DNA from: Sphingorhabdus pulchriflava
GTDB taxonomy: Bacteria; Pseudomonadota; Alphaproteobacteria; Sphingomonadales; Sphingomonadaceae
DNA length: 64,000 nt
Direction of reading: 5' to 3'
Assembly (NCBI RefSeq): GCF_003367235.1
Contig: NZ_QRGP01000001.1
Coordinates: forward strand, 1,984,001 to 2,048,000
Shown one piece after another: positions 1 to 64,000 of the stretch (position 1 is the first letter of the stretch; each line of letters starts with the position of its first letter). Position numbers and translations under genes: made by a program. The notes under the pieces were generated by a model that saw only the letters and a list, made by a program, of their open reading frames with translations, was not told the origin of the DNA and did no database searches.

Positions 1-318
1 CAATTTATGTTGGCGGGTATCATCAGTGTAGGCAGCAGGTCGATAGCTCAACTTATCGCCGTCAACCGACACCATTCCGATGAACGGCGCGCTAAGGTCT
101 AACGGAACAGTTGACCTTAGGACTGGATCGATTGAATAGACACGAAAACCGCCTCCGATCCAACGTGAAGCCAAAAAATGGTTCTGCGTCGCCAGTACTG
201 GTGGGTTATAGCGACCCGGGACTGTCCAATCCCCAAAACTCAAAATGCCCGTCTCAGGACCACCTTGTCCAATCTCTTTAAGATCAGACCATCTCGCTTC
301 GTCGGTCGCTTCGCTCAC
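1..318 (-). CDS. Unrecognised protein, N-terminal part, cut by window edge
   Basis: The reverse strand stays open for 106 codons from a GTG at 318-316 to the window edge. The GTG overlaps the glmU stop (TGA at 317-315), a coupling-type overlap, so this is probably the next gene of the glmU operon. The visible product is rich in aromatic residues and contains LSFGDWTVPGRY. It shows no signal peptide or membrane segment. It is not GlmS, which starts MCGI. Base composition is less GC-rich than glmU. An ATG in frame at 75-73 would be a much later start. I recognise no family. Confidence 0.55.
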   Translation of the reverse strand, partial: MSEATDEARWSDLKEIGQGGPETGILSFGDWTVPGRYNPPVLATQNHFLASRWIGGGFRVYSIDPVLRSTVPLDLSAPFIGMVSVDGDKLSYRPAAYTDDTRQHKL

Positions 319-1661
319 CTCTTCTCGGCTTTCTTCTTCCGCATCGCATCGTGGAAGCGATCTGCCCACCCCGGCTTGACCAATTGCTCGGCGCGGACCA
401 TGCGGAGGTCGCCGTCGGCGACGTCGCGTGAAACTGCACTGCCCGCGGCGACAATCGCGTCACGGCCGATCTTCACGGGGGCAATCAGGGCGCTGTTGGA
501 GCCGATAAACGCCCCCTCGCCGATCTCGGTCTTATATTTGAAATAGCCGTCATAATTGCAGGTGATCGTGCCCGCGCCGATATTCGCCTTCGCGCCGATT
601 TCGGCGTCACCCAGATAGGTCAAATGATTTGCTTTGGCACCTTTGCCCAGATGCGCTTTCTTGGTTTCGACGAAATTGCCGATCTTCGCCTTTTCCTCCA
701 GCACCGTGCCGGGGCGGAGCCGGGCGAAGGGGCCGACTTCACAGCCTTCGCCGATTACTGCACCCTCGATATGGCTGTTCGCACGGATCTTCACATTATC
801 GGCCACGCGCACGCCGGGGCCGAAAAACACATTGGGTTCAATCAGCACATCGCGGCCAAGCTGCGTGTCATAGGAAAACCAGACAGTCTCCGGCGCTATC
901 AGGCTGGCGCCATCGGCCATCGCCTGCACGCGACGGCGCTTCTGCCATTCGGCCTCCATCGCCGCCAGTTCGCCGCGGCTGTTGATGCCGGTCACATCAT
1001 AGGGATCCGTCTTGACCACATGGCAATGCCGCCCATCCTGCACCGCGATATTGACGATATCGACGAGATAATATTCGCCCGCCGCATTGTTGTTGGTGAC
1101 GCGTGCGAGCAGCGCAAACAGGTCTTTTGATCGCACCGCCATTAGCCCTGAATTGCACAGCTTGGTCTGGCGCTGTTTTTCGGTCGCATCCTTATGTTCG
1201 ACCATCCATTCGATGCGGTCGCCGGTCGCGACGATGCGACCATATTGCAGCGTGTCTTCGGGTTCAAATCCGAGTACGACGACCTCCGGATTGTCATCGC
1301 TGTGCAGCCGATCAATCATCGCCTGCATCGTCGATGTCGGTACGAAGGGCACGTCGCCATAAAGGATCAGCACATCGCCGTCGAAGTCCTTGAGCGCGCT
1401 CTCCGCCTGCTGCACGGCATGGCCGGTGCCCAGTTGCGGTTCCTGCACAACCGTTTCCGCGCTATCGCCCAGCGCATCGCGAAGTTGATCCGCCTTGTCG
1501 CCCACGACGACAACCTTTTTGGCCGGCTCCAGCGCGTCGACACTCGCCATTAGGTGCATCAGCATCGGGCGGCCCGCTATCGGGTGCAGCACCTTGTGCA
1601 GATCGGATTTCATGCGGGTTCCCTTACCCGCGGCGAGGATGATTGCGGCGATGTTGCTCAT
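315..1661 (-). CDS. glmU: Bifunctional GlcN-1-P acetyltransferase / GlcNAc-1-P uridylyltransferase
   Basis: GlmU makes UDP-GlcNAc for peptidoglycan and lipopolysaccharide: it acetylates glucosamine-1-phosphate and then couples it to UTP, in the cytoplasm. The 448-residue length fits the family. LAAGKGTRM at residues 9-17 is the nucleotide-binding loop of the N-terminal pyrophosphorylase domain, and LILYGDVPFV follows near residue 100. The C-terminal third is a left-handed beta-helix acetyltransferase with hexapeptide repeats. I start at ATG 1661 (MSNIAAIILAAG) because the in-frame upstream extension does not resemble the family. It is transcribed away from gph, and its stop overlaps the downstream edge gene. 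Confidence 0.97.
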   Translation of the reverse strand: MSNIAAIILAAGKGTRMKSDLHKVLHPIAGRPMLMHLMASVDALEPAKKVVVVGDKADQLRDALGDSAETVVQEPQLGTGHAVQQAESALKDFDGDVLILYGDVPFVPTSTMQAMIDRLHSDDNPEVVVLGFEPEDTLQYGRIVATGDRIEWMVEHKDATEKQRQTKLCNSGLMAVRSKDLFALLARVTNNNAAGEYYLVDIVNIAVQDGRHCHVVKTDPYDVTGINSRGELAAMEAEWQKRRRVQAMADGASLIAPETVWFSYDTQLGRDVLIEPNVFFGPGVRVADNVKIRANSHIEGAVIGEGCEVGPFARLRPGTVLEEKAKIGNFVETKKAHLGKGAKANHLTYLGDAEIGAKANIGAGTITCNYDGYFKYKTEIGEGAFIGSNSALIAPVKIGRDAIVAAGSAVSRDVADGDLRMVRAEQLVKPGWADRFHDAMRKKKAEKR

Positions 1662-1731
1662 AGGCGCAGGCTTTAGAAGCAAATGGTTGCAGTTTCCAGA
1701 ATTTGCATACACATCTGCAACTTCAATTTAC

Positions 1732-1806
1732 ACCGAAGCCCTGAGCCTGTCGAAGGGCGTCTCGCCGGACGGATATGCGTCCTTCGACAAGCTCAGGACT
1801 ACGGTT
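1732..1806. repeat. Paired inverted extragenic repeat (REPIN-like)
   Basis: Two ~28-bp arms in opposite orientation (1732-1759 and 1778-1806) enclose an 18-bp spacer, between the divergently transcribed glmU and gph. The core is CCTGAGCCTGTCGAAGG on one arm and CCTTCGACAAGCTCAGG on the other. The same arm sequence frames the GIY-YIG gene at 11815-12203. The right arm ends 5 bp before the gph start, so the hairpin would lie in the gph leader. Confidence 0.85.
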
Positions 1807-1811
1807 ATTAA

Positions 1812-2495
1812 ATGACCCGCCCATTCCCATTCGACATTGTCGGCTTCGATCTTGATGGCACGCTGCTCGATACCAGCATCGAACTTGCCGCCTCGCTAAA
1901 TCATGCGCTGGGAAGCATCGGGCGGCCGCCCATTGCGACCGATGGCGTCAAAGCGCTGGTCGGCATGGGCACGCGCCACATGCTGACTTTGGGGTTGCAA
2001 CAATCGGGCGAAGCAGAGGGAGAGACGATCCGCGCGCTCCACCCCGTGCTGATCGACCATTATCGCGCCAATCTGGGCAGCAATTGCCCGCCCTTCCCCG
2101 GCTTGGTCGACGCCATTGACCAGTTGCAGGCGATGGATGTGAAACTCGCCGTCGTGACCAACAAATTCGAAAGCCTCGCGGTCCAACTGCTCGGCAATGT
2201 CGGGCTGGCAGAGCGGTTCGTCACCATCATCGGCGGCGACACGATGGGGAAAGGCAATGGCAAGCCCAAGCCCGATCCCATCCACGAAATGATTGCGCGC
2301 TGCGGCGGTGGCCGGGCGGCCTATGTTGGCGACTCTATCCACGATGTGCATGCTTCGCGCGCGGCGGGCATTCCGAGCGTTGCGGTGGCCTTCGGCTTCC
2401 TCAGCCAGCCTGCGGAGGAATTGGGCGCCGACGCGGTAATCAACCATTATGATGAGCTAATCGAGAATTTAGAGCTTTTGGGAGCAATCCGATGA
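1812..2495 (+). CDS. gph: Phosphoglycolate phosphatase, HAD family
   Basis: This is a HAD-superfamily phosphatase of the Gph type, which removes phosphate from 2-phosphoglycolate formed during DNA repair or oxygenase activity. The 227-residue product has motif I FDLDGTLLD at residues 12-20 (nucleophile D13, acid D15), motif II VVTNK, the motif III lysine in KPKPDPI, and motif IV YVGDSIHDV. Its helical cap lies between motifs I and II. It begins 5 bp after the extragenic repeat, and its stop overlaps the next ATG (ATGA at 2492-2495), so the two genes are probably co-translated. Exact substrate within the family is inferred. Confidence 0.88.
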   Translation: MTRPFPFDIVGFDLDGTLLDTSIELAASLNHALGSIGRPPIATDGVKALVGMGTRHMLTLGLQQSGEAEGETIRALHPVLIDHYRANLGSNCPPFPGLVDAIDQLQAMDVKLAVVTNKFESLAVQLLGNVGLAERFVTIIGGDTMGKGNGKPKPDPIHEMIARCGGGRAAYVGDSIHDVHASRAAGIPSVAVAFGFLSQPAEELGADAVINHYDELIENLELLGAIR

Positions 2496-2986
2496 CAAAT
2501 GCGCGGAGGTCACTTTGGATCTTATTAGCAACAATTGCCTTTACTTCCCCCGTTCATGCGGATTGGAAAGGTACATCATGGGGGCAACAACCTTCGGACG
2601 TTGAGAGAATCATCGGTGCAAAAGCCAAGAGCATCAGACCGAGCATCAAGGATCGCGAAGGAGTTGGGAAGCTAGGCAATACCTACTTTTTTGTAGATGG
2701 CAGCACCAAATCTACGGCAAATTTTTATTATGACGACCGAGGTTTGAAGAGCATCGAAATTACTTCAAAGTCATCAAAGTGCAACGATGTATTTTCTAAT
2801 TTAACAAAGATTTATGGAAAACACATACGGCACAGCAATCAAACCATTTTGCACCTGTTTATCTGGCATGATGTTGAGCAACACAATCGCATTCGATTGC
2901 TTGTAATTGGCTCCGGTAGTCAATGCTCAACCTATTACGAGCGCTTGGCAGACTATGAAGAGATAGACAAATCGAGCACCAATTAG
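2492..2986 (+). CDS. Secreted protein of unknown function
   Basis: A 164-residue protein with a clear N-terminal signal peptide (hydrophobic stretch about residues 8-20, likely cleavage after HA in PVHA-DWKG). The mature part is soluble, with two cysteines (KCND and SQCST) that could pair in the periplasm. It contains WGQQPSDVERIIG, a pattern also found in small periplasmic proteins of unknown role. The start overlaps the gph stop. Base composition is clearly more AT-rich than gph, and its end converges on the nucleotidyltransferase gene with a 4-bp overlap. I do not recognise the family. Confidence 0.75.
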   Translation: MTNARRSLWILLATIAFTSPVHADWKGTSWGQQPSDVERIIGAKAKSIRPSIKDREGVGKLGNTYFFVDGSTKSTANFYYDDRGLKSIEITSKSSKCNDVFSNLTKIYGKHIRHSNQTILHLFIWHDVEQHNRIRLLVIGSGSQCSTYYERLADYEEIDKSSTN

Positions 2987-3993
2987 TTTCGGCGCCATTT
3001 CGTCCATAAATGCTGCGCCAGCATCAGTGGCGGCATGCGCAGCCAATGCGAGCGAATGTAGAAAATCAGCCGGATGAATTTGCGGGTCGAACGGCCCCAG
3101 CCGTCGCGGGCAGTCAATCGCGCAACATACCATTTATCCTGCCGGTGCCAGCCGGCCCAATCCGTCGGGATTTCGGTTCCATAAAGCTGGTGCGCAAGCC
3201 GGACGGCGCGTTCGACCGGTTCGGAGAGCTGGTGGCGCGCCGCACGCTCGCGCAGTTGCGCCCAGAATTCAGGGCTGGAAAATTCGCTCAAAAGGCAATG
3301 GATGTCCCAGAGATTTCTGAGCCCCCCCGCCAAATCGCCATCGGCAAAGAGGTGAGCGGCGCTGTGGCAAATCATATCGGCGTTTGAGAGCACGTAAAGC
3401 CCGGAACCAATCTGTCGTGCTTCTACCAACATCCCGTCAGCATCCGGCCTTCGCCTTGCGGTCAGTGGCAGGATGGTGTGGTGCACATCGATCATCCGGT
3501 CGCGTTCCTTGTGGATCAGCGGCGGCAGTTCGTGCATGTGGTCGCGGTAGTAAGCATCGTCATAAGGGTCAGGCTTCACCCATTCCCAACCGGCGGCGAG
3601 CAATCCCTGCTCAACCTCTGGCAAATCTTTGCGAGCAACCAAAATGTCGAGATCGCCGATATGTCGCCCCCCGCCAGCATTCAGACCAGCCGCGACATAG
3701 GCCGTGCCCTTCAGAAGCACGACCTTGCCTTCATAGCCGGTCAAAGCGCGCCGGGCAGAGTCCGCTTCCCACAAAGCTGAGCGGCGCTGATAGTCGGCAT
3801 TGATGTGCGCTTCTGCAAGGATTTCTGCGACCTTTGAAGGAACCGATTCAGATTTGAGTCGCTCTGCAAGCGTTCCAACCAACTGTTCGGTACGCGCCAT
3901 CGAGAGCAATTCGGTCCAGCCCTGTGCATCCAGATCGCGTGTCGTCGCGGGATCGCGGAGCGCATCGACCAGCAATATGGCGTCGCGGCTCAT
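2983..3993 (-). CDS. Nucleotidyltransferase-family protein of an HPr-rel-A type cassette
   Basis: The protein fits the uncharacterised nucleotidyltransferase family (NTP_transf_5). The signature is LLKGTAY followed by GRHIGDLDILV, where the two acidic residues of DLDIL would bind metal as in polymerase-beta-like transferases. A histidine-rich helical region (HMHELPP, DVHHTIL) follows. No signal peptide is present, so it should act in the cytoplasm. I start at ATG 3993, which overlaps the TGA of the HprK-like gene; a start five codons earlier is possible. Family members accompany HprK-like kinases in this cassette type and in some lasso-peptide clusters, which suggests peptide or protein tailoring, but the reaction is unknown. 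Confidence 0.8.
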   Translation of the reverse strand: MSRDAILLVDALRDPATTRDLDAQGWTELLSMARTEQLVGTLAERLKSESVPSKVAEILAEAHINADYQRRSALWEADSARRALTGYEGKVVLLKGTAYVAAGLNAGGGRHIGDLDILVARKDLPEVEQGLLAAGWEWVKPDPYDDAYYRDHMHELPPLIHKERDRMIDVHHTILPLTARRRPDADGMLVEARQIGSGLYVLSNADMICHSAAHLFADGDLAGGLRNLWDIHCLLSEFSSPEFWAQLRERAARHQLSEPVERAVRLAHQLYGTEIPTDWAGWHRQDKWYVARLTARDGWGRSTRKFIRLIFYIRSHWLRMPPLMLAQHLWTKWRRN

Positions 3994-4844
3994 GCCAGCC
4001 GCTCCCACAGCTTTTCGACCAGCGCGATGGCCTCTTCGCCCGACTGATAATCGATCGCGCGCGATGGCACCGACCTGACGAAGCCGGTCAAAGTGGTGAA
4101 GCCCGCCTCGCCCAGCGCGACATAGTTGGTCGACGCTTGCGTCAGCCGCATGAAGGTCTCGCCCGGCGCCACCTCGCGCACCGCACCGGGATAGCCATAA
4201 CGCGGAAAGAGCAGCAATGCAGAGGTGCCACTCTGCCCCATCCGCGCAATGGCATCCGACGGCGGAACCATGTGGCGGATATCGCCTTTGGGCGTTCCCG
4301 CCAGCAGTGGCCCAAAGCGACCGTCGGGCTGCGCTAATAGCATCGCAGCAATCGCGCTATTCTTCAGGCTGATAAGACGCGGGAACGGCACCGCATCCCC
4401 CGTCATCGGATCAAGCAGTACAAATTCGTCGCCCAGAAACCGCCAGCCTTGTGACCCCAGCAAGGCCGACAGTGTCGATTTCCCCGATCCCGACTGGCCG
4501 GTCATCACCAGCACCCGTCCGTCGCGCTCAACCGCGCTGGCGTGCAGCAACAAATGCCGTCGCCAACCGAGCGCCATTTGCAGGTTCATCGCCATCTCGG
4601 CAGCGAGCAATCCCTGCTCCAGCGGCAACGGCGCTGCATCGGGCAGCATATAATCGCCACCGATGGCAACCGACGGTCGCAGCCACCTCCGCAGCCAGCC
4701 GGTAGGCTCCAGCCGCACAGTGAAGTCGGTGAAATCGGGCTGCGGATAGTCGCGGTAAAGCTCCACCATTTGGTCGATAGGTGCCCGCCATGCCGAACCG
4801 ATCCTGAAGGCTGCAGGCCCCACCTGAACGCGAAACTCATGCAT
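3990..4844 (-). CDS. HprK-related kinase A
   Basis: A P-loop kinase related to the C-terminal half of HPr kinase. In the 284-residue form starting at 4844 (MHEFRVQVG), Walker A GQSGSGKST is at about residues 116-124, preceded by the LHASAV strand and followed by FLGDEFVLLD, which matches the HprK metal-binding region. There is no separate N-terminal HprK domain, and no PTS sugar system is visible nearby, so HPr is an unlikely substrate. The start overlaps the PqqD-like stop and the stop overlaps the nucleotidyltransferase start, so the three are one translationally coupled operon. The target is unknown. Confidence 0.85.
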   Translation of the reverse strand: MHEFRVQVGPAAFRIGSAWRAPIDQMVELYRDYPQPDFTDFTVRLEPTGWLRRWLRPSVAIGGDYMLPDAAPLPLEQGLLAAEMAMNLQMALGWRRHLLLHASAVERDGRVLVMTGQSGSGKSTLSALLGSQGWRFLGDEFVLLDPMTGDAVPFPRLISLKNSAIAAMLLAQPDGRFGPLLAGTPKGDIRHMVPPSDAIARMGQSGTSALLLFPRYGYPGAVREVAPGETFMRLTQASTNYVALGEAGFTTLTGFVRSVPSRAIDYQSGEEAIALVEKLWERLA

Positions 4845-5139
4845 TGCTGCTGCGCTCCACCAGCCCAAGCTCGGCAAGTTCCTCCAGCCGTTCGGTGATC
4901 AAGGCGACCGCATCATCCTGCCCGCCCAGTTCAAAACTGGCCGCCAATCGCGACGCCAGCATTGCGACACTAACCGCATCACTACCCATCGCTTCGAGCA
5001 TCTGCGGTACTGGCTCGCCGACCAAATGCGTGATGCCAGAACGCCGCTGATAAATCAGCGTCATCATGTCGAGCGGTTCGACAATGCGGGCGTCGGCGGG
5101 TTCTGCCAAATAAAGGGTTTCGGAATTGGCCACGGCCAA
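4837..5139 (-). CDS. PqqD-like protein of the HPr-rel-A system
   Basis: A 100-residue PqqD-like protein. PqqD-type winged-helix domains bind the leader of a modified peptide and present it to the modifying enzyme. The pattern fits the family: an N-terminal two-strand part with IVEPLDMMTLIYQRRSG, then VSVAMLASRLAASF and a C-terminal helix ERLEELAELGLVERS. It is the first gene of the coupled trio with the HprK-like kinase and nucleotidyltransferase. No canonical short precursor peptide lies in the 38-bp gap upstream; the Tat-signal protein just beyond is the nearest candidate partner. Confidence 0.82.
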   Translation of the reverse strand: MAVANSETLYLAEPADARIVEPLDMMTLIYQRRSGITHLVGEPVPQMLEAMGSDAVSVAMLASRLAASFELGGQDDAVALITERLEELAELGLVERSSNA

Positions 5140-5177
5140 GGCCTAATACAGCCGCGTTAAAATTCAATCGGCAAGGA

Positions 5178-5579
5178 TCAGCGCGGCATCTGCAGCGAGG
5201 CGAAACAGGTAAACCCGCTCTGCCCGGCCTGCAGGCGGCGGATGTAATTCACATAGGCCTGGCTCTGCTCATAGGTCGTTCCCGGCAGCGTCTGGCCCGA
5301 AAGCGCACGCTTCACTTCTTCACCGCTGAATTTCTGGCCTGTGGCAACGAAGGAGCCCGGGGTATCGGGCGCGACCAGATTTCCCGTTGCGTCGATATTC
5401 ATCCCCGTGCCGTGCGGCCCCGGAACCGGAATTTCGCAGTTGAGGACCGAACCCGCGGTCTGGGCAAGCGCGGGACGCACCGACACCACCGTCGCAACAC
5501 CCGCGGCACCCAGCATCAACGCACGACGACGCGTCGGCATCTGGATCGGGTCGTTCTTTTCGGGTGTATCGCCGCTCAT
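5178..5579 (-). CDS. Small Tat-exported protein of unknown function
   Basis: A 133-residue protein with a twin-arginine signal: PTRRRALMLGAAGVATVV at residues 15-32, with likely cleavage after ALA before QTAG. The mature part is about 90 residues, with cysteines in VLNCEIPVPGP and FTCFAS that may form a disulfide, and many Gly/Pro/Thr residues. It lies 38 bp upstream of the PqqD-like gene on the same strand, so co-expression is likely. Being small, exported and next to a PqqD/kinase/nucleotidyltransferase trio makes it a candidate target or partner, but that is inference. No family recognised. Confidence 0.7.
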   Translation of the reverse strand: MSGDTPEKNDPIQMPTRRRALMLGAAGVATVVSVRPALAQTAGSVLNCEIPVPGPHGTGMNIDATGNLVAPDTPGSFVATGQKFSGEEVKRALSGQTLPGTTYEQSQAYVNYIRRLQAGQSGFTCFASLQMPR

Positions 5580-5628
5580 ACCAAGCCCTTAGCAATATCG
5601 GCGCAGGAATCCACTGCTCGAATTGTAA

Positions 5629-5660
5629 AGGCTGCCCCGCGTCTTGGAACGGGACAGCCT
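5629..5660 (-). terminator. Possible hairpin terminator after the porin gene
   Basis: Arms AGGCTGCCCCG (5629-5639) and CGGGACAGCCT (5650-5660) pair with one mismatch around a 10-nt loop, just after the minus-strand porin stop. The T-run on the reading strand is short, so termination strength is uncertain. Confidence 0.5.
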
Positions 5661-5685
5661 GCATTCAAAGGTTAAACGCAGTGCA

Positions 5686-7047
5686 TCAGAAATCGATCTG
5701 CGCGCGCATCCCGAAAACGTCCGCCGAATAATCGCCGTCACCGCCTGCAAGGACAGCCGCGTCGGTCAATTCAAGGTGGCCGTAATTGGCCATGAAGCGC
5801 ACATATTCGGTCGGGGTCCAGACTAGTGACAAGCCATAAGTCTGCTGTTTGCCGCCAACAATGACGTCGTCCGAAAGGTCGACCCAGTCATAGCGAGCGT
5901 TGACCTGAACCGCGCCGATACCGCCTTTGCCCAGCGGGTTAGAGGGTTTGGTCCGGTCGACCACGCCACCCTTATAGGCGAGTGAATCCTTGGTCAGGAA
6001 GTAACCGACTTCGGCATAACCACCATTGAAGGTCGGGTCGGCAAAGGCTCCGATCCGCTTGGCAGTCAGCCAGTGGCTTTCCGCACTTGCATGGAAACGG
6101 CCATTGCTCGCCAAGGCTTCAACGCCGAAACTGTCCTCACCGTTCGCCAGGAACCCGCGGGTATCGACGAAACGCGTGTCGGTGGTGCGGGTAAACGGGC
6201 GGGCGCGATAGCGCGCGGTGCTCGAAAAATCATTGAAACGGCGGCTGTGGCCCGATGCGCCGAGGTGCAACTGTGTATTTCCAAGCTTGGGCATGAACAC
6301 GATGCGGCCGTCAAAGCTGCGGCTGTTGTTGGAGCCATCGCCATTGAGGTCAGCGGCATTGTCAGCGAAAATGCCGCCCTGCAGCAGCACATTTTTGCCT
6401 GCATAAGTCGCAGACAGGCCGACACGCCGTTCGAACCCGAAGGCACCATGATAAGCGGCACGCTCGTTGAAGCTGGTGAACAGGTCGCTCGTCAGCTCTT
6501 CCAGACCCCAGAAGGGCTTGTGCTGGCCAAGGGTTATCGTCAGTTCCTTATTCGCCTTGTATGTCAGGTACATGTCGGTCAGTTCAGCCGAACCGCTGCC
6601 GATATCGGCTTCGACGCGGTACCCGAAACCGCCGGGTATGGTGCCGTCGATACCGAATTGTGCACGGCGTACCCGCGCCGTGGTGCCAAGGCTGTTGGTC
6701 GCGATGGTGTCCGACGGGTTGATCGAAGCGGCGTCGATCTGAAGGCGACCGCGCGGCTTGAAGCTCCAACCGCCCTCACCCTTTATCTCGGGCGCGCCCT
6801 TCCAGGAAATTTCGGCAGCAGGCTTCTTTTCAGTGGCAGCGGCAGCCACCGGGGCGGGTGCAGGTGCAGGCGTCGCCGCTACCTTTTCAACCTTGGCCGA
6901 CAGCTCGGCCAGTTGCGCTTTCAACGCGGCAACTTCGGCCCGCAGCACCTCCATCTCGGCGTCGTTCGATTGTGCGAGCGCCGGATTGGAAACCAACATG
7001 GCGGCTGTGGCGGCGCTGCCGAGCAGCAATTTGCGTGCGAATTTCAT
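5686..7047 (-). CDS. Phosphate-selective porin O/P family outer membrane protein
   Basis: A 453-residue outer membrane beta-barrel of the OprO/OprP type. It has a signal peptide (LLLGSAATAAMLVSNPALA, cleavage before QSND), then a coiled coil at about residues 30-58 (EMEVLRAEVAALKAQLAEL) and an Ala/Pro linker. The barrel follows (ISWKGAPEIKGEGGWSFKPR, RRAQFGIDG, AELTDMYLTY, ITLGQHKPFWGLEEL) and ends with the terminal Phe typical of OMP insertion (MRAQIDF). The family forms trimers that pass anions or small organic acids; substrate cannot be read from sequence. It is a single gene with its own leader and a hairpin after it. Confidence 0.9.
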   Translation of the reverse strand: MKFARKLLLGSAATAAMLVSNPALAQSNDAEMEVLRAEVAALKAQLAELSAKVEKVAATPAPAPAPVAAAATEKKPAAEISWKGAPEIKGEGGWSFKPRGRLQIDAASINPSDTIATNSLGTTARVRRAQFGIDGTIPGGFGYRVEADIGSGSAELTDMYLTYKANKELTITLGQHKPFWGLEELTSDLFTSFNERAAYHGAFGFERRVGLSATYAGKNVLLQGGIFADNAADLNGDGSNNSRSFDGRIVFMPKLGNTQLHLGASGHSRRFNDFSSTARYRARPFTRTTDTRFVDTRGFLANGEDSFGVEALASNGRFHASAESHWLTAKRIGAFADPTFNGGYAEVGYFLTKDSLAYKGGVVDRTKPSNPLGKGGIGAVQVNARYDWVDLSDDVIVGGKQQTYGLSLVWTPTEYVRFMANYGHLELTDAAVLAGGDGDYSADVFGMRAQIDF

Positions 7048-7155
7048 GTCGGTCCCTTTTCCTTCCCCGAATCACCGTGACAAAATGATTGCCAATTCGC
7101 GTCGTCTTTATGACGGCAATAAGTAGCTTTTGTTACAGTCACCAAATTCCACCGC

Positions 7156-7171
7156 TTTACGCTTGCGTAAA
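7156..7171. promoter_or_regulatory. Palindrome upstream of the SDR gene
   Basis: TTTACGCTTGCGTAAA is a perfect 6+6 inverted repeat with a 4-nt centre, in the 210-bp gap between the divergent porin and SDR genes; ACGTAAG follows directly. It resembles operators seen upstream of fatty-acid or branched-chain catabolic genes. The binding protein is unknown. Confidence 0.45.
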
Positions 7172-7263
7172 CGTAAGGGTCGTGCCAATCCGCGCCCCGC
7201 AAATTCCCGGGGTTTGGAGTCGCTTTTCGGCGTCTGTGTACCCCTTAATTCTGGAGCATGAAA

Positions 7264-8169
7264 ATGACCATCAACTTCAAGGATAAAGTCGCCATTGTGA
7301 CCGGTGCGGGCGGCGGACTGGGCCGTGCCTATGCACTCGAACTCGCCAAGCGCGGGGCAAAGGTTGTCGTGAACGACCTCGGCGGATCACGCGACGGCAC
7401 GGGCCATTCGGATGCCGCACTCAAAGTGGTTGAAGAAATCAAGGCGGCTGGCGGTGAAGCGATGTCGAATGGCGGCAGTGTCACCGAATATGAGCAGATG
7501 GTCGAAATGGTCGCCAAGGCGAAGGAAGCCTGGGGCGGCGTCCACATCCTGATCAACAATGCCGGCATCTTGCGCGACAAGAGCTTCACCAAGATGGAAA
7601 TGGCCGACTGGAAACTGGTCGTCGACGTCCATCTCAACGGCTCGGCCAACTGCACCAAGGCGGTCTGGGATCTGATGCGCGAACAAAATTATGGCCGCAT
7701 CCTGATGACTGCATCATCAACCGGCCTGTACGGCAATTTTGGCCAGACCAACTATGGCGCCGCCAAACTCGGCCTCGCCGGCTTCACCAAGTCGCTCTAT
7801 CTTGAAGGCGCAAAGTACAACGTGAAATGCAACACGCTGGCCCCGATCGCGGCGACCCGCATGACCGAAGACATTCTGCCGCCCGCGGCTTTCGCAATGT
7901 TCGATCCGGTCAATGTCGTTCCGGCGGCTCTCTTCCTCGTTTCCGAAGATGCGCCTGCCAATGTTATCATGGGCGCAGGTGCGGGCTTCTTCCACACCGC
8001 CAACGTCACCATGACGCAGGGCGCGCTGCTGGAAGGTGACGATCTGTCGCCCGAAGGTGTGGCCGCAAACTTTGCCAAGATCAGCGACCGCACCGGCGAA
8101 ATCGTTCCCCAGTCGGGTGGCGAACAGTCGATGCAGGCGATGAAGCTGCTGCAGGCAAAGGCTGGCTAA
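7264..8169 (+). CDS. SDR-family dehydrogenase, (3R)-hydroxyacyl-CoA dehydrogenase-like
   Basis: A classical short-chain dehydrogenase in the style of the dehydrogenase unit of peroxisomal multifunctional enzyme type 2, which oxidises 3-hydroxyacyl-CoA with NAD(P). It has the cofactor loop TGAGGGLGRAYAL near residue 14, the NNAG motif, and the catalytic Ser and Tyr-x3-Lys in MTASSTGLYGNFGQTNYGAAK. The C-terminal extension after the core is typical of this subgroup. I start at ATG 7264, which is 7 nt after GGAG (7253-7256); ATG 7258 is in frame but only 1 nt from that site. The stop overlaps the convergent TetR gene by 4 bp. Confidence 0.88.
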   Translation: MTINFKDKVAIVTGAGGGLGRAYALELAKRGAKVVVNDLGGSRDGTGHSDAALKVVEEIKAAGGEAMSNGGSVTEYEQMVEMVAKAKEAWGGVHILINNAGILRDKSFTKMEMADWKLVVDVHLNGSANCTKAVWDLMREQNYGRILMTASSTGLYGNFGQTNYGAAKLGLAGFTKSLYLEGAKYNVKCNTLAPIAATRMTEDILPPAAFAMFDPVNVVPAALFLVSEDAPANVIMGAGAGFFHTANVTMTQGALLEGDDLSPEGVAANFAKISDRTGEIVPQSGGEQSMQAMKLLQAKAG

Positions 8170-8735
8170 GCCAGCAAGGCCCGGATCGCCCGGGCCGCAT
8201 CCTGCATGATTTCCCGGCTATCGAGCTCGGGTTCGTCGAAGACGAGTTCGATAGCCGCATAACCCAAATCGACCGCCAGCCGCGCACGGCGCTCCAAACT
8301 GGCTCGATCCTGCCGCGGCTCCAATGCCAGTGCACGCTGCACCAAAGCCTCTGCCAGCGTCCGATGCGACGCCAGCCGCACCTCGGCCAATTGCGGTACC
8401 GCGCGCAACATCCGCATCACCCATGGTCCGCCGGGGCTCTGCCGTGTCAGTTCGACATGGTCGAGCAATGACTTGGCGATAGTATCCTCCCCCTGCCCCG
8501 GCTCGAGCGGGACCAGCGCATTTTGCGCCTCCATCAACCGCATACCCAGCGCGGTGAGCAGGGCATATTTGTCATCGAAATAATGGTAGAGCGTCGGCGG
8601 TGTCACCCCTGCCCTTGCCGCCACCAAATTGGTGCTCACCCGCTCCACGCCGACTTCGGCTAACAGCTCGCCCGCCGCATCAAGCAGCTTTTCGAGCGTG
8701 GCGATCGATCGCTTCTGGAGAGGCTTCCGCGGCAC
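8166..8735 (-). CDS. TetR/AcrR-family transcriptional regulator
   Basis: A 189-residue TetR repressor. The N-terminal helix-turn-helix is at about residues 15-57 (TLEKLLDAAGELLAEVG, then TNLVAARAGVTPPTLYHYF), followed by an all-helical ligand and dimer domain. It is divergent from the cytochrome c operon, and the 63-bp gap between them carries an AT-rich palindrome (8755-8776) that is a likely operator for both sides. It converges with and overlaps the SDR gene. The ligand is unknown. Confidence 0.9.
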   Translation of the reverse strand: MPRKPLQKRSIATLEKLLDAAGELLAEVGVERVSTNLVAARAGVTPPTLYHYFDDKYALLTALGMRLMEAQNALVPLEPGQGEDTIAKSLLDHVELTRQSPGGPWVMRMLRAVPQLAEVRLASHRTLAEALVQRALALEPRQDRASLERRARLAVDLGYAAIELVFDEPELDSREIMQDAARAIRALLA

Positions 8736-8754
8736 AAAGACATCCTGCTTGACG

Positions 8755-8776
8755 AAATATAGTTATAGCTATATTT
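8755..8776. promoter_or_regulatory. Likely TetR operator between divergent promoters
   Basis: AAATATAG and CTATATTT form an 8-bp perfect inverted repeat around a 6-nt centre. It lies 20 bp before the TetR start on one side and 22 bp before the cytochrome c start on the other, and is far more AT-rich than its surroundings. Position and form fit an autoregulatory TetR operator; inferred. Confidence 0.6.
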
Positions 8777-8798
8777 CTAGCTTTGGGAAGGGGAAAGC

Positions 8799-9158
8799 AT
8801 GCGAAAAATTGCGCTGGCGATTCTGGCAATGCCACTTGCGGCCTGTGGCAGCGGAGAGCCCCCGCCCAAGCCGCTGAGCGAGGCGGAGAGCGCGATGCTG
8901 TCACCATCCGATCCGAAACTCGCCGAACTTTATGCGGGATCGTGCAAGGCATGCCATACCGTCAAAGACTCGCTCGCGCCGCTGACCGGCGACCGCAGCG
9001 TTTGGGATACACGCTGGACGCAGGGCGAAGACGTACTGCTTGCAGCTGCCATTCAGGGCAAGAAGGGCATGCCCGCCGGCGGCCAATGTTTCAGCTGCAC
9101 ACCTGATGACATGAAAGCCTTGATCCGCTTCATGGCTGGCCGGGAGGAAAAACAATGA
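8799..9158 (+). CDS. Class I c-type cytochrome, predicted lipoprotein
   Basis: A 119-residue c-type cytochrome. The N-terminus carries a lipoprotein signal with lipobox LAAC (Cys16). The haem site CKACH is at residues 49-53, and the Met of GMPAGG near residue 92 fits the distal ligand, with a second Cys pair region GQCFSC as in cytochrome c5-like proteins. It would be anchored in an envelope membrane facing the periplasm and pass electrons. It is the first gene of an operon with an FAD aldonolactone oxidase (ATGA overlap at 9155-9158), so it is the natural electron acceptor of that enzyme. Confidence 0.88.
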   Translation: MRKIALAILAMPLAACGSGEPPPKPLSEAESAMLSPSDPKLAELYAGSCKACHTVKDSLAPLTGDRSVWDTRWTQGEDVLLAAAIQGKKGMPAGGQCFSCTPDDMKALIRFMAGREEKQ

Positions 9159-10552
9159 AACTGGGCCGTCGCGCATTATTGGGAGGAGCCGGGTTGTTGG
9201 CGCTGGGCTTCGGCGGGCTGGCCGGACGCCGAATGTGGCTAAGCCGGGAGCCTGACCTGCCCGAACCCATTGATACAAAGGGTCGCGCGCTCTGGTCAAA
9301 CTGGGCCGGAAATGAACATTCCTATCCCGTCGTCCGCGCTGCACCGGCCAATGAGGCCGAACTCGCCGCCCTGCTGCCCAAAGCGCAGACGCCGGTACGT
9401 CCCGTAGGCTCCGGCCACAGTTTTACCGCACTGGTCCCGACCGAAGGCACCTTGCTCTCTCTCGATCGGCTGAGCGGGCTTGTGCGGCACGATGCGGCGT
9501 CGATGACCGCGACTGTTCGCGCGGGTACGAAACTTTCCGCGCTCGGTCCGCTTCTCGCGGGCATCGGGCAGGAAATGCCCAACCTGCCCGATATCAACAA
9601 ACAGACGCTGGCGGGTGCGTTGGCCACAGGCACGCATGGTACGGGCAAGGGCGTAAAGGCAATCCATGGCGAAGTGACCGCGATGCGGCTGGTTCTGCCC
9701 AATGGCGAAGTGGCGGAATGCAGCCGCGATGTGCGGCCCGAACTGTTCCATGCTGCTCGGGTATCGCTGGGTGCCTTTGGCGTGTTGAGCGAAGTCACCT
9801 TGCAGAACCGCCCGCTAGAACGGGTGAAGAAGGTCGTTTCGCTAGTCGACACCGACGACATGCTGCGCCAATGGCCTGCGCTCGCCGAAAAGCATCGCAA
9901 CGCCGAATTTCTCGTCCTGCCCTTTACCGGCAAATCGGCGCTCATCACCCACGACACCACGACCGAACCGGTTACCCCGCGCGGGCCCGACGGCGATACC
10001 GATACGCTGATGGACCTTAAATCGCTGCGCGACCTGTTCGAATTTACGCCCGAGTTACGCCGAAAAGCGGCGCAATCTGCAATGGCGGATATCCCGCCCG
10101 ACATCGCCATCGATGAAGGCTGGAAGCTGCTGTCAAACGAGCGACCGGTGCGTTTCAAGGAAATGGAATATCACCTGCCAATCGCCGAGCAAGTTGGCGT
10201 GCTGCGCGAAATCATCCGCCGGATCGAAAGCGACGCGCGCGGTGTGTTCTTCCCCATCGAAGCCCGCATCATCGCCCCAGACGATGCCTGGCTATCCCCT
10301 TTTTACGAACGCGAAAGCGGCTCGATAGCGGTGCACGCCTGGTACAAGGAAGACCATGACTGGATGTACAAGCTGGCCGAGCCCGTATTCCGCGAAGCTG
10401 GGGGGCGCCCGCATTGGGGCAAGCTGCACTCGCTCGGCGCGCAGGATTTCCAGCGGCTCTATCCGCAATTTGCCGAGGCGGATGCCGTTCGGCGTTCGGT
10501 CGATCCCGAAGGCCGGATGCTCAATCCGTTCCTGAAACGGATTTTCGGATGA
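9155..10552 (+). CDS. FAD-linked aldonolactone oxidase-like protein (D-arabinono-1,4-lactone oxidase type)
   Basis: A 465-residue flavoenzyme of the GULO/ALO group (FAD_binding_4 domain plus ALO domain), which oxidises sugar lactones or alditols. The N-terminus (GRRALLGGAGLLALGFGG) looks like a twin-arginine export signal or anchor. The FAD loop PVGSGHSF lies near residue 82, and its His is the usual site of covalent FAD. GALATGTHGTG follows, and the family motif HWGK is in the C-terminal part (RPHWGKLHSL). It overlaps the cytochrome c gene before it and the PLP-barrel gene after it, so a periplasmic dehydrogenase/cytochrome pair is likely. Substrate unknown. Confidence 0.85.
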   Translation: MKLGRRALLGGAGLLALGFGGLAGRRMWLSREPDLPEPIDTKGRALWSNWAGNEHSYPVVRAAPANEAELAALLPKAQTPVRPVGSGHSFTALVPTEGTLLSLDRLSGLVRHDAASMTATVRAGTKLSALGPLLAGIGQEMPNLPDINKQTLAGALATGTHGTGKGVKAIHGEVTAMRLVLPNGEVAECSRDVRPELFHAARVSLGAFGVLSEVTLQNRPLERVKKVVSLVDTDDMLRQWPALAEKHRNAEFLVLPFTGKSALITHDTTTEPVTPRGPDGDTDTLMDLKSLRDLFEFTPELRRKAAQSAMADIPPDIAIDEGWKLLSNERPVRFKEMEYHLPIAEQVGVLREIIRRIESDARGVFFPIEARIIAPDDAWLSPFYERESGSIAVHAWYKEDHDWMYKLAEPVFREAGGRPHWGKLHSLGAQDFQRLYPQFAEADAVRRSVDPEGRMLNPFLKRIFG

Positions 10553-11799
10553 AGCGCCGCACCTTCTTTATTGGCGGCGGTGCCTTGATAGCAGCGGGAG
10601 CGGGTGCAATGCTGCTGCGCCCGGCAGAGGAGGGAGCGATGCACAGCGACTATTTCAAAGGGCTTGCGGCCTCGCTCGGCCGTGCGGGCCTCAACCGCCC
10701 CACGCTGGTGATCGACCGCCAGCGCCTTGCCGCCAATGTCGCCGCGATCCGGCAAAGCGTCGACAAGGCTGGCCTGCCGTTACGCGTTGTTGCCAAGTCA
10801 CTGCCGTCACCCAAGCTGCTCGACTTTGTCCTCGCTGGCATGGGCAGCAACCGGTTGATGGTGTTCAGCGCGGAAATGCTGCTGCAGTTGCTGCCGCAAC
10901 GCGCCGACGCCAATTACCTGATGGGCAAGCCCCTCCCCGCCAGCGAATATGCGCGCGTGATCGATAAAGCGGGTAGCGCTGCCATCGCCAATGTGCAGTG
11001 GTTGATCGATACGCCGCTGCGCCTCTCCGAATATATCGAGGTGGCAAAGGCACGCGGGGTGCAGTTGAATGCCAGCCTTGAGATCGACGTCGGCCTCCAT
11101 CGCGGCGGCTTTGCCGATCCGGCTATGCTTTCCGACACGGTCGGGGCCGCGAAAAAGGCCGGCGTAAAGCTCTCAGGCCTGATGGGTTATGACCCGCACG
11201 TCCCCAAAATGCCGAACCCGGACAAGACCTATGCGGCGACGCAGGCAGCCTATAAAAACGCTATCGGAATATTGAAGTCTGCCGACCTCGATATCAGCGC
11301 AATGACACTCAACGGCGCTGGCAGCCCGACCTTCCGCCGGCATTGCAAGGGAACCGTCGCCAATGAAGTTTCGGTCGGCTCCGCTTTCGTCAAACCCGGC
11401 GATTTCGACTATGACGATCTGGCCGACCTTACCCCGGCGGCGTTCATAGCCACACCCGTGCTCAAGGCCAGCAGCGACCAGCAACTACCCGGCCTTGAGC
11501 CACTATCAGGCGCACTACACTGGTGGGATCGCAACACCGAACGCGGGTTCTATATCCATGGCGGCCATTGGTTGGCAAAACCCGCATCGCCGGAAGGCCT
11601 GCAATATTCCAAGCTGTTCGGCCGCTCTTCCAATCAGGAATTGCTGACCGGATCGCGCAAGATCGACCTGAAACCCGGCGACACCATCTTCATGCGCCCT
11701 GATCAGAGCGAGGCGCTGTTCCTTCAGTTTGGGGATATTGGCGTGTATGATGGGGGCAAGATAGCCGAGTATTGGCCGACTTTGCCGGTGAGTGCTTAA
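10549..11799 (+). CDS. Exported alanine racemase-fold PLP protein (D-threonine aldolase/D-serine dehydratase-like)
   Basis: A 416-residue protein with an alanine racemase N-terminal barrel followed by a D-serine-dehydratase-like C-terminal domain. The PLP lysine is probably that of LRVVAKSLPSPK near residue 84. LEIDVGLHRGG and LNGAGSPTF are typical barrel motifs, and the C-terminal part ends with GDTIFMRPDQSEALFLQFGD. KRRTFFIGGGALIAAG at the N-terminus is a twin-arginine type signal, unusual for this cytoplasmic family. I start at ATG 10549, which overlaps the oxidase stop. Substrate is not known; the operon suggests a periplasmic oxidation route. Confidence 0.8.
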   Translation: MKRRTFFIGGGALIAAGAGAMLLRPAEEGAMHSDYFKGLAASLGRAGLNRPTLVIDRQRLAANVAAIRQSVDKAGLPLRVVAKSLPSPKLLDFVLAGMGSNRLMVFSAEMLLQLLPQRADANYLMGKPLPASEYARVIDKAGSAAIANVQWLIDTPLRLSEYIEVAKARGVQLNASLEIDVGLHRGGFADPAMLSDTVGAAKKAGVKLSGLMGYDPHVPKMPNPDKTYAATQAAYKNAIGILKSADLDISAMTLNGAGSPTFRRHCKGTVANEVSVGSAFVKPGDFDYDDLADLTPAAFIATPVLKASSDQQLPGLEPLSGALHWWDRNTERGFYIHGGHWLAKPASPEGLQYSKLFGRSSNQELLTGSRKIDLKPGDTIFMRPDQSEALFLQFGDIGVYDGGKIAEYWPTLPVSA

Positions 11800-11814
11800 G
11801 GGTTCCCGCGCAAG

Positions 11815-12203
11815 AAAACCGTAGCCCTGAGCCTGTCGAAGGGCGCCTATCGGTTCAAACCACGGCATCGGGCAAGCTCCGATATTCGCACCCAATCGCG
11901 CTGAATCAACGCTTCCTTCTTGGCCTTACTCCAGCCCTTGATCCGTTTTTCTGCGGCCTTAGCATCATCACGCGTCTGAAACGCATCGTTCCAAACGAGT
12001 TCGACGGGGCGACGCTTATAAGTATAGCCGCCACACGCACCGGATTTGTGCTCTGCCAATCGCCGTTCCATATCGTCAGTATGGCCGCAGTAAAAAGTGC
12101 CGTCCGAACATCGCAGCAAATAGCAGTGAAACATCCAGTCGCTGGTCATAGAGGTCAGCGTAAACCGCGAGCCGCCCTTCGACAAGCTCAGGGCTACGGT
12201 TTT
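11815..12203. mobile_element. Candidate 389-bp unit: GIY-YIG gene between 31-bp inverted repeats
   Basis: Arms at 11815-11845 and 12173-12203 are inverted copies of a 31-bp sequence with one mismatch (core CCTGAGCCTGTCGAAGGGCG). The GIY-YIG stop codon lies 1 bp inside the left arm. The arms belong to the same family as the REPIN-like pair at 1732-1806. I see no obvious target-site duplication. That the whole unit moves is inference. Confidence 0.45.
11847..12149 (-). CDS. Small GIY-YIG nuclease-family protein
   Basis: A ~100-residue single-domain GIY-YIG protein. HCYLLRCSDG supplies the GIY-like strand, FYCGHTDD the YIG-like strand, ERRLAEH the catalytic Arg region, and AEKRIKGW the Glu that binds metal. 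Free-standing members are poorly characterised; they are assumed to cut or process DNA. I start at ATG 12149 (MTSDWMFHC); ATG 12134 is also possible, and neither has a strong ribosome site. An in-frame start at 12185 would lie inside the flanking repeat. The gene fills almost all of the space between the two inverted repeats. Confidence 0.85.
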   Translation of the reverse strand: MTSDWMFHCYLLRCSDGTFYCGHTDDMERRLAEHKSGACGGYTYKRRPVELVWNDAFQTRDDAKAAEKRIKGWSKAKKEALIQRDWVRISELARCRGLNR

Positions 12204-12235
12204 GGGTGGTCCGCAAACTTGAACGTTAAGGGCTA

Positions 12236-12583
12236 CTAACCCTCCACCAGCTTCAGCAATTTCCGTTCAACCGGCGCCAGCACCGGCACCAGTTCGTGTC
12301 CGCGTTTGAGCACCCCGCCGCCCTCACCGATCAGCGCCCACATGCCTTGCTTGTTGCGCAGCGAGGGGTCTTTGACGATGCGGTATTCGGGGCGTTCGGC
12401 GCTTCGTCGGAAGGCGGAGAAGATCGCGACATCGCGGCCAAGATCAATGGCGTAGTCGCGCCAGTTTCCCGCCGCAACCATGCGACCGTACAAATCCAAA
12501 ATGCGGGTAAGTTCGTCACGCTCAAAGCCGACCTGCGCCGGATGGCGCGCTGAAACCGGAAAGGGCGTGATGATCGCGCTCAA
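12236..12583 (-). CDS. DUF2794 protein
   Basis: A 115-residue protein of the DUF2794 family, found in alphaproteobacteria and of unknown role. Diagnostic features are the N-terminal [24 protein letters not shown], then [18 protein letters not shown] and [18 protein letters not shown]. It has no signal peptide or membrane segment. Its start overlaps the cysE stop (12580-12583), so it is translated with serine acetyltransferase. Confidence 0.85.
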
Positions 12584-13296
12584 GCCGGTTTGCTACCTCC
12601 ACGCTTGCGTGCCGAACTTTTGGCCGCCGCAAGGGCATCGCGCTCTTCGAGCAGCACGGCGAGGCGCTTCTGCATCGTTTCCATTTCGCATTGCAGCAGT
12701 TCGAGTTTCTGCGTCGCCGGATCGAAGCGTTCGCTGCACGGCGTGCCATAGGGCACAAAATTCTGCGTTTCGGGCTTCACCTCGACCAAAGTCGGCTTGG
12801 CCGGAATGCCCACCATCGTCGCACCTTCGGGCACATCCTTGGTGACCACGGCATTGGCACCGATGCGGCTGTTTGCACCGACGGTCAACGGGCCCAGGAT
12901 CGCCGCACCCAGACTGACAATCACATTGTCGCCCAAAGTCGGGTGGCGCTTGCCGCCTTGTCCGCTGGTCGGGTTGGTGCCGCCCAGCGTCGCCCCCTGA
13001 TAGATGGTCACATTGTCACCGATCTCGGCGGTCTCGCCGATCACCACAAAGCCATGGTCGATGAAGAAATTCCGCCCGATTGTCGCGCCCGGGTGAATAT
13101 CGATCGCTGTCAGGAAGCGGGAGATGTGGTTCACCAACCGCGCGAGGAAATACATCTCGCCCTTGAACAGCCAATGCGCGACACGGTGCATCCCGAGCGC
13201 CCATACGCCCGGATAGAGCAAAATCTCCCAGCGTGTACGCGGCGCCGGATCGCGTGCCTTGATCGAGTCGAGATATTCGACAAAATTTCCCAGCAT
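12580..13296 (-). CDS. cysE: Serine O-acetyltransferase
   Basis: Serine acetyltransferase of the short (EpsC-like) type, 238 residues, which makes O-acetylserine for cysteine synthesis in the cytoplasm. A helical N-terminal part ([20 protein letters not shown]) is followed by a left-handed beta-helix with hexapeptide repeats. [10 protein letters not shown] and [17 protein letters not shown] carry the catalytic His/Asp region, and [15 protein letters not shown] and GIPAKP are typical. A Lys/Arg-rich coiled tail ends the protein. It is divergent from oxyR, which is common for redox and sulfur genes, and coupled to DUF2794. Confidence 0.93.
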
Positions 13297-13322
13297 GGCC
13301 TTTTACCTCCCGCAACCCGCAG

Positions 13323-13341
13323 TGCGGACTTCCTGTCCGCA
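13323..13341 (-). other. Hairpin in the cysE leader
   Basis: TGCGGAC and GTCCGCA are perfect 7-bp arms around TTCCT, 27-45 bp upstream of the cysE start. It could shape the leader RNA or be a protein site; function unknown. Confidence 0.4.
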
Positions 13342-13444
13342 TTGGCCATTCGTTTGTTACGCCTGTAAAGTTAAGCGCTGATGCAAATAATTCCAGACCT
13401 GTTGACTTTGGTCAAAGGAAAAACATGGATTTTATCGGATATAG

Positions 13445-13468
13445 CGATTAATTAAGCCCGATTAATCG
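13445..13468. promoter_or_regulatory. Inverted repeat before oxyR, likely autoregulatory site
   Basis: CGATTAAT and ATTAATCG form perfect 8-bp arms around TAAGCCCG, ending 13 bp before the oxyR ATG. LysR regulators commonly bind such sites at their own promoter; binding is inferred. Confidence 0.5.
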
Positions 13469-13481
13469 ATTGGACCGCTAT

Positions 13482-14387
13482 ATGTCGACCTACCTGCCCA
13501 CGCTGAAGCAGCTGCAATATCTGGTCGCGCTCGAAGAGCAGGGCCATTTCGGCAAGGCAGCCGATGCCTGCTATGTCACACAGTCGACATTGTCCGCAGG
13601 TATCCGCGAGCTCGAGTCGCTGCTCGGGCTGGTACTGGTCGAACGCACCCGGCGCGTTGTGCGCTTCACCCCTTTGGGCAAGAAAATGGTCGCCAAGGCG
13701 CACCGCATATTGCGCGAGGCAGAGGAACTGGCCGACATGGCGCGGGCCGCCGGTAAGCCACTGGCCGATGAGTTGCGGATGAGCGTGATCCCGACCATCG
13801 CCCCCTTCCTGCTTCCGCGCCTGCTGCCTGCACTGCGCAAGAAATATCCCGATCTCAAGCTCTATCTGCGCGAAGAAACCAGTGCAGCTGCGTGTGAGGC
13901 ACTACACCGCGGGCAGGTCGATTGCGTGCTGCTGGCGCTGCCTTATGGTTGCGGCGATACCGAGCATGCCAAGCTATTCGACGACCGGCTGTTCGTCGCC
14001 TTTCCCAAGGGCGAACCCGATAATCCGCCCAGCACCATAGTACCTGAAATGATCGATGAATCGCGCCTGCTGCTGCTCGTCGACGGCCATTGCCTGAAGG
14101 ATCACGCCCTCGCTGCCTGCAATCGCCCCGAACTGCGCGCGTCAGCAACGATGCTCGGCACCTCGCTGCATACGCTGATCCAGATGGTCGATAACGGCCT
14201 CGGCCAGACTTTGGTGCCCGAAATCGCGGTGAAAAACGGGCTGCTCAATGGCACCGAAGTCGAGGCCCGCCCGCTTGATGCCCCGCATGCCAGCCGCGAA
14301 ATTGCGCTCGTTTGGCGGACCAACAGCCCGCGTCAGCCTGAATTCGAATTGCTCGCAGAAACGATGCGCGAATTGGTGCCCGCCTAA
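13482..14387 (+). CDS. oxyR: Hydrogen peroxide-responsive LysR regulator OxyR
   Basis: A 301-residue LysR-type regulator. The winged HTH is at the N-terminus (LPTLKQLQYLVALEEQGHFGKAA, with Tyr and Gln of YVTQSTLS in the recognition helix). The sensor part contains DGHCLKDHALAAC, with cysteines at about residues 204 and 213. This matches the peroxide-sensing pair of OxyR (9 residues apart, GHC context). I start at ATG 13482; an in-frame TTG at 13470 is less likely. It should control catalase and peroxiredoxin genes, none of which is in the window. It converges with moaE, overlapping by 4 bp. Confidence 0.93.
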   Translation: MSTYLPTLKQLQYLVALEEQGHFGKAADACYVTQSTLSAGIRELESLLGLVLVERTRRVVRFTPLGKKMVAKAHRILREAEELADMARAAGKPLADELRMSVIPTIAPFLLPRLLPALRKKYPDLKLYLREETSAAACEALHRGQVDCVLLALPYGCGDTEHAKLFDDRLFVAFPKGEPDNPPSTIVPEMIDESRLLLLVDGHCLKDHALAACNRPELRASATMLGTSLHTLIQMVDNGLGQTLVPEIAVKNGLLNGTEVEARPLDAPHASREIALVWRTNSPRQPEFELLAETMRELVPA

Positions 14388-14821
14388 CCCCAGCTATCGG
14401 CGCGGGCAGCATCGCTCGCTTTCGCCTCGACCCAATTGACCGCGTCGCCGCGATATTCCTTTTTCCAGAACGGAGCGTCGGTTTTCAGCCGGTCAATCAG
14501 GAAGGCACAGGCCTCCAACGCGGCTGTGCGATGCGGGGAAGCCGTTATGACAAGAACGATGGGTTCGCCTGTTTCCATCCGGCCGATGCGATGGATGATC
14601 GTGCATCCTGCAAGGGCCCAGCGTGTTTTGGCAGCCTCGCAAATGCTCACAAGACTGGCCTCGGTCATGCCCGGATAATGCTCAAGCTCGATTGCAGTCA
14701 CGCCATCATCACCGCGCACAATGCCGGTGAATGTAGCCAACGCGCCGACGCCGGTACGCTCCAATGCCGCGCATTCAGCCGCGATATCGAATGCAACTTC
14801 TTGGATCGAAACGCGGATCAT
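14384..14821 (-). CDS. moaE: Molybdopterin synthase catalytic subunit
   Basis: MoaE, 145 residues, the large subunit of molybdopterin synthase, which converts cyclic pyranopterin monophosphate to molybdopterin with sulfur from MoaD. Seen: GALATFTGIVRGDDGV, LEHYPGMTEASL, IHRIGRMETGEPIVLV, SPHRTAALEACAFLID and the catalytic lysines in FWKKEYRGD. Its ATG overlaps the moaD stop (14818-14821), so the two subunits are coupled. Confidence 0.95.
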   Translation of the reverse strand: MIRVSIQEVAFDIAAECAALERTGVGALATFTGIVRGDDGVTAIELEHYPGMTEASLVSICEAAKTRWALAGCTIIHRIGRMETGEPIVLVITASPHRTAALEACAFLIDRLKTDAPFWKKEYRGDAVNWVEAKASDAARADSWG

Positions 14822-15069
14822 CCGCCAGTCACCGGCGGGAAAATGGCAAATTCGCTGGCCCCGGATATAGCCGCATCCGCCTTCACCATGCGCTGGTTTA
14901 GCGCAAAGCGCAGCTTGGAACGGTCAGCAAAGGCCTCGGCATGGTTGGGTGATTGCGTCGCCAGCCAATCAAGTGCCTCGGATACGCTCCGCACATTGGC
15001 CGGAAAATCGATATCCTCACTATCGCGGCCAAGCGCCTCACGAACGCGTGCGAAATAGACCAGCTTCAT
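14818..15069 (-). CDS. moaD: Molybdopterin synthase sulfur carrier subunit
   Basis: MoaD, 83 residues, a ubiquitin-fold sulfur carrier. It ends in Gly-Gly (FPPVTGG), where the thiocarboxylate is formed, and starts MKLVYFARVREALGRD as is usual. It sits 2 bp after pgsA and overlaps moaE. The same frame is open further upstream through pgsA, but MoaD homology begins at this ATG. Confidence 0.95.
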   Translation of the reverse strand: MKLVYFARVREALGRDSEDIDFPANVRSVSEALDWLATQSPNHAEAFADRSKLRFALNQRMVKADAAISGASEFAIFPPVTGG

Positions 15070-15071
15070 GG

Positions 15072-15644
15072 TCAATCCATATGCTTGATGCCGACGCGCA
15101 GATAATCCCAGCCGGTGATGATCGTGAGCACCGCCGCCACCCACAAAAGGCTGAGCGCGGCGGTTTTCAGCAATGCCCAGTCGGGTAACGCCCCGGCCAA
15201 TATCAGCCCACCAAAGGCCACAAGCTGCGCGGTGGTTTTCCACTTGGCCAGTTGCGAGACCGGCACCGAAACCTGCAATCCGGCGAGAAATTCGCGCAAG
15301 CCCGACACCGTTATTTCGCGCAACAGGATGATCAACGCGGCAATCACATGCCAGCCATCGACATCGCGGGTGAAGACCAAAAGCAGGATGACCGCGCCGA
15401 CCATGATCTTGTCGGCAATCGGATCGAGGAACACGCCCAGTTTTGAAACCGTCCCCTGTGTGCGCGCGACATAACCATCGAAATAATCGGTAATCCCCAT
15501 CAGGCAATAGAGCGCGAAGGCGAACCAATAATCGATCGGTAACGGCTGCACGCTGTGCGGTTTGGTTCCCGGCCACAACAGGAAGACCAGAATTGGCACC
15601 GCGAAAATCCGCGAAAGCGTGAGGATATTGGGCAAGCTCAGCAT
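15072..15644 (-). CDS. pgsA: CDP-diacylglycerol--glycerol-3-phosphate 3-phosphatidyltransferase
   Basis: PgsA, 190 residues, an inner-membrane enzyme that makes phosphatidylglycerol phosphate. The CDP-alcohol phosphatidyltransferase motif is clear: DYFDGYVART followed by GTVSKLGVFLDPIADK, with the expected aspartates. There are about five hydrophobic segments. It starts MLSLPNILTLSRI, typical of the family. It is the first gene of the pgsA-moaD-moaE run, with a short gap to the sulfotransferase gene upstream. Confidence 0.95.
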   Translation of the reverse strand: MLSLPNILTLSRIFAVPILVFLLWPGTKPHSVQPLPIDYWFAFALYCLMGITDYFDGYVARTQGTVSKLGVFLDPIADKIMVGAVILLLVFTRDVDGWHVIAALIILLREITVSGLREFLAGLQVSVPVSQLAKWKTTAQLVAFGGLILAGALPDWALLKTAALSLLWVAAVLTIITGWDYLRVGIKHMD

Positions 15645-15686
15645 GTCGTGGACGTCCTAACGCCAATTGCGGCGAAAGACATCAGC

Positions 15687-17321
15687 TTATTTTCCCGCGC
15701 CAGCAACTTCGGGATAGGTTTGCCATAGCGTACCCAATGCAGCCTTCAGCGGATCGAGCCATTGTTCATAGGGCTTCCACTGCTCGACCCCGTCGCGATT
15801 GATCGGGCGGCGGACCTGTTCGCTCGATGCGGTGCGCACCGCACGCTTGTTCTGGTGGAAGTTGAGGCAGGCTTCCTCGAACGGCACGTCCAGATAATCG
15901 AGCATTGCGCGCACCTGCGCCTCGGGCTGTTCAATCACCTGTTCGTGGATCACGCGGTGGACGCGCCCCGGTAGCACCCTGTCGAAATGCGCCATCAGCC
16001 GCACATAATCGGCATAATAGCGTCCCATATCAGACAGGCTGTAGCTGAACGCCTGCCCCTTGGCGAAATGCTGGCGGAAGTTTGAAAAACAGCAATCGAG
16101 CGGATGCCGCCGCGCGTCGATGATCTTTGCATTGGGCAGGATCAGGTTGAGCAGGCCGGTATAGACCCAGTTGTTGGGCAGCTTGTCGATGTAAAAGGGT
16201 TTGTCGGTCTTGCGCTGCACAGCGGTGCGCTGAAGGAATTCAGCGCCCAGTTCGGTCAAACGCTCCGCTGGCATATCCCTGACCGCATCGACCCAGCCGC
16301 TCGGCGTTGCCTTGCCTTCGCGCAGCGCAATGGCAGGCAAGTCGGGCAATTCCATCGTGCCTTCGATCTGCGAATGGCTGGCCAATATCTGTTCGAGCAG
16401 CGTTGAACCGGCACGCGGCATGCCGAGGATGAAGACCGGATCGGGCGTGGGATCGCCCTGCCCTGCACGGGCAGCGACAAATTCGGGGGTGAAGGTGGCG
16501 ATGATCTTGTCGACATGCTGGGTCACCACATCAGGGTCGTAGTCTAGCTGGCTGTGCCGGATCGCATTGGCCCGTTCATAATGGCCGAAAGAAGTTTCGG
16601 CCTCACGTCGGTCGTCAAACGCCTTACCGAGCGCGAAATGCAGATGTAGCCGGTCATCGTCAGAGAGGCTAGGTGCCTCCAGTGCGGCCTCCATCGCCGC
16701 AATGTCGGCATCATCGAAGCGGACGGTCTTCAAATTGGCAAGACTCCACCAGACCTCGCCCAAGGTCGGCTCCACCGCCAGCGCGCGGCGATAGGCGGCG
16801 ATGCCTTCGTCCTGTTGCCCAACGGTCTTGAGGACATGGCCATAGCTCATCCAAAGCTTGGCATGCTGCGGGAAACGCTGCGTCAGCGCTCCATAGAGCG
16901 CCAGCGCCTCGTCATATTCGCCAATCCGACCCAGCGCGGCGGCCATAAGGCTTTGCCCGCTGGCATCGTCAGCGTCGACTTGCAGCACGGTATCAAGCAA
17001 CTCGACCGCCTCTTCGAAACGGTTTTGACGATAGAGTATTCCGGCAAGGTTTGATCGTGCAGCAGTGAAATCGGGGGCAAGCTCGATGGCCCGTCGAAGC
17101 AATGCCTCACTGTCCTTGAACCGCCCCAGCCGCGCCGCCAGTTGCGCCATCAGACGGATTGCCGCTACATCGAACGGGTCTTTATGCAGATGTGCGCGCA
17201 AAATCGGCTCGGCATCGGGCAGCCGGTCTTCGTTGATCGCCAGCGCCGCCTCGATAAGTTGCGGATTGCGCATGCCGCGCGCGACATAGTGGCTGGCAAG
17301 ATCAGGGGCGTTCTGCGTCAT
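15687..17321 (-). CDS. TPR-repeat sulfotransferase-domain protein
   Basis: A 544-residue two-domain protein. The N-terminal half (about residues 10-250) is a row of tetratricopeptide repeats (ARLGRFKDSEALLRRAIELA, LYRQNRFEEAVELLDTVLQV). The C-terminal half is a sulfotransferase with the PAPS 5'-phosphosulfate loop FILGMPRAGSTLLEQIL and the 3'-phosphate region DARRHPLDCCFSNF. Such proteins move sulfate from PAPS to proteins, glycans or lipids; the target is unknown. I start at ATG 17321; an in-frame TTG at 17357 would overlap recF. No signal peptide or membrane segment. Confidence 0.85.
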   Translation of the reverse strand: MTQNAPDLASHYVARGMRNPQLIEAALAINEDRLPDAEPILRAHLHKDPFDVAAIRLMAQLAARLGRFKDSEALLRRAIELAPDFTAARSNLAGILYRQNRFEEAVELLDTVLQVDADDASGQSLMAAALGRIGEYDEALALYGALTQRFPQHAKLWMSYGHVLKTVGQQDEGIAAYRRALAVEPTLGEVWWSLANLKTVRFDDADIAAMEAALEAPSLSDDDRLHLHFALGKAFDDRREAETSFGHYERANAIRHSQLDYDPDVVTQHVDKIIATFTPEFVAARAGQGDPTPDPVFILGMPRAGSTLLEQILASHSQIEGTMELPDLPAIALREGKATPSGWVDAVRDMPAERLTELGAEFLQRTAVQRKTDKPFYIDKLPNNWVYTGLLNLILPNAKIIDARRHPLDCCFSNFRQHFAKGQAFSYSLSDMGRYYADYVRLMAHFDRVLPGRVHRVIHEQVIEQPEAQVRAMLDYLDVPFEEACLNFHQNKRAVRTASSEQVRRPINRDGVEQWKPYEQWLDPLKAALGTLWQTYPEVAGAGK

Positions 17322-17349
17322 ATCGATGCGCTTATCGCACTCGCCGGTT

Positions 17350-18414
17350 TCAGCCAAGCGCGCTCTCGGCGATGTGCAGCCGCAAGGCGTCTGAACCTGC
17401 GCTATCGAACAGGCTTTCCTCGGTGCCTGTCATCCACACCTGGCTGCCGGTATCGTAGAGCCGCTCGAACAAGGCCTCGCGACGACCGGGATCGAGATGC
17501 GCCGCGATCTCATCAAGCAGCAGGATCGGTGGTGCCCCGCGCAATTCAGCCACCAGCCGGGCATGGGCAAGAATAAGCGAGAGCAGCAGCGCTTTTTGCT
17601 CGCCCGTTGAACAGCTTGCCGCTGGCTGGCCATGGCCGTCATGCCGAACGAGCAGGTCGTTGCGGTGCGGGCCGGACAATGTGCGACCCGCCGCCCGTTC
17701 ACGCCCGCGATTGGCTTTCCAGCCAGCGGCCAGCGTGTCGGCAACGGGGATGCTGTCATCCTCCAGCACTAGCAAAGGCCGGGCAAAGGGTGATGGCGGC
17801 ATGGCGGCAAGCCGTTCGGAAAGCTGCGCCACTGTGCGCGACCGGCTTTCGACAATTGCCGCCGCATATTGCGCCATACTGGCTTCGACCGCATCGAACC
17901 AGGCGGCATCGCCCTGGCCTTCGGACAGCATCCGGTTGCGCTGGCGCAGGGCATTTTCATAACGGCTGCTATTGAGCGCGTGCGAAGGCTCAAGCGCCAG
18001 CACCAACCGATCAAGAAAACGGCGGCGCGCGCCGGCCCCGTCCATGAACAGCCGGTCCATCGCAGGCGTCAGCCACAATATGGACAGCCATTCCGCCAGA
18101 TCGTTGATCGCGGCATTGGCACCGTTGATATGCACGATACGGCGCCCCGGTGCTTCCGCCGACACTGCAGTGCCCAGCGCCGTCTCGTCGAGCTTCGCAG
18201 CCACGGCAAATCCTCCGCATCCACCTTGCCGAGCCATTTCGTGCAAATTGCTCCGGCGCAGACCCCGCCCCGGGACCAACAACGACACCGCCTCCAATAT
18301 ATTGGTCTTCCCGGCCCCGTTTGCGCCATGCAGGATAATGAAGCGCCCCTGCGGACGCACGCTCAGCGCCGCATGGTTGCGAAAATCTGTCAGGTCGAGC
18401 CTATCGAGCGCCAT
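17350..18414 (-). CDS. recF: DNA replication and repair protein RecF
   Basis: RecF, 354 residues, an SMC-like ATPase that loads RecA at single-strand gaps with RecO and RecR. It starts [14 protein letters not shown], the usual RecF opening, with Walker A GANGAGKT at residues 30-37, the signature [11 protein letters not shown], and Walker [13 protein letters not shown]. It is not beside dnaA or dnaN here, which is common in this order. The sulfotransferase gene follows on the same strand. Confidence 0.95.
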
Positions 18415-18600
18415 GCCAGCGCCCTATCCGAGATGCAGCCTGCGTCAATGTCGATTTGGGTTAGCTGCACATCCATGGTGCGGATTTCACCAACTCCATT
18501 CCAAAATGTTGGCGCATTTTCCCAATATTCAGATTTGTAAAATCGTCTTCCAAGAGCATGAATTACATCATGATATTGTATTTATGTGTTTTTCTAAAAC

Positions 18601-18617
18601 TGGCACGCCCCATGCTT
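18601..18617 (+). promoter_or_regulatory. Sigma-54 (-24/-12) promoter
   Basis: TGGCACGCCCCATGCTT has the invariant GG (18602-18603) and GC (18614-18615) exactly 10 nt apart, with the full -24 half TGGCACG. Transcription would start near 18627, leaving a leader of about 45 nt before the first micropeptide. The AT-rich stretch upstream could hold sites for an enhancer-binding activator such as PspF; none identified. Confidence 0.75.
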
Positions 18618-18671
18618 ATACCTTGGCATCCCCGGAATGATCCGGAACATGAACAAGGAAGGACTTTTAAA

Positions 18672-18791
18672 ATGACCATTTCGACCCGCAACCAGTTCGC
18701 TTCGGTTTTCGCAGCTATCGCATGTGCATTCCTGACCATCGGCGTCAGCATTGCTCCGGCCGTTGCTCCCATGTCGCCTTATCTTGCCTGA
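18672..18791 (+). CDS. Micropeptide 1 of a duplicated pair, hydrophobic, 39 residues
   Basis: A 39-residue peptide with RNQFASVFAAIACAF and TIGVSIAPAVAP, one hydrophobic helix after a short polar N-terminus. A strong ribosome site AAGGAAGGA (18655-18663) lies 8 nt before the ATG. The next gene encodes a clear paralogue: about 18 of 31 aligned positions are identical (RNQ, CAF, SIAPAV), and the leader around the ATG is duplicated too. Translation from this ATG is supported by the paralogy. It could be an inner-membrane peptide, or be cleaved after AVA; both are inference. Function unknown. Confidence 0.75.
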   Translation: MTISTRNQFASVFAAIACAFLTIGVSIAPAVAPMSPYLA

Positions 18792-18821
18792 TCGCAAGAC
18801 GATTTCGAAAGGATTTTTGAA

Positions 18822-18932
18822 ATGAACGCCCCGCTTCGCAACCAGCTTTTTTCGATCGCAGCAGCCTTGGTCTGCGCGTTCATCACCGTCGGCATGAGCA
18901 TCGCGCCCGCCGTCAGCAATGGTATCGCATGA
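18822..18932 (+). CDS. Micropeptide 2 of a duplicated pair, hydrophobic, 36 residues
   Basis: A 36-residue paralogue of the preceding peptide (RNQLFSIAAALVCAF, TVGMSIAPAVSN). Ribosome site AAAGGA (18808-18813) is 8 nt before the ATG, the same spacing as in copy 1. Its stop overlaps an in-frame ATG of the PspC gene (ATGA at 18929-18932), which ties it to that gene. The pair is too short for usual gene callers. It is probably a small membrane peptide made with the PspC protein under sigma-54 control. Confidence 0.75.
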   Translation: MNAPLRNQLFSIAAALVCAFITVGMSIAPAVSNGIA

Positions 18933-18979
18933 TGCGCCGCGATCCTGTCATCAAAACAGTTAATGGGAGTAAAGGTAAA

Positions 18980-19156
18980 ATGACCAAATTGACACTCGAT
19001 CGTACCAACAAGAAAATCATGGGCGTTTGCGCCGGACTTTCGAACTGGAGCGGCATTGATACTACCGTCATCCGTATAGCTTTTGTTATAGCTACTCTGG
19101 TTGGCTTTGGTTCGGCTCTTCTGATCTACATCGCATTGGGGTTGATCCTCGATTGA
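18980..19156 (+). CDS. PspC-domain membrane protein
   Basis: A 58-residue single-domain PspC protein (phage shock protein C family), acting in the inner membrane. It starts MTKLTLDRTNKKIMGVCAGLSNWSG, the usual PspC opening with the conserved GVCAGL, then one membrane helix ending ALLIYIALGLILD. I start at ATG 18980, behind AAAGG (18971-18975). ATG 18929 is in frame and overlaps the micropeptide stop, adding a basic 17-residue extension. Psp proteins respond to envelope stress, and the sigma-54 promoter upstream fits, but no pspA or pspF is in the window. Confidence 0.85.
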   Translation: MTKLTLDRTNKKIMGVCAGLSNWSGIDTTVIRIAFVIATLVGFGSALLIYIALGLILD

Positions 19157-19228
19157 TCCCAACGATGTAAACAAACGTCACCCCATGCCGTTATTCAATT
19201 TGGACTTTAACGTTATGGGTGGTAATAG

Positions 19229-19609
19229 ATGGCGCAGATACAGACTTCCAGCCAGGAGCGGCAATGCGTGTCTGAAGGCGACCAACGTTCAAACGCCCCC
19301 GAATCCGGGATGGAGGCCCGCCGCTTCAACCGTGACCATGTTTATATACCGATTGAAATCCGCGAACATGGCGCAGGGCGGCACAAAGGGCAGATGATCG
19401 ACCTGTCGCAATCCGGTTGTCGCATAAATTGTCCGGTCCTGCTCAATCTGAATCGCAGGGTCTTTGTGACCCTGCCAGAATTTGCCCCGCTTGAAGTTGA
19501 AGTCATCTGGAAACAGGGCGACGAATATGGTTGCTCATTCCACAATGGACTTCATCAGGCAGTATACGACCATATCGTCGCGAAATTCCCGTCACTGGGA
19601 GGCTATTGA
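19229..19609 (+). CDS. PilZ-domain protein
   Basis: A 126-residue PilZ protein, a likely cyclic di-GMP receptor. The two binding motifs are present: the RxxxR-type RRFNR near residue 31 and D/NxSxxG as DLSQSG about 30 residues later. VTLPEFAPLEVEVIWKQGDEYGCSF is the usual beta-barrel end. It is cytoplasmic, with a polar N-terminal extension. Its stop overlaps the TTG start of the nuclease gene. Confidence 0.85.
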   Translation: MAQIQTSSQERQCVSEGDQRSNAPESGMEARRFNRDHVYIPIEIREHGAGRHKGQMIDLSQSGCRINCPVLLNLNRRVFVTLPEFAPLEVEVIWKQGDEYGCSFHNGLHQAVYDHIVAKFPSLGGY

Positions 19610-20172
19610 TCACCCTCAAATTCCCTGACGGCCGGGTGTATCGCAAACGCGGTTACCGCATTGTGCGCGGCCTATTTTTCCTCTTGATGCTCGGCGCCAT
19701 TTTGGCCGCCTGGTATTATGCCGATGGTATTGTTTCACGCGAAACGATCATTGCTGCACGATCGCCCATGCAGACCGCCGACGGTGACAGCTTTGCCATC
19801 GGCCCACGCAAATTCCGCCTGAAGGGCATCGATGCCCCTGAATACCGCCAGACCTGCAATGATGCCAAAGGTATGAAATGGGAATGCGGCAAGGCGGCCC
19901 GGGCGGCACTCGAAAAACTGCTGCTCGAACCCGGCCTCACATGTGTAACCGATGCGCAGGACCGCTATCATCGCGCACTCGCCACCTGCAAAACCACGCA
20001 AACACCTGATTTGGGTGCCAAACAGGTGACCGACGGATTCGCGGTGTCACACGAATATTATGGCCTGCGCGACTATGGCAGCGAAGAAGACGCAGCCAGC
20101 TCGGCTCGCCGGGGTATCTGGCAAGGCAACTTCATTCAACCCGACCTTTGGCGCGCGACACAGACACGTTAG
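19606..20172 (+). CDS. Membrane-anchored thermonuclease-family protein
   Basis: A staphylococcal nuclease-like protein of 188 residues. One N-terminal membrane helix (LFFLLMLGAILAAWYYA) places the nuclease domain outside the cytoplasm. The catalytic pattern is present: FRLKGIDAPEYRQTC with the Arg and Glu, then DRYHRALATC with the second Arg. Four cysteines could form disulfides. I chose TTG 19606 because a strong GGGAGG lies about 5 nt upstream and the TTG overlaps the PilZ stop (TTGA). It probably cuts extracellular or periplasmic nucleic acid. Confidence 0.82.
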   Translation: MITLKFPDGRVYRKRGYRIVRGLFFLLMLGAILAAWYYADGIVSRETIIAARSPMQTADGDSFAIGPRKFRLKGIDAPEYRQTCNDAKGMKWECGKAARAALEKLLLEPGLTCVTDAQDRYHRALATCKTTQTPDLGAKQVTDGFAVSHEYYGLRDYGSEEDAASSARRGIWQGNFIQPDLWRATQTR

Positions 20173-20180
20173 AGCAAAGT

Positions 20181-21311
20181 TCAGGCAACCTTCCGCACGA
20201 AGACCGTACCCGCTGAATAGCCCGCCCCGAAAGAGCAGATCAGCCCGGTATCGCCGACCTTAAGGTCTTCATTATGCTTGTGGAAGGCGATGATCGAACC
20301 CGCGCTCGAGGTATTGGCATAGGTGTCGAGCACAGTCGGGCTCTCATCTTCATTCGCTTCATGTCCCAGCACGCGCTGCGAAATCAGGCGGTTCATTCCC
20401 TGATTGGCCTGATGCAACCACAGACGGCGCAGATTACTGCCCTCAAGGCCCAAATGCGCGGCATGGTCGACGATCATTTGCGCGACCATCGGCACCACTT
20501 CCTTGAACACCTTGCGGCCTTCCTGGACAAACAGCTTGTCGGTCTTGGGCCCGCTCTGGTCAACCGGCCCCTTGCCCTCGGCGCGGTTGAGAAAACCGAA
20601 ATTGTTGCGGATATTGTTGCTAAACTGGGTCTTCAGCCGGGTACCGAGAATTTCCCAATGCTTGGCAGGGGCCAGATCCTTGGCCTCGACAAGAATGGCG
20701 GTTGCAACATCGCCAAAGATGAAGTGGCTGTCGCGATCGCGCCAGTTCAAATGGCCCGAGGTGATTTCGGGGTTCACCACCAACACCGACCGCGCGTTGC
20801 CGCTGCGGATATAGTCAGCTGCGGTCTGGATGCCAAAGGTGGCGGACGAGCAAGCGACATTCATATCGAAACCGAAACCGCGCTCCATACCCAGCTCGTG
20901 CTGGATTTCGACCGCCATTGCCGGATAGCCGCGCTGCATATTCGAAGCGGCGCAGAGGACAGCGTCGACATCGGCGATATCGCGTCCGGCCTTCGCAAGC
21001 GCATCGCGACAGGCGGCAACGCCGATTTCGGCCATCAGCGAAATCTGGTCATTGGGGCGCTCGGCATAGCGCGGCTCCATGATTTCGGGATCGATGATAC
21101 CGGTCTTGTCAATCACATGGCGCGATTTGATGCCGCTCGCTTTTTCGACAAATTCAACCGAGCTGTGCACCAAAGGCTCGGCATCGGGATTTTGTGCATT
21201 ATACAGATCAACATAGGCGTTGAAGCTCGCGACCAGTTCCTCGTTCGAGATGGTATCGCTAGGGGTGTAAAGCCCGGTCGCCGAAATGACCGGAATGAAG
21301 GCGTCTGACAT
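20181..21311 (-). CDS. FabH-like 3-oxoacyl-ACP synthase III family protein
   Basis: A 376-residue thiolase-fold condensing enzyme. The triad is visible: Cys154 in NVACSSATFG, His300 in WLHQANQGMN and Asn333 in TYANTSSAG. It is longer than housekeeping FabH (about 320) and has a distinctive FNAYVDLYNAQNPDAE N-terminal region, so it belongs to a FabH-like subgroup that may prime with, or condense, longer acyl chains. I start at ATG 21311 (MSDAFIPVISATG). It is divergent from an acyltransferase gene, which supports a lipid role; the exact reaction is not known. Confidence 0.85.
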   Translation of the reverse strand: MSDAFIPVISATGLYTPSDTISNEELVASFNAYVDLYNAQNPDAEPLVHSSVEFVEKASGIKSRHVIDKTGIIDPEIMEPRYAERPNDQISLMAEIGVAACRDALAKAGRDIADVDAVLCAASNMQRGYPAMAVEIQHELGMERGFGFDMNVACSSATFGIQTAADYIRSGNARSVLVVNPEITSGHLNWRDRDSHFIFGDVATAILVEAKDLAPAKHWEILGTRLKTQFSNNIRNNFGFLNRAEGKGPVDQSGPKTDKLFVQEGRKVFKEVVPMVAQMIVDHAAHLGLEGSNLRRLWLHQANQGMNRLISQRVLGHEANEDESPTVLDTYANTSSAGSIIAFHKHNEDLKVGDTGLICSFGAGYSAGTVFVRKVA

Positions 21312-21438
21312 GGCAATCCCGCTTGAATTATTTTGATGGCAGCGGACTAGCGCCACCCAATACGGGAAACAAGCTAATTGCTTTTGCAATCGGGCAAGTC
21401 CAGTGTCTGCCGATAGTGAGAGGGGAAGCAGGTCGCAT

Positions 21439-22044
21439 ATGACCAACCAAATTCGTCGGCCAAGCCTGGTGTCACGTCTGTTCCGTAGGGCACTTGTATG
21501 GATTTATCGCCGCAACGGCTGGTCCGCTTTTGGTGAAGTGCCCGAACCGCGCAAATTTGTCCTGATAGCTGCACCACACACGTCAAACTGGGACTTTCTC
21601 TATTTCATCGGCTTGACCGAAGATCTGGGTATCATGCCGCATTTCATGGCGAAAAAGTCGCTGTTTCGCTGGCCATGGAAGAATTTCATGCTCGATATGG
21701 GCGGCGTGCCCGTCGACCGTTCGTCGAACCAAAATTATGTTCAGGCGATGATCGACGAATTTGCGAAACGCACCGAATTCATGCTCACCATAGCCCCTGA
21801 AGGAACGCGCGGTGCAGTGCGTAAATGGAAAACCGGTTTCTATCACATCGCCCTGGGTGCCAAAGTGCCGCTGGTGGTCGGAATGATGGACTATGCCAAG
21901 AAAAGTGGCGGCCTTGGTCCGGCGATCTGGCCAACCGGCGATTTCAAAGCAGATATGGCGAAGATTGCTGAACTTTACGCCAAAGTGACGCCGAAACATC
22001 CGGGCAAAAAGATGGCGAGTATAACAGGGGAGAGCGAAACATGA
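21439..22044 (+). CDS. PlsC-type acyltransferase family protein
   Basis: A 201-residue lysophospholipid acyltransferase-like protein. The catalytic HX4D is HTSNWD, followed by FMAKKSLFRWP, then GGVPVDRS (substrate-binding motif), and APEGTRG as the third motif. It lacks long membrane segments. ATG 21439 is preceded by AGGGGAAG; an in-frame upstream extension is less likely. It overlaps the DUF1295 gene (ATGA at 22041-22044), so the pair probably modify membrane lipids together. Confidence 0.85.
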   Translation: MTNQIRRPSLVSRLFRRALVWIYRRNGWSAFGEVPEPRKFVLIAAPHTSNWDFLYFIGLTEDLGIMPHFMAKKSLFRWPWKNFMLDMGGVPVDRSSNQNYVQAMIDEFAKRTEFMLTIAPEGTRGAVRKWKTGFYHIALGAKVPLVVGMMDYAKKSGGLGPAIWPTGDFKADMAKIAELYAKVTPKHPGKKMASITGESET

Positions 22045-22847
22045 GCGAAGCACTGACAATGCTGGCAATCAACCTTGGGGCGTTGATGATCGCGATCCTT
22101 TTGCTCTGGGCCTATGCGGTCAAAATTCGCGACGTCTCTTTCATCGATGCCTTCTGGGCGTTCGGCATGGTCATCCTTGCATGGGCAAGCTGGTTCCAGA
22201 TCGACGGGCAGGGTCGCCGTGCCGATGTGTTGCTGGCGCTCACAACGATTTGGGGCGTGCGACTTGCCGCGCACCTCGTCACCCGTTGGCGGCGCGAGGG
22301 CGAAGACCCCCGTTACAAGAAGATCATGGGCCATGCGATGGAAACCAAGGGCTGGAGCTGGGCCAAGACCGCGCTGCTGATGGTATTCCTGACGCAAGCG
22401 CCGTTGTTGTTCATCACTTCGCTGCCCGCGCAGCTCGGCATCTGGGCGAGTGAAGGCGGGCGCTGGGTGATGGGGCCGATTGCATGGGCAGGCGTTGCCG
22501 TCGCGTTGATCGGCATTATCTTTGAAACCGTTGGCGATGCGCAGTTAAAGGCCTTCCGCCACAACCCTGCAAACAAGGGTAAGGTGCTCGATACCGGGTT
22601 GTGGCGCTATACCCGCCACCCCAATTATTTCGGCGATGCCTGCACCTGGTGGGGTATCTGGCTGGTGGCGGCGGAAACTGGCCCAGCCGGTTGGATCAGC
22701 ATCATCGGCCCGATCTTCCTGACCTTCACTTTGACCAAATGGTCTGGCAAGCCGTTGCTCGAGCGTGGGCTGAAGAAGAGCCGACCGGGTTATGTCGAAT
22801 ATGTCGAGCGGACGTCGGGCTTCTTCCCCTGGCCGCCGAAGAAATAG
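22041..22847 (+). CDS. DUF1295 (steroid 5-alpha-reductase-like) membrane protein
   Basis: A 268-residue polytopic membrane protein of the DUF1295 family, related to steroid 5-alpha-reductases and isoprenylcysteine methyltransferases. The diagnostic C-terminal motif is present: LWRYTRHPNYFGDACTWWGIW, given here as LWRYTRHPNYFGD then CTWWGIW. About six hydrophobic segments. It is coupled to the acyltransferase before it and converges with the P450 gene. The reaction is probably an NADPH-dependent reduction or a methyl transfer on a lipid; unproved. Confidence 0.88.
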   Translation: MSEALTMLAINLGALMIAILLLWAYAVKIRDVSFIDAFWAFGMVILAWASWFQIDGQGRRADVLLALTTIWGVRLAAHLVTRWRREGEDPRYKKIMGHAMETKGWSWAKTALLMVFLTQAPLLFITSLPAQLGIWASEGGRWVMGPIAWAGVAVALIGIIFETVGDAQLKAFRHNPANKGKVLDTGLWRYTRHPNYFGDACTWWGIWLVAAETGPAGWISIIGPIFLTFTLTKWSGKPLLERGLKKSRPGYVEYVERTSGFFPWPPKK

Positions 22848-22859
22848 CCCTTTTCGGGG

Positions 22860-24080
22860 CTATTTCACCAACCACACCTCGCCATAGCCGTTAAACGCAG
22901 GCGCGACCTTGTGCTTCACCTCGCGTCCCGGCGCGAAGGCAAGGTTAGGGAAGCGTTCGAACAGCATCGGCAATGCAATCTTTGCCTGCGCCTTGCCCAG
23001 CCCTGCGCCAAGGCAATAATGTGCGCCGCCGCCAAAGGCGAAATGCTGCACGTTCTTGCGTTCGATATCGAATTTCAGCGGATCGGGGTTCATTTCGGGA
23101 TCATAATGCACGCCAAAAAGCGACATGTGGATCGTATCGCCTTTCTTGATCGCCTTGTCGGCAACCTGCATATCCTCATGCGCGCTGCGCAGCACCTGCG
23201 ATACCGGCGGTTCGACGCGCAGGATTTCGTCCATCGCATTGTCGTGCAAGTCGGACCGCGCGCGGAATTTGGCGAGCTGATCGGGATTTTTCAGCAACTG
23301 CACCACGCCAGCGCCGAGCATATCGGTGGTGGTCGAATTGCCTGCGATCAGCAACAGGCGGATCAGCAACACGATGTCCTGCGTCGTCAGGCTGTCGCCC
23401 TCTTCCTCCGCCTGCGCAAGGCGAGTGATCAGGTCGTCGCTTGGCTGGTTCCGCCGAATATCCACCTCGCGCGCCAGATAGTCGGCAAGCACGGTTGTCG
23501 ATTCCTCGTAAAGCGCTGTCTGTTCGGGCGTGCGAAAGGGGTTGAGCGCCTGCATGCAGCCCAGCGACCAGCGGCGGAAATCCTTGCGGTCGGCGGGGTT
23601 GATACCCAGCAATTCGGCCATCACCGTGGTCGGCAAGGGCGAACCGAACAGCTGGACAAAATCAAACTCGCCCTCCGCCGCCTCGATATCGTCGGCCAGT
23701 CCCTTGGCGATTTCCTCAATCCGCGGCAGCAGGGCATCGACCGACCGCTTGTTGAACGCCTTCAGCACCAGCGTCCGCTGTCGCTTATGCTCGGGATCGT
23801 CGAGCATCAGGATCGACAATTCCTTGCTGTTATTGCCGTACAGTGTCTTGGAAAAACTGCCTTCATTGGCCTTGCGCGGATCGGCGTTGAGTTCGCGGTT
23901 CTTGATCAGTTCCGAAACCTCTTGCCCGCGCGTCAGAAAGTATCGGCCAAGCTGCTGGTCATGATGCACCGGGTCCGCCGCACGCAACCGGTCGAGCGGA
24001 ACCCAAGGCGTTTCGCGATAGGTCGGGTCAAGCGCCGAAAGCTGGTATCCCGTTGGCAGAGGCTGTTCTTCGTCGGACAT
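22860..24080 (-). CDS. Cytochrome P450
   Basis: A soluble bacterial P450, 406 residues. The haem loop FAFGGGAHYCLG carries the thiolate ligand Cys356. The K-helix ExxR is EILR at 285-288, and the I-helix has AGNSTTT at 246-252. In most P450s the residue before the Thr pair is acidic (Asp/Glu); here it is Ser, which may alter proton delivery. I start at ATG 24080 (MSDEEQPLP), since the longer frame extends into a region without homology. No ferredoxin gene is adjacent. Substrate unknown. Confidence 0.92.
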   Translation of the reverse strand: MSDEEQPLPTGYQLSALDPTYRETPWVPLDRLRAADPVHHDQQLGRYFLTRGQEVSELIKNRELNADPRKANEGSFSKTLYGNNSKELSILMLDDPEHKRQRTLVLKAFNKRSVDALLPRIEEIAKGLADDIEAAEGEFDFVQLFGSPLPTTVMAELLGINPADRKDFRRWSLGCMQALNPFRTPEQTALYEESTTVLADYLAREVDIRRNQPSDDLITRLAQAEEEGDSLTTQDIVLLIRLLLIAGNSTTTDMLGAGVVQLLKNPDQLAKFRARSDLHDNAMDEILRVEPPVSQVLRSAHEDMQVADKAIKKGDTIHMSLFGVHYDPEMNPDPLKFDIERKNVQHFAFGGGAHYCLGAGLGKAQAKIALPMLFERFPNLAFAPGREVKHKVAPAFNGYGEVWLVK

Positions 24081-24222
24081 GAAAGGCTTCTCGCTAGTTA
24101 TATAACCACCCACATAGACGATACGCAGCACGGGCAGCTTTACAAGTGCGCTTACCATTTTCGACGGGGAGAAATTTGCCCTGTGTCAAATACAGCGCGC
24201 AATATTCCTGCTAGCAGCATCT

Positions 24223-24645
24223 ATGCTTTTGCAACTCGCCATTTCGACTGCGATGGTCATCCTGACTGTTATCATCCACGGTTTGGGGCTCAGCCTGTTG
24301 GCCAAAATGGTGCGGATCGAGTTTCATGAGGAACGCGTCCGCCACGTCCCGCCTTTGTCGCGCCGCAGCCTGTTTTTCACACTCGCGCTCGTCCTTGGCC
24401 TGTTCCTGCTGCACGGCATCGAAATCTGGCTCTACGCCTTTTTCTTTGTCGCTGTCGGTGCCGTCGCGACGCTGGAAACGGCGGTCTATTTTTCGACGAT
24501 CAGCTATGCCGGCATCGGCTATGATGACCGTTATATCGAGCCCGCATGGCGACTGGTTTCTGCGATTGAAGGGATAAACGGGCTGCTGTTGCTCGGTTGG
24601 TCGACGGCCTTTTTCGTGACTTTGGTAACCCGCCTCGGTCGCTAA
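24223..24645 (+). CDS. Two-TM potassium channel-like protein with an altered filter
   Basis: A 140-residue membrane protein with helices near the N-terminus (LAISTAMVILTVIIHGLGLSL), at the centre, and at the C-terminus. The re-entrant segment AVYFSTISYAGIGYDD resembles the pore loop and filter of Ion_trans_2 channels, where the usual filter ends GYGD; here the order reads GIGYDD. The pore family assignment rests on this pattern and the helix layout. It converges with the next gene with no gap between stops. Conduction is unproven. Confidence 0.65.
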   Translation: MLLQLAISTAMVILTVIIHGLGLSLLAKMVRIEFHEERVRHVPPLSRRSLFFTLALVLGLFLLHGIEIWLYAFFFVAVGAVATLETAVYFSTISYAGIGYDDRYIEPAWRLVSAIEGINGLLLLGWSTAFFVTLVTRLGR

Positions 24646-25482
24646 TCAGCGTACCGGCATTTCGCGCGTCAACATGGCCATCGCGCGGTAGAGCGTGATC
24701 ATTTCGCCAAAGTCAAATGCCTGCTTGACCGGCTGATCATTGACCAGTCTGGTTTCGATTTCCAATGGGACAGGACCATTCTGCTTCAGCAACGCTTCGT
24801 TGAATGCCTTACCCTCGAATATGGCGGTCCAGGCGGTAACATCCTCGGCGTCAGACAGCGACTGATTGAGCCAATCGGCAACGACAGGCGGCGTCTCTCC
24901 CGCACGAAACTGCACGGGTGCGATCGGTCTTCCAGCCAGTTCGGGCCAGTCGAACGAACTGACCGACAGGCCGAGCATATACTCTTCATTCTGGTTCTGC
25001 AGCACCAGCATGCTCGCGCCCTTTGCGCCATAACCTGTCGTGCATTGCATCACCGCCGCTGCGCCGCCGCGATAGCAGCGAAACTCGCCCTTGCGGGTGG
25101 GATAGGTTGCCGCTGGCGTGTCGCCTGACAGTGAAAAGACGATGGTGTCGCCCTGATAAAGCGCGCGGATTTTTTCGCCATCGAGGATGAAATCCTCGAC
25201 CTGGGCGATGCCGATTGTCTTGGCAAAGCCGTCAATTGTCCGCGCACAACGAAGCCGTCCGCGAAATTGTGGCGTGGTCACGGTCGAAGGCATCACCTCC
25301 TCACGAACATAGCCCAATTCACTCGCGCGCTTGACCATATCGGCGGGCAACGCTTCGGTGATGCTGCAGGTTGGCGCGGTCCCGCGATCGGCAACCTCAA
25401 GCTCGGGATTGGCCATTGCCGGTCGAGCACCGAACAGCGAAACCGCAACCAGAGTGGACCCGAACATGGAGGAAAGTTTCAT
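24646..25482 (-). CDS. Exported protein of unknown function
   Basis: A 278-residue protein with a signal peptide (FGSTLVAVSLFGARPAMA, cleavage before NPEL). The mature part has four or more cysteines (APTCSI, LRCART, EFRCYR, VMQCTT), which could pair in the periplasm. No membrane helix or known catalytic motif. The arrangement CYRGGAAAVMQCTTGYG is distinctive but unknown to me. It is a single minus-strand gene between two plus-strand blocks. Confidence 0.75.
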   Translation of the reverse strand: MKLSSMFGSTLVAVSLFGARPAMANPELEVADRGTAPTCSITEALPADMVKRASELGYVREEVMPSTVTTPQFRGRLRCARTIDGFAKTIGIAQVEDFILDGEKIRALYQGDTIVFSLSGDTPAATYPTRKGEFRCYRGGAAAVMQCTTGYGAKGASMLVLQNQNEEYMLGLSVSSFDWPELAGRPIAPVQFRAGETPPVVADWLNQSLSDAEDVTAWTAIFEGKAFNEALLKQNGPVPLEIETRLVNDQPVKQAFDFGEMITLYRAMAMLTREMPVR

Positions 25483-25569
25483 GCCCTGCCGTTAGCCACC
25501 GCAGTGATGCACGGCAAGCTTGCAAATCAAGCGTCCGAAGCGCACAGCGCCCGCAAGAAAGGCGGGAAA

Positions 25570-25872
25570 ATGTCCGACGAAGATTATGTCTATGATGAGG
25601 AAAGCGGCGAATGGCTGCCCGCTTCTGAACTCGCAGCAAAACAGGCGGCGGCCAATACGGTCGAGGTGCGTGATGCCGTAGGTAATATTCTTCAGGATGG
25701 CGATCAGGTGACGCTAATCAAGGACCTGACCGTCAAGGGCGCAGGCCAGACGCTGAAGCAGGGCACGCTCATAAAATCGATCCGGCTGACCGGCGACGCG
25801 CAGGAGATCGACTGCAAATTTGAAGGCATCAAGGGACTGGTGCTGCGCGCCGAATTTGTGCGGAAACGCTGA
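25570..25872 (+). CDS. PhnA-domain (YjdM-like) protein without the zinc ribbon
   Basis: A 100-residue protein with the C-terminal PhnA domain: VEVRDAVGNILQDGDQVTLIKDLTVKG, split here as VRDAVGNILQDGD and VTLIKDLTVKG, then LKQGTLIKSIRL and IKGLVLRAEFVRK. The N-terminal zinc ribbon of E. coli YjdM is absent; the start MSDEDYVYDEESGEW has no cysteine. ATG 25570 follows AAAGGCGGG. Despite its name the family is not shown to act on phosphonates. It overlaps the lipoprotein gene (TGATG). Confidence 0.82.
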   Translation: MSDEDYVYDEESGEWLPASELAAKQAAANTVEVRDAVGNILQDGDQVTLIKDLTVKGAGQTLKQGTLIKSIRLTGDAQEIDCKFEGIKGLVLRAEFVRKR

Positions 25873-26483
25873 TGCGGCGTTTCATTCTGGTTGCATCACT
25901 CGCGCTTTCGGCCTGCGCGACTACCCCGCCTGTTGATCCGCAAGATGCCTTTTGGGCCAATCTGAGCGCGCATTGCGGCAGGGCTTTTCCTGGCACGCTG
26001 ACCAGCGATGAAGCCGCCGATGCGGATTTCAAAGGACGCCCGCTGATCATGCACGTCCGCAGTTGCACCGACAGCGAAATCCGCATCCCTTTCCACGTAG
26101 GACCCAAGCAGGCCGATGGCACATGGGATCGCTCACGCACCTGGGTCATCACCCGCACAACGATTGGCCTAAGGCTGAAACATGATCACCGGCATGAAGA
26201 TGGCAGCGAAGACAGGCTGACCCAATATGGCGGCGATACGGCAAGCACGGGCAATTCAACCACACAAGCCTTCCCCGTCGATGCCGAGAGCATCGCACTA
26301 TTCCGCCGCGAAGGCCGCGACGTGTCGGTCACCAATGTCTGGGAAGTCGAAATCAGCGATAAGGGTGCGGCGAATCCCAGCTTCGCCTATGTGCTGCGCC
26401 GCACCGGTGAAAATACCCGCTTTTTCCGCGTGGAGTTCGACCTCAGCACGACCGTCGTCGCGCCGCCGCCTTGGGGCGGTTAG
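25872..26483 (+). CDS. Lipoprotein of unknown function
   Basis: A 203-residue lipoprotein with a short signal and lipobox LSAC (Cys15). The mature part starts ATTPPVDPQDAFWANLSAHCGRAFPG, shown here only in part: DAFWANLSAHCG, then MHVRSCTDSEIRIPFHVG with the second Cys. WVITRTTIGLRLKHDHRHEDG resembles small hydrolase-like or storage lipoproteins annotated as unknown. The start overlaps the PhnA-like stop, so the two are coupled. No enzyme motif that I can defend. Confidence 0.75.
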   Translation: MRRFILVASLALSACATTPPVDPQDAFWANLSAHCGRAFPGTLTSDEAADADFKGRPLIMHVRSCTDSEIRIPFHVGPKQADGTWDRSRTWVITRTTIGLRLKHDHRHEDGSEDRLTQYGGDTASTGNSTTQAFPVDAESIALFRREGRDVSVTNVWEVEISDKGAANPSFAYVLRRTGENTRFFRVEFDLSTTVVAPPPWGG

Positions 26484-26566
26484 GCCATTCCAACTCTTTA
26501 CATGATTTGCAATTAGCCTGAACCGAATTAGGACATGCAAGATATTGTCCATAAAAGGAATTCAAC

Positions 26567-27409
26567 TTGCTCCGTCCAATATGCGCAATGCTTGTATTTT
26601 GTTTGTTTGCCGCTTCAATGTCCGCATCGGCAAAAGAGAAAAAGCCCGTCAACGGTAGCTGGCAGATCGCACCGATACCGTTGGATGCGCCCAAAATCAT
26701 TCAAGTCGGCAGCAGCGATAGTCTGTTGCTCAGCCAGCCGCTGATACCCGAAGCGATCCGAATTACATCGGATGCGGCCAGCCTGGGCAAGCTCAGCGTC
26801 GATGCAGGCGGCACCTTGTTCCGTGTCACCACCAAACAGGGCACCGCATGGTGCGCGCTGGCTCCGCTCCGTCTGCTGCCCGAAGAGAAAAAAGGACTGG
26901 GCCTAGCCAATGTCTTTCTGGGCGGTTCGGTTCTGACAAATCGCCAGGACACATTATGCTTCGCCGATGCCAATAATGACGGCGTGATGGAGAGCGCCAT
27001 GAAAGGCAGTTCAAAGGGTTACGTTCTTCCGGTTGTAGACAAGCTGGGCAAGCCCGTACCGATTGCACCGCTCGCAACAAGCGAGGGGGACGCTGCAAGC
27101 ATCACGGATTGGAAAGTTGAGCTGCATGCAACCGCAGCACTGCGCAAGGACAAGACTGACGTGATCTATTCTGCGCTACTCGTCGGCCCTGGCGGAACCA
27201 TGTCCATCGACGGGTTTCGGCTTCTGGAAGGCGAAGGCAATGCCTTTGCCATCTATGGTAATCTGTCCACAATCGACACCAAGTTTGACAGCGTGACAGC
27301 AGCCCGCATCACCAAGGGCGATGCCGACGGTAAGGGAAATATCGAATTGCGGGTCGAAAGCGCGATGCGGGCGCGTTCGATGACGTTGGGCAATCCGCAG
27401 CCTTACTGA
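26567..27409 (+). CDS. Exported protein of unknown function
   Basis: A 280-residue protein with a signal peptide (ICAMLVFCLFAASMSASA, cleavage before KEKK). I use the TTG at 26567 because AAAAGGAA lies about 7 nt before it; the next ATG (26588) has no ribosome site and would shorten the signal. The mature part is beta-rich with Asp/Asn/Gly turns (CFADANNDGVMESAM), perhaps a calcium-binding-like loop. No family recognised. Confidence 0.72.
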   Translation: MLRPICAMLVFCLFAASMSASAKEKKPVNGSWQIAPIPLDAPKIIQVGSSDSLLLSQPLIPEAIRITSDAASLGKLSVDAGGTLFRVTTKQGTAWCALAPLRLLPEEKKGLGLANVFLGGSVLTNRQDTLCFADANNDGVMESAMKGSSKGYVLPVVDKLGKPVPIAPLATSEGDAASITDWKVELHATAALRKDKTDVIYSALLVGPGGTMSIDGFRLLEGEGNAFAIYGNLSTIDTKFDSVTAARITKGDADGKGNIELRVESAMRARSMTLGNPQPY

Positions 27410-27460
27410 GATCGTCAACTGAAGCCGGGCATCCGAAAGTGCTTGTAAATTCTTCTGTTA

Positions 27461-27488
27461 TTGCATTTACACCGACTCACTGTATTAT
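27461..27488 (+). promoter_or_regulatory. Candidate sigma-70-type promoter for the DUF6326 gene
   Basis: TTGCAT (27461-27466) and TATTAT (27483-27488) are 16 nt apart, 28 bp before the ATG. GTATT and AATAC arms (27482-27499) overlap the -10 box and may be an operator. Confidence 0.45.
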
Positions 27489-27515
27489 ACCAGCAATACA
27501 TCGAGAGGCTGGTAA

Positions 27516-27962
27516 ATGCAGAATAACGATCTTTTGACGGGCAGCAGACCTGCGGACAGGCCTGTATCTGAGCGCTTTGTGCTAAGTGGGCTTTGGGCGT
27601 CGACAATGTTTTGCTACATTTATGCTGACTTTTTCGGGCTTTTCCGGAAAGGCCGTATGGCGTCGATGAACGAAGGCATGATCCTTCCATTGGGTGAGGC
27701 GACACCGACCGTGTTGCTGGCGGTCTCGGTGATGATGGCGATCCCGAGCCTTATGGTCGCGTTGACACTGATCCTTCCTGCACGTGTCGCGCGTTGGTCC
27801 AATATCGTTTTTGGTCTGGCCTTCACCTTCATCCAAGGCGCGACAATGGTCGGCGGTGCACCGGCATATTATTTGTTCTTCGGCACCGTCGAAATGCTGA
27901 TGACATTGTTGATCGTTTGGACTGCCTGGCGCTGGTCCCGTCCGCAGGGTATCGGTAAATGA
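27516..27962 (+). CDS. DUF6326-family membrane protein
   Basis: A 148-residue protein with four membrane helices. It fits DUF6326: LSGLWASTMFCYIYADFFGLF, here split as LSGLWASTMFCYIYADFF, then MNEGMILPLG, MAIPSLMVALTLILP and the C-terminal VEMLMTLLIVWTAWRW. Function unknown. Its stop overlaps the DUF4386 start (27959-27962), so they are coupled. Confidence 0.8.
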   Translation: MQNNDLLTGSRPADRPVSERFVLSGLWASTMFCYIYADFFGLFRKGRMASMNEGMILPLGEATPTVLLAVSVMMAIPSLMVALTLILPARVARWSNIVFGLAFTFIQGATMVGGAPAYYLFFGTVEMLMTLLIVWTAWRWSRPQGIGK

Positions 27963-28642
27963 CCGACATTTCGCAAACACAGGCCCGCGTGGCAGGCTGG
28001 CTATATCTCGGCACCATTGTCGCCGGAATTTATGCGCAAGTTTTCACGCGGATGAAATTGGCGGTTGCAGACAATCCGGCAGCAACCACCAGCTCGATTC
28101 TGGCGCATGAAAGCCTGTATCGCTCGGGGCTGGCGGCCGATGCGGTGATGCTATTCTGCTATATAGCGGTAACGATCATATTTCTGGGCCTATTCAAAGG
28201 CGTCGACGCAATGCTTTCGCGCATCGCCGCCGGGTTCAGCATGATCGGCATCGCCGTGCTTTCTATAACCGGGATATTCCACGCAGCGCCGATGCTGCTG
28301 CTGCAAAATGCCCCCTATCTCGACGCCGACATGCAACAGCAGTTGGCGCGGCTGGCACTCGACTTACATACCGAAGGCTATATCATCAGCCTGCTCTTTT
28401 TCGGGGCCTACTGCTTATTGCTGGGCGTGTTAATCTGGCGATCGCGTTTGATTCCAAATTGGGTGGGTGCATTGATGATGGCGGGCGGAGCCGCGCATCT
28501 TTTCAACAACTTCGCTTTCATACTGGCACCTGATTTTGCCCGACAAATCCCCGATCTGTTCAACTATCCCCCGCTGTTGGGCGAACTTGCTCTGGCGCTG
28601 TGGTTGGTGTTTTTTGGCATAAGGACCGCTGGCGACAGCTAG
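27959..28642 (+). CDS. DUF4386-family membrane protein
   Basis: A 227-residue polytopic protein of the DUF4386 family with about six helices. It starts with the family pattern QTQARVAGWLYLGTIVAGIY, then LYRSGLAADAVMLFCYIAV and LLFFGAYCLLLGVLIWRS, and GALMMAGGAAHLFNNF. Function unknown. It is translationally coupled to the DUF6326 gene. Confidence 0.82.
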   Translation: MTDISQTQARVAGWLYLGTIVAGIYAQVFTRMKLAVADNPAATTSSILAHESLYRSGLAADAVMLFCYIAVTIIFLGLFKGVDAMLSRIAAGFSMIGIAVLSITGIFHAAPMLLLQNAPYLDADMQQQLARLALDLHTEGYIISLLFFGAYCLLLGVLIWRSRLIPNWVGALMMAGGAAHLFNNFAFILAPDFARQIPDLFNYPPLLGELALALWLVFFGIRTAGDS

Positions 28643-28745
28643 TCACGCGACGAACAGCTACTATTCATGCAGGGATTTGTGCGGAAACGCCTATAGACCG
28701 CTGGCGCACCGGAAGCTTTGGGTCAGTCGCACAAGGAATTGCGAC

Positions 28746-28877
28746 ATGGAAACCCGACTGATCATTGCCTATTTGCTTATCGCTATAATGGCACTTTGCG
28801 CGATTTTCGGCGTTGTGATGATTCGGCGGAAACTGGCACACAACCGCCGCCGCGACCATGGCAATGGTGGTGATTGA
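28746..28877 (+). CDS. Small single-helix membrane protein, 43 residues
   Basis: A 43-residue peptide: a short start (METR), one membrane helix (LIIAYLLIAIMALCAIFGVVMI) given only as positions 5-26, and a basic tail RRKLAHNRRRD. The ATG at 28746 follows AAGGAA by about 9 nt. A hydrophobic helix and a positively charged end fit an inner-membrane peptide with its tail in the cytoplasm. No homologue recognised, so it is a reasonable but unproven gene. Confidence 0.55.
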   Translation: METRLIIAYLLIAIMALCAIFGVVMIRRKLAHNRRRDHGNGGD

Positions 28878-28883
28878 CAGCTG

Positions 28884-29237
28884 CTATCCTTTTCGCAGCA
28901 GGAACGCGAAAAAGCCAAGCGTGAACAGCGCATCTCCCGCTAGAATATAGCCGGTTCCCGCCGCCGCTTTTCCGGCGATCACATCGGGCAGAAGCAGCCC
29001 GACTATGCCAAGCTTTCCAATAATTCCCGCCCATAACACCGGTCCGAACCGAGCTGGGTCGCGCCCGACAAACGCATAGACAATGCCAAAACCCAGCACG
29101 AGCAATCCGACAATCCGGTCATTCACCGGTGCCGCAGCGTTGGCCAGACCGGCACCGCCGATGACAAAATTATAAGTAGCGGCAGCGTAGAAGAACCAGC
29201 GCCAATATTTGGCTATTGTGATTGGTTTTGTGTTCAT
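28884..29237 (-). CDS. Membrane protein of unknown function
   Basis: A 117-residue protein with four hydrophobic segments (WFFYAAATYNFVIGG, IVGLLVLGFGIVYAFVG, VLWAGIIGKLGIVGLLLP, DALFTLGFFAFLL). I start at ATG 29237 behind GGGGAGCAAG; the in-frame upstream extension is Arg/Lys-rich and unlikely. Layout resembles small DoxX-like or DUF membrane proteins, but I cannot name the family. Confidence 0.72.
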   Translation of the reverse strand: MNTKPITIAKYWRWFFYAAATYNFVIGGAGLANAAAPVNDRIVGLLVLGFGIVYAFVGRDPARFGPVLWAGIIGKLGIVGLLLPDVIAGKAAAGTGYILAGDALFTLGFFAFLLRKG

Positions 29238-29339
29238 CTTGCTCCCCTTCCCCTTTGGGCGACGACCAAAAGAGCCGAAGCGAGCCAGATTCACAAGTAC
29301 CTAAAACTGTCTTTCAACGTCGAGCACAAACAAACCCCG

Positions 29340-29837
29340 TTAGGCGCCTTCGAGCACGTCCGCGCCGTTGACGGCTAGCCGGGTGCGCTTGTCATAATCA
29401 CCCAGAACAGCCTTGGTCAGGCCAAAGTCGGTGATCGCCAGAATCACCAGCTCGTCGATTTCGGAGAGGTTTCTGGACTGGTGAAAATGCCAGCGCGGAA
29501 CAAAGGCCAGTCCGCCGGGTTCCAGCGTCAAAGTGGCATCACCAATCCGCACTTCGGCCTTGCCGCTGATGACATAGAATAAAGATTCATGGGCATGCTT
29601 ATGCAGTTCATTATTGGCCCCGGCAGCAATCCGCACCACGCGCGCATCAAATGCCTGGGTTCCTGGAAAGTCCAGAACATCGACCGAGAAATCGATGCCA
29701 AGTTTCTCATTCCGGTTGCGATATATTTCGCGATGGGTGTTCACCAGATCTGCATGAAATTCCTCCGCCTCATGGCCGGTAGCCAGCGGCTGGCGATCCT
29801 CGATATTCTTGATGATAGTCAGGATGTCTGCGTTCAT
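29340..29837 (-). CDS. Cupin-domain protein
   Basis: A 165-residue single cupin. Motif 1 is ELHKHAHESLFYVISGKAE (His residues for metal binding), and motif 2 is LEPGGLAFVPRWHFHQSRN. There is no signal peptide. It lies 78 bp after the haem-oxygenase-like oxidase gene on the same strand, so the two may form an operon acting on one metabolite. The reaction is unknown. Confidence 0.85.
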   Translation of the reverse strand: MNADILTIIKNIEDRQPLATGHEAEEFHADLVNTHREIYRNRNEKLGIDFSVDVLDFPGTQAFDARVVRIAAGANNELHKHAHESLFYVISGKAEVRIGDATLTLEPGGLAFVPRWHFHQSRNLSEIDELVILAITDFGLTKAVLGDYDKRTRLAVNGADVLEGA

Positions 29838-29915
29838 TTTCGTATTTCCTTGCAGGAACGGCGGGCAGGAAGCGCAACGACCTAGCTACCCACCCGATCG
29901 TAATTTCCCCGAATG

Positions 29916-30677
29916 TCAGGATGCCATCGCCAACTCTGGCTGGTCGGCGCAAGTCAGCGCGCGATCATACATCCAGTCCCAATAGGATGACCGCAGCGAC
30001 AGCGCCTTGATCATGCCACGGCGCAGATCGCCCTTGCCCGACGGCGTTGCCGCAAAATCGAGCGAGATTTGCTCCAGCGCTTCCTGATGGTGATCATCCA
30101 CCGCCGTGTGCAGCGGGAAAAACACTGTGTCGCGCGGATGGAGATCGGTGCGTTTCAGCGCTTCAACGAAGGGGATATAAATGGTGCTGACAATGTTTTC
30201 GGTTCCCAGACCCAGCGCACCCAGTGCTTCGGCGGCGGACCCATAGGTCAATGTCGCCAGAAAGGATTCGCGCCAGCACACCAGCTCGATCGCTTCGTCC
30301 GACGGCACATAAGGGGCAGTGATGCCGGCCGCCTCACGAAAGCGGCGGAACAATTGCGGGTGTGGTACACCCTCAATCCATTCGCGCTCTACCCCGACTG
30401 CCGCGAGCTCGGCATATTCCTCATCCTCGTAAATCCCCGATTCCTCAGTCAGGTTTTGCAACAGGCTGTTGCGATGCGCGGCAACTTCCAGTTTTGAAAT
30501 CACCGTCGTCAGATAGCGGGGGAAATGAAGCGAATAGCCGTAATAATGCTGGGCAAAGTCGCGCAACGCCCAATCTGTATCGGGCAAATCACCCGAACCC
30601 AATGCTTTTAGATAGGGATGGTTGACCGCACGATGATTGAGCGATTCTTCGATAAGATCTTTGATGGAAACAGACAC
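29916..30677 (-). CDS. Haem-oxygenase-like iron oxidase family protein (HDO/PqqC-like)
   Basis: A 253-residue all-helical protein of the TenA/PqqC/haem-oxygenase-like superfamily, probably of the group that holds a non-haem diiron or mononuclear iron centre (the UndA/SznF type). Candidate ligand regions are FAQHYYGYSLHFPRYL, LTEESGIYEDEE and VDDHHQEALE, evenly spread over the helices as expected. Members catalyse oxidative C-C or C-N chemistry, but this one is uncharacterised. It is followed by a cupin gene. Its upstream region has an AT-rich stretch with repeated CGGTCGGTC-like sequence. Confidence 0.75.
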   Translation of the reverse strand: MSVSIKDLIEESLNHRAVNHPYLKALGSGDLPDTDWALRDFAQHYYGYSLHFPRYLTTVISKLEVAAHRNSLLQNLTEESGIYEDEEYAELAAVGVEREWIEGVPHPQLFRRFREAAGITAPYVPSDEAIELVCWRESFLATLTYGSAAEALGALGLGTENIVSTIYIPFVEALKRTDLHPRDTVFFPLHTAVDDHHQEALEQISLDFAATPSGKGDLRRGMIKALSLRSSYWDWMYDRALTCADQPELAMAS

Positions 30678-30777
30678 ACGACCTCCGATTATTGTTAATC
30701 TTCGGTCGGTCTAATAGTGTGAGTTCGCAGGCAAGTTGAACAAGTCTAAGGAACTAGTGCACTTTTGCCCCAATGCC

Positions 30778-31155
30778 TTACATCGGCTTGGGTTCCCACA
30801 ATTCAATCTTTCGACCTTCCGGGTCCATGATGTGCGCGAAGCGGCCATTGGCTTCATCGGGAAAGGTTTTGACCGGTTCCACGCCATGTTCAGCGCAGCG
30901 GGCGAGCATGCCATCCAGATCATCGACCATCAGGTTGAACATGAAATCCTTGTCCGAAGGCGCAAAATAATCCGTGTCGGCTTTGAAGGGCGAAAAGACC
31001 GTAGCCGCCCCCGGATGCGCGGCAGCGGCCTCTGGGGTAAAAATAATACCCCAGGGCTCCACCTTGATACCAAGCACCCGCGCATACCATTCATTGGTTG
31101 CGGACGGATCTGCCGATTTGAAAAACAGCCCGCCAAGACCGATAATATTGGCCAT
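30778..31155 (-). CDS. VOC (glyoxalase-fold) family protein
   Basis: A 125-residue protein with two beta-alpha-beta-beta-beta modules of the vicinal oxygen chelate fold. It begins IIGLGGLFFKSADPSATNEWY and ends HIMDPEGRKIELWEP, the usual closing Glu metal ligand. Function cannot be assigned from this; members include glyoxalases, extradiol dioxygenases and resistance proteins. It lies just after the MFS gene on the same strand. Confidence 0.85.
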   Translation of the reverse strand: MANIIGLGGLFFKSADPSATNEWYARVLGIKVEPWGIIFTPEAAAAHPGAATVFSPFKADTDYFAPSDKDFMFNLMVDDLDGMLARCAEHGVEPVKTFPDEANGRFAHIMDPEGRKIELWEPKPM

Positions 31156-31178
31156 CGTCGATCTCCCTGAGCCAGTAA

Positions 31179-32504
31179 TCAGTTGAACTCAAACCGGCCG
31201 GGCAAACCGCTCTCGATCCGCGCCTTGTCGCGGTGGAACCAGCGTCCAGCGAGGAAGAAGGCCGGAAGTGCCAACAGCGAGGCGACCGACATAGTCATCG
31301 CTGCATGGGTATAAGGCTCCAGACTGCCCGCCGTGCGGAACATGTCAATCAACCAGCCGGTGCCGGTAATGCCCAAGCCAAGGCCCACAACATTCAAGCA
31401 CAATATGTTGAACGCGATCACCGTGGCGCGTGCGGTGGGCGGAGAGAGTTCCTGTATCGTCGAAATAGACGGGCCGTAAAAGGCGCAGAGGATGAAGATA
31501 CCCAGCCCGATCCCCGGCACGAACAGCGCCGAATCCGCTGGCAGGATGCGAAAGATCACCGAAAATGGCCCGACAATCAGGAACATCCAGAACAGCAGCA
31601 TCGCCCGGCCCGATTTTCGGTATTTGTACCACCAATCGCCAGCAAAGCCTCCAAACAGCGTTCCTGCGATTCCGGCAACCACCGTGATAAAGCCGGTCAG
31701 CTTTGCGATTTCGGCACGTTCGAACCCGCGTTCCTCGACAAACCAGATCTGGTCGAACGCCGCCGCGCCCACCGCAAAGTGCAGCGCAACCCCGCCGCCG
31801 ATCATCATGCACAAGGCCGGCGATTGCTTCAATGCAGCACCGAGCACCCGCATATGCCCGCGCATGCCGGGCCCATGTTCATGGTGCTGTACACTCGGCA
31901 CGCGCGGGTCGCGGACAAACAACATAAACACTGCAAACAGCATTCCCACCCCGCCCAGCAGATAGAAGCAATTGCGCCAACCAATTGTCGGCCCCAGATA
32001 GCCCGCGACCAACAGGCTGAGCCCGGCCCCCACCGGTACACCAAGATAATAAAGCGCCGCCGCCATCCCGAGTTGCGAAGGCCGGAATCGGTCGGCGAGC
32101 AAGGAGGTCGCCGCAGGCGTCAGCGCCGATTCCCCAACGCCGATCAACGCGCGCGGGATCGCCATCGATACGAAACCTTTCGCAGCGCCACTCGCCGCGG
32201 TCAGCAGGCTCCAAACCGCAATCGCCGCAGCAATCAGCTTTCCCCGGTGCATCCGGTCGGCCAATATCCCCATGAACAATCCGGCAACCGCGTAGAATAT
32301 GATAAAGAACAGCCCAGTCAGCAGGCCATATTGGGTGTCGGTCAGCCCGAGCTCGGGTTTGATGAAGTTCGCAAAGCTGGGCAGCAATTGCCGGTCGACA
32401 AAGTTCAGCACATTGATGATCGTAAGCAGACCGAGCAGCCCCCATCGGGACGCGGAATCCTGAACGGATTCCTGCTCCGCAGCCTCTAACTTATTGGCGG
32501 ACAT
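31179..32504 (-). CDS. MFS transporter, spinster-like
   Basis: A 441-residue major facilitator with 12 membrane helices. The first helices carry INVLNFVDRQLLPSFANFIK, and the loop between helices 2 and 3 has GILADRMHRGKLIAAA (the MFS A motif). ALIGVGESALTPAATSLLADRF is the spinster-type motif C region. I start at ATG 32504 behind GAGGGAGAGCC; the longer frame is Pro/Arg-rich without homology. Substrate unknown; family members move lipids, drugs or aromatic acids. Confidence 0.88.
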   Translation of the reverse strand: MSANKLEAAEQESVQDSASRWGLLGLLTIINVLNFVDRQLLPSFANFIKPELGLTDTQYGLLTGLFFIIFYAVAGLFMGILADRMHRGKLIAAAIAVWSLLTAASGAAKGFVSMAIPRALIGVGESALTPAATSLLADRFRPSQLGMAAALYYLGVPVGAGLSLLVAGYLGPTIGWRNCFYLLGGVGMLFAVFMLFVRDPRVPSVQHHEHGPGMRGHMRVLGAALKQSPALCMMIGGGVALHFAVGAAAFDQIWFVEERGFERAEIAKLTGFITVVAGIAGTLFGGFAGDWWYKYRKSGRAMLLFWMFLIVGPFSVIFRILPADSALFVPGIGLGIFILCAFYGPSISTIQELSPPTARATVIAFNILCLNVVGLGLGITGTGWLIDMFRTAGSLEPYTHAAMTMSVASLLALPAFFLAGRWFHRDKARIESGLPGRFEFN

Positions 32505-32609
32505 CGGCTCTCCCTCCTCATCCCGTCCGGCCACCATGGGTGAGCGGACGAGGGATGCCAAGAGATATTATGCGGCCCGCCGGTTGTTTTATGGCCCTAA
32601 CGTTTTGGG

Positions 32610-32978
32610 CTAACTGCACATCCGGCTGCGTTCATTTTCCCAATAATGGCGTTCTTCGAGCAAGGCGTTGTGCTGATCCACGGCCGCGCGATGGCCTTCG
32701 TCATTCTCAATCCGGTACGCATAATCGGCCAGCTTTTCGGCCAGAATCTGCGCCTCCTTCAGATCAGAGATCAGCCCGTCCAAAAGCGCGCAGCCCCGCG
32801 CAAAATCCCTTTCGGTTTTCATGTCCGTCTTGGCTTCGTTAACGCGATCAATCGCTTTGTTAAATTCGCGGATGGTGCTGTTGTACTGGAACACATAAAA
32901 ATCGCGTCCCTGCGCCACCGCCGTCTGGGGTAAGGCCAATGCTAAGCAGATCAGCAGCGACAAAATGTAGCGGCGCAT
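32610..32978 (-). CDS. Small periplasmic coiled-coil protein of unknown function
   Basis: A 122-residue protein. The signal peptide is YILSLLICLALALPQTAVA, cleavage before QGRD. The mature part is helical and charged, with heptad-like spacing (FNKAIDRVNEAKTDMKTERDFA, split: FNKAIDRVNEAKTDM and KTERDFARG), and two cysteines (RGCALLDG, SRMCS). I start at ATG 32978 (MRRYILS); the upstream frame has no ribosome site. No family recognised. Confidence 0.72.
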   Translation of the reverse strand: MRRYILSLLICLALALPQTAVAQGRDFYVFQYNSTIREFNKAIDRVNEAKTDMKTERDFARGCALLDGLISDLKEAQILAEKLADYAYRIENDEGHRAAVDQHNALLEERHYWENERSRMCS

Positions 32979-33126
32979 GGCGGGAAGTTCCTTCGGGACA
33001 CGGTTTGATGACATCCCATAACTTTCCCGGACGGCAAAAAATTGGAAAAATCGCGCAAATCCCAATCCCGCCAATTATAGGGCATGTTTGGCAATTCCTT
33101 TACGCAACCATGCTATGGGCGATGCC

Positions 33127-33642
33127 ATGATATCCGGCAGGAAAGACAAGGACATATTGGCCTATCACCGCAGCGCGCGGCAGGATGTGCGCGCCTGGGC
33201 GATGTTCCTGATCGGCGCAGTGTTCGTCTTTGCCGGATTGACCATCGACCCGCAAAGCAACTGCAACGAAGCCGGTGAATGCGCGCCTTGGCTGGTGCCA
33301 GTGGCGTTGGTGATGGGTGCAGCGGTGGGCTTGGGCGGGCTCGGGCAATTGCTCGCCAACCCCAATCGCGGCAGCCATATCGATGCCGAAAGCGGCAGGC
33401 TGATCTGGTGGCAAAACCGGTTTGGCCGCAGCGGCGGCGACGAAGGCAGCATAGACCCCGCCGACATCGCGCTGATCCGCATCATCAAACAGGATGAAAG
33501 CAGCGACGGCATTCACCTCTACAACCAAGCGGGCGAGCGCCAATTCTACTTTGACGAGGAAGTCATCGGATGGGACCAGATGGCATGGGCCAAGGCGATG
33601 ACCGACCGCTGGCCGCATATCAAGCTGGAGGTCCGGGGCTAG
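33127..33642 (+). CDS. Membrane protein of unknown function
   Basis: A 171-residue protein with two membrane helices (AWAMFLIGAVFVFAGLTI and WLVPVALVMGAAVGLGGLGQLLA) joined by a short periplasmic loop with a Cys pair (SNCNEAGEC), then a soluble beta-rich C-terminus (SGRLIWWQNRFG, IALIRIIKQ, GIHLYNQAGERQFYFDEEVIG). The C-terminal strands resemble a PH-like domain. The start is unsure: ATG 33115 and ATG 33127 are both in frame, and neither has a strong ribosome site. Confidence 0.68.
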   Translation: MISGRKDKDILAYHRSARQDVRAWAMFLIGAVFVFAGLTIDPQSNCNEAGECAPWLVPVALVMGAAVGLGGLGQLLANPNRGSHIDAESGRLIWWQNRFGRSGGDEGSIDPADIALIRIIKQDESSDGIHLYNQAGERQFYFDEEVIGWDQMAWAKAMTDRWPHIKLEVRG

Positions 33643-33663
33643 GCACCTGTACCCGCAATGGGC

Positions 33664-34062
33664 TCAGCGGTTGAACTCCACCAGATCCCACAAATTGCCA
33701 TAAAGATCGGCAAAAACCGCCACCTTTCCATAGGGCTGCACCGCAGGCGGGCGGATCCATTCGACCCCGACCGCTGTGTACGCCGCATGATCGCGGTCGA
33801 AATTGTCAGTTGCAAGGAACAGGAACACGCGGCCGCCGGTCTGATTGCCGATAAAGGATTCCTGCTCGGGCTTCGATGCGCGGGCGAGCAATATCGTGGT
33901 GGCCTCCTCCGCTGCACCGGGCGGGCGGATGAGTACCCAGCGCTTGTCCTGTTCGGGCTGATATTCGTCGGCAACCTTTGTGAAGCCGAGTTTTCCGACG
34001 TAAAAGCCAAGGGCTTCGTCATAGTCACGCACGACAAGGGCGATGTGGGCAAGATGGGGCAT
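33664..34062 (-). CDS. VOC (glyoxalase-fold) family protein
   Basis: A 132-residue VOC protein with two modules: LAHIALVVRDYDEALGFYVG opens the first, and VFADLYGNLWDLVEFN closes the second with the usual Glu. It belongs to the glyoxalase/bleomycin resistance/dioxygenase group; substrate not readable. It is unrelated in detail to the VOC gene at 30778. Confidence 0.88.
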   Translation of the reverse strand: MPHLAHIALVVRDYDEALGFYVGKLGFTKVADEYQPEQDKRWVLIRPPGAAEEATTILLARASKPEQESFIGNQTGGRVFLFLATDNFDRDHAAYTAVGVEWIRPPAVQPYGKVAVFADLYGNLWDLVEFNR

Positions 34063-34206
34063 GGCCCGACAATGGCGGATTTGTCCGCGCAGTAAAGCGC
34101 CAAAATTCTTCCGGAAGAGCTAGCACAAGCACAGCATTGACAGATTTAGTGATATAATACACCACTACAGTTTGCCGCACCCAATTCCGGTGCATGGGGG
34201 AATATC

Positions 34207-34644
34207 ATGAAGACGCTCAACGACACCCAATTGCCACCCGTCGCCATGTGGCGGATCAACGCGATGCGGTTTTTGTTCCTGCTGATGGCAGGTTTCATGG
34301 GGGCGATGTTTGTCTGGCCGCAATTGCTGTTTGAATGGGCCGACTGGGATGTGAACCGCGGCCTCGCCAAATCGATGCTGGCGGCGCTCGCCCTGATGAG
34401 TCTGCTCGGCGTGCGCTATCCGCTGCAGATGCTGCCACTGATGCTCTATGAAATTGCGTGGAAAACGATCTGGATCGTCCTGATCGCGGGTCGCGCCTGG
34501 ATGGCGGGCAAATGGACGCCCGATATCGAAGGGCTGTTCTACGACTGCATCGGCATCATCATCGCCTATTTCATCGTGCCGTGGCGCTATGTCTGGGCGC
34601 GCTATTTCGTGCAGCCGATGGAGCCGTTGCGCAAGACGGCGTAG
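34207..34644 (+). CDS. Membrane protein of unknown function
   Basis: A 145-residue protein with four hydrophobic helices (RFLFLLMAGFMGAMFVWPQ, MLAALALMSLLGV, TIWIVLIAGRAWM, CIGIIIAYFIVPWRYVW). The pattern RYPLQMLPLMLYEIAWKTIW, given here as PLMLYEIAWKTIW, is distinctive but of unknown meaning. Its C-terminus is basic and cytoplasmic. It converges with the next gene with no gap. Confidence 0.75.
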   Translation: MKTLNDTQLPPVAMWRINAMRFLFLLMAGFMGAMFVWPQLLFEWADWDVNRGLAKSMLAALALMSLLGVRYPLQMLPLMLYEIAWKTIWIVLIAGRAWMAGKWTPDIEGLFYDCIGIIIAYFIVPWRYVWARYFVQPMEPLRKTA

Positions 34645-34956
34645 CTATTTCGCCAGCCGTTCCCGGTTGCGGCGCACGCGGCGCGAATAGTGAGCGATGC
34701 TGCCGCTGAGGATCTGATCGGGGCTGGTGCCGAGCTTTCCGGTCATCAGATCAAAGCCCAGCGCCATGTTCGCGGCGACCTTTTCCGAAACCATCCGCTC
34801 CGCCTCTTTCACTGCCGCCGGGCCGCCAAAGGCCAGCGTACCCAGCCGCATCGCGATCACCATGCTGGATTCAGCAGCCAGCGCCCAGGCATCCATCGTG
34901 ATGGTGAAGTGGTTGGGGCGTCGTGTGCGGACGGGGGAGTTTGTTGGGCTGGTCAT
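34645..34956 (-). CDS. Small cytoplasmic helical protein of unknown function
   Basis: A 103-residue protein with a basic N-terminus (VRTRRPNHFTI) and C-terminus (YSRRVRRNRERLAK) and a central amphipathic region, MDAWALAAESSMVIAMRLGT and VKEAERMVSEKVAANMALGF. The layout is phasin-like, but I do not claim the family. I start at ATG 34956 (MTSPTNSP), 9 nt after AGGA. It is a single gene between convergent and divergent neighbours. Confidence 0.65.
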   Translation of the reverse strand: MTSPTNSPVRTRRPNHFTITMDAWALAAESSMVIAMRLGTLAFGGPAAVKEAERMVSEKVAANMALGFDLMTGKLGTSPDQILSGSIAHYSRRVRRNRERLAK

Positions 34957-35058
34957 ATAACGCTGTCCTAGCCGGATGAGGGAGAATGTCACGCGGGGAT
35001 TGCCAAAGGCATCGATTTGTTGACCATTTATTTGTCATTCTTCATGATAATTAAGATT

Positions 35059-35703
35059 ATGCCACCAGAATTACTTGCCTTGATTGACCGGCCATTGGTT
35101 TTGCTCGCGGTACTCGCTGTCGGAGCCGCGATCGGTATTGGCGTCGAACGGCTGGTTGAAGGCCAAAAGCGTGCAGAGCGCCGCGCCTATTGGCAGGGGC
35201 GCAATTCTGGCAAGCGTGGCGGCAAGACAATAGCCTTGAAAAAGGACGGGTTGGCCGAGGCGGCAAAAGCCAACGGCACCGCGACCGATCAGCTTGCCCG
35301 CGTGATGGAGGCGGATTTCAGCGCACGGCCCTTGCTCAACAAACCTGAGGCCAATCTGTTCAAGGCGCTCGACGCAGCCGTAATCGCGCGCAATCCCGGC
35401 TGGCAGGTAATGGCGCAGGTATCGCTGGGCGAATTCCTGTCGAGCCCGGACAAGGATGCCTATTGGGCGGTCAATTCAAAGCGTGTCGATTTCGCGCTGA
35501 TGAATCCCGACGCACGTGTCATCCACGCCATCGAATATCAAGGCAGCGGCCACCACCAAGCCGGAGGTGCCGCCGCCGCGCGCGACGCAGTGAAGAAGGA
35601 AGCGCTGCGCAAGGCGGGCATCGGCTATCATGAGGTGGTCGCAGGGCACACCACGGCGGGTGAGTTGAAGCGGCTGGTGGAGAAGTTGGTGCCGGGGGCG
35701 TAA
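35059..35703 (+). CDS. DUF2726-domain protein with an N-terminal membrane helix
   Basis: A 214-residue protein. A membrane helix (LVLLAVLAVGAAIGIGVERL) near the N-terminus is followed by a charged linker and a DUF2726 domain, a restriction-endonuclease-like fold. Seen: LLNKPEANLFKALDAAV, VMAQVSLGEFL, VDFALMNPDARVIHAIEYQG (the acidic residues fit a nuclease-like active site) and KKEALRKAGIGYHEV. The start is uncertain: ATG 35059 and ATG 35044 are both possible. Confidence 0.78.
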   Translation: MPPELLALIDRPLVLLAVLAVGAAIGIGVERLVEGQKRAERRAYWQGRNSGKRGGKTIALKKDGLAEAAKANGTATDQLARVMEADFSARPLLNKPEANLFKALDAAVIARNPGWQVMAQVSLGEFLSSPDKDAYWAVNSKRVDFALMNPDARVIHAIEYQGSGHHQAGGAAAARDAVKKEALRKAGIGYHEVVAGHTTAGELKRLVEKLVPGA

Positions 35704-35727
35704 TTGCTCTATAGCCCCCGCGTAGAA

Positions 35728-36222
35728 ATGACGACCGACAGCCCCGATCCCCTGCCCGATACTTCGCCCTCCGCTGGTCCACGCATTCTCGTCGACGCCG
35801 ATGCGTGTCCGGTGAAGGAGGAGATTTACAAGGTTGCCTGGCGCCGCAATGTGGCCGTCGTGCTGGTCAGCAATGCGCGCTTTCGCATTCCCGACCACCC
35901 GCTGATCTCAAGGGTCATTGTCTCAGACAGTTTCGACGCGGCGGATGATTGGATCGCGGAGCAAGCCGGGCCGCGCAGCATCGTGATTACCGCCGACATA
36001 TTGCTCGCCGACCGCTGCCTGAAGGCGGGCGCGGTGGTGATCGGTAACAACGGCAAACCCTTCACCACCAGCTCCATCGGCGGCGCCATAGCCACCCGCG
36101 CCATTATGGCCGACCTGCGCGCCGTAATGGACGGGATAACCGGAGGCCCCGCGCCCTTTGCGAAGGCGGACCGCTCAAGGTTTTTGCAGGCACTGGATGC
36201 GGCTTTGGTTAGGTTGGGGTGA
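35728..36222 (+). CDS. YaiI/YqxD family protein (DUF188)
   Basis: A 164-residue protein of the UPF0178 (YaiI/YqxD) family, a PIN-like fold. [18 protein letters not shown] opens the domain with the conserved acidic pair, then [32 protein letters not shown] and [17 protein letters not shown]. Function unknown; nuclease activity is often proposed from the fold. I start at ATG 35728; a TTG at 35704 in frame is less likely. Confidence 0.88.
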
Positions 36223-36275
36223 TTAAGGGCTGGGTTTAATTAGGATTAGGGTTGGCGACTAATGAAAGGTAGCCT

Positions 36276-37370
36276 TTAATTAGGCCTTCCTTCTCCTGTA
36301 AACAACGCCACTAGCGGCGCGTTGACGAAATAGACATTACGCCCCGACTGATGCTTCACCAGCAAGCCCGCAACAGCTAACTGATCAAGATATTTGGCAG
36401 CAGTTTGCCTAGACACGCCGATCTCGTCGACGATGTAGTCGATGCGCGTGTAAGGGTGCCGGAACAGGTTGTTCAGCAAATCCTGAGAATAGATTTTGCC
36501 ATGCTCGGATCGGATTTTCTGTTTATACTCGGCCATAAGGTTTCGGATGCCCGTAATTAGGTCGATGGTTTCTGCCGATGTCTCGGCCACCGCCGTTAGC
36601 ATGTAAATTAGCCATGGTTCCCAATTGCCGGTTTCCCGAACGGACTGCAGCAATCGGTAATAATCGGCTTTATTGCGAGTAATGTAACGACTGAGATACA
36701 AGATTGGAATATCGAGCAGCCGTTGTTGCGTCAGATACAGCACATTGATGATGCGTCCCAACCGGCCATTGCCGTCGGGAAATGGGTGGATACTTTCAAA
36801 CTGATGGTGGATAATCGCCATTCGCACCAGAGGGTCGATATCCTTATAAGCATCGTCATTGATGAACTTTTCCAGCGCGGTCATGTGGATGACGATGTCA
36901 TCGCCGTTTTGCGGCGGGACATAGACGATCTCGCCAGTTTGGTCGTTTTTCAGTGCCGTTCCTGGCGTATTGCGAAAACCACCATCGGTGCGCTTTAATA
37001 TCTGAAACATTGAAATGATCGAGTTGTTCGAAATGATGCCCTGCCTTTGGCGCGCATCATCCAAGCCAAGCCGCAGTGCATCCCGATAAAGCGCGACCTC
37101 TTTCGCCGCCGGTGAAGAAGGGTTTTCCGGAAACAATGTAGCTTGGAACAACTCGTCCTGCGTGGTGACGATATTCTCGATTTCAGAACTTGCCTTGGCT
37201 TCCTGCAGCGAAAGCGTGTCGATAAGAATGCCCTGATTGGGAATAGTTGCCGCACGGCCTTTTAGCTCCGCCAGAAAGCGATGAGCTACAGCCGCGATTT
37301 TAAGAACCGCTTTGCTTTCAAGCTCCCCCGGCGGAGGAAGGTCGGGGATTTGGTATGTCTCTTTTAACAT
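36276..37370 (-). CDS. Fic-family protein with own inhibitory motif and C-terminal winged helix
   Basis: A 364-residue Fic enzyme. The active motif HPFPDGNGRLGR is complete (residues 195-206), so AMP or another nucleotide can be moved onto a target. A class II-type inhibitory motif, SSEIEN at residues 61-66, lies upstream and should hold the enzyme off. The C-terminal part (YTRIDYIVDEIGVSRQTAAKYL) is a winged helix likely to bind DNA. Repeats of AACATGTT flank the start, fitting autoregulation. It is more AT-rich than the neighbouring genes. No toxin or antitoxin partner is visible. Confidence 0.9.
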   Translation of the reverse strand: MLKETYQIPDLPPPGELESKAVLKIAAVAHRFLAELKGRAATIPNQGILIDTLSLQEAKASSEIENIVTTQDELFQATLFPENPSSPAAKEVALYRDALRLGLDDARQRQGIISNNSIISMFQILKRTDGGFRNTPGTALKNDQTGEIVYVPPQNGDDIVIHMTALEKFINDDAYKDIDPLVRMAIIHHQFESIHPFPDGNGRLGRIINVLYLTQQRLLDIPILYLSRYITRNKADYYRLLQSVRETGNWEPWLIYMLTAVAETSAETIDLITGIRNLMAEYKQKIRSEHGKIYSQDLLNNLFRHPYTRIDYIVDEIGVSRQTAAKYLDQLAVAGLLVKHQSGRNVYFVNAPLVALFTGEGRPN

Positions 37371-37453
37371 GTGCGCGGGATCTGACCAGAATTAGCAATT
37401 TTGCTAACATATCAGGAAAACATGTTAAGGAAAGTAGATTATTTTAACATGTT
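37366..37453. promoter_or_regulatory. AACATGTT repeats over the Fic gene start
   Basis: The perfect palindrome AACATGTT occurs at 37419-37426 and 37446-37453, and a near-copy AACATGTG at 37366-37373 covers the Fic start codon. The last two copies sit 27 bp apart. They are candidate sites for the Fic winged helix; inferred. Confidence 0.45.
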
Positions 37454-37544
37454 TGAAGATGGACTGAATTTTGCCGGTTCTAACACGTGTAACTGATACT
37501 CACCCCGCAACTGCTCCAATCCAGTTGTTATCGAAATTCAGCCT

Positions 37545-38384
37545 TTAAGTGAGCGTAAAACTGTCATCGATTCCAGACTTGGAAATTGTTTCGATCAACT
37601 CCGCGGGCCAAACGATTCCGAGTTGTGCATCAAGCGCATCGGCGTGAGCCAGACGACCGCTATAGAGACCGAGAAACTTTGTCGCGATCTGAGCGCCTAC
37701 TACCAGGGCTCCATTATCACTTAAGAAAGAACCGATCGAGCGAAGAAAAACCGGAGCACCAGACATGCCTTCACGAGAAGCACTATCGATTAAAATCCGA
37801 CGCGATCCTTCTTCGTCACGAAACAGATCAGGTTCGCTTGCTATGGATGCCCGTTTCCAGATTGGTAGCCCACCTTCAACAATTCCTTTTGGGTAGCCGA
37901 CTATAAAGGCCTCAGCACCCACGGGCGCCGCAATTGGCTGTTGAACGAGTTCGTTGACGGGACTGGCAAGAGCCGTATCGGGTATCGGACCAAGTAATTT
38001 CAGAAGGGCAATATCCACCTGTTCGGCTGCTACCGGGTGTACCTTCCAAAGGGCACGTCCAGATGAGTCATAGAGAGGCTGATTTAGAATCAAATCTTGC
38101 CCCGAATTCCCGGTCTTAAAAGTTGCTTTGATCCGATCAGGTCGCCCCCCATTCCTCGATATGGGTTGTCTGGTTGCTGGATGGGTTCCGGTCAGATTAT
38201 GCCAGGCCGTAACTAACCCAGCCCCTGCGGACGACTTCCAAAGAAAAGAACTACCAACAGCCAGCAGAACGTCGCCAAAATACATTTCCAAACGAACAAC
38301 ACTCGCCGAAGCTGGGTCGATCCCTATAGTCCGCATTGCAATCTGCGTCTCGGGGCTGCCCATGGTACCTAAATGCTTCAACAT
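37545..38384 (-). CDS. Trypsin-like serine protease domain protein
   Basis: A 279-residue trypsin-fold protein. The triad can be placed: His62 in VTAWHNLTG, Asp124 in VDIALLKL and Ser208 in REGMSGAPVF; EAFIVGYPKG is the usual strand before the catalytic loop. No signal peptide, so it should act in the cytoplasm, which is uncommon for housekeeping trypsins and is seen in accessory and defence modules. It is AT-rich like its neighbour, the Fic gene. ATG 38384 is preceded by GGAG with a short spacer. Role unknown. Confidence 0.78.
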   Translation of the reverse strand: MLKHLGTMGSPETQIAMRTIGIDPASASVVRLEMYFGDVLLAVGSSFLWKSSAGAGLVTAWHNLTGTHPATRQPISRNGGRPDRIKATFKTGNSGQDLILNQPLYDSSGRALWKVHPVAAEQVDIALLKLLGPIPDTALASPVNELVQQPIAAPVGAEAFIVGYPKGIVEGGLPIWKRASIASEPDLFRDEEGSRRILIDSASREGMSGAPVFLRSIGSFLSDNGALVVGAQIATKFLGLYSGRLAHADALDAQLGIVWPAELIETISKSGIDDSFTLT

Positions 38385-38464
38385 CCACTCCTATTGCGCA
38401 GGTCAAATAAGGAATTACCGCAATAACAGGAATTTTTGGAATTTCGATTTGTCTTATTTAGCCA

Positions 38465-38545
38465 TCAATCATGCTCCAAAACACCCAGCCCCATATATAA
38501 TTCGCGCCCAGCCCCATCATAGACCCTCCTCATCGTGGCCATGCC
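38465..38545 (-). pseudogene. Diverged 81-bp copy of the thiC 3' end (copy 3)
   Basis: In the thiC reading direction this stretch encodes 26 residues and a stop, with no gap relative to the thiC end: 18 of 26 residues match, including GRELYMG and final EHD-stop. Its stop and several codons agree with copy 2 rather than with thiC itself. It lies just after the HAD gene. It cannot be a gene on its own. Confidence 0.8.
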
Positions 38546-38566
38546 AGCCGCGACCCTACCCCCCCA

Positions 38567-39283
38567 TCAACACCCCATCCGCTCAGCAAGCTCAGTCAAA
38601 CTCCCCGCCTCATAATCCCATGGCTGCTGGAACTGCAGATCGGGCGCCGGGGCGCCGCCATATTCCAGCGGACGGTGGATGAAGGCGGTTTGCAGGCCTG
38701 CGGCGCGGGCGGCGAACAGGTCTCCATGGTGCGCGGCGACGAGGCATAGCTCGCCGGGTGCGATATCCAGCGCCTGCGCCGTGCGCTGATAGGCGGCGGG
38801 GGCGGGCTTATAGGCTTGTGCAACCTCCGCCCCCAATATCGCATCCCATGGCAGGCCCGCATGCCGCGCCATGTTCACCAGCAAGGCGATATGGCCGTTG
38901 GAGCAGGTGACGAGCGGGAAGCGCCGCTTCAGCCGGTTCAGCCCTTCGACGCTATCGGGCCAAGGCTCCAGCCGGTGCCAGCCCATCACCAGCGTGTGCC
39001 GATCCGCCTCCGCCAGATCGAGCTGCATATCGACCAGCAACGCGTCGAGCATTTCGCGGTGCAGGATATCGAGCTTCACAAAGCCGCGCCCCGTCTGCCC
39101 GAAATCACGCATCCCGATCAGATAGCGCATCCGCCAATCATCGGTGAAGGCAAAGGCATCGATATCGGGGCGGCCCACAGCGCTGAGCACCTGCCCAACC
39201 AAGGCCGCAATGCTCGTCCGCCAGTCAACGACCGTGCCGAACACATCGAATGCCAATGCTTTGGGCGGGGTATTTGCTGTCAT
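38567..39283 (-). CDS. Type II haloacid dehalogenase, HAD family
   Basis: A 238-residue HAD protein of the (S)-2-haloacid dehalogenase type. The nucleophile Asp is in AFDVFGTVVDWR near residue 12. VTCSNGHIALLV is motif II, with the Lys in AQAYKPAPAAYQ as motif III, and CLVAAHHGDLFAARAAG as motif IV. I start at ATG 39283, behind GAGGATT. It hydrolyses short 2-haloacids to 2-hydroxyacids, or a similar ester. It stands between two copies of the thiC tail. Confidence 0.9.
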   Translation of the reverse strand: MTANTPPKALAFDVFGTVVDWRTSIAALVGQVLSAVGRPDIDAFAFTDDWRMRYLIGMRDFGQTGRGFVKLDILHREMLDALLVDMQLDLAEADRHTLVMGWHRLEPWPDSVEGLNRLKRRFPLVTCSNGHIALLVNMARHAGLPWDAILGAEVAQAYKPAPAAYQRTAQALDIAPGELCLVAAHHGDLFAARAAGLQTAFIHRPLEYGGAPAPDLQFQQPWDYEAGSLTELAERMGC

Positions 39284-39294
39284 GGTGTCAATCC

Positions 39295-39375
39295 TCAATC
39301 ATGCTCGCGGTCGCCCTGCCCCATATAGAGCTCGCGCCCGGTTTCGTCATAGACCTTGCTCATCTCCGCCATGCC
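39295..39375 (-). pseudogene. 81-bp copy of the thiC 3' end, synonymous changes only (copy 2)
   Basis: It encodes the same 26 C-terminal residues as thiC (ending GDREHD) and a stop, in the same frame. Eight codons differ (9 bases), all synonymous, and the stop is TGA instead of TAG. It overlaps the 3' end of the 75-residue gene in another frame. Confidence 0.88.
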
Positions 39376-39587
39376 CAGACTGCCAGAAGGAGTGCCAAAA
39401 CACCGGCAACTATCGCGCCAGCTCCAGCAACAACGACCATGCCATCGCTATAGCTAATGCCCGATGCAGCATCAAAATACTGCCCTTCCTCTCCATAAGG
39501 CAGCGCGCGCCGCACCAGCCACAACCGGACCAAGCCGACGGTCAGAAGAGCGGCGGCAAGAGCAGCGATGACCTTTAGTGCACGCAT
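39360..39587 (-). CDS. Small two-helix membrane protein, 75 residues
   Basis: A 75-residue protein with an N-terminal helix (KVIAALAAALLTVGLVRLWLV) and a C-terminal helix (MVVVAGAGAIVAGVLALLLAVWAW). The loop between them is polar with Gly/Tyr (RALPYGEEGQYFDAASG). It starts 3 bp after the thiC stop without a ribosome site, which suggests coupled translation. Its last codons run into thiC tail copy 2 and it borrows a stop codon there, in another frame. Unrecognised. Confidence 0.65.
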   Translation of the reverse strand: MRALKVIAALAAALLTVGLVRLWLVRRALPYGEEGQYFDAASGISYSDGMVVVAGAGAIVAGVLALLLAVWAWRR

Positions 39588-39590
39588 AGC

Positions 39591-41592
<2,002 letters not shown>

Positions 41593-41612
41593 ATGGGGGG
41601 ATGATAGAGGGG

Positions 41613-42461
41613 TCAGAAGCTATAGGCAATCCCTGCCACCGCCAGAAACTGGTCAGCATTGCCCGCGTCGCGTACAATCGGGCTGCGCGAATATTGGCCG
41701 AGCAGTCGCTTATAGCCGGTCAACGCGAACAGGCCCCAGCCCTTGCGGTTGTCGCCACCCAGATCGTGGGTGAGGAGCAGCGTGGTACCGATGCTTTTGA
41801 ACCCTGCGCCATCGGTCGCATAAGCGGGCAGCGCGCCGGGTGTGGCCAAAGCGGGGACGTCGAAATAGGTGCGGCCATAGCCCGCCCCGACATAGTCCGC
41901 CGAAACCCCCAACCGGGCAAAAGTCCGCTGCGATACCGGGCTCGACAGCGACAGGCCGGGGCTGAGGATGAAACTGTCATGCGCGCCTGCAACGTCATGG
42001 ACGAAGCTCAGGTCAAATGTCAGGCTGGCGGGCGGAATCAGAAAGCCCTTTTTGCCGATGCCGATATGCCCACCAAGCTCGACAGCGGTCTCGCGCGTGC
42101 CGAGCAGCGCGACGCGCGGGTCATCGAGATCGCTACGGCTCGTCCGCTCCAGCCGGATTTGCGCGACCGGGCCGAGGATCAGGTTGAGCTTGCTGTCATC
42201 GGCATCGCGGATCAGGTCGACATAGATGTTGGTGCCACGCACCTGGAAATCAAAACCATCGACCTTGCCTTGAATCACCCCGCCGGGCTGGAAGCCATAA
42301 TCCCCCGACCCTTCATATTCGGGCGCTATGCCACCGCCGATGCCCAGCGTCAGGCTGTTGCGATCGGGCGCGGGTGGGCCATAAGGCGCCTGTGCAGAAG
42401 CGGGAACGGCGGTGGCGGCCAGTAGCAACGGGGCCAACAGGGCATGGGACAGCGCGTTCAT
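41613..42461 (-). CDS. MipA/OmpV-family outer membrane protein
   Basis: A 282-residue barrel protein of the MipA/OmpV family, which acts as scaffold for peptidoglycan enzymes or as an outer-membrane sensor. The signal peptide is LLAPLLLAATAVPASA (cleavage before QAPYG). NSLTLGIGGGIAPEYEGSG is the family opening, and the protein ends in Phe (AVAGIAYSF), typical of an OMP. The leader before the ATG can form a long hairpin that includes its ribosome site. Confidence 0.85.
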   Translation of the reverse strand: MNALSHALLAPLLLAATAVPASAQAPYGPPAPDRNSLTLGIGGGIAPEYEGSGDYGFQPGGVIQGKVDGFDFQVRGTNIYVDLIRDADDSKLNLILGPVAQIRLERTSRSDLDDPRVALLGTRETAVELGGHIGIGKKGFLIPPASLTFDLSFVHDVAGAHDSFILSPGLSLSSPVSQRTFARLGVSADYVGAGYGRTYFDVPALATPGALPAYATDGAGFKSIGTTLLLTHDLGGDNRKGWGLFALTGYKRLLGQYSRSPIVRDAGNADQFLAVAGIAYSF

Positions 42462-42540
42462 CGAAAACTCCTGATATATCGCCCCCCGGTCAGTGTCCCG
42501 CTAGCAGCCGGTACCGCCCGGGGCACGACAGGAGTTTGCC
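42462..42540 (-). promoter_or_regulatory. Structured leader hiding the mipA ribosome site
   Basis: Perfect 9-bp arms AAACTCCTG (42465-42473) and CAGGAGTTT (42529-42537) enclose a second helix, CCCCGG (42484-42489) with CCGGGG (42518-42523). In the minus-strand RNA, the AGGAG ribosome site 6 nt before the ATG is inside the outer stem. The layout fits an RNA thermometer or riboswitch; class not recognised. Confidence 0.6.
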
Positions 42541-42565
42541 CTATAACACAGTCGAGCGTCAGGAT

Positions 42566-43117
42566 TCAGGGAATACGGCGCATCGACAACAGCTTTTCCT
42601 GCGTCGCTGCATTGCTTTCGGACGCGTCCATCATCGGCAAAATCTCGATCGACACATTTTGCCGGTTGTAGTTCAAATATCCGCCCGTTTCACTGACAAA
42701 CTGCATCCATGCACCATCGGGGTCACCCGCAATGTCCACCTTGCGGCCTGGCTTCATCTTTTTCATCGAGGCCACGGCCATGTCGAAATAGCCGGGATCA
42801 TGGGCGATGAAATTGATCCGCAGACTGCCTTTGTCACCCTTATAGGTGCAACCCGACATCTGCCCCATCTTTTCCGGTTCGGTGGTTGCAATGGTGATGC
42901 CAAAGGTCTTTCCGACCTCTTCCTTAGTGAAAATGCACGGGTCTTTGAGTTTGGCCGGATCCATCGCAGCGACACTTGGCTTTGGTTGGGATGCTGGCTT
43001 GGCAGATACAGAATCGGGTTTGGCCTGCGCGTTTGCTGCCGGGTCGGCGGGGGCACTCTCCCCACCACAGGCTGCCAGCACTAAAGTCAGCGGGAGAAGC
43101 GAGAAAAAGCGGGACAT
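42566..43117 (-). CDS. Lipoprotein of unknown function
   Basis: A 183-residue lipoprotein with lipobox LAAC near residue 17 and a long Ala/Pro/Lys linker after it. The folded part contains LKDPCIFTKEEVGKTFGI and CTYKGDKGSLRINF, with a possible Cys pair. This matches small lipoproteins annotated as unknown. ATG 43117 is preceded by GGAGGAATC. It ends 105 bp before the mipA leader. Confidence 0.75.
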   Translation of the reverse strand: MSRFFSLLPLTLVLAACGGESAPADPAANAQAKPDSVSAKPASQPKPSVAAMDPAKLKDPCIFTKEEVGKTFGITIATTEPEKMGQMSGCTYKGDKGSLRINFIAHDPGYFDMAVASMKKMKPGRKVDIAGDPDGAWMQFVSETGGYLNYNRQNVSIEILPMMDASESNAATQEKLLSMRRIP

Positions 43118-43221
43118 GGTTGATTCCTCCAATAAAGCCCGCCCGTCTAACGCCTATCCGGGCCGATGCGCGCTACCTATTGGGGTAGGAAATCGCTGTT
43201 ACGCCATGCTAATGCCGCGCC

Positions 43222-43500
43222 ATGGCCAAAGCGAACGACCTGTCCGTTTCCGATATCTGCGCGTTGATCGATGCGAAGGGCGAACTCGCACTGCGTGTCG
43301 TACCCGGCGCAAAGGTGGAACGCGCGGCAATCGAAAATGGTGCGCTCAAATTATGGACCCGCACTGCACCCGAGGATGGCAAAGCGACCAAGGCGGTGCT
43401 GGCGCAGCTTGCCGGGCTGCTCGGCATCGCTGCACGCGACATCGAACTGGTCAGCGGCGCGACGAGCCGGGAAAAACGCGTCCGTATCCGCCAAGCCTAA
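43222..43500 (+). CDS. DUF167 (YggU-like) protein
   Basis: A 92-residue DUF167 protein. Its core is ALRVVPGAKVERAAIENGAL and KLWTRTAPEDGKATKAVLAQ, then GLLGIAARDIELVSGATSREK ending in Arg-rich RVRIRQA. Function unknown; the family is widespread. It is divergent from the lipoprotein gene and converges with LytTR. Confidence 0.88.
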   Translation: MAKANDLSVSDICALIDAKGELALRVVPGAKVERAAIENGALKLWTRTAPEDGKATKAVLAQLAGLLGIAARDIELVSGATSREKRVRIRQA

Positions 43501-43504
43501 GGCG

Positions 43505-44293
43505 TTAAATCCAGCCGTTCGATTTGAGCAGCAGGCGGCGTTCTCGAGATACCGGCACGTCCAGCCCATTTGTCAGGCGCAGCTGCAACGCATTGCCTGC
43601 GGGCACAGCTTCGACAACTGCATGGCGCGCAACCCACCAGCTGCGATGGACGCGTAGCCCGTCGATCCCGCCCACCGCATTTTCCGCATCGCCCATGCGC
43701 AACAGGACCAACGCATTTCCGGCCTCTGTATAGACCCGCAGATAATGATCTTCGGTCTTCATGCAGAGGATCTTCCGGCCGAGATGGCGCGGCAGCTTGT
43801 CGAACAAAATCTGCTCTGCGCCCGCTGACAGGCTGGATGCTGCTTCGCCGACAAGGGGCTGCGATGCCGCAATGTGGACCGTATCATTTTGGAGTATCAG
43901 ATGAATGATAAATTGCAGCGGCAGGCACAAAACGGCCACCGACGGATATAGCTGCCAGAAAGCGGACAGCCGGATATTGCTGTTGAGCGCCGGACCCAGC
44001 GCATGGACAATCAACGTGGTGGGTATTGCTGCAATGATAGCCGACAGCGGCAACCAGATGCGTGGCGGAATATCCCGGGTGCGGGCGGAACCCTGCGCCA
44101 CCAAGTGCAGAGCGTAAAGCAGATAGCAGCCGAAAATGCTCGACAATGCCCAGAAAGCCGTAAGCTCCCATAAGGTGAAGATGTCAGCCGTGCGAAAGGG
44201 CGCGAGCAGCGCGAGCAACAGCCCCGTTGCGACAGCAAGGCCCAGAATCTTGCCGTGCGCGGTCGCAGAAGTTGGGTGGCTGGTTTCAGGCAT
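43505..44293 (-). CDS. Membrane LytTR-domain transcriptional regulator
   Basis: A 262-residue protein with four membrane helices in the N-terminal half (LGLAVATGLLLALLAPF, LTAFWALSSIFGCYLLYAL, LPLSAIIAAIPTTLIVHAL, LYPSVAVLCLPLQFIIHLI) and a C-terminal LytTR DNA-binding domain (GRKILCMKTEDHYLRVYTE, RVHRSWWVARHAVVEA). It would sense membrane state and act on DNA from the membrane. It is divergent from the DUF2141-carotenoid oxygenase pair and may control it. Confidence 0.87.
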   Translation of the reverse strand: MPETSHPTSATAHGKILGLAVATGLLLALLAPFRTADIFTLWELTAFWALSSIFGCYLLYALHLVAQGSARTRDIPPRIWLPLSAIIAAIPTTLIVHALGPALNSNIRLSAFWQLYPSVAVLCLPLQFIIHLILQNDTVHIAASQPLVGEAASSLSAGAEQILFDKLPRHLGRKILCMKTEDHYLRVYTEAGNALVLLRMGDAENAVGGIDGLRVHRSWWVARHAVVEAVPAGNALQLRLTNGLDVPVSRERRLLLKSNGWI

Positions 44294-44452
44294 CGGGGCG
44301 CTTCTCTAGCATTTCACGCAGACATTTCCACCGTTCACGAAGCGCCAACCGGCATTCACGCAATCGCGCTTGCTGCCCCTGTCCTGCCTTGCCCATCTTT
44401 GGTCGCACTCGCTGGCATATCCCCCGCAGCCAGCCCAACACAGGAACCCAAA

Positions 44453-44908
44453 ATGCGACTTTCACTCTGGATGTTACCGACACTCATCTGCGCAGCATCG
44501 CTGTTACACGCCATCGACAGCGCGGAATGCGCCGACAAGGATGGTCTGGTTTTGACACTCAAAGTCGAAGGCGTCCGTTCGTCCAAGGGACAGATACGGG
44601 CAGAGCTTCTCGGCAAGCAAGCCGATGATACCAAAGCCAAAACGGTGACCTTTGGCGTCAAGGATGCGCGGACCGGAAGCGTAGTTATCGAATTTCCCGG
44701 CCTCACCCCCGGCGACTATGCCGTCCAGCTTTACCATGACGAAAATGCCAACGGCAAAGTCGACATGAATATGGTTGGCATTCCGCTGGAAGGCTTCGGC
44801 TTTTCCAATACACCCTTGGTCGCAGGCGGTATTCCGGAATTTGACAAAATGAAGGTCAGCCTCTCCGCCGACGCCTCCACCACCGCTGTTTTGGCCTACG
44901 CCCCATGA
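44453..44908 (+). CDS. DUF2141-domain exported protein
   Basis: A 151-residue secreted protein of the DUF2141 family. The signal peptide is MLPTLICAASLLHAIDSAECA-like (hydrophobic part residues 7-16). The folded part has LVLTLKVEGVRSSKGQIRAE, VVIEFPGLTPGDYAVQLYHDENANGKVD, split: FPGLTPGDYAVQLYHDENAN, and GFGFSNTP. ATG 44453 follows AGGAA. It overlaps the carotenoid oxygenase gene by 4 bp (44905-44908). DUF2141 genes often sit beside carotenoid oxygenases. Confidence 0.82.
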   Translation: MRLSLWMLPTLICAASLLHAIDSAECADKDGLVLTLKVEGVRSSKGQIRAELLGKQADDTKAKTVTFGVKDARTGSVVIEFPGLTPGDYAVQLYHDENANGKVDMNMVGIPLEGFGFSNTPLVAGGIPEFDKMKVSLSADASTTAVLAYAP

Positions 44909-46443
44909 GTGGCCCACACAGGACGGAAGCCAGCAGGCGCGGGTTCCTAACGGGCACTGCAGGCGGTCTTGCAGCCTTCGCCGCTACCCGGAGCCTGCCT
45001 GCCTTTGCGCAAGAGCCCTATCATCCGATCGACGAAATTGCCCCCGCATTTGCCAAAGCGCGCGCATCGGACCCAAGGCTTGCTGGCTTTGCCAACGCAG
45101 CGGGTGAGTTCGATTTCACGCATATCCGTATCGAAGGCAAAATCCCCAAAGGACTGCGCGGAGCCTTCTACCGCAACGGCCCGGCCCTGTTCGAACGCGA
45201 TGGCGTCCGCTACCGGCACTGGTTCGACGGCGATGGTCTGGTGCAGCGTTGGTCGGTCGGCCCGTCAGGCATCAGCTATCGCGGCCGTTTTGTCGCGACA
45301 CACAAGCGCGCGTTGGAGGAAAAGGCCGGCAAGTTCGTCGTCGCCACCTCGGGCGGCGGTATTGCCATCAAGGCACCGCTCACCGGATCCGACAGCACTA
45401 ACCCGTCCAACACCAGTATCCTGCCGGTCGATGGGGCGATGTGGGCGCTGTGGGAAGGCGGCAGCGCAGTCGAGTTGGACGCCGAAACGCTGGCAACCAA
45501 GGGCTATGTCGATCTCGGACAAGGCTCCAAGGGCGCCCCGTTCAGTGCACATCCGCGTGTAGGCGAAGACGGTCGAATCTGGAATGTCGGTTCACTGGGG
45601 TCGCGCGTCATTCTCTACCGGCTCAGCAAGAATGGAAAGCTGGAACAGGCCCGCATCCAGCCACTTGGCCAGCCCGGTTATTATCACGACTTTCTGCTGA
45701 CCAGCCGGTCACTGGTGGTCATTCAAAGTTCGACCCAATCCGACGCCACCCGGTCGATCGAAAATGGCAGTTTCGGAAGCATGCGAGCTATGCCCGGCAA
45801 ACCCATGAAAGTACACATTTTCGACCGTGAAACTTTTGATCTGATACGCCAGACGGAACTGCCCGAGGGCTTCGTTTTCCATTTCGGCAATGGCTGGGAA
45901 GAGGAAGACGGCACGATCCGTTTTGACATGGCACACGATCGCAATGGCGACCTGATGCTGGAATTTTTCAAGCCGATGCGTGGCATTTTTCCGGATTGGA
46001 ACGCCCGCGCCTATCGGGTCACCCTGCCCGCCAAGGGTGCACGTCTGGTCGAGCCGCTGCAAAAGCAGGTCGAGTTCCCCAAAGTCAATCCGCACTTTGA
46101 AACCAGGCGGAATCGTTTTGTTTATATGAGCACCATGGCCACGGCGGGTCGCACTGACTGGTTTGATGCGGTGGTCAAAATCGACCTGGAAAATGGCAAG
46201 GATCAGGTCTTCCGCTATGGCCCGGAATGGATGATCGAGGAACATCTGTTCGTTCCCCGTCCCGGCAGTGTCAAAGAGGATGATGGCTGGCTGGTCGGTA
46301 CCGCACTCAACTGGAAAAAACAGAAGAGCGCTCTCACCATTTTCGACGCCGCGCATCCGGAGCGTGGGTTTCTAGCCCGGGGCTGGCTCGACACCGCGAT
46401 GCCGCTTGGACTGCATGGCCAATTTGTTCCTGCATCAGCCTGA
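44905..46443 (+). CDS. Carotenoid oxygenase (retinal pigment epithelial membrane protein family), Tat-exported
   Basis: A 512-residue carotenoid cleavage dioxygenase. SRRGFLTGTAGGLAAFAATR is a twin-arginine signal, so it acts in the periplasm or on the membrane surface. The seven-bladed fold opens with PKGLRGAFYRNGPALFERDG and HWFDGDGLVQRWS, and Fe-binding His residues fit SAHPRV, YYHDFL, FHFGNG and the final GLHGQF. Substrate, perhaps carotenoids or lignin-like stilbenes, is not known. It is coupled to the DUF2141 gene. Confidence 0.88.
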   Translation: MSGPHRTEASRRGFLTGTAGGLAAFAATRSLPAFAQEPYHPIDEIAPAFAKARASDPRLAGFANAAGEFDFTHIRIEGKIPKGLRGAFYRNGPALFERDGVRYRHWFDGDGLVQRWSVGPSGISYRGRFVATHKRALEEKAGKFVVATSGGGIAIKAPLTGSDSTNPSNTSILPVDGAMWALWEGGSAVELDAETLATKGYVDLGQGSKGAPFSAHPRVGEDGRIWNVGSLGSRVILYRLSKNGKLEQARIQPLGQPGYYHDFLLTSRSLVVIQSSTQSDATRSIENGSFGSMRAMPGKPMKVHIFDRETFDLIRQTELPEGFVFHFGNGWEEEDGTIRFDMAHDRNGDLMLEFFKPMRGIFPDWNARAYRVTLPAKGARLVEPLQKQVEFPKVNPHFETRRNRFVYMSTMATAGRTDWFDAVVKIDLENGKDQVFRYGPEWMIEEHLFVPRPGSVKEDDGWLVGTALNWKKQKSALTIFDAAHPERGFLARGWLDTAMPLGLHGQFVPASA

Positions 46444-46584
46444 CACGAACGAAATCGCGCTGGGTAACAAGCAGCGCGCAGGAGCGGGGAGGCGCACACC
46501 ACCCCTGCAATCTTCCCGCTCCTATCCGTTAATCGGGATCAGCCGAGGCACAACCAACCGGTTTTCATCTGCATTTGGCTCCGT

Positions 46585-48804
46585 TTAGGCTGCTTTCCAG
46601 TCGCCTACGGTGTTGAATGCGGGCAGGCCCTTCTTGCGAACCGGCTCTTCATTTTCGTCATAATAGCCCGGCGGCAGATTTTTGATCGGCATCCCCGCCG
46701 CTGCCATCATATAGGGCGAAACGCGACGGCTGGTGCAGAGGCCGCCATTGCCATCATTGACCAGTCGCTCCTCGAATTCCAGACCCTGCTGCGGGCCCAT
46801 GGAACGAACCACGGTTGAAATCGCCAGCTGGCCGTCGCCAAAGTCGAGTACGAATCTTGTGCCCAGCGGCACATCTTCGATACCCTCGATCAACGCGCCC
46901 GAAACCGACAGATTGCGCAACACGACATTATAATAATGATCCTCATGGATCGCGCCGATCTTGCGATACATTGACTGGCGGTCGCTGCGCTGGACGGCAG
47001 GGCCGGCGGGGGTGATTTCCCATTCGCCGGCTTCGCACCGCTCCAGCAGCACGTCATTGGCGACTGGCTGGCTGTACACATAACCCTGCACATGGCTGAC
47101 ATGCAGGTCGCGGATCAAATCGAGCTGATCGAGCGATTCAATGCCTTCCGCCGTCGTTTCCATCCCCAGTGCGTTGGCAAGGGCGACGATCGCCGAAATG
47201 ATCGCTCCGTTGCGCGAACCGGGTTCTGTCGCACCGCGCACAAAGCTCTGGTCGATCTTGATCTTGTCGAACGGCGCGGTCTTCAGATAGCCGAGCGAGG
47301 AATAGCCGGTACCGAAATCGTCAAGCGCCAACCGCACGCCGATGTCTTTCAGTCGCTGGAACATGTTGTCGGTATCATCCGAATCCTGCAGGAACACGCT
47401 CTCGGTGATTTCCAGTTCGAGCCGCCCCGGTGCCAGGCCGGAAACCGAAAGCGCTTCCCTGACCAACTTGGGAAGGGTGTCCTTGGCGAACTGGATGGGT
47501 GACACATTCACCGCCACCTTCATAACCCCCGGCCAGGTAGCTGCCTCTTCACACGCCTTGCGCAGCGCCCATTCGCCCAGTTCACCAATCATATTGGCTT
47601 CCTCGGCAATCGGGATGAACAGTGCCGGAGAAATGTTACCTCGCTCCGGATGGTTCCAGCGCATCAGTGCCTCAAATCCGGTGACGATATTGGTCTGTGC
47701 GTTGACGATGGGCTGATAGGCCAGCCAGATTTCATCGCGCGAAATTGCGTCGCGCAAATCTTCTTCCAGAACGCGCCGGTCTTCGGCGGCCTGCAAAAGA
47801 TCGCTCGAATAGAAACGGAAGCGCCCGCGACCACCGCCTTTGGCGGCATAGAGCGCAAGGTCGGCGTTGCGGATCAGGTCTTCGCTTGATTGCCCGTCAA
47901 AGGGACTGACAGCTATGCCGACCGATGCACCAATGATGCAGCGGCTGCCGTCGATCGAATAGGGGTGCGACAGGCTGCGGATAATCTTGTCCGCCATGTC
48001 GCCAAGCTCACCGCGATCATCCTGATCCTGCAATATGATCTGGAATTCGTCGCCGCCCAGACGGCTGACCTTTTCGCGGTCGCCAACCACTTTGATCAAC
48101 CGTTCGGCCACCTGCTTCAGCAGCGCATCCCCAGCGGGATGGCCCAGCGTATCATTGACCTGTTTGAACCGGTCGAGGTCGATGAGCATGATGGCACAAG
48201 CGCGCTTCTGGAGCTGGAAAGCCGACAATGTGCTTTCGAGCAACTTGGCCATACGGTGTCGGTTGAGCAGCCCGGTCAATGCGTCATAGGTCGCCAGCCG
48301 ATCATTGTCCTTCGACGCACGGCGTTGTTCGGTGATGTCGGTACCGCTGCCGCGATATCCGGCAAATTCGCCATTGGCATTGTGATAGGGTCGACCCGAC
48401 ACCGCCCACCAGATTTCATCTTCGGTTTCGGATGCCTGCAAAGCCAGATCGTCAAATTTTGACTGGCGCATCAGCACCCAGGGCAAAGTACGCTGCCGGT
48501 CTTCGCTGCTGTCTGGCTTCAGGAATAGCTCGACAAAATCCTTGCCTGTCAGTTCGTCGCACGATTTTCCGAGGCGCTGGCACACCGACTCGCTTAGATA
48601 GGTTATGCGGCCTTCAGCATCGGTCGACCAGAACCAGCCACGCCCGCTTTCTTCAAAATTCTGTAGCAATAACAACGCGTCTTTCGACGTCGCAGCGGGC
48701 GACGCCGATGGCTGGCGCTGGCCCAGCTTACCGAGCAAACCACGGGCTGACGGCTCAGCCGATTTCTCGCTGGTTGCTCCCCATGAAAATTTTCTTGCGG
48801 CCAT
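46585..48804 (-). CDS. PAS-GGDEF-EAL-PilZ cyclic di-GMP protein
   Basis: A 739-residue cytoplasmic protein. A PAS domain (about residues 45-160) senses a signal; GGDEF is intact (RLGGDEF, 248-254), so it can make c-di-GMP. The EAL domain follows with EALMRW at 378-383 and DDFGTGYSS, so it can also degrade c-di-GMP. A PilZ-like segment with NLSVSG (after about residue 625) may bind the product. No membrane segment. It ends with the repeated AAAG-rich tail (KKGLPAFNTVGDWKAA). Net activity is not readable. Confidence 0.92.
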   Translation of the reverse strand: MAARKFSWGATSEKSAEPSARGLLGKLGQRQPSASPAATSKDALLLLQNFEESGRGWFWSTDAEGRITYLSESVCQRLGKSCDELTGKDFVELFLKPDSSEDRQRTLPWVLMRQSKFDDLALQASETEDEIWWAVSGRPYHNANGEFAGYRGSGTDITEQRRASKDNDRLATYDALTGLLNRHRMAKLLESTLSAFQLQKRACAIMLIDLDRFKQVNDTLGHPAGDALLKQVAERLIKVVGDREKVSRLGGDEFQIILQDQDDRGELGDMADKIIRSLSHPYSIDGSRCIIGASVGIAVSPFDGQSSEDLIRNADLALYAAKGGGRGRFRFYSSDLLQAAEDRRVLEEDLRDAISRDEIWLAYQPIVNAQTNIVTGFEALMRWNHPERGNISPALFIPIAEEANMIGELGEWALRKACEEAATWPGVMKVAVNVSPIQFAKDTLPKLVREALSVSGLAPGRLELEITESVFLQDSDDTDNMFQRLKDIGVRLALDDFGTGYSSLGYLKTAPFDKIKIDQSFVRGATEPGSRNGAIISAIVALANALGMETTAEGIESLDQLDLIRDLHVSHVQGYVYSQPVANDVLLERCEAGEWEITPAGPAVQRSDRQSMYRKIGAIHEDHYYNVVLRNLSVSGALIEGIEDVPLGTRFVLDFGDGQLAISTVVRSMGPQQGLEFEERLVNDGNGGLCTSRRVSPYMMAAAGMPIKNLPPGYYDENEEPVRKKGLPAFNTVGDWKAA

Positions 48805-48907
48805 TATGTTCTGGTTTCCTGTCGGATTACCAGACGCGTTTATCCATATCGCGTTTCAGAAGCGTAAACGTTAGAATTATTGCCGCAACCATTCGCAAAT
48901 TTTACAT

Positions 48908-49930
48908 TTATCGGTTTGGTAGGGTCGGCTTGGGTGCAGCCTGTTGCGATGACAATGCCGACAACCATTCGACCGATTGTTCCAACGCCTTGTTCCCTGC
49001 CTCGATATCCAGATTGAACTGATATTCGTGGCTCAGCGGCGGCACATAATCTTTCGGGTAGAAAAGACTTGTCACCTTTACGCCTTGAGCCCGCAATTGC
49101 CGGTCAAGCACAACCGATTGCGGGCCTAGCGGATCGGCATTTCCCGCGCTGATGAATGTCGGCGGAAAGGCTGGTGTCAGATAATTTCCGAGCGAAAAGG
49201 TTTCGAAACCCGGTACATCTCTCCAGTCGCGCTTGCCGCTATAGGACCAGGTAACCGTGCGCACGAACCAGCCGATGACGCCGCCTTGACCGGCATCCAG
49301 TGCGGCAGCGTCATAAACCCCGCAATAGAGTAGAGCGCCCTTCATCTCGGCGGCTGCGATCGGCGCCTTCACGCCTACTTTTTGCGCGTAATCGGGGGCG
49401 GTAACAATATTGGCGAGTTGCGCCGCCAACTGCGCCCCGGCTGAATCGCCCGCAAAGACAAAGGCGTCGCCATTGATACCCAGCTTTTCGGCGTTTTGAT
49501 CGAGATAAGCCACTGCGCGCCCGAACTGCCGGACCGGCGTCGGATAGGTGGCCGTGGGAGCTATGGTGTAGTCAACATTGACGACGACAAAGCCCCTGCC
49601 CGCCAGCACCTTCAGATAGTTTTCAATATCGCTGCGCCGCCCCGAAACAAAGCCTCCGCCGTGGATCCACACCACAGTGGGCTTGGTCAGGTCGGCATTT
49701 GCCGGTCGGTAGATGTCAAGAAAAGCGTCGGCATCTTTCGCGTCGTATTGGATGCCCTTTTGCGCCGTCACATTGTCAGGCAAATGTTTGACCAAGGCGT
49801 CCGACGCGGATTTGGCACCGCTGTCGAAAATTGCGCGCACTACCCAGACACTGGGCCAGGGCGTGATGTAGAGGACGGTAACCGCGGCGAGCGCGATAAA
49901 TGCAACCAGGCCGAGGAAAAATTTCTTCAT
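48908..49930 (-). CDS. Alpha/beta hydrolase of the hormone-sensitive lipase type
   Basis: A 340-residue esterase-like protein. A signal anchor (FFLGLVAFIALAAVTVLYIT) precedes the fold. VVWIHGGGFVSGRRSD is the oxyanion hole HGGG motif, FAGDSAGAQLAAQ has the nucleophile Ser, and SAGNADPLGPQS with SHEYQFNL hold the Asp and His. It likely cleaves small esters at the envelope. ATG is preceded by GGGGAGGG. Substrate unknown. Confidence 0.9.
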   Translation of the reverse strand: MKKFFLGLVAFIALAAVTVLYITPWPSVWVVRAIFDSGAKSASDALVKHLPDNVTAQKGIQYDAKDADAFLDIYRPANADLTKPTVVWIHGGGFVSGRRSDIENYLKVLAGRGFVVVNVDYTIAPTATYPTPVRQFGRAVAYLDQNAEKLGINGDAFVFAGDSAGAQLAAQLANIVTAPDYAQKVGVKAPIAAAEMKGALLYCGVYDAAALDAGQGGVIGWFVRTVTWSYSGKRDWRDVPGFETFSLGNYLTPAFPPTFISAGNADPLGPQSVVLDRQLRAQGVKVTSLFYPKDYVPPLSHEYQFNLDIEAGNKALEQSVEWLSALSSQQAAPKPTLPNR

Positions 49931-49957
49931 GCGGTTACCCTCCCCTATCGGTTTGGC

Positions 49958-50692
49958 TTATTGCGGCGGGACAGCCTCCCACGAGTAAATCCCTGCATCA
50001 GCCTGCAGCGCCAGATGCAATTGTGTGCCGCGAATGGTGTAGCTGCGGATGAAACCCATATCGCGAGCGATGGTCGAATCCATCGCACCCGGCTGGCACA
50101 TTGCGCGGGTCATCGCCCCGCCGCTGATTGTCAGGCCGCCGCCCGTCGGAGAGCTCGGCTGCGCTTCCCACTTTCCTGCCAGACGGTTACAATCGAGCTG
50201 CGCCGAGAGCGAGCCGTCACTCGCAAAGGTCAGCACATATTTTTCCGGATTGGGCGGAACCTTGGTACCGATGCTGTCGTCCATCGACTGGAACTGCACC
50301 AGACGCCAGGTCGTACCCGGCAGGCCGCGGGTGATGGGCGGGCTCACGGGCGGTTGCACCTGCGGCGGGTTGGCCGGATCAAATTCAAAGCAACTGAGTT
50401 CTTCACCATTGGGCTCCGTCCAGGTAGCATCCGTGCCCTTGCCGCGCAGGCTGTGGCCGTCTCCGGCATAGGAATAGCCCGAACCGGTCGGCTGTTGCAT
50501 CAGATTATAGGTGTTCGCACCAACTTTCACTGCAGCCTTTTCACCGGTGAAGATCACGTCGAGACGCTTGCCGACACCGCACATATAGCTGGCTTCGACC
50601 GCTTCTGTCGGCGGTGTGACTGTTTCGTCGCCATAGGTTGCGCAGCCAGCCAGCATCGTCACCGATACAAGTGCCCATATCGCCTTCTGCAT
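49958..50692 (-). CDS. Lipoprotein with MliC-like and META domains
   Basis: A 244-residue lipoprotein with lipobox LAGC (residue 17 or so). The first folded part (ASYMCGVGKRLDVIFTGEKA, NGEELSCFEF) resembles the MliC lysozyme-inhibitor fold. The second is a META domain (LPGTTWRLVQFQSMDD, YVLTFASDGSLSAQLDCNRL, GAMTRAMCQPGAMDSTIARDM in part). The domains are joined by a Pro-rich linker (PANPPQVQPPVSPP). I start at ATG 50692, about 8 nt after GGAG; upstream in-frame ATG and GTG are too close to it. Confidence 0.82.
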   Translation of the reverse strand: MQKAIWALVSVTMLAGCATYGDETVTPPTEAVEASYMCGVGKRLDVIFTGEKAAVKVGANTYNLMQQPTGSGYSYAGDGHSLRGKGTDATWTEPNGEELSCFEFDPANPPQVQPPVSPPITRGLPGTTWRLVQFQSMDDSIGTKVPPNPEKYVLTFASDGSLSAQLDCNRLAGKWEAQPSSPTGGGLTISGGAMTRAMCQPGAMDSTIARDMGFIRSYTIRGTQLHLALQADAGIYSWEAVPPQ

Positions 50693-50727
50693 AACCATCA
50701 CTCCTGCAATTGCTGGGTTAGTTTGAA

Positions 50728-51522
50728 TTAGTTCCTGTAGCTGGGATCAATCCGGTCGAGCTTGCGCAGCAAAGCAGGCCAAGCGAGGCTTTGCGCAACC
50801 ATCGCCATGCCACCAGCAGGCGACTGGCCCTCGACCTTGCCCTCGACGCCCTGCGGCGGGGTGTGGAGGTTTTCGCGACCTGCAGAGAGCATCTTCACCT
50901 GCGCATCGCAGGCACGCTCAAGGAAATAGAGCCGCAAGAAACAATCGGCGACGCTCTGCCCCACGGCCAGCGTGCCGTGGTTGCGCAGGATCATCGCATG
51001 CTTTTCGCCGAGATCCTCGACCAGCCGTTCGCGCTCGTCCAAGTCGGTCGCGATGCCTTCATATTCGTGATAGGCGACATTGTGCTTGGCGATCATCGCG
51101 GTCTGGGTGTGCGGCAGTAGGCCCTCCGCCATCGCACTCACCGCCTGCCCGGCAGGGGTGTGGAGGTGCATCACCGCATGGGCATCTTCACGTGCCATGT
51201 GGATCGCCGAGTGGATGGTGAAACCGGCGGGGTTCACCGGATGCGCGGTCGGCACCACCGGCTGCCCCTCAACGTCGATTTTCACGAGCGAAGAGGCAGT
51301 GATCTCCTCAAACATCATGTCATAGGGGTTGATCAGGAAATGATGCTCCGGCCCCGGTACGCGCGCGGACAGGTGGGTGAAGATCAGGTCGTCCCAGCCA
51401 TAAAGCGCAACCAGCCGATAGGCCGCGGCGAGATCAACGCGCACCGCCCATTCTTCTGCGCTCACCGTGCCGCGGATATGCTCGTCATTGGCGGCGGTCG
51501 CCGTGTTCATCATTACCGACAT
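50728..51522 (-). CDS. Class II aldolase/adducin domain protein
   Basis: A 264-residue class II aldolase-fold protein. Family marks: LVALYGWDDLIFTHLSARVP, INPYDMMFEEITASSLVKID, AVMHLHTPAGQAVSAM with the zinc His pair, and RNHGTLAVGQSVADCFLRLY. The ATG follows GGGAGAG by 4-6 nt. Members cleave or epimerise sugar phosphates, or act as decarboxylases; the substrate is unknown. The gene stands alone. Confidence 0.88.
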   Translation of the reverse strand: MSVMMNTATAANDEHIRGTVSAEEWAVRVDLAAAYRLVALYGWDDLIFTHLSARVPGPEHHFLINPYDMMFEEITASSLVKIDVEGQPVVPTAHPVNPAGFTIHSAIHMAREDAHAVMHLHTPAGQAVSAMAEGLLPHTQTAMIAKHNVAYHEYEGIATDLDERERLVEDLGEKHAMILRNHGTLAVGQSVADCFLRLYFLERACDAQVKMLSAGRENLHTPPQGVEGKVEGQSPAGGMAMVAQSLAWPALLRKLDRIDPSYRN

Positions 51523-51699
51523 GGGTCTCTCCCGTAATTGCTCTCATCTGCTGTGAGTCGCAATATCGCGATTGCGGGCGTCATGCCAGCCCCGAATGGC
51601 AGGCGGTAGGGTGTGTGTAGCGCTGGATTGCACATAACATTCGCCATCGCCTAAACTTATAAAATAATGTAACAATCGAGTCGGTAGGAGGGCAATATA

Positions 51700-52320
51700 A
51701 TGAAAGTTTTAGTTTCTGCAGTTTCCCTTGCGGTACTGGGCCTGACAGGCGCCGCGTTGGTTAGCCAACCCGGCTATTCGCAAAGCGATCCTGAGGCCAG
51801 CCGCTTCATGGTCCAGCCCGAAGCGACGATTTATCGCGATGCCGGCTATCGCGGCCCGGCGGTTTTTGTGGGTGAGGAAGAGCGCGATCTGGGGCTCAAC
51901 TGGCGGGTCAATGCGATCCGCGTGAAATCGGGCCGCTGGCAATTGTGCGAACGCACCAATTTCCGAGGTACCTGCCATATTTTTGACTCAAGCCAGTCGA
52001 TGCTCGACACGCCCTTTCGCGGGCTCGTGATCCAGTCGATGCGCCCTATTGGTGGCGGTATCGGCGGTGGTGGCGGCGGGATGAATGACGGCGGCCCTTC
52101 GCTGCGCGGCCTGTCTTCGCAATATTATGCGCAGCCGACCCAATATGGCTTCCGCGTCCGCGCCTGCGCAGGCATTTCCGCCACCGCAAGCTGTGCCGCG
52201 CGCAATGCCGACACTTTCTGCCGTCAGATGGGCTGGAACGGTGCGGCATGGCAAACGATGGAAACGGTCAACCGCGTCACATATCTGTCCGACGTACTAT
52301 GCACACGCACAGGCTATTGA
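51700..52320 (+). CDS. Beta/gamma-crystallin-like exported protein
   Basis: A 206-residue protein with signal peptide VSAVSLAVLGLTGAALVSQ and a beta/gamma-crystallin domain: IYRDAGYRGPAVFVGEEERD, NAIRVKSGRWQLCERTNFRG, and a second Greek-key part TCHIFDSSQSMLDTPFRG. A Gly-rich linker (GGGIGGGGGGMNDGG) leads to a C-terminal Cys-rich part (RACAGISATASCAARNADTF). It may bind calcium and stabilise the envelope. Its ribosome site is GGAGGG-like (TAGGAGGGC). Co-directional with MliC. Confidence 0.82.
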   Translation: MKVLVSAVSLAVLGLTGAALVSQPGYSQSDPEASRFMVQPEATIYRDAGYRGPAVFVGEEERDLGLNWRVNAIRVKSGRWQLCERTNFRGTCHIFDSSQSMLDTPFRGLVIQSMRPIGGGIGGGGGGMNDGGPSLRGLSSQYYAQPTQYGFRVRACAGISATASCAARNADTFCRQMGWNGAAWQTMETVNRVTYLSDVLCTRTGY

Positions 52321-52348
52321 AATCAAAGCTTCACTGGGGAGTATGGCA

Positions 52349-52657
52349 ATGAAGAAACTAATGATCCTTGCGCCGATGGTGCTGCTGGCAGGCTGTGAGT
52401 CGATTGGCGGGCCGGGCGTCAGCGAATATTATGAATGCAATCGCGGAACGAAGCTGAAGGTCGATAATATCGGCCAGGCCGCAATCCTCGTCAGCGTGAA
52501 TGGCGGTCGTGTCATGGGGCTGAACCGGATCGAAAGCCCGTCGGGCAACGAATATTCGAGCGGTACGTACAGCTTCAGCAAAAATGGCGGCACCGTCACA
52601 TGGACGGTCGGTCGCATGGCACCCGAAAGCTGCTCGACCGTGGCCGTCCCGCGCTAA
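52349..52657 (+). CDS. Putative MliC-type lysozyme inhibitor lipoprotein
   Basis: A 102-residue lipoprotein with lipobox LAGC (about residue 15) and a compact MliC fold: SEYYECNRGTKLKVDNIG opens it, then VMGLNRIESPSGNEYSSGTY and VTWTVGRMAPESC. It would protect the cell wall from host-type lysozyme. I start at ATG 52349, about 8 nt after GGGGAG; ATG 52343 is in frame but too close. It follows the crystallin-like gene. Confidence 0.82.
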   Translation: MKKLMILAPMVLLAGCESIGGPGVSEYYECNRGTKLKVDNIGQAAILVSVNGGRVMGLNRIESPSGNEYSSGTYSFSKNGGTVTWTVGRMAPESCSTVAVPR

Positions 52658-52667
52658 TCGACGCCCG

Positions 52668-52830
52668 CCCCTCTCTCCTTCAGGGGAGAGGAGCGAGACT
52701 TATGAGCGCAGCGCATTAGTCGCAGCGGAGAGGAGCTGCGACGGTAAGATTGCGCCCCCCTCCCCCTCTCAACTGCGCCTAACTGCTTTCAGCAGTAAGG
52801 CTTGTATCTCTCCCCTGAAGGAGAGAGGGG
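52668..52830. repeat. 163-bp element with perfect 23-bp inverted ends (copy A)
   Basis: The ends 52668-52690 and 52808-52830 are exact 23-bp inverted copies (CCCCTCTCTCCTTCAGGGGAGAG). Inside is CCTCTCAACTGCGCCTAACTGC, which is shared with copy B at 55439-55598. It has no coding capacity; the MITE-like layout and second copy suggest a dispersed repeat. Confidence 0.85.
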
Positions 52831-52860
52831 GGCTGGGCATAGCTATTGATAGGAACCCCC

Positions 52861-53046
52861 ATGATCCCCTTCGTCACCCTGATCGACACCCGCGGCCAGA
52901 AAATCTCGGTCAATGCAGAGATAGTCCAATTCGTGAAAGCCGCCGACAATGCATCCGACGAATGCCTCGTGGTGTTCGGGAAAGACCAGTTGCTGCGCGT
53001 GCGCGGCACGTTGGAAGAGGTGACCAGGGTTTTGAGTGAAGGGTGA
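52861..53046 (+). CDS. FlbD-like small protein, 61 residues
   Basis: A 61-residue protein with a pattern like FlbD family members: MIPFVTLIDTRGQKISVNAE, then DECLVVFGKDQLLRVRGTLEE and a C-terminal EEVTRVLSEG. FlbD regulates flagellar genes in some alphaproteobacteria, but no flagellar gene is nearby and the family may be broader. ATG 52861 follows AGGAA by about 5 nt; a TTG at 52846 is also in frame. Low-confidence name, good confidence that it is a gene. Confidence 0.65.
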   Translation: MIPFVTLIDTRGQKISVNAEIVQFVKAADNASDECLVVFGKDQLLRVRGTLEEVTRVLSEG

Positions 53047-53091
53047 ACGAAAAGTTCATTTTAGCACGATCGAAGCGCTATTTTTGAATAT

Positions 53092-54648
53092 TCAGCCCTT
53101 TAAACTGTTGCAATATGGATGTGTAGGCTGACAGTTCGAAGGGTCTCCATCGCCTCCATCTTCTTTTCTCTTTACGTGGTCGTACGAAATTGATTTCGCT
53201 GGATCGAGGTACCCATTACACAACGGACACTTCAAAGATTGTTTCAAAGCATCGCGCAAAAATGCTGAGCTTTTAGCATCGTCTGTGAAATTAGAACCTG
53301 GCTTCGATTGGATAGAATAAAGCCTACTTTCCAATCGCAAAGTTTGAGCGATCCCATCAGGAGTAACCTCTGCTCCTGTTATTAAGGATTCTAACATATA
53401 ATTTATTACTTTTTTTGCGCCGTCCAGCCTTTGTTTACTACCGACCGCAGATATCAATAGCGTTATTATTGTTTTATGTTCTATCAGAAGCTCTTCTAGT
53501 CTACCTCTATTTTCTGTAAAATTTTTGAACCATGACTTGTCATTGTTTCGCACTTTTTCCGCAAATATTGCAAAAACAGCCATCATAAGCGGAGGGTAAT
53601 GCCTTCCTTTACTTGTATAAAAATATACAAACGGGTGCAATCCGAGGCTTCGCGGTCTATTTCCGATAAGTCTAGATGTTACAGCTTCTAAGTCTTTCAA
53701 TATTTCTACTGTTTCTGATCCATCTTCATCATCTTTATAATGTTCAACAGGTTTTGCATTTGGCTCCACCATTTCGCAGAGGCTAATCAATAAATCGAGA
53801 GAGTCTGTTACAGAAGCAGCTCCTCCAATAGGTAAGTCTATAGTTTTGATAGGAGTGTCGATTTCAGGAGAAAATAGAGCCTTGTGGATAGCCGATGCCT
53901 TAGCTTCGATTTCTTGTTGAACAGATGGATCGAATTTTGACCAATACTGATGACCGGTCGCAGATCTAACAACGGAACGAGCTGCAATTGCGGGCGCCTT
54001 TCTTCGATTTTGCAGTATCCGACCTTCTGTCGGATCGAGAACCGACCCTTGGGTGTTTATCTTAAAAAAAGATGACTCGGCCTTATCTGCATCGCCATAA
54101 ATCCATTGCACTTGTAGACCACGCCGCGCGAAATTACCAATTCGTCCAGATATCTTAGGATCAACTTCTGAAGTGTCACTAGATATTTGAGATGAAAAGT
54201 GCTGAAATGTACCTACTTTCTTTTCAACCTCTAGTTTTGTCTTACGGGCCAGCTTTTTCTGCGAATTAGGAATTAGTCCATTAAAATATTTATATGAGTG
54301 AGGCCCATCGCCATAGTCATCTAACACCCATGCAAGCAACGCACTTAGCCTATGACCTCCATCAATTACAAATATATGAGATTTCGGTCCCCACAGAATG
54401 ACAGCAGGTATCAACTCACCGTCAAGAAAACTTTCAATCAATGTTGATATTTGATTTGGTGACCATTGCGTAGTTTCACGTTGAAAATCAGGTTTTCTCA
54501 AAAGCTTAGGAAGCCAAGCCCCTTCACCAGCTAAATCTTTTAATGCGATTTCAGCAAAATTGTTCGGGGACTGCGTTACCTCACTTTGATCGATTGAAGC
54601 GAAGTCTGATCTTTTGATCATCGCATCTAGATTAACCGTCCCCGCCAT
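53092..54648 (-). CDS. DUF262-HNH endonuclease-family protein
   Basis: A 518-residue protein. The N-terminal DUF262 region has VIDGGHRLSALLAW, a ParB-like nucleotide-binding motif, and FFKINTQGSVLDPTEGRILQ, a family hallmark. The C-terminus is an HNH nuclease: CPLCNGYLDP, SYDHVKRKEDGGDGDPSNCQ, HPYCNSL, with two CxxC-type zinc residues. It is strongly AT-rich against its neighbours, a sign of transfer. DUF262-HNH proteins appear as defence nucleases (GmrSD-like). I start at ATG 54648 (MAGTVNLDA) behind GGAGATGTC. No partner gene is seen. Confidence 0.88.
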   Translation of the reverse strand: MAGTVNLDAMIKRSDFASIDQSEVTQSPNNFAEIALKDLAGEGAWLPKLLRKPDFQRETTQWSPNQISTLIESFLDGELIPAVILWGPKSHIFVIDGGHRLSALLAWVLDDYGDGPHSYKYFNGLIPNSQKKLARKTKLEVEKKVGTFQHFSSQISSDTSEVDPKISGRIGNFARRGLQVQWIYGDADKAESSFFKINTQGSVLDPTEGRILQNRRKAPAIAARSVVRSATGHQYWSKFDPSVQQEIEAKASAIHKALFSPEIDTPIKTIDLPIGGAASVTDSLDLLISLCEMVEPNAKPVEHYKDDEDGSETVEILKDLEAVTSRLIGNRPRSLGLHPFVYFYTSKGRHYPPLMMAVFAIFAEKVRNNDKSWFKNFTENRGRLEELLIEHKTIITLLISAVGSKQRLDGAKKVINYMLESLITGAEVTPDGIAQTLRLESRLYSIQSKPGSNFTDDAKSSAFLRDALKQSLKCPLCNGYLDPAKSISYDHVKRKEDGGDGDPSNCQPTHPYCNSLKG

Positions 54649-54775
54649 GACATCTCCACAACCAAATCTATAATAACATAACGTAAGTGATATTTTTATT
54701 TCAATCAACGATGTAATCAGATGCAACAGTAATGGGTTGCGGTTCCACTCCAGTGAGACTTCCTCTATTTCGCCC

Positions 54776-55396
54776 CTACCCCACCCCCATCAACTGCGAC
54801 GGAAACGGCACCGCCAACGCTCGCGCTTCGGCGGCATTGCCCTCCAGCCAGCGGGCATAATCGCTTTCGTGCAGGATCACCGGCATCGCCTTTGGGTGTA
54901 GCGGCGCAACCAGCGGGTTGGGTTCGCAGGTCAGAAAGGCAAAGACCTTTGCCCCCGCGGCATCCAGCCGCCACAGCCCGGCAAAGGCGCCGATAGGGCG
55001 TTCCTTTAGCGTGAACCAATGCTCCTCCCGCCCTGCGCCGATCTTTGGCTCGGCAAAGCGGGCGAAGGGGACGAGGCAGCGTTGCTGCGGCTTTGCCAGC
55101 ATCGATCGCCAGAAGGGACTATCGAGGTTGCGGATGTTGGTGACATATTTGGTCACGCTGGTCCCCGGCCTTTTGCCCGGCAGTGCCAAGGGCACGCCCC
55201 ATGCCATGACATCGGCAAAGGCCCCCGCGCCCGCCTGCCGCACCACCCATGCCCTGCGCCGGGGCCAGACCTCTTCCTCGACCGCGTCTGCCTCTGCCTC
55301 TGGTGGCAGCGGGGCTTTCAGATCCCATGCGATAAATTCGCGCCATGTCGAAAGCTCTGCCTGGATTTCGGGGCTGTTGGCGTAGTGGTTGCACAT
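54776..55396 (-). CDS. SRAP (HMCES/YedK-like) protein
   Basis: A 206-residue SRAP protein that covalently traps abasic sites in single-stranded DNA, protecting replication forks. The catalytic Cys is residue 2 (MCNHYANSPEIQ), once the initiator Met is removed. The Glu of CLVPFARFAEP and the His in MPVILHESDYARWL complete the active site. I start at ATG 55396 because the Cys must be next to the start; a longer frame would hide it. Confidence 0.9.
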   Translation of the reverse strand: MCNHYANSPEIQAELSTWREFIAWDLKAPLPPEAEADAVEEEVWPRRRAWVVRQAGAGAFADVMAWGVPLALPGKRPGTSVTKYVTNIRNLDSPFWRSMLAKPQQRCLVPFARFAEPKIGAGREEHWFTLKERPIGAFAGLWRLDAAGAKVFAFLTCEPNPLVAPLHPKAMPVILHESDYARWLEGNAAEARALAVPFPSQLMGVG

Positions 55397-55438
55397 AGGG
55401 TGGATGGTAAAGGCTGACAGCCAGATTGCAATCGAGCG

Positions 55439-55598
55439 CCCCTCTCTCCCCTTGCGGGAGAGATAGACTTGGCTTGGCGGCAAAGGCGCCTAGCAAGTCT
55501 TGAGAGGGGTGACGCGCCCCCCAACCGCGCACCCTCTCTAACTCCGCCTAAGCAGCAAGCTGCCAAGGCGTCCTATCCTCTCCCGTGAAGGGAGAGGA
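55439..55598. repeat. ~160-bp inverted-repeat element (copy B)
   Basis: The ends (CCTCTCTCCCCTTGCGGGAG near 55439 and CCTCTCCCGTGAAGGGAGAG near 55577-55597) are imperfect inverted copies. Central parts match copy A at 52668-52830 (CCTCTCTAACTCCGCCTAA versus CCTCTCAACTGCGCCTAA). Both copies flank the DUF262-HNH and SRAP segment. Confidence 0.75.
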
Positions 55599-55801
55599 TG
55601 TCAGCCTTCCGACCAAAGTCGGCCCCGCCCCCTCTTGCCCCTGCCCCCCCATCGCGCTAAGGCGCCCGCGATAGTCGAATCTCCCGCTTCTGCGCTGGTT
55701 TGACGGCCCTCACCGACCGGTTTTCGCGCTGGCGGTTTACAGCAGGCGCCGTCTTCCCCAATCCCGCGCATGGGCACCGAACACAGAAGGGGTAATTTAC
55801 C
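55599..55801 (+). other. Leader and promoter region of acnA, no further gene seen
   Basis: These 203 bp follow repeat copy B and end with the acnA ribosome site AGAAGGGG. I see no open frame with coding character and no clear -35/-10 pair. Confidence 0.5.
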
Positions 55802-58480
<2,679 letters not shown>

Positions 58481-58506
58481 TCAGCCGCCACCCATAAGAG
58501 TTAAGA

Positions 58507-58533
58507 GGGCCGCGTCACTCGCGGCCCTTTTTT
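58507..58533 (+). terminator. Rho-independent terminator of acnA
   Basis: GGGCCGCG (58507-58514) and CGCGGCCC (58520-58527) pair perfectly around a 5-nt loop, followed by six T residues. It ends 4 bp before the stop of the convergent carboxylase gene and may serve both sides. Confidence 0.9.
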
Positions 58534-58536
58534 GTT

Positions 58537-60393
58537 TCAGGCTGCGTCTTCGATCCGCACCAGCAACGCCTCGACCTGCACCTGCGCACCGGCGACGGCG
58601 TTAAGCTCTGCCACCACGCCATCAAAGGGCGCGGTAAGCGTGTGCTCCATCTTCATCGCTTCAAGGGTGAGGAGTTTCTGCCCCTTGGTCACAGTCTGCC
58701 CTGCCGCCACATCAACCGCTATGATGCGCCCCGGCATGGGGGAGAGGATCGTGCCGTCACCTGCAACCCCGCCATGCGCGCCTTCATGGCGGTCGAGCGT
58801 GTAGCGGCGGGCAAAGCCGCCAGTAAAAGCGAGCACATCGCGAGCAGGTTCGGCAGCATTCACTTCGTCGAGAGGCACTTCATAGACAGCGCCCGCATCA
58901 TCGCGCAGCCGAGCAACCGCATGCGGGGCCGCGTTCAGGCGGAAGCCGAGTGCACCGCTCCACGGCCCTTCGCCGGGGCTGGCGGCGAGCAAAGCTGCGA
59001 CTTCGGTCAGTTCCTCAACCTCGGCCTCAATCGGGTGCACCAGTTCATCGCCATCGCGCCCGATCAGGCCGGTATCGACATCGCCTGACAGAAACTCCGG
59101 ATGGCGCAGCAAATTGCCGAGGAATCCGGCATTGGTGCGCACCGGCCAGACTTCGGTGTCGTCAATGCCCGCCTCGAGCCGTGCGATAGCCTCGTCGCGA
59201 GTAGAACCATGGGCGATCAGCTTGGCGATCATCGGATCGTAGAATGGTGAGACTTCGCCGCCCTGCTCCACCCCGGTATCAACGCGCAGACTATCGGGCA
59301 GCACCAGATGTTCGAGCTTGCCGATTGAGGGGAGAAAGCCCCTCTCCGGATCCTCGGCATAGAGCCGCGCCTCCATCGCCCAGCCGTTGATGCCAAGCTG
59401 TGCCTGCGTCAGCGGAAGTCGCTCTCCTGAAGCAACGCGCAACTGCCATTCGACCAGATCGACGCCGGTAATCGCTTCAGTCACCGGATGTTCGACCTGC
59501 AGGCGGGTGTTCATTTCCATGAACCAGATGCGATCGGCGCGAAGCCCTTCGCTGGCATCAGCAATGAACTCGATCGTGCCCGCCCCGACATAGTCGACCG
59601 CCTCGGCGGCGCGAACGGCGGCGGCGCAGAGCGCCTCGCGCGTTGCGGCATTCATACCCGGCGCGGGGGCTTCCTCGATCACCTTCTGGTGGCGGCGCTG
59701 CAGCGAGCAGTCGCGTTCGAACAGGTGGACGATCTGGCCGTGACTGTCACCGAACACCTGCACCTCGATATGGCGCGGGCGCTGGATATATTTCTCGATC
59801 AGCACATGATCGTTACCGAACGAAGCCGCAGCTTCCCGACGGCAACTGGCGAGGGCATCGGCAAAATCCTCCGGCCGTTCGACCAGCCGCATCCCCTTGC
59901 CACCGCCGCCTGCAACCGCCTTGATCAGCACCGGATAGCCAATGCCGTCGGCCTGAATGGCGAGGAAGCCCGGGTCCTGATTGCTGCCCATATAGCCCGG
60001 CGTCACCGGAACGCCCGCTTGCTGCATCAACTGCTTGGCCGCATCTTTCAGGCCCATTGCAGTTATGCTCGCAGGATTGGGTCCAACCCAAACCAGCCCG
60101 GCATTGATAACACGCTGCGCAAATTCGGCATTTTCGGAGAGAAAGCCATAACCCGGATGGATTGCCTCCGCGCCAGTTACGCGGGCAATGTCGATGATCT
60201 TCTCACCCACCAGATAGCTTTCACGCGCTGCGGAAGCACCGATATGCACGGCATCGTCCGCCATTCGCACATGCAGCGCATTGGCATCGGCATCCGAATA
60301 CACCGCAATGGTACGGATACCCATGGCGCGTGCGGTGCGAATGATCCGGCAAGCAATTTCGCCGCGGTTGGCGATGAGGAGGGATTCGATCAT
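58537..60393 (-). CDS. Methylcrotonyl-CoA carboxylase alpha (biotin) subunit
   Basis: A 618-residue biotin-dependent carboxylase alpha subunit: biotin carboxylase ATP-grasp (SLLIANRGEIACRIIRTARA, GYPVLIKAVAGGGGKGMRLV, IWFMEMNTRLQVEHPVTEAI), a linker, and a C-terminal biotin carrier with LEAMKMEHTL (biotin Lys about residue 581). The paired beta subunit identifies it as methylcrotonyl-CoA carboxylase (leucine breakdown). I start at ATG 60393; ATG 60399 is in frame and overlaps the beta stop (TAATG). Confidence 0.9.
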   Translation of the reverse strand: MIESLLIANRGEIACRIIRTARAMGIRTIAVYSDADANALHVRMADDAVHIGASAARESYLVGEKIIDIARVTGAEAIHPGYGFLSENAEFAQRVINAGLVWVGPNPASITAMGLKDAAKQLMQQAGVPVTPGYMGSNQDPGFLAIQADGIGYPVLIKAVAGGGGKGMRLVERPEDFADALASCRREAAASFGNDHVLIEKYIQRPRHIEVQVFGDSHGQIVHLFERDCSLQRRHQKVIEEAPAPGMNAATREALCAAAVRAAEAVDYVGAGTIEFIADASEGLRADRIWFMEMNTRLQVEHPVTEAITGVDLVEWQLRVASGERLPLTQAQLGINGWAMEARLYAEDPERGFLPSIGKLEHLVLPDSLRVDTGVEQGGEVSPFYDPMIAKLIAHGSTRDEAIARLEAGIDDTEVWPVRTNAGFLGNLLRHPEFLSGDVDTGLIGRDGDELVHPIEAEVEELTEVAALLAASPGEGPWSGALGFRLNAAPHAVARLRDDAGAVYEVPLDEVNAAEPARDVLAFTGGFARRYTLDRHEGAHGGVAGDGTILSPMPGRIIAVDVAAGQTVTKGQKLLTLEAMKMEHTLTAPFDGVVAELNAVAGAQVQVEALLVRIEDAA

Positions 60394-60398
60394 CTGCA

Positions 60399-61997
60399 TT
60401 ACATCCTGAACACGCCAAAACCGCGCTCTTCAACTGGAGCATTCAGCGTCGCTGCCAGCGCCAGCCCGAGCACATCGCGGGTCTGCGCGGGGTCGATTAC
60501 CCCGTCATCCCACAACCGCGCGGTCGCATAATAGGGGTTGCCTTCATCCTCATATTTCTGGCGGATCGGGGCCTTGAAGGCTTCGGCCTGTTCGGGGCTC
60601 CAGCTTGCGGCATCGCGGTGAACCGTGGCGAGGACGCTGGCTGCCTGTTCGCCGCCCATCACGCTGATCCGCGCATTGGGCCAGCTGAACAGGAATCGCG
60701 GCGAGTAAGCCCGCCCGCACATGCCATAATTGCCCGCGCCAAAGCTGCCTCCGATCAACACGGTGATCTTGGGCACGGTCGCGGTGGCGACGGCAGTGAC
60801 GAGCTTTGCGCCATGCTTCGCAATCCCCTCCGCCTCATATTTGCCGCCGACCATGAAGCCCGAAATATTCTGCAGGAACAGCAGCGGAATTTTGCGTTGC
60901 TGCGCTAGTTCAATGAAATGCGCGCCCTTTTGTGCGCTCTCGCTGAACAGCACACCGTTATTGGCAAGGATCGCGACCGGCATGCCCCAGATATGGGCAA
61001 AGCCGCAGACAAGCGTGCTGCCATAGAGCGCCTTGAACTCATGGAACTCGCTGCCGTCGACCAACCGCGCAATTACCTCATGCACGTCATAAGGCGCGCG
61101 GACATCTTCGGGGATGATGCCGTAAAGTTCCTGCGGGTCATATTTGGGCGGGCGAGGCTCACGCTTTTCGACCTTGAACCCGTCATTCGCGCACAAATGG
61201 CTGACGATATCGCGCACAATGGTCAGCGCATGTTCGTCATTTTCCGCCAGATGATCGACCACACCCGATTTCTTGGCATGCAGGTCACCCCCGCCCAGAT
61301 CCTCTGCGCTGATCTCCTCCCCTGTCGCGGCCTTCACCAATGGCGGACCAGCGAGGAATATGGTGCCCTGTTTCTTCACGATCACCGTCTCGTCGGACAT
61401 AGCAGGCACATAAGCGCCGCCTGCGGTGCAGCTGCCCATCACGCAGGCAATCTGCGGAATGGCTTTCGCCGACATATTCGCCTGGTTGAAGAAGATGCGA
61501 CCGAAATGTTCGCGGTCCGGAAACACCTCTGCCTGATGCGGCAGGTTCGCTCCGCCGCTGTCAACGAGGTAAATGCACGGCAACCGGTTCTCCATCGCGA
61601 TTTCCTGCGCACGGAGGTGCTTTTTCACTGTCAGCGGATAATAAGTGCCGCCCTTCACGGTCGCGTCATTGCACACAATCATGCACTCGCGGCCCGAAAC
61701 GCGGCCGATGCCGGTGATCAGGCTCGCGCCATGCACATCGCCTTCATACATGCCATTGGCGACCAGCTGGCCGATCTCGAGAAACGGCGCGCCGGGATCG
61801 AGCAACCGTTCGACACGATCCCTCGGAAGCAGCTTTCCACGCGCCACATGGCGCTCGCGATGCTGCTCGGGCCCACCCAACGCAGCTTGCGCCACCTTGG
61901 ATCGCAATTCGTCCGCCAGCGCGCGATTATGCGCAGCGCGGGCAAGGATTGCCGGATCGTCGGCATTGTAGCTGGTCGATAGGACAGGTGCGGTCAT
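60399..61997 (-). CDS. Methylcrotonyl-CoA carboxylase beta (carboxyltransferase) subunit
   Basis: A 532-residue carboxyltransferase of the MccB type that moves CO2 from biotin onto 3-methylcrotonyl-CoA. Seen: [95 protein letters not shown] and [17 protein letters not shown]. The family pattern is closer to MCC than to propionyl-CoA carboxylase. I start at ATG 61997 ([10 protein letters not shown]); a TTG upstream is in frame. It is translated just before the alpha subunit. Confidence 0.92.
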
Positions 61998-62050
61998 GCC
62001 CCCATCTATAAACGGTTGCACGACGAGCGAAACGTAATTTTATTACGCCG

Positions 62051-63655
62051 TTATTGAAGGACACCACCGGGTGGTGTGTAATGCACCTGCGCCCCCGGCC
62101 CGAGAGGCAAATCGAGTGCGACCCAGCCCACCGTCATCGCAATGCCCGCCGCCATGAAACACAGCGCATAAGGCAGCATCAACGACAACAAGGTTCCAAC
62201 GCCCACATCACCATCCCAGCGCCGGGCAAAGGCAAGGATGAGCGGGAAATAGCTCATCAGCGGAGTCATGATGTTGGTGTAGCTATCACCCATGCGATAG
62301 GCGGCTGTAGTCATTTCAGGACTGATCCCCAGAAGCATGAACATCGGCACGACCACCGGAGCGAGCGCGCTCCACTTTGCGCTGGCCGAGCCGATGAAGA
62401 GATCGAGAACGGAGGAAAGCAGCAACACACTGACCAGCAGAAACGGCGCGCTAAGGCCGAAGTCTTTCAAGAAAATCGCCCCATCAATGGCCAGAATTGG
62501 CCCGAGGCGTGACCAGTTGAACATCGCCACGAAATGCGCGGCGAAGAAGACAAACACGATATAGGGCGCCATCGACCTGATGCCGTCTTGCATCATGCGA
62601 AGTGCGTCATTGCTCGATTTCACGCTGCCCGAGCCAATGCCGAAAGCAAGACCGGTGCTAACGAACAAAAGGAAAAAGCCAGCAATCAGCGCAGAATAGA
62701 AAGGCTGCATCTGCGCCGTCCCTTCCTTCGCTTCATCAAGCAGCGGGGTGTATCCCGGCGCAAGCGCAAGCGCAGCAAAAGCTCCGACGACCAGTAGCGC
62801 GGTCAGCCCTGCAAGTCGCAAACCCTTGCGCTCAGCAGGCGTAATGTCCGATTTCGCCAGCTCGGCACGTAATTCATCATCGGGCTCCTTACCCCACACA
62901 CCCAGACGTGGCTCAATAATCCGGTCGGTGACGAACCAGATGATTGGCGTAAAGACTATCACGATCGACAGGATGAACCACCAGTTGCCGACAGGGTTCA
63001 TCGTCCAGCCCGGTTCCACAATGCGCGCTGCCTCTTGCGTGAAACCGAACAGGAGCACGTCGATCTGCCCTGGGGTGATGTTCCCCGCATAGCCACCCGA
63101 GACCGCCGCAAAGGCCGCAACCAGTCCCACCAGCGGATGCCGACCGACAGCGGCATACAAAATCGCCGCTAGCGGGATGAACACGACATAGGCAGCATCG
63201 GATGCATGATGGGAAACCATGCCGATAATGGCCACCAGCGGCGTCATGATGGCGCGCGGCGCATTGCGCAGCGAACCCCGTATCAGCGCCGAAAACAGAC
63301 CCGCCTTTTCGGCAACCGAAGCGCCCAACACAATGACCAACACCAAACCCAAAGGCGCAAAACTCGACATGGTCTTTGGCATCTCGGTCAGTAGCCGCGC
63401 GATATTCTCTTCGTTGAACAGGCTGGTCGCGCGATAGGTAAGCACGCCATCCTTGAGTTCGCCCCATTGCGGCGCTTCCTTGCCTGTATAGGGCAGCGAG
63501 GCGGACCAGCCGAGCCACGCCCCTACCTGCGAGAGGATCATCAGGAAGAGGATGAGCCACACGAAAATCATGATCGGATCGGGCAGCTTGTTGCCGAGCC
63601 GCTCGATCATGTTGAGAAAGCCGCGCTGGCGGATCAGGTCTTGGGAACTGGTCAT
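62051..63655 (-). CDS. AbgT-family transporter
   Basis: A 534-residue membrane transporter of the AbgT family (p-aminobenzoyl-glutamate uptake, or sulfonamide efflux), with about eleven helices and two re-entrant loops. It opens FLNMIERLGNKLPDPIMIFV; other marks are VSHHASDAAYVVFIPLAAIL, FIGSASAKWSALAPVVVPMF and YRMGDSYTNIMTPLMSYFPL. I start at ATG 63655 behind GGATG; ATG 63667 is in frame. It lies 54 bp upstream of the carboxylase operon and may be co-expressed with it. Substrate uncertain. Confidence 0.92.
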   Translation of the reverse strand: MTSSQDLIRQRGFLNMIERLGNKLPDPIMIFVWLILFLMILSQVGAWLGWSASLPYTGKEAPQWGELKDGVLTYRATSLFNEENIARLLTEMPKTMSSFAPLGLVLVIVLGASVAEKAGLFSALIRGSLRNAPRAIMTPLVAIIGMVSHHASDAAYVVFIPLAAILYAAVGRHPLVGLVAAFAAVSGGYAGNITPGQIDVLLFGFTQEAARIVEPGWTMNPVGNWWFILSIVIVFTPIIWFVTDRIIEPRLGVWGKEPDDELRAELAKSDITPAERKGLRLAGLTALLVVGAFAALALAPGYTPLLDEAKEGTAQMQPFYSALIAGFFLLFVSTGLAFGIGSGSVKSSNDALRMMQDGIRSMAPYIVFVFFAAHFVAMFNWSRLGPILAIDGAIFLKDFGLSAPFLLVSVLLLSSVLDLFIGSASAKWSALAPVVVPMFMLLGISPEMTTAAYRMGDSYTNIMTPLMSYFPLILAFARRWDGDVGVGTLLSLMLPYALCFMAAGIAMTVGWVALDLPLGPGAQVHYTPPGGVLQ

Positions 63656-63729
63656 TCGGACATCCATAAATGTTTAGCCCGCCAAATATATGGCAGGCTA
63701 AATGCTAATGTCCCCGAATGAAACCCGCC

Positions 63730-64000
63730 CTAGCCGAAACGGTTGCGCAGGTCCAGCAGGGCTATTGCAGCCTTCGCTGCCTCGCCGCCTTTGTCCTTTT
63801 GCTTGGGATCGGCGCGCACCAGCGCTTGCTCTTCATTTTCAACCGTCAGGATGCCATTGCCGATCGCTACGCCATCCATGGTCAGCGCCATGATGCCACG
63901 CGCGCTTTCGCCAGCGACGATTTCGAAATGATAAGTCTCGCCGCGAATGACCACGCCAATTGCTACAAAGCCATCATACAAGTCGCTCTGGTCGGCCAGC
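63730..64000 (-). CDS. ribH: 6,7-dimethyl-8-ribityllumazine synthase, C-terminal part, cut by window edge
   Basis: The final ~90 residues of RibH, which makes the riboflavin precursor in an icosahedral shell. Seen: [20 protein letters not shown] (the family core with the catalytic His), then [20 protein letters not shown] and [20 protein letters not shown]. The N-terminal half lies outside the window; the frame stays open to position 64000. The stop is at 63730. Confidence 0.93.

Follow-up and report, generated by a model that had tools for sequence, protein, structure and literature searches.

The phage-shock response protects the proton-motive force, and the nearest described system to the locus reported here is the enterobacterial PspF regulon, with its pspABCDE operon and the orphan gene pspG. 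In E. coli, damage releases PspF from PspA, and the available text of the same source states that only in the Enterobacteriaceae had PspF been described as a Psp regulator (PMC9239133). The PspC domain of E. coli PspC comprises residues 1-68 and a putative leucine zipper lies at residues 77-98, the zipper being a determinant of PspA interaction and signalling; a fragment of residues 40-68 still binds the small effector PspG, which binds PspC via its membrane part (accessible part of PMC3068692). The role of the small phage-shock membrane proteins, such as PspD and PspG, is still open even in E. coli.

PspF control in sphingomonads is not new as such, since the accessible text of a 2024 review discusses PspF and sigma-54 as inducers of the psp operon of Zymomonas mobilis (PMC11186258). 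The leader gene before pspA in that species, ZMO1062, is reported to be upregulated together with pspA, pspB and pspC in xylose (PMC8645129, in part) and adjoins pspA in a temperature-transcriptome table (PMC8237431, in part). At locus L318 of our set, both published ZMO1062 primers fall between the sigma-54 site and pspA. A 2024 survey of Psp partners mentions the PspFABC operons of some Alphaproteobacteria once in its available text, and a term search of its main text returned no sphingomonads (PMC11237479). Among the matches listed from freely accessible published papers, we found PspF in sphingomonads for Zymomonas only and nothing on micropeptides beside PspC.

The locus described here lies in a window of 64,000 nucleotides of the Sphingorhabdus pulchriflava genome, the whole stretch of DNA that was analysed, and all simple coordinates below are positions in that window. 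Its features are as follows.

17350-18414, minus strand: recF, a name read from an SMC_N/RecF match
18508-18525, plus strand: putative PspF-type upstream activator site GTTGGCGCATTTTCCCAA, 93 nt upstream of the -24 element
18601-18616, plus strand: predicted sigma-54 -24/-12 promoter TGGCACGCCCCATGCT with GG-N10-GC spacing; transcript start expected at about 18626
18632-18645, plus strand: short hairpin CCGGAATGATCCGG near the predicted 5′ end of the mRNA
18655-18663, plus strand: purine-rich ribosome binding site of micropeptide 1, AAGGAAGGA, ending 8 nt before the ATG
18672-18791, plus strand: open reading frame of micropeptide 1, 39 aa with a single hydrophobic segment (RNQ...CAF...SIAPAV...YLA)
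18807-18813, plus strand: purine-rich ribosome binding site of micropeptide 2, GAAAGGA, ending 8 nt before the ATG
18822-18932, plus strand: open reading frame of micropeptide 2, 36 aa, a paralogue of micropeptide 1
18980-19156, plus strand: open reading frame of a short PspC (PspC′), 58 aa; an alternative start at 18929 would give 75 aa
19229-19609, plus strand: gene of a PilZ protein, downstream of pspC′
Ending at 20172, plus strand: gene of an SNase-like protein, downstream of the PilZ protein gene

Most of what the original prediction had read from the letters alone is present in this layout: the exact promoter spacing, two hydrophobic paralogues of 36-39 residues that have RNQ, CAF and SIAPAV in common, a ribosome site 8 nt 5′ of each ATG, and a PspC domain in the third open reading frame. 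Its claim that pspC overlaps the second peptide fared less evenly. The overlap at the window locus requires the start at 18929, and in the two same-genus genomes fetched (G137 and G068) an in-frame upstream start is missing after the last peptide, the start of the protein corresponding to the later ATG, 18980. The overlap is therefore doubtful in the genus itself, whereas an in-frame pspC′ start overlapping the stop of the last peptide (NTGA) occurs in 57 of 77 loci of the comparison set described below. The PilZ and SNase-like genes (19229-20172) lie 3′ of pspC′ on the same strand. No Rfam family was found in 17000-21000, plasmid searches gave no match to 18480-19160, and a role in anti-phage defence was set aside after PADLOC gave no match.

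A search with the short PspC gave a match in 139 of 149 genomes of the family. Ninety of these matches, from 90 of the 139 genomes and with the window's own included, were taken mostly in order of E-value; those left out were G097, because of a contig edge, any second match in a genome and most of the weaker best matches. The 90 comprise 11 long canonical PspCs and 79 short ones, two of which (L081 and L085) lie within psp operons. The pattern TGG[CT]A[CT][GA]-N5-TGC is present upstream at all 77 standalone short-pspC loci, the window included, and no sigma-54 site was found within 800 nt upstream of the 11 long canonical PspCs.

The sigma-54 motif alone is weak evidence, because exact TGGCACG-N5-TGCW sites number eight in the S. 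pulchriflava genome against four for a reversed control pattern. The window promoter goes far beyond chance because its motif is kept in all 77 standalone loci and is joined by an upstream activator site in common with the pspA promoter. Loss of the promoter in related genomes had been named beforehand as grounds for giving up the idea, and the opposite was found. A sigma-70 promoter was also considered, and the plus strand around 18600 shows no match to its consensus. A single rpoN match was found in the genome (3.2 Mb, 6 contigs), which also encodes pspF, at C1:958211-959263, divergent from pspA.

The activator motif was learned from pspA promoters only. Thirty PspF loci yielded 27 pspA promoters (in the other three, none was found with the search pattern), and an expectation-maximization search with a seed chosen by eye gave an 18-bp motif close to TATAGTGAAWTTTCCCAA, located 91-94 nt before the -24 element in 25 of the 27. 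Scored with this pspA-only matrix, 75 of the 77 micropeptide promoters lie above the 95% level set by dinucleotide shuffles and 63 above the 99% level, leaving two promoters with no site above the 95% level; the best site lies at -90 to -95 in 72. With the matrix counted without the window's own genus (site positions having been picked with the full matrix), GTTGGCGCATTTTCCCAA at 18508-18525 scores 21.5 bits and ranks first among 127,966 window positions on both strands, the next best reaching 11.8. Among the eight genomic sigma-54 sites, high scores are confined to the two psp promoters (22.1 and 14.7 bits), with the others at 5.3 or below. We infer from its place in front of pspA that the motif is the binding site of PspF. 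In E. coli, an IHF site lies between the activator site and the promoter of pspA. IHF-like sites with at most two mismatches occur in 37 of the 77 promoters versus 51% in shuffles, which is no enrichment.

Between promoter and pspC′, every one of the 77 standalone loci has at least one hydrophobic open reading frame of 28-51 aa: one copy in 48 loci, two in 24, three in four and four in one. The resulting total of 112 peptides comes from a finder that requires a run of hydrophobic residues and a loosely defined ribosome site. Under fixed criteria, the same interval gives a peptide in 74 of 77 loci versus four on its reverse strand, and the control intervals give 0 and 0 downstream and 2 and 0 upstream. 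Substitutions in 30 species pairs point to selection on the amino acid sequence, with a pooled pS of 0.524, pN of 0.254 and pN/pS of 0.48, although single pairs range in dN/dS from 0.07 (strong constraint) to 0.94 (almost none) and two pairs were not computable. Conservation, finder controls and substitution pattern together back the original prediction that the micropeptides are translated, and non-conservation of the peptides, which was to count against it, is at odds with 112 open reading frames in 77 loci. The coding nature of the micropeptides and the regulation of the operon are well supported by comparison between genomes.

The peptides have a common design. A proline is conserved in at least 90% of 72 aligned peptides, 83 of the 112 are without a charged residue or histidine after residue 16, the first 15 residues carry a net charge of 0 or +1 in 97 of 112, and 82 of 112 end in [VILMF]-Ala. 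Overlap with the pspC′ start accounts in part for the terminal alanine: 51 of the 77 last peptides close with GCATGA, in which the Ala codon and the TGA together form the pspC′ start. This explanation holds for last peptides but not for non-last copies, 24 of 35 of which also end in Ala. In some genera (L024, L047) the peptides are only 28-29 aa long and consist of almost nothing but the membrane span.

Scans of 72 peptides against Pfam and NCBIfam assigned none of them to a family. Weak one-member matches (PTS, YgaP-like, PhrC, DUF5325, cytochrome b559) were taken as chance, as was a single weak match to solved structures (E 0.069). In the window, micropeptide 1 matches no Pfam or NCBIfam family and micropeptide 2 has weak, unrelated matches only. 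The PspG family is not among the weak matches of the 72 peptides in these libraries, which may or may not contain a PspG model. Our own peptide profile (A1) was built from 72 of the 112 peptides, with the 28-29-aa type omitted for length and near-duplicates removed by hand; as a consequence of the peptides left out, it misses G023 and G108. In the S. pulchriflava genome the profile, which was built with both window copies, finds only these two (E 1.8e-6 and 3.2e-6).

PspC′ matches PF04024 with E 6.5e-18 and 64.7 bits (cut-off 25). Its match to TIGR02978 covers model positions 3-59 of 121 and reaches 53.1 bits, below the cut-off of 104: the protein is a PspC domain with no C-terminal tail, and the full length that TIGR02978 describes is absent. 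From the start of the match to the stop codon, canonical PspCs of the family measure 363-372 nt and short PspCs 159-201 nt. No solved structure matches PspC′ at E 0.01. A glycine of PspC′ occupies what we take to be the position of E. coli G48. Short PspCs also occur inside psp operons: L078 (G106) and L081 (G003) have an extra one between the PspB-like open reading frame and the long PspC, and L085 (G020) has one in the equivalent place, as judged from its upstream side.

PspC and PspF tend to be missing together. Ten of the 149 family genomes have no PspC match, and eight of these have no PspF-like match either. Another of the ten, G061, has only a borderline PspF match at 6.7e-61 (in other genomes the best match is no weaker than 1.6e-120), so that with G061 counted a true PspF relative is missing in nine of the ten. 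The exceptions are G082, with PspF and no PspC match, and G022, with a PspC match and no PspF, both of them genomes 66-67% complete. The peptide profile matches 110 of the 149 family genomes at E 0.01 and is represented in 70 of the family's 96 sampled genera. Of the ten genomes that lack a true PspF, it matches G070 alone, at 0.0069. In wider samples its matches stay inside the family: the five in a class-wide sample of 385 genomes, and the 91 in an order-wide sample of 196 genomes (85 match-less genomes of which are not listed), all belong to it. In G120, the large contigs C1 and C2 have profile matches at both ends (L184 and L185 are the right ends), a pattern as if an array-containing repeat broke the assembly.

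In the canonical psp locus of S. pulchriflava, the sigma-54 site TGGCACGCCTCCTGCT stands before a leader of 59 aa, after which come pspA, a PspB-like open reading frame and a 127-aa PspC, with pspA and PspB named by reading translations. Leaders of this kind are common. At the 27 pspA loci, 21 have a small leader open reading frame with an ATG start, two have one with a GTG start, three have a longer protein and one proceeds to pspA directly with no leader. Twenty further pspF regions gave a short leader in 12, a longer one in three and none in three, no promoter being found in the other two.

Many of these leaders look like members of the micropeptide family. With a profile built from pspC′-operon peptides only, 20 of 30 hand-picked leader sequences score at least 10 bits (16 of the 25 short ones and 4 of the 5 longer ones). 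None of 900 shuffles does so, and 5 of 3394 other N-termini do; of these five, four are similar to the longer leaders and three had already been counted in the 30. The leader of S. pulchriflava itself does not match (0.5 bits), nor do nine others of the 30. Three longer leader-type proteins were scanned with Pfam: two are above the TonB_C cut-off, and L197, which is not beside pspA, only just reaches TonB_2. Longer leader-type proteins stand behind PspF-type promoters at L123, L127, L134, L318, L319, L329 and L197, and most of these seven have a signal-like N-terminus resembling the micropeptides. At L196 (G142), a PspA-like gene that lies far from the pspF locus of that genome is preceded by a sigma-54 promoter, an activator site and a micropeptide of its own.

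The peptides also occur without any PspC. We examined 20 hand-chosen regions around further profile matches, one of which, L198, is itself a pspC′ locus. In 15 a sigma-54 match is followed by one to four micropeptides and in L197 by a longer protein, and in the other four no promoter was found. An activator site of at least 8 bits lies at -91 to -93 in 14 of these 16 extra promoters (missing in L180 and L189). For 15 of the 16, some 0.9 kb was checked for the start of a PspC or PspA: L198 has a PspC, L196 the PspA-like protein and 13 have neither. Twelve of the 13 carry micropeptides, with only 855 nt following in the case of L187. The arrays L190 and L191, both in G095, agree in their promoter and in their first three peptides, differ in holding four and three peptides in all, and look like a recent duplication.

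A promoter-first scan for activator site plus promoter across a collection of 84,980 species genomes gave at least 119 loci. Those listed include several per genome, overlap with the loci compared above (L287 and the G120 locus L076 are one and the same), and are in an order that is possibly not random by taxon. All bear sphingomonad, erythrobacter or related names except L230, L250 and L317, which are labelled only Alphaproteobacteria or Proteobacteria. Ten of the 119 have too little downstream DNA (nine under 300 nt, L287 with 370 nt). Among the matches listed, all 109 readable loci have PspC′, PspA, micropeptides only or a small secreted protein downstream: PspC′ in 65 (under strict criteria, a micropeptide is present in 58 of them), PspA in 31 (24 with a micropeptide), micropeptides only in nine (each with at least 1.3 kb of downstream DNA), and a secreted-looking protein of 81-91 aa with the pattern YC[VI] ... 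C-x-[TS] in four (L199, L218, L227 and L254), that pattern having been widened after its four members were known. The one member scanned, L218, matches no Pfam family. These proteins are a putative fourth class of PspF targets.

The 5′ hairpin of the transcript is only partly supported by the sequence comparisons. A hairpin of -4 kcal/mol or lower lies near the predicted start in 75 of 77 leaders, against 58% in mononucleotide shuffles, and there are 75 distinct 5′ arms. Against dinucleotide shuffles the whole leader has a mean z of -1.4, with 21 of 77 below -2, and the 27 pspA leaders average 0.1; the window leader folds no better than its dinucleotide shuffles (z -0.1). RNAalifold gave no consensus structure for 48 of the 77 leaders. 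In pairwise counts over species pairs that are not independent, pairing was kept in 54% of cases where both sides had changed, versus 37-40% with slid partners, and single changes broke a hairpin pair in 79%.

Taken together, it appears that the phage-shock switch also controls a second operon across this large family of environmental bacteria. We consider it probable that the operon is an effector branch of the phage-shock response under the control of PspF and sigma-54, and that micropeptides and PspC′ cooperate in the inner membrane. Membrane damage would lead PspF, encoded beside pspA (C1:958 kb), to bind 18508-18525, and bound PspF would activate sigma-54 RNA polymerase at 18601-18616, the psp operon being fired too. 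A single mRNA would then yield two single-span inner-membrane micropeptides and a domain-only PspC. The micropeptides would be oriented N-in/C-out and probably made in quantity, given their promoter-proximal position, good ribosome sites and tandem and extra copies, which also suggest that micropeptide dosage matters. By analogy with E. coli PspG, they may be membrane-stabilising effectors together with PspC′. We propose that PspC′ scaffolds them as PspC does PspG, outside the PspA switch, because it lacks the tail with the leucine zipper and keeps the membrane part that binds PspG. Comparative evidence supports the promoter, the activator site common to pspA, the translation of the peptides and their family-wide conservation, and PspF is the presumed protein at the activator site.

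A more specific history is possible, and we offer it tentatively. The micropeptides may form a new class of stress-induced membrane peptides that has kinship with the signal-anchor of a TonB_C-type periplasmic psp leader, perhaps even its origin there, and has expanded into tandem copies and PspC-free arrays, so that their dosage would set membrane protection in sphingomonads, with the tail-less PspC as a dedicated partner in a PspA-independent effector branch.

Other explanations fit parts of the same data. Chance open reading frames behind a chance sigma-54 motif might be suspected from a motif that is not rare in the genome (eight matches against four), but conservation, the activator site, the finder controls and the outcome of the promoter-first scan among the matches listed leave this practically no chance of being right, and we regard it as ruled out by the finder controls and the substitution pattern. 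A position directly 5′ of pspC′ and pspA, a pspC′ start overlapping the last stop in 57 of 77 loci and short 5′ hairpins are what one would expect if the micropeptides were regulatory leaders, whose translation controls that of pspC′ (or pspA) and whose sequence matters little. At 12 of 15 extra promoters, arrays of one to four peptides have no PspC or PspA within about 0.9 kb, and nine of the 109 loci among the matches listed are micropeptide-only. The constraint at the amino acid level (pooled pN/pS 0.48) and the hydrophobic-Ala end kept by non-last copies with no overlapping pspC′ start (24 of 35 with Ala) also speak against a purely regulatory role, which we judge quite unlikely.

The peptides could instead be precursors resembling signal peptides that, once exported, give rise to short peptides in the periplasm, acting as signals or protease ligands. 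The profile does match signal-like N-termini at 10 bits or more (4 of 5 longer and 16 of 25 short leaders), TonB-type domains occur in the three longer leader proteins scanned with Pfam, and the proline conserved in at least 90% and the [VILMF]-Ala end of 82 of 112 peptides are further points in its favour. Against it stand the low charge of the N-region, which is net 0 or +1 for 97 of the 112, and the peptides of 28-29 aa that are nearly all membrane span (L024, L047). We think it unlikely, with a small chance of being correct. Size, a single span, a stress promoter and 5′ hairpins are also features of type I toxin-like, membrane-active peptides that slow growth under stress by lowering the proton-motive force, and metabolic silencing by the small membrane protein YohP offers a precedent in print (PMC12719787, accessible part). 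A consensus promoter scan of 18600-19156 gave no antisense promoter candidate, however, and the peptides are predicted to share a transcript with PspC′, their regulon being one known for its protection of the proton-motive force. We find this very unlikely. The effector branch under PspF control is the reading that we favour.

Several known systems bear comparison with such a branch. LiaI of the B. subtilis lia system is, like the micropeptides, a small membrane protein made with a PspA relative (accessible text of PMC11237479), and differs in regulator and size, the comparison being one of descriptions only. The psp locus of the sphingomonad Zymomonas mobilis (ZMO1061-1065) likewise has a leader gene 5′ of pspA, and PspF/sigma-54 control is discussed for it in the review cited above. 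Its leader gene product, ZMO1062, differs in being a TonB_C-type protein of 172 aa that is labelled pspD in print and is not a micropeptide, and its N-terminus does not match the peptide profile (-1.1 bits). Among the matches listed and in the portions of those sources available, we found no printed account of the second operon, of its family of peptides or of the PspC-free arrays. The family could be found from its promoter rather than its sequence. As it is widespread and multi-copy, deleting copies in a tractable sphingomonad would be a direct test of the peptides as effectors.

Like other members of the PspC family (PF04024/TIGR02978), PspC′ has the PspC domain with its GVCAG motif, and it differs in ending where the domain ends; it is the counterpart of the domain part (1-68) of E. 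coli PspC alone, with the zipper tail missing. The likeness to the enterobacterial regulon lies in PspF/sigma-54 control and in a second, unlinked locus for a small inner-membrane protein. Where enterobacteria have pspG, the second locus here has one to four micropeptides of 28-51 aa, set apart from PspG by description and not by sequence comparison, together with a tail-less PspC. This would be a PspF-type regulon outside the enterobacteria that joins a family of peptides of about 40 aa, unnamed by Pfam and NCBIfam, to the membrane domain of PspC.
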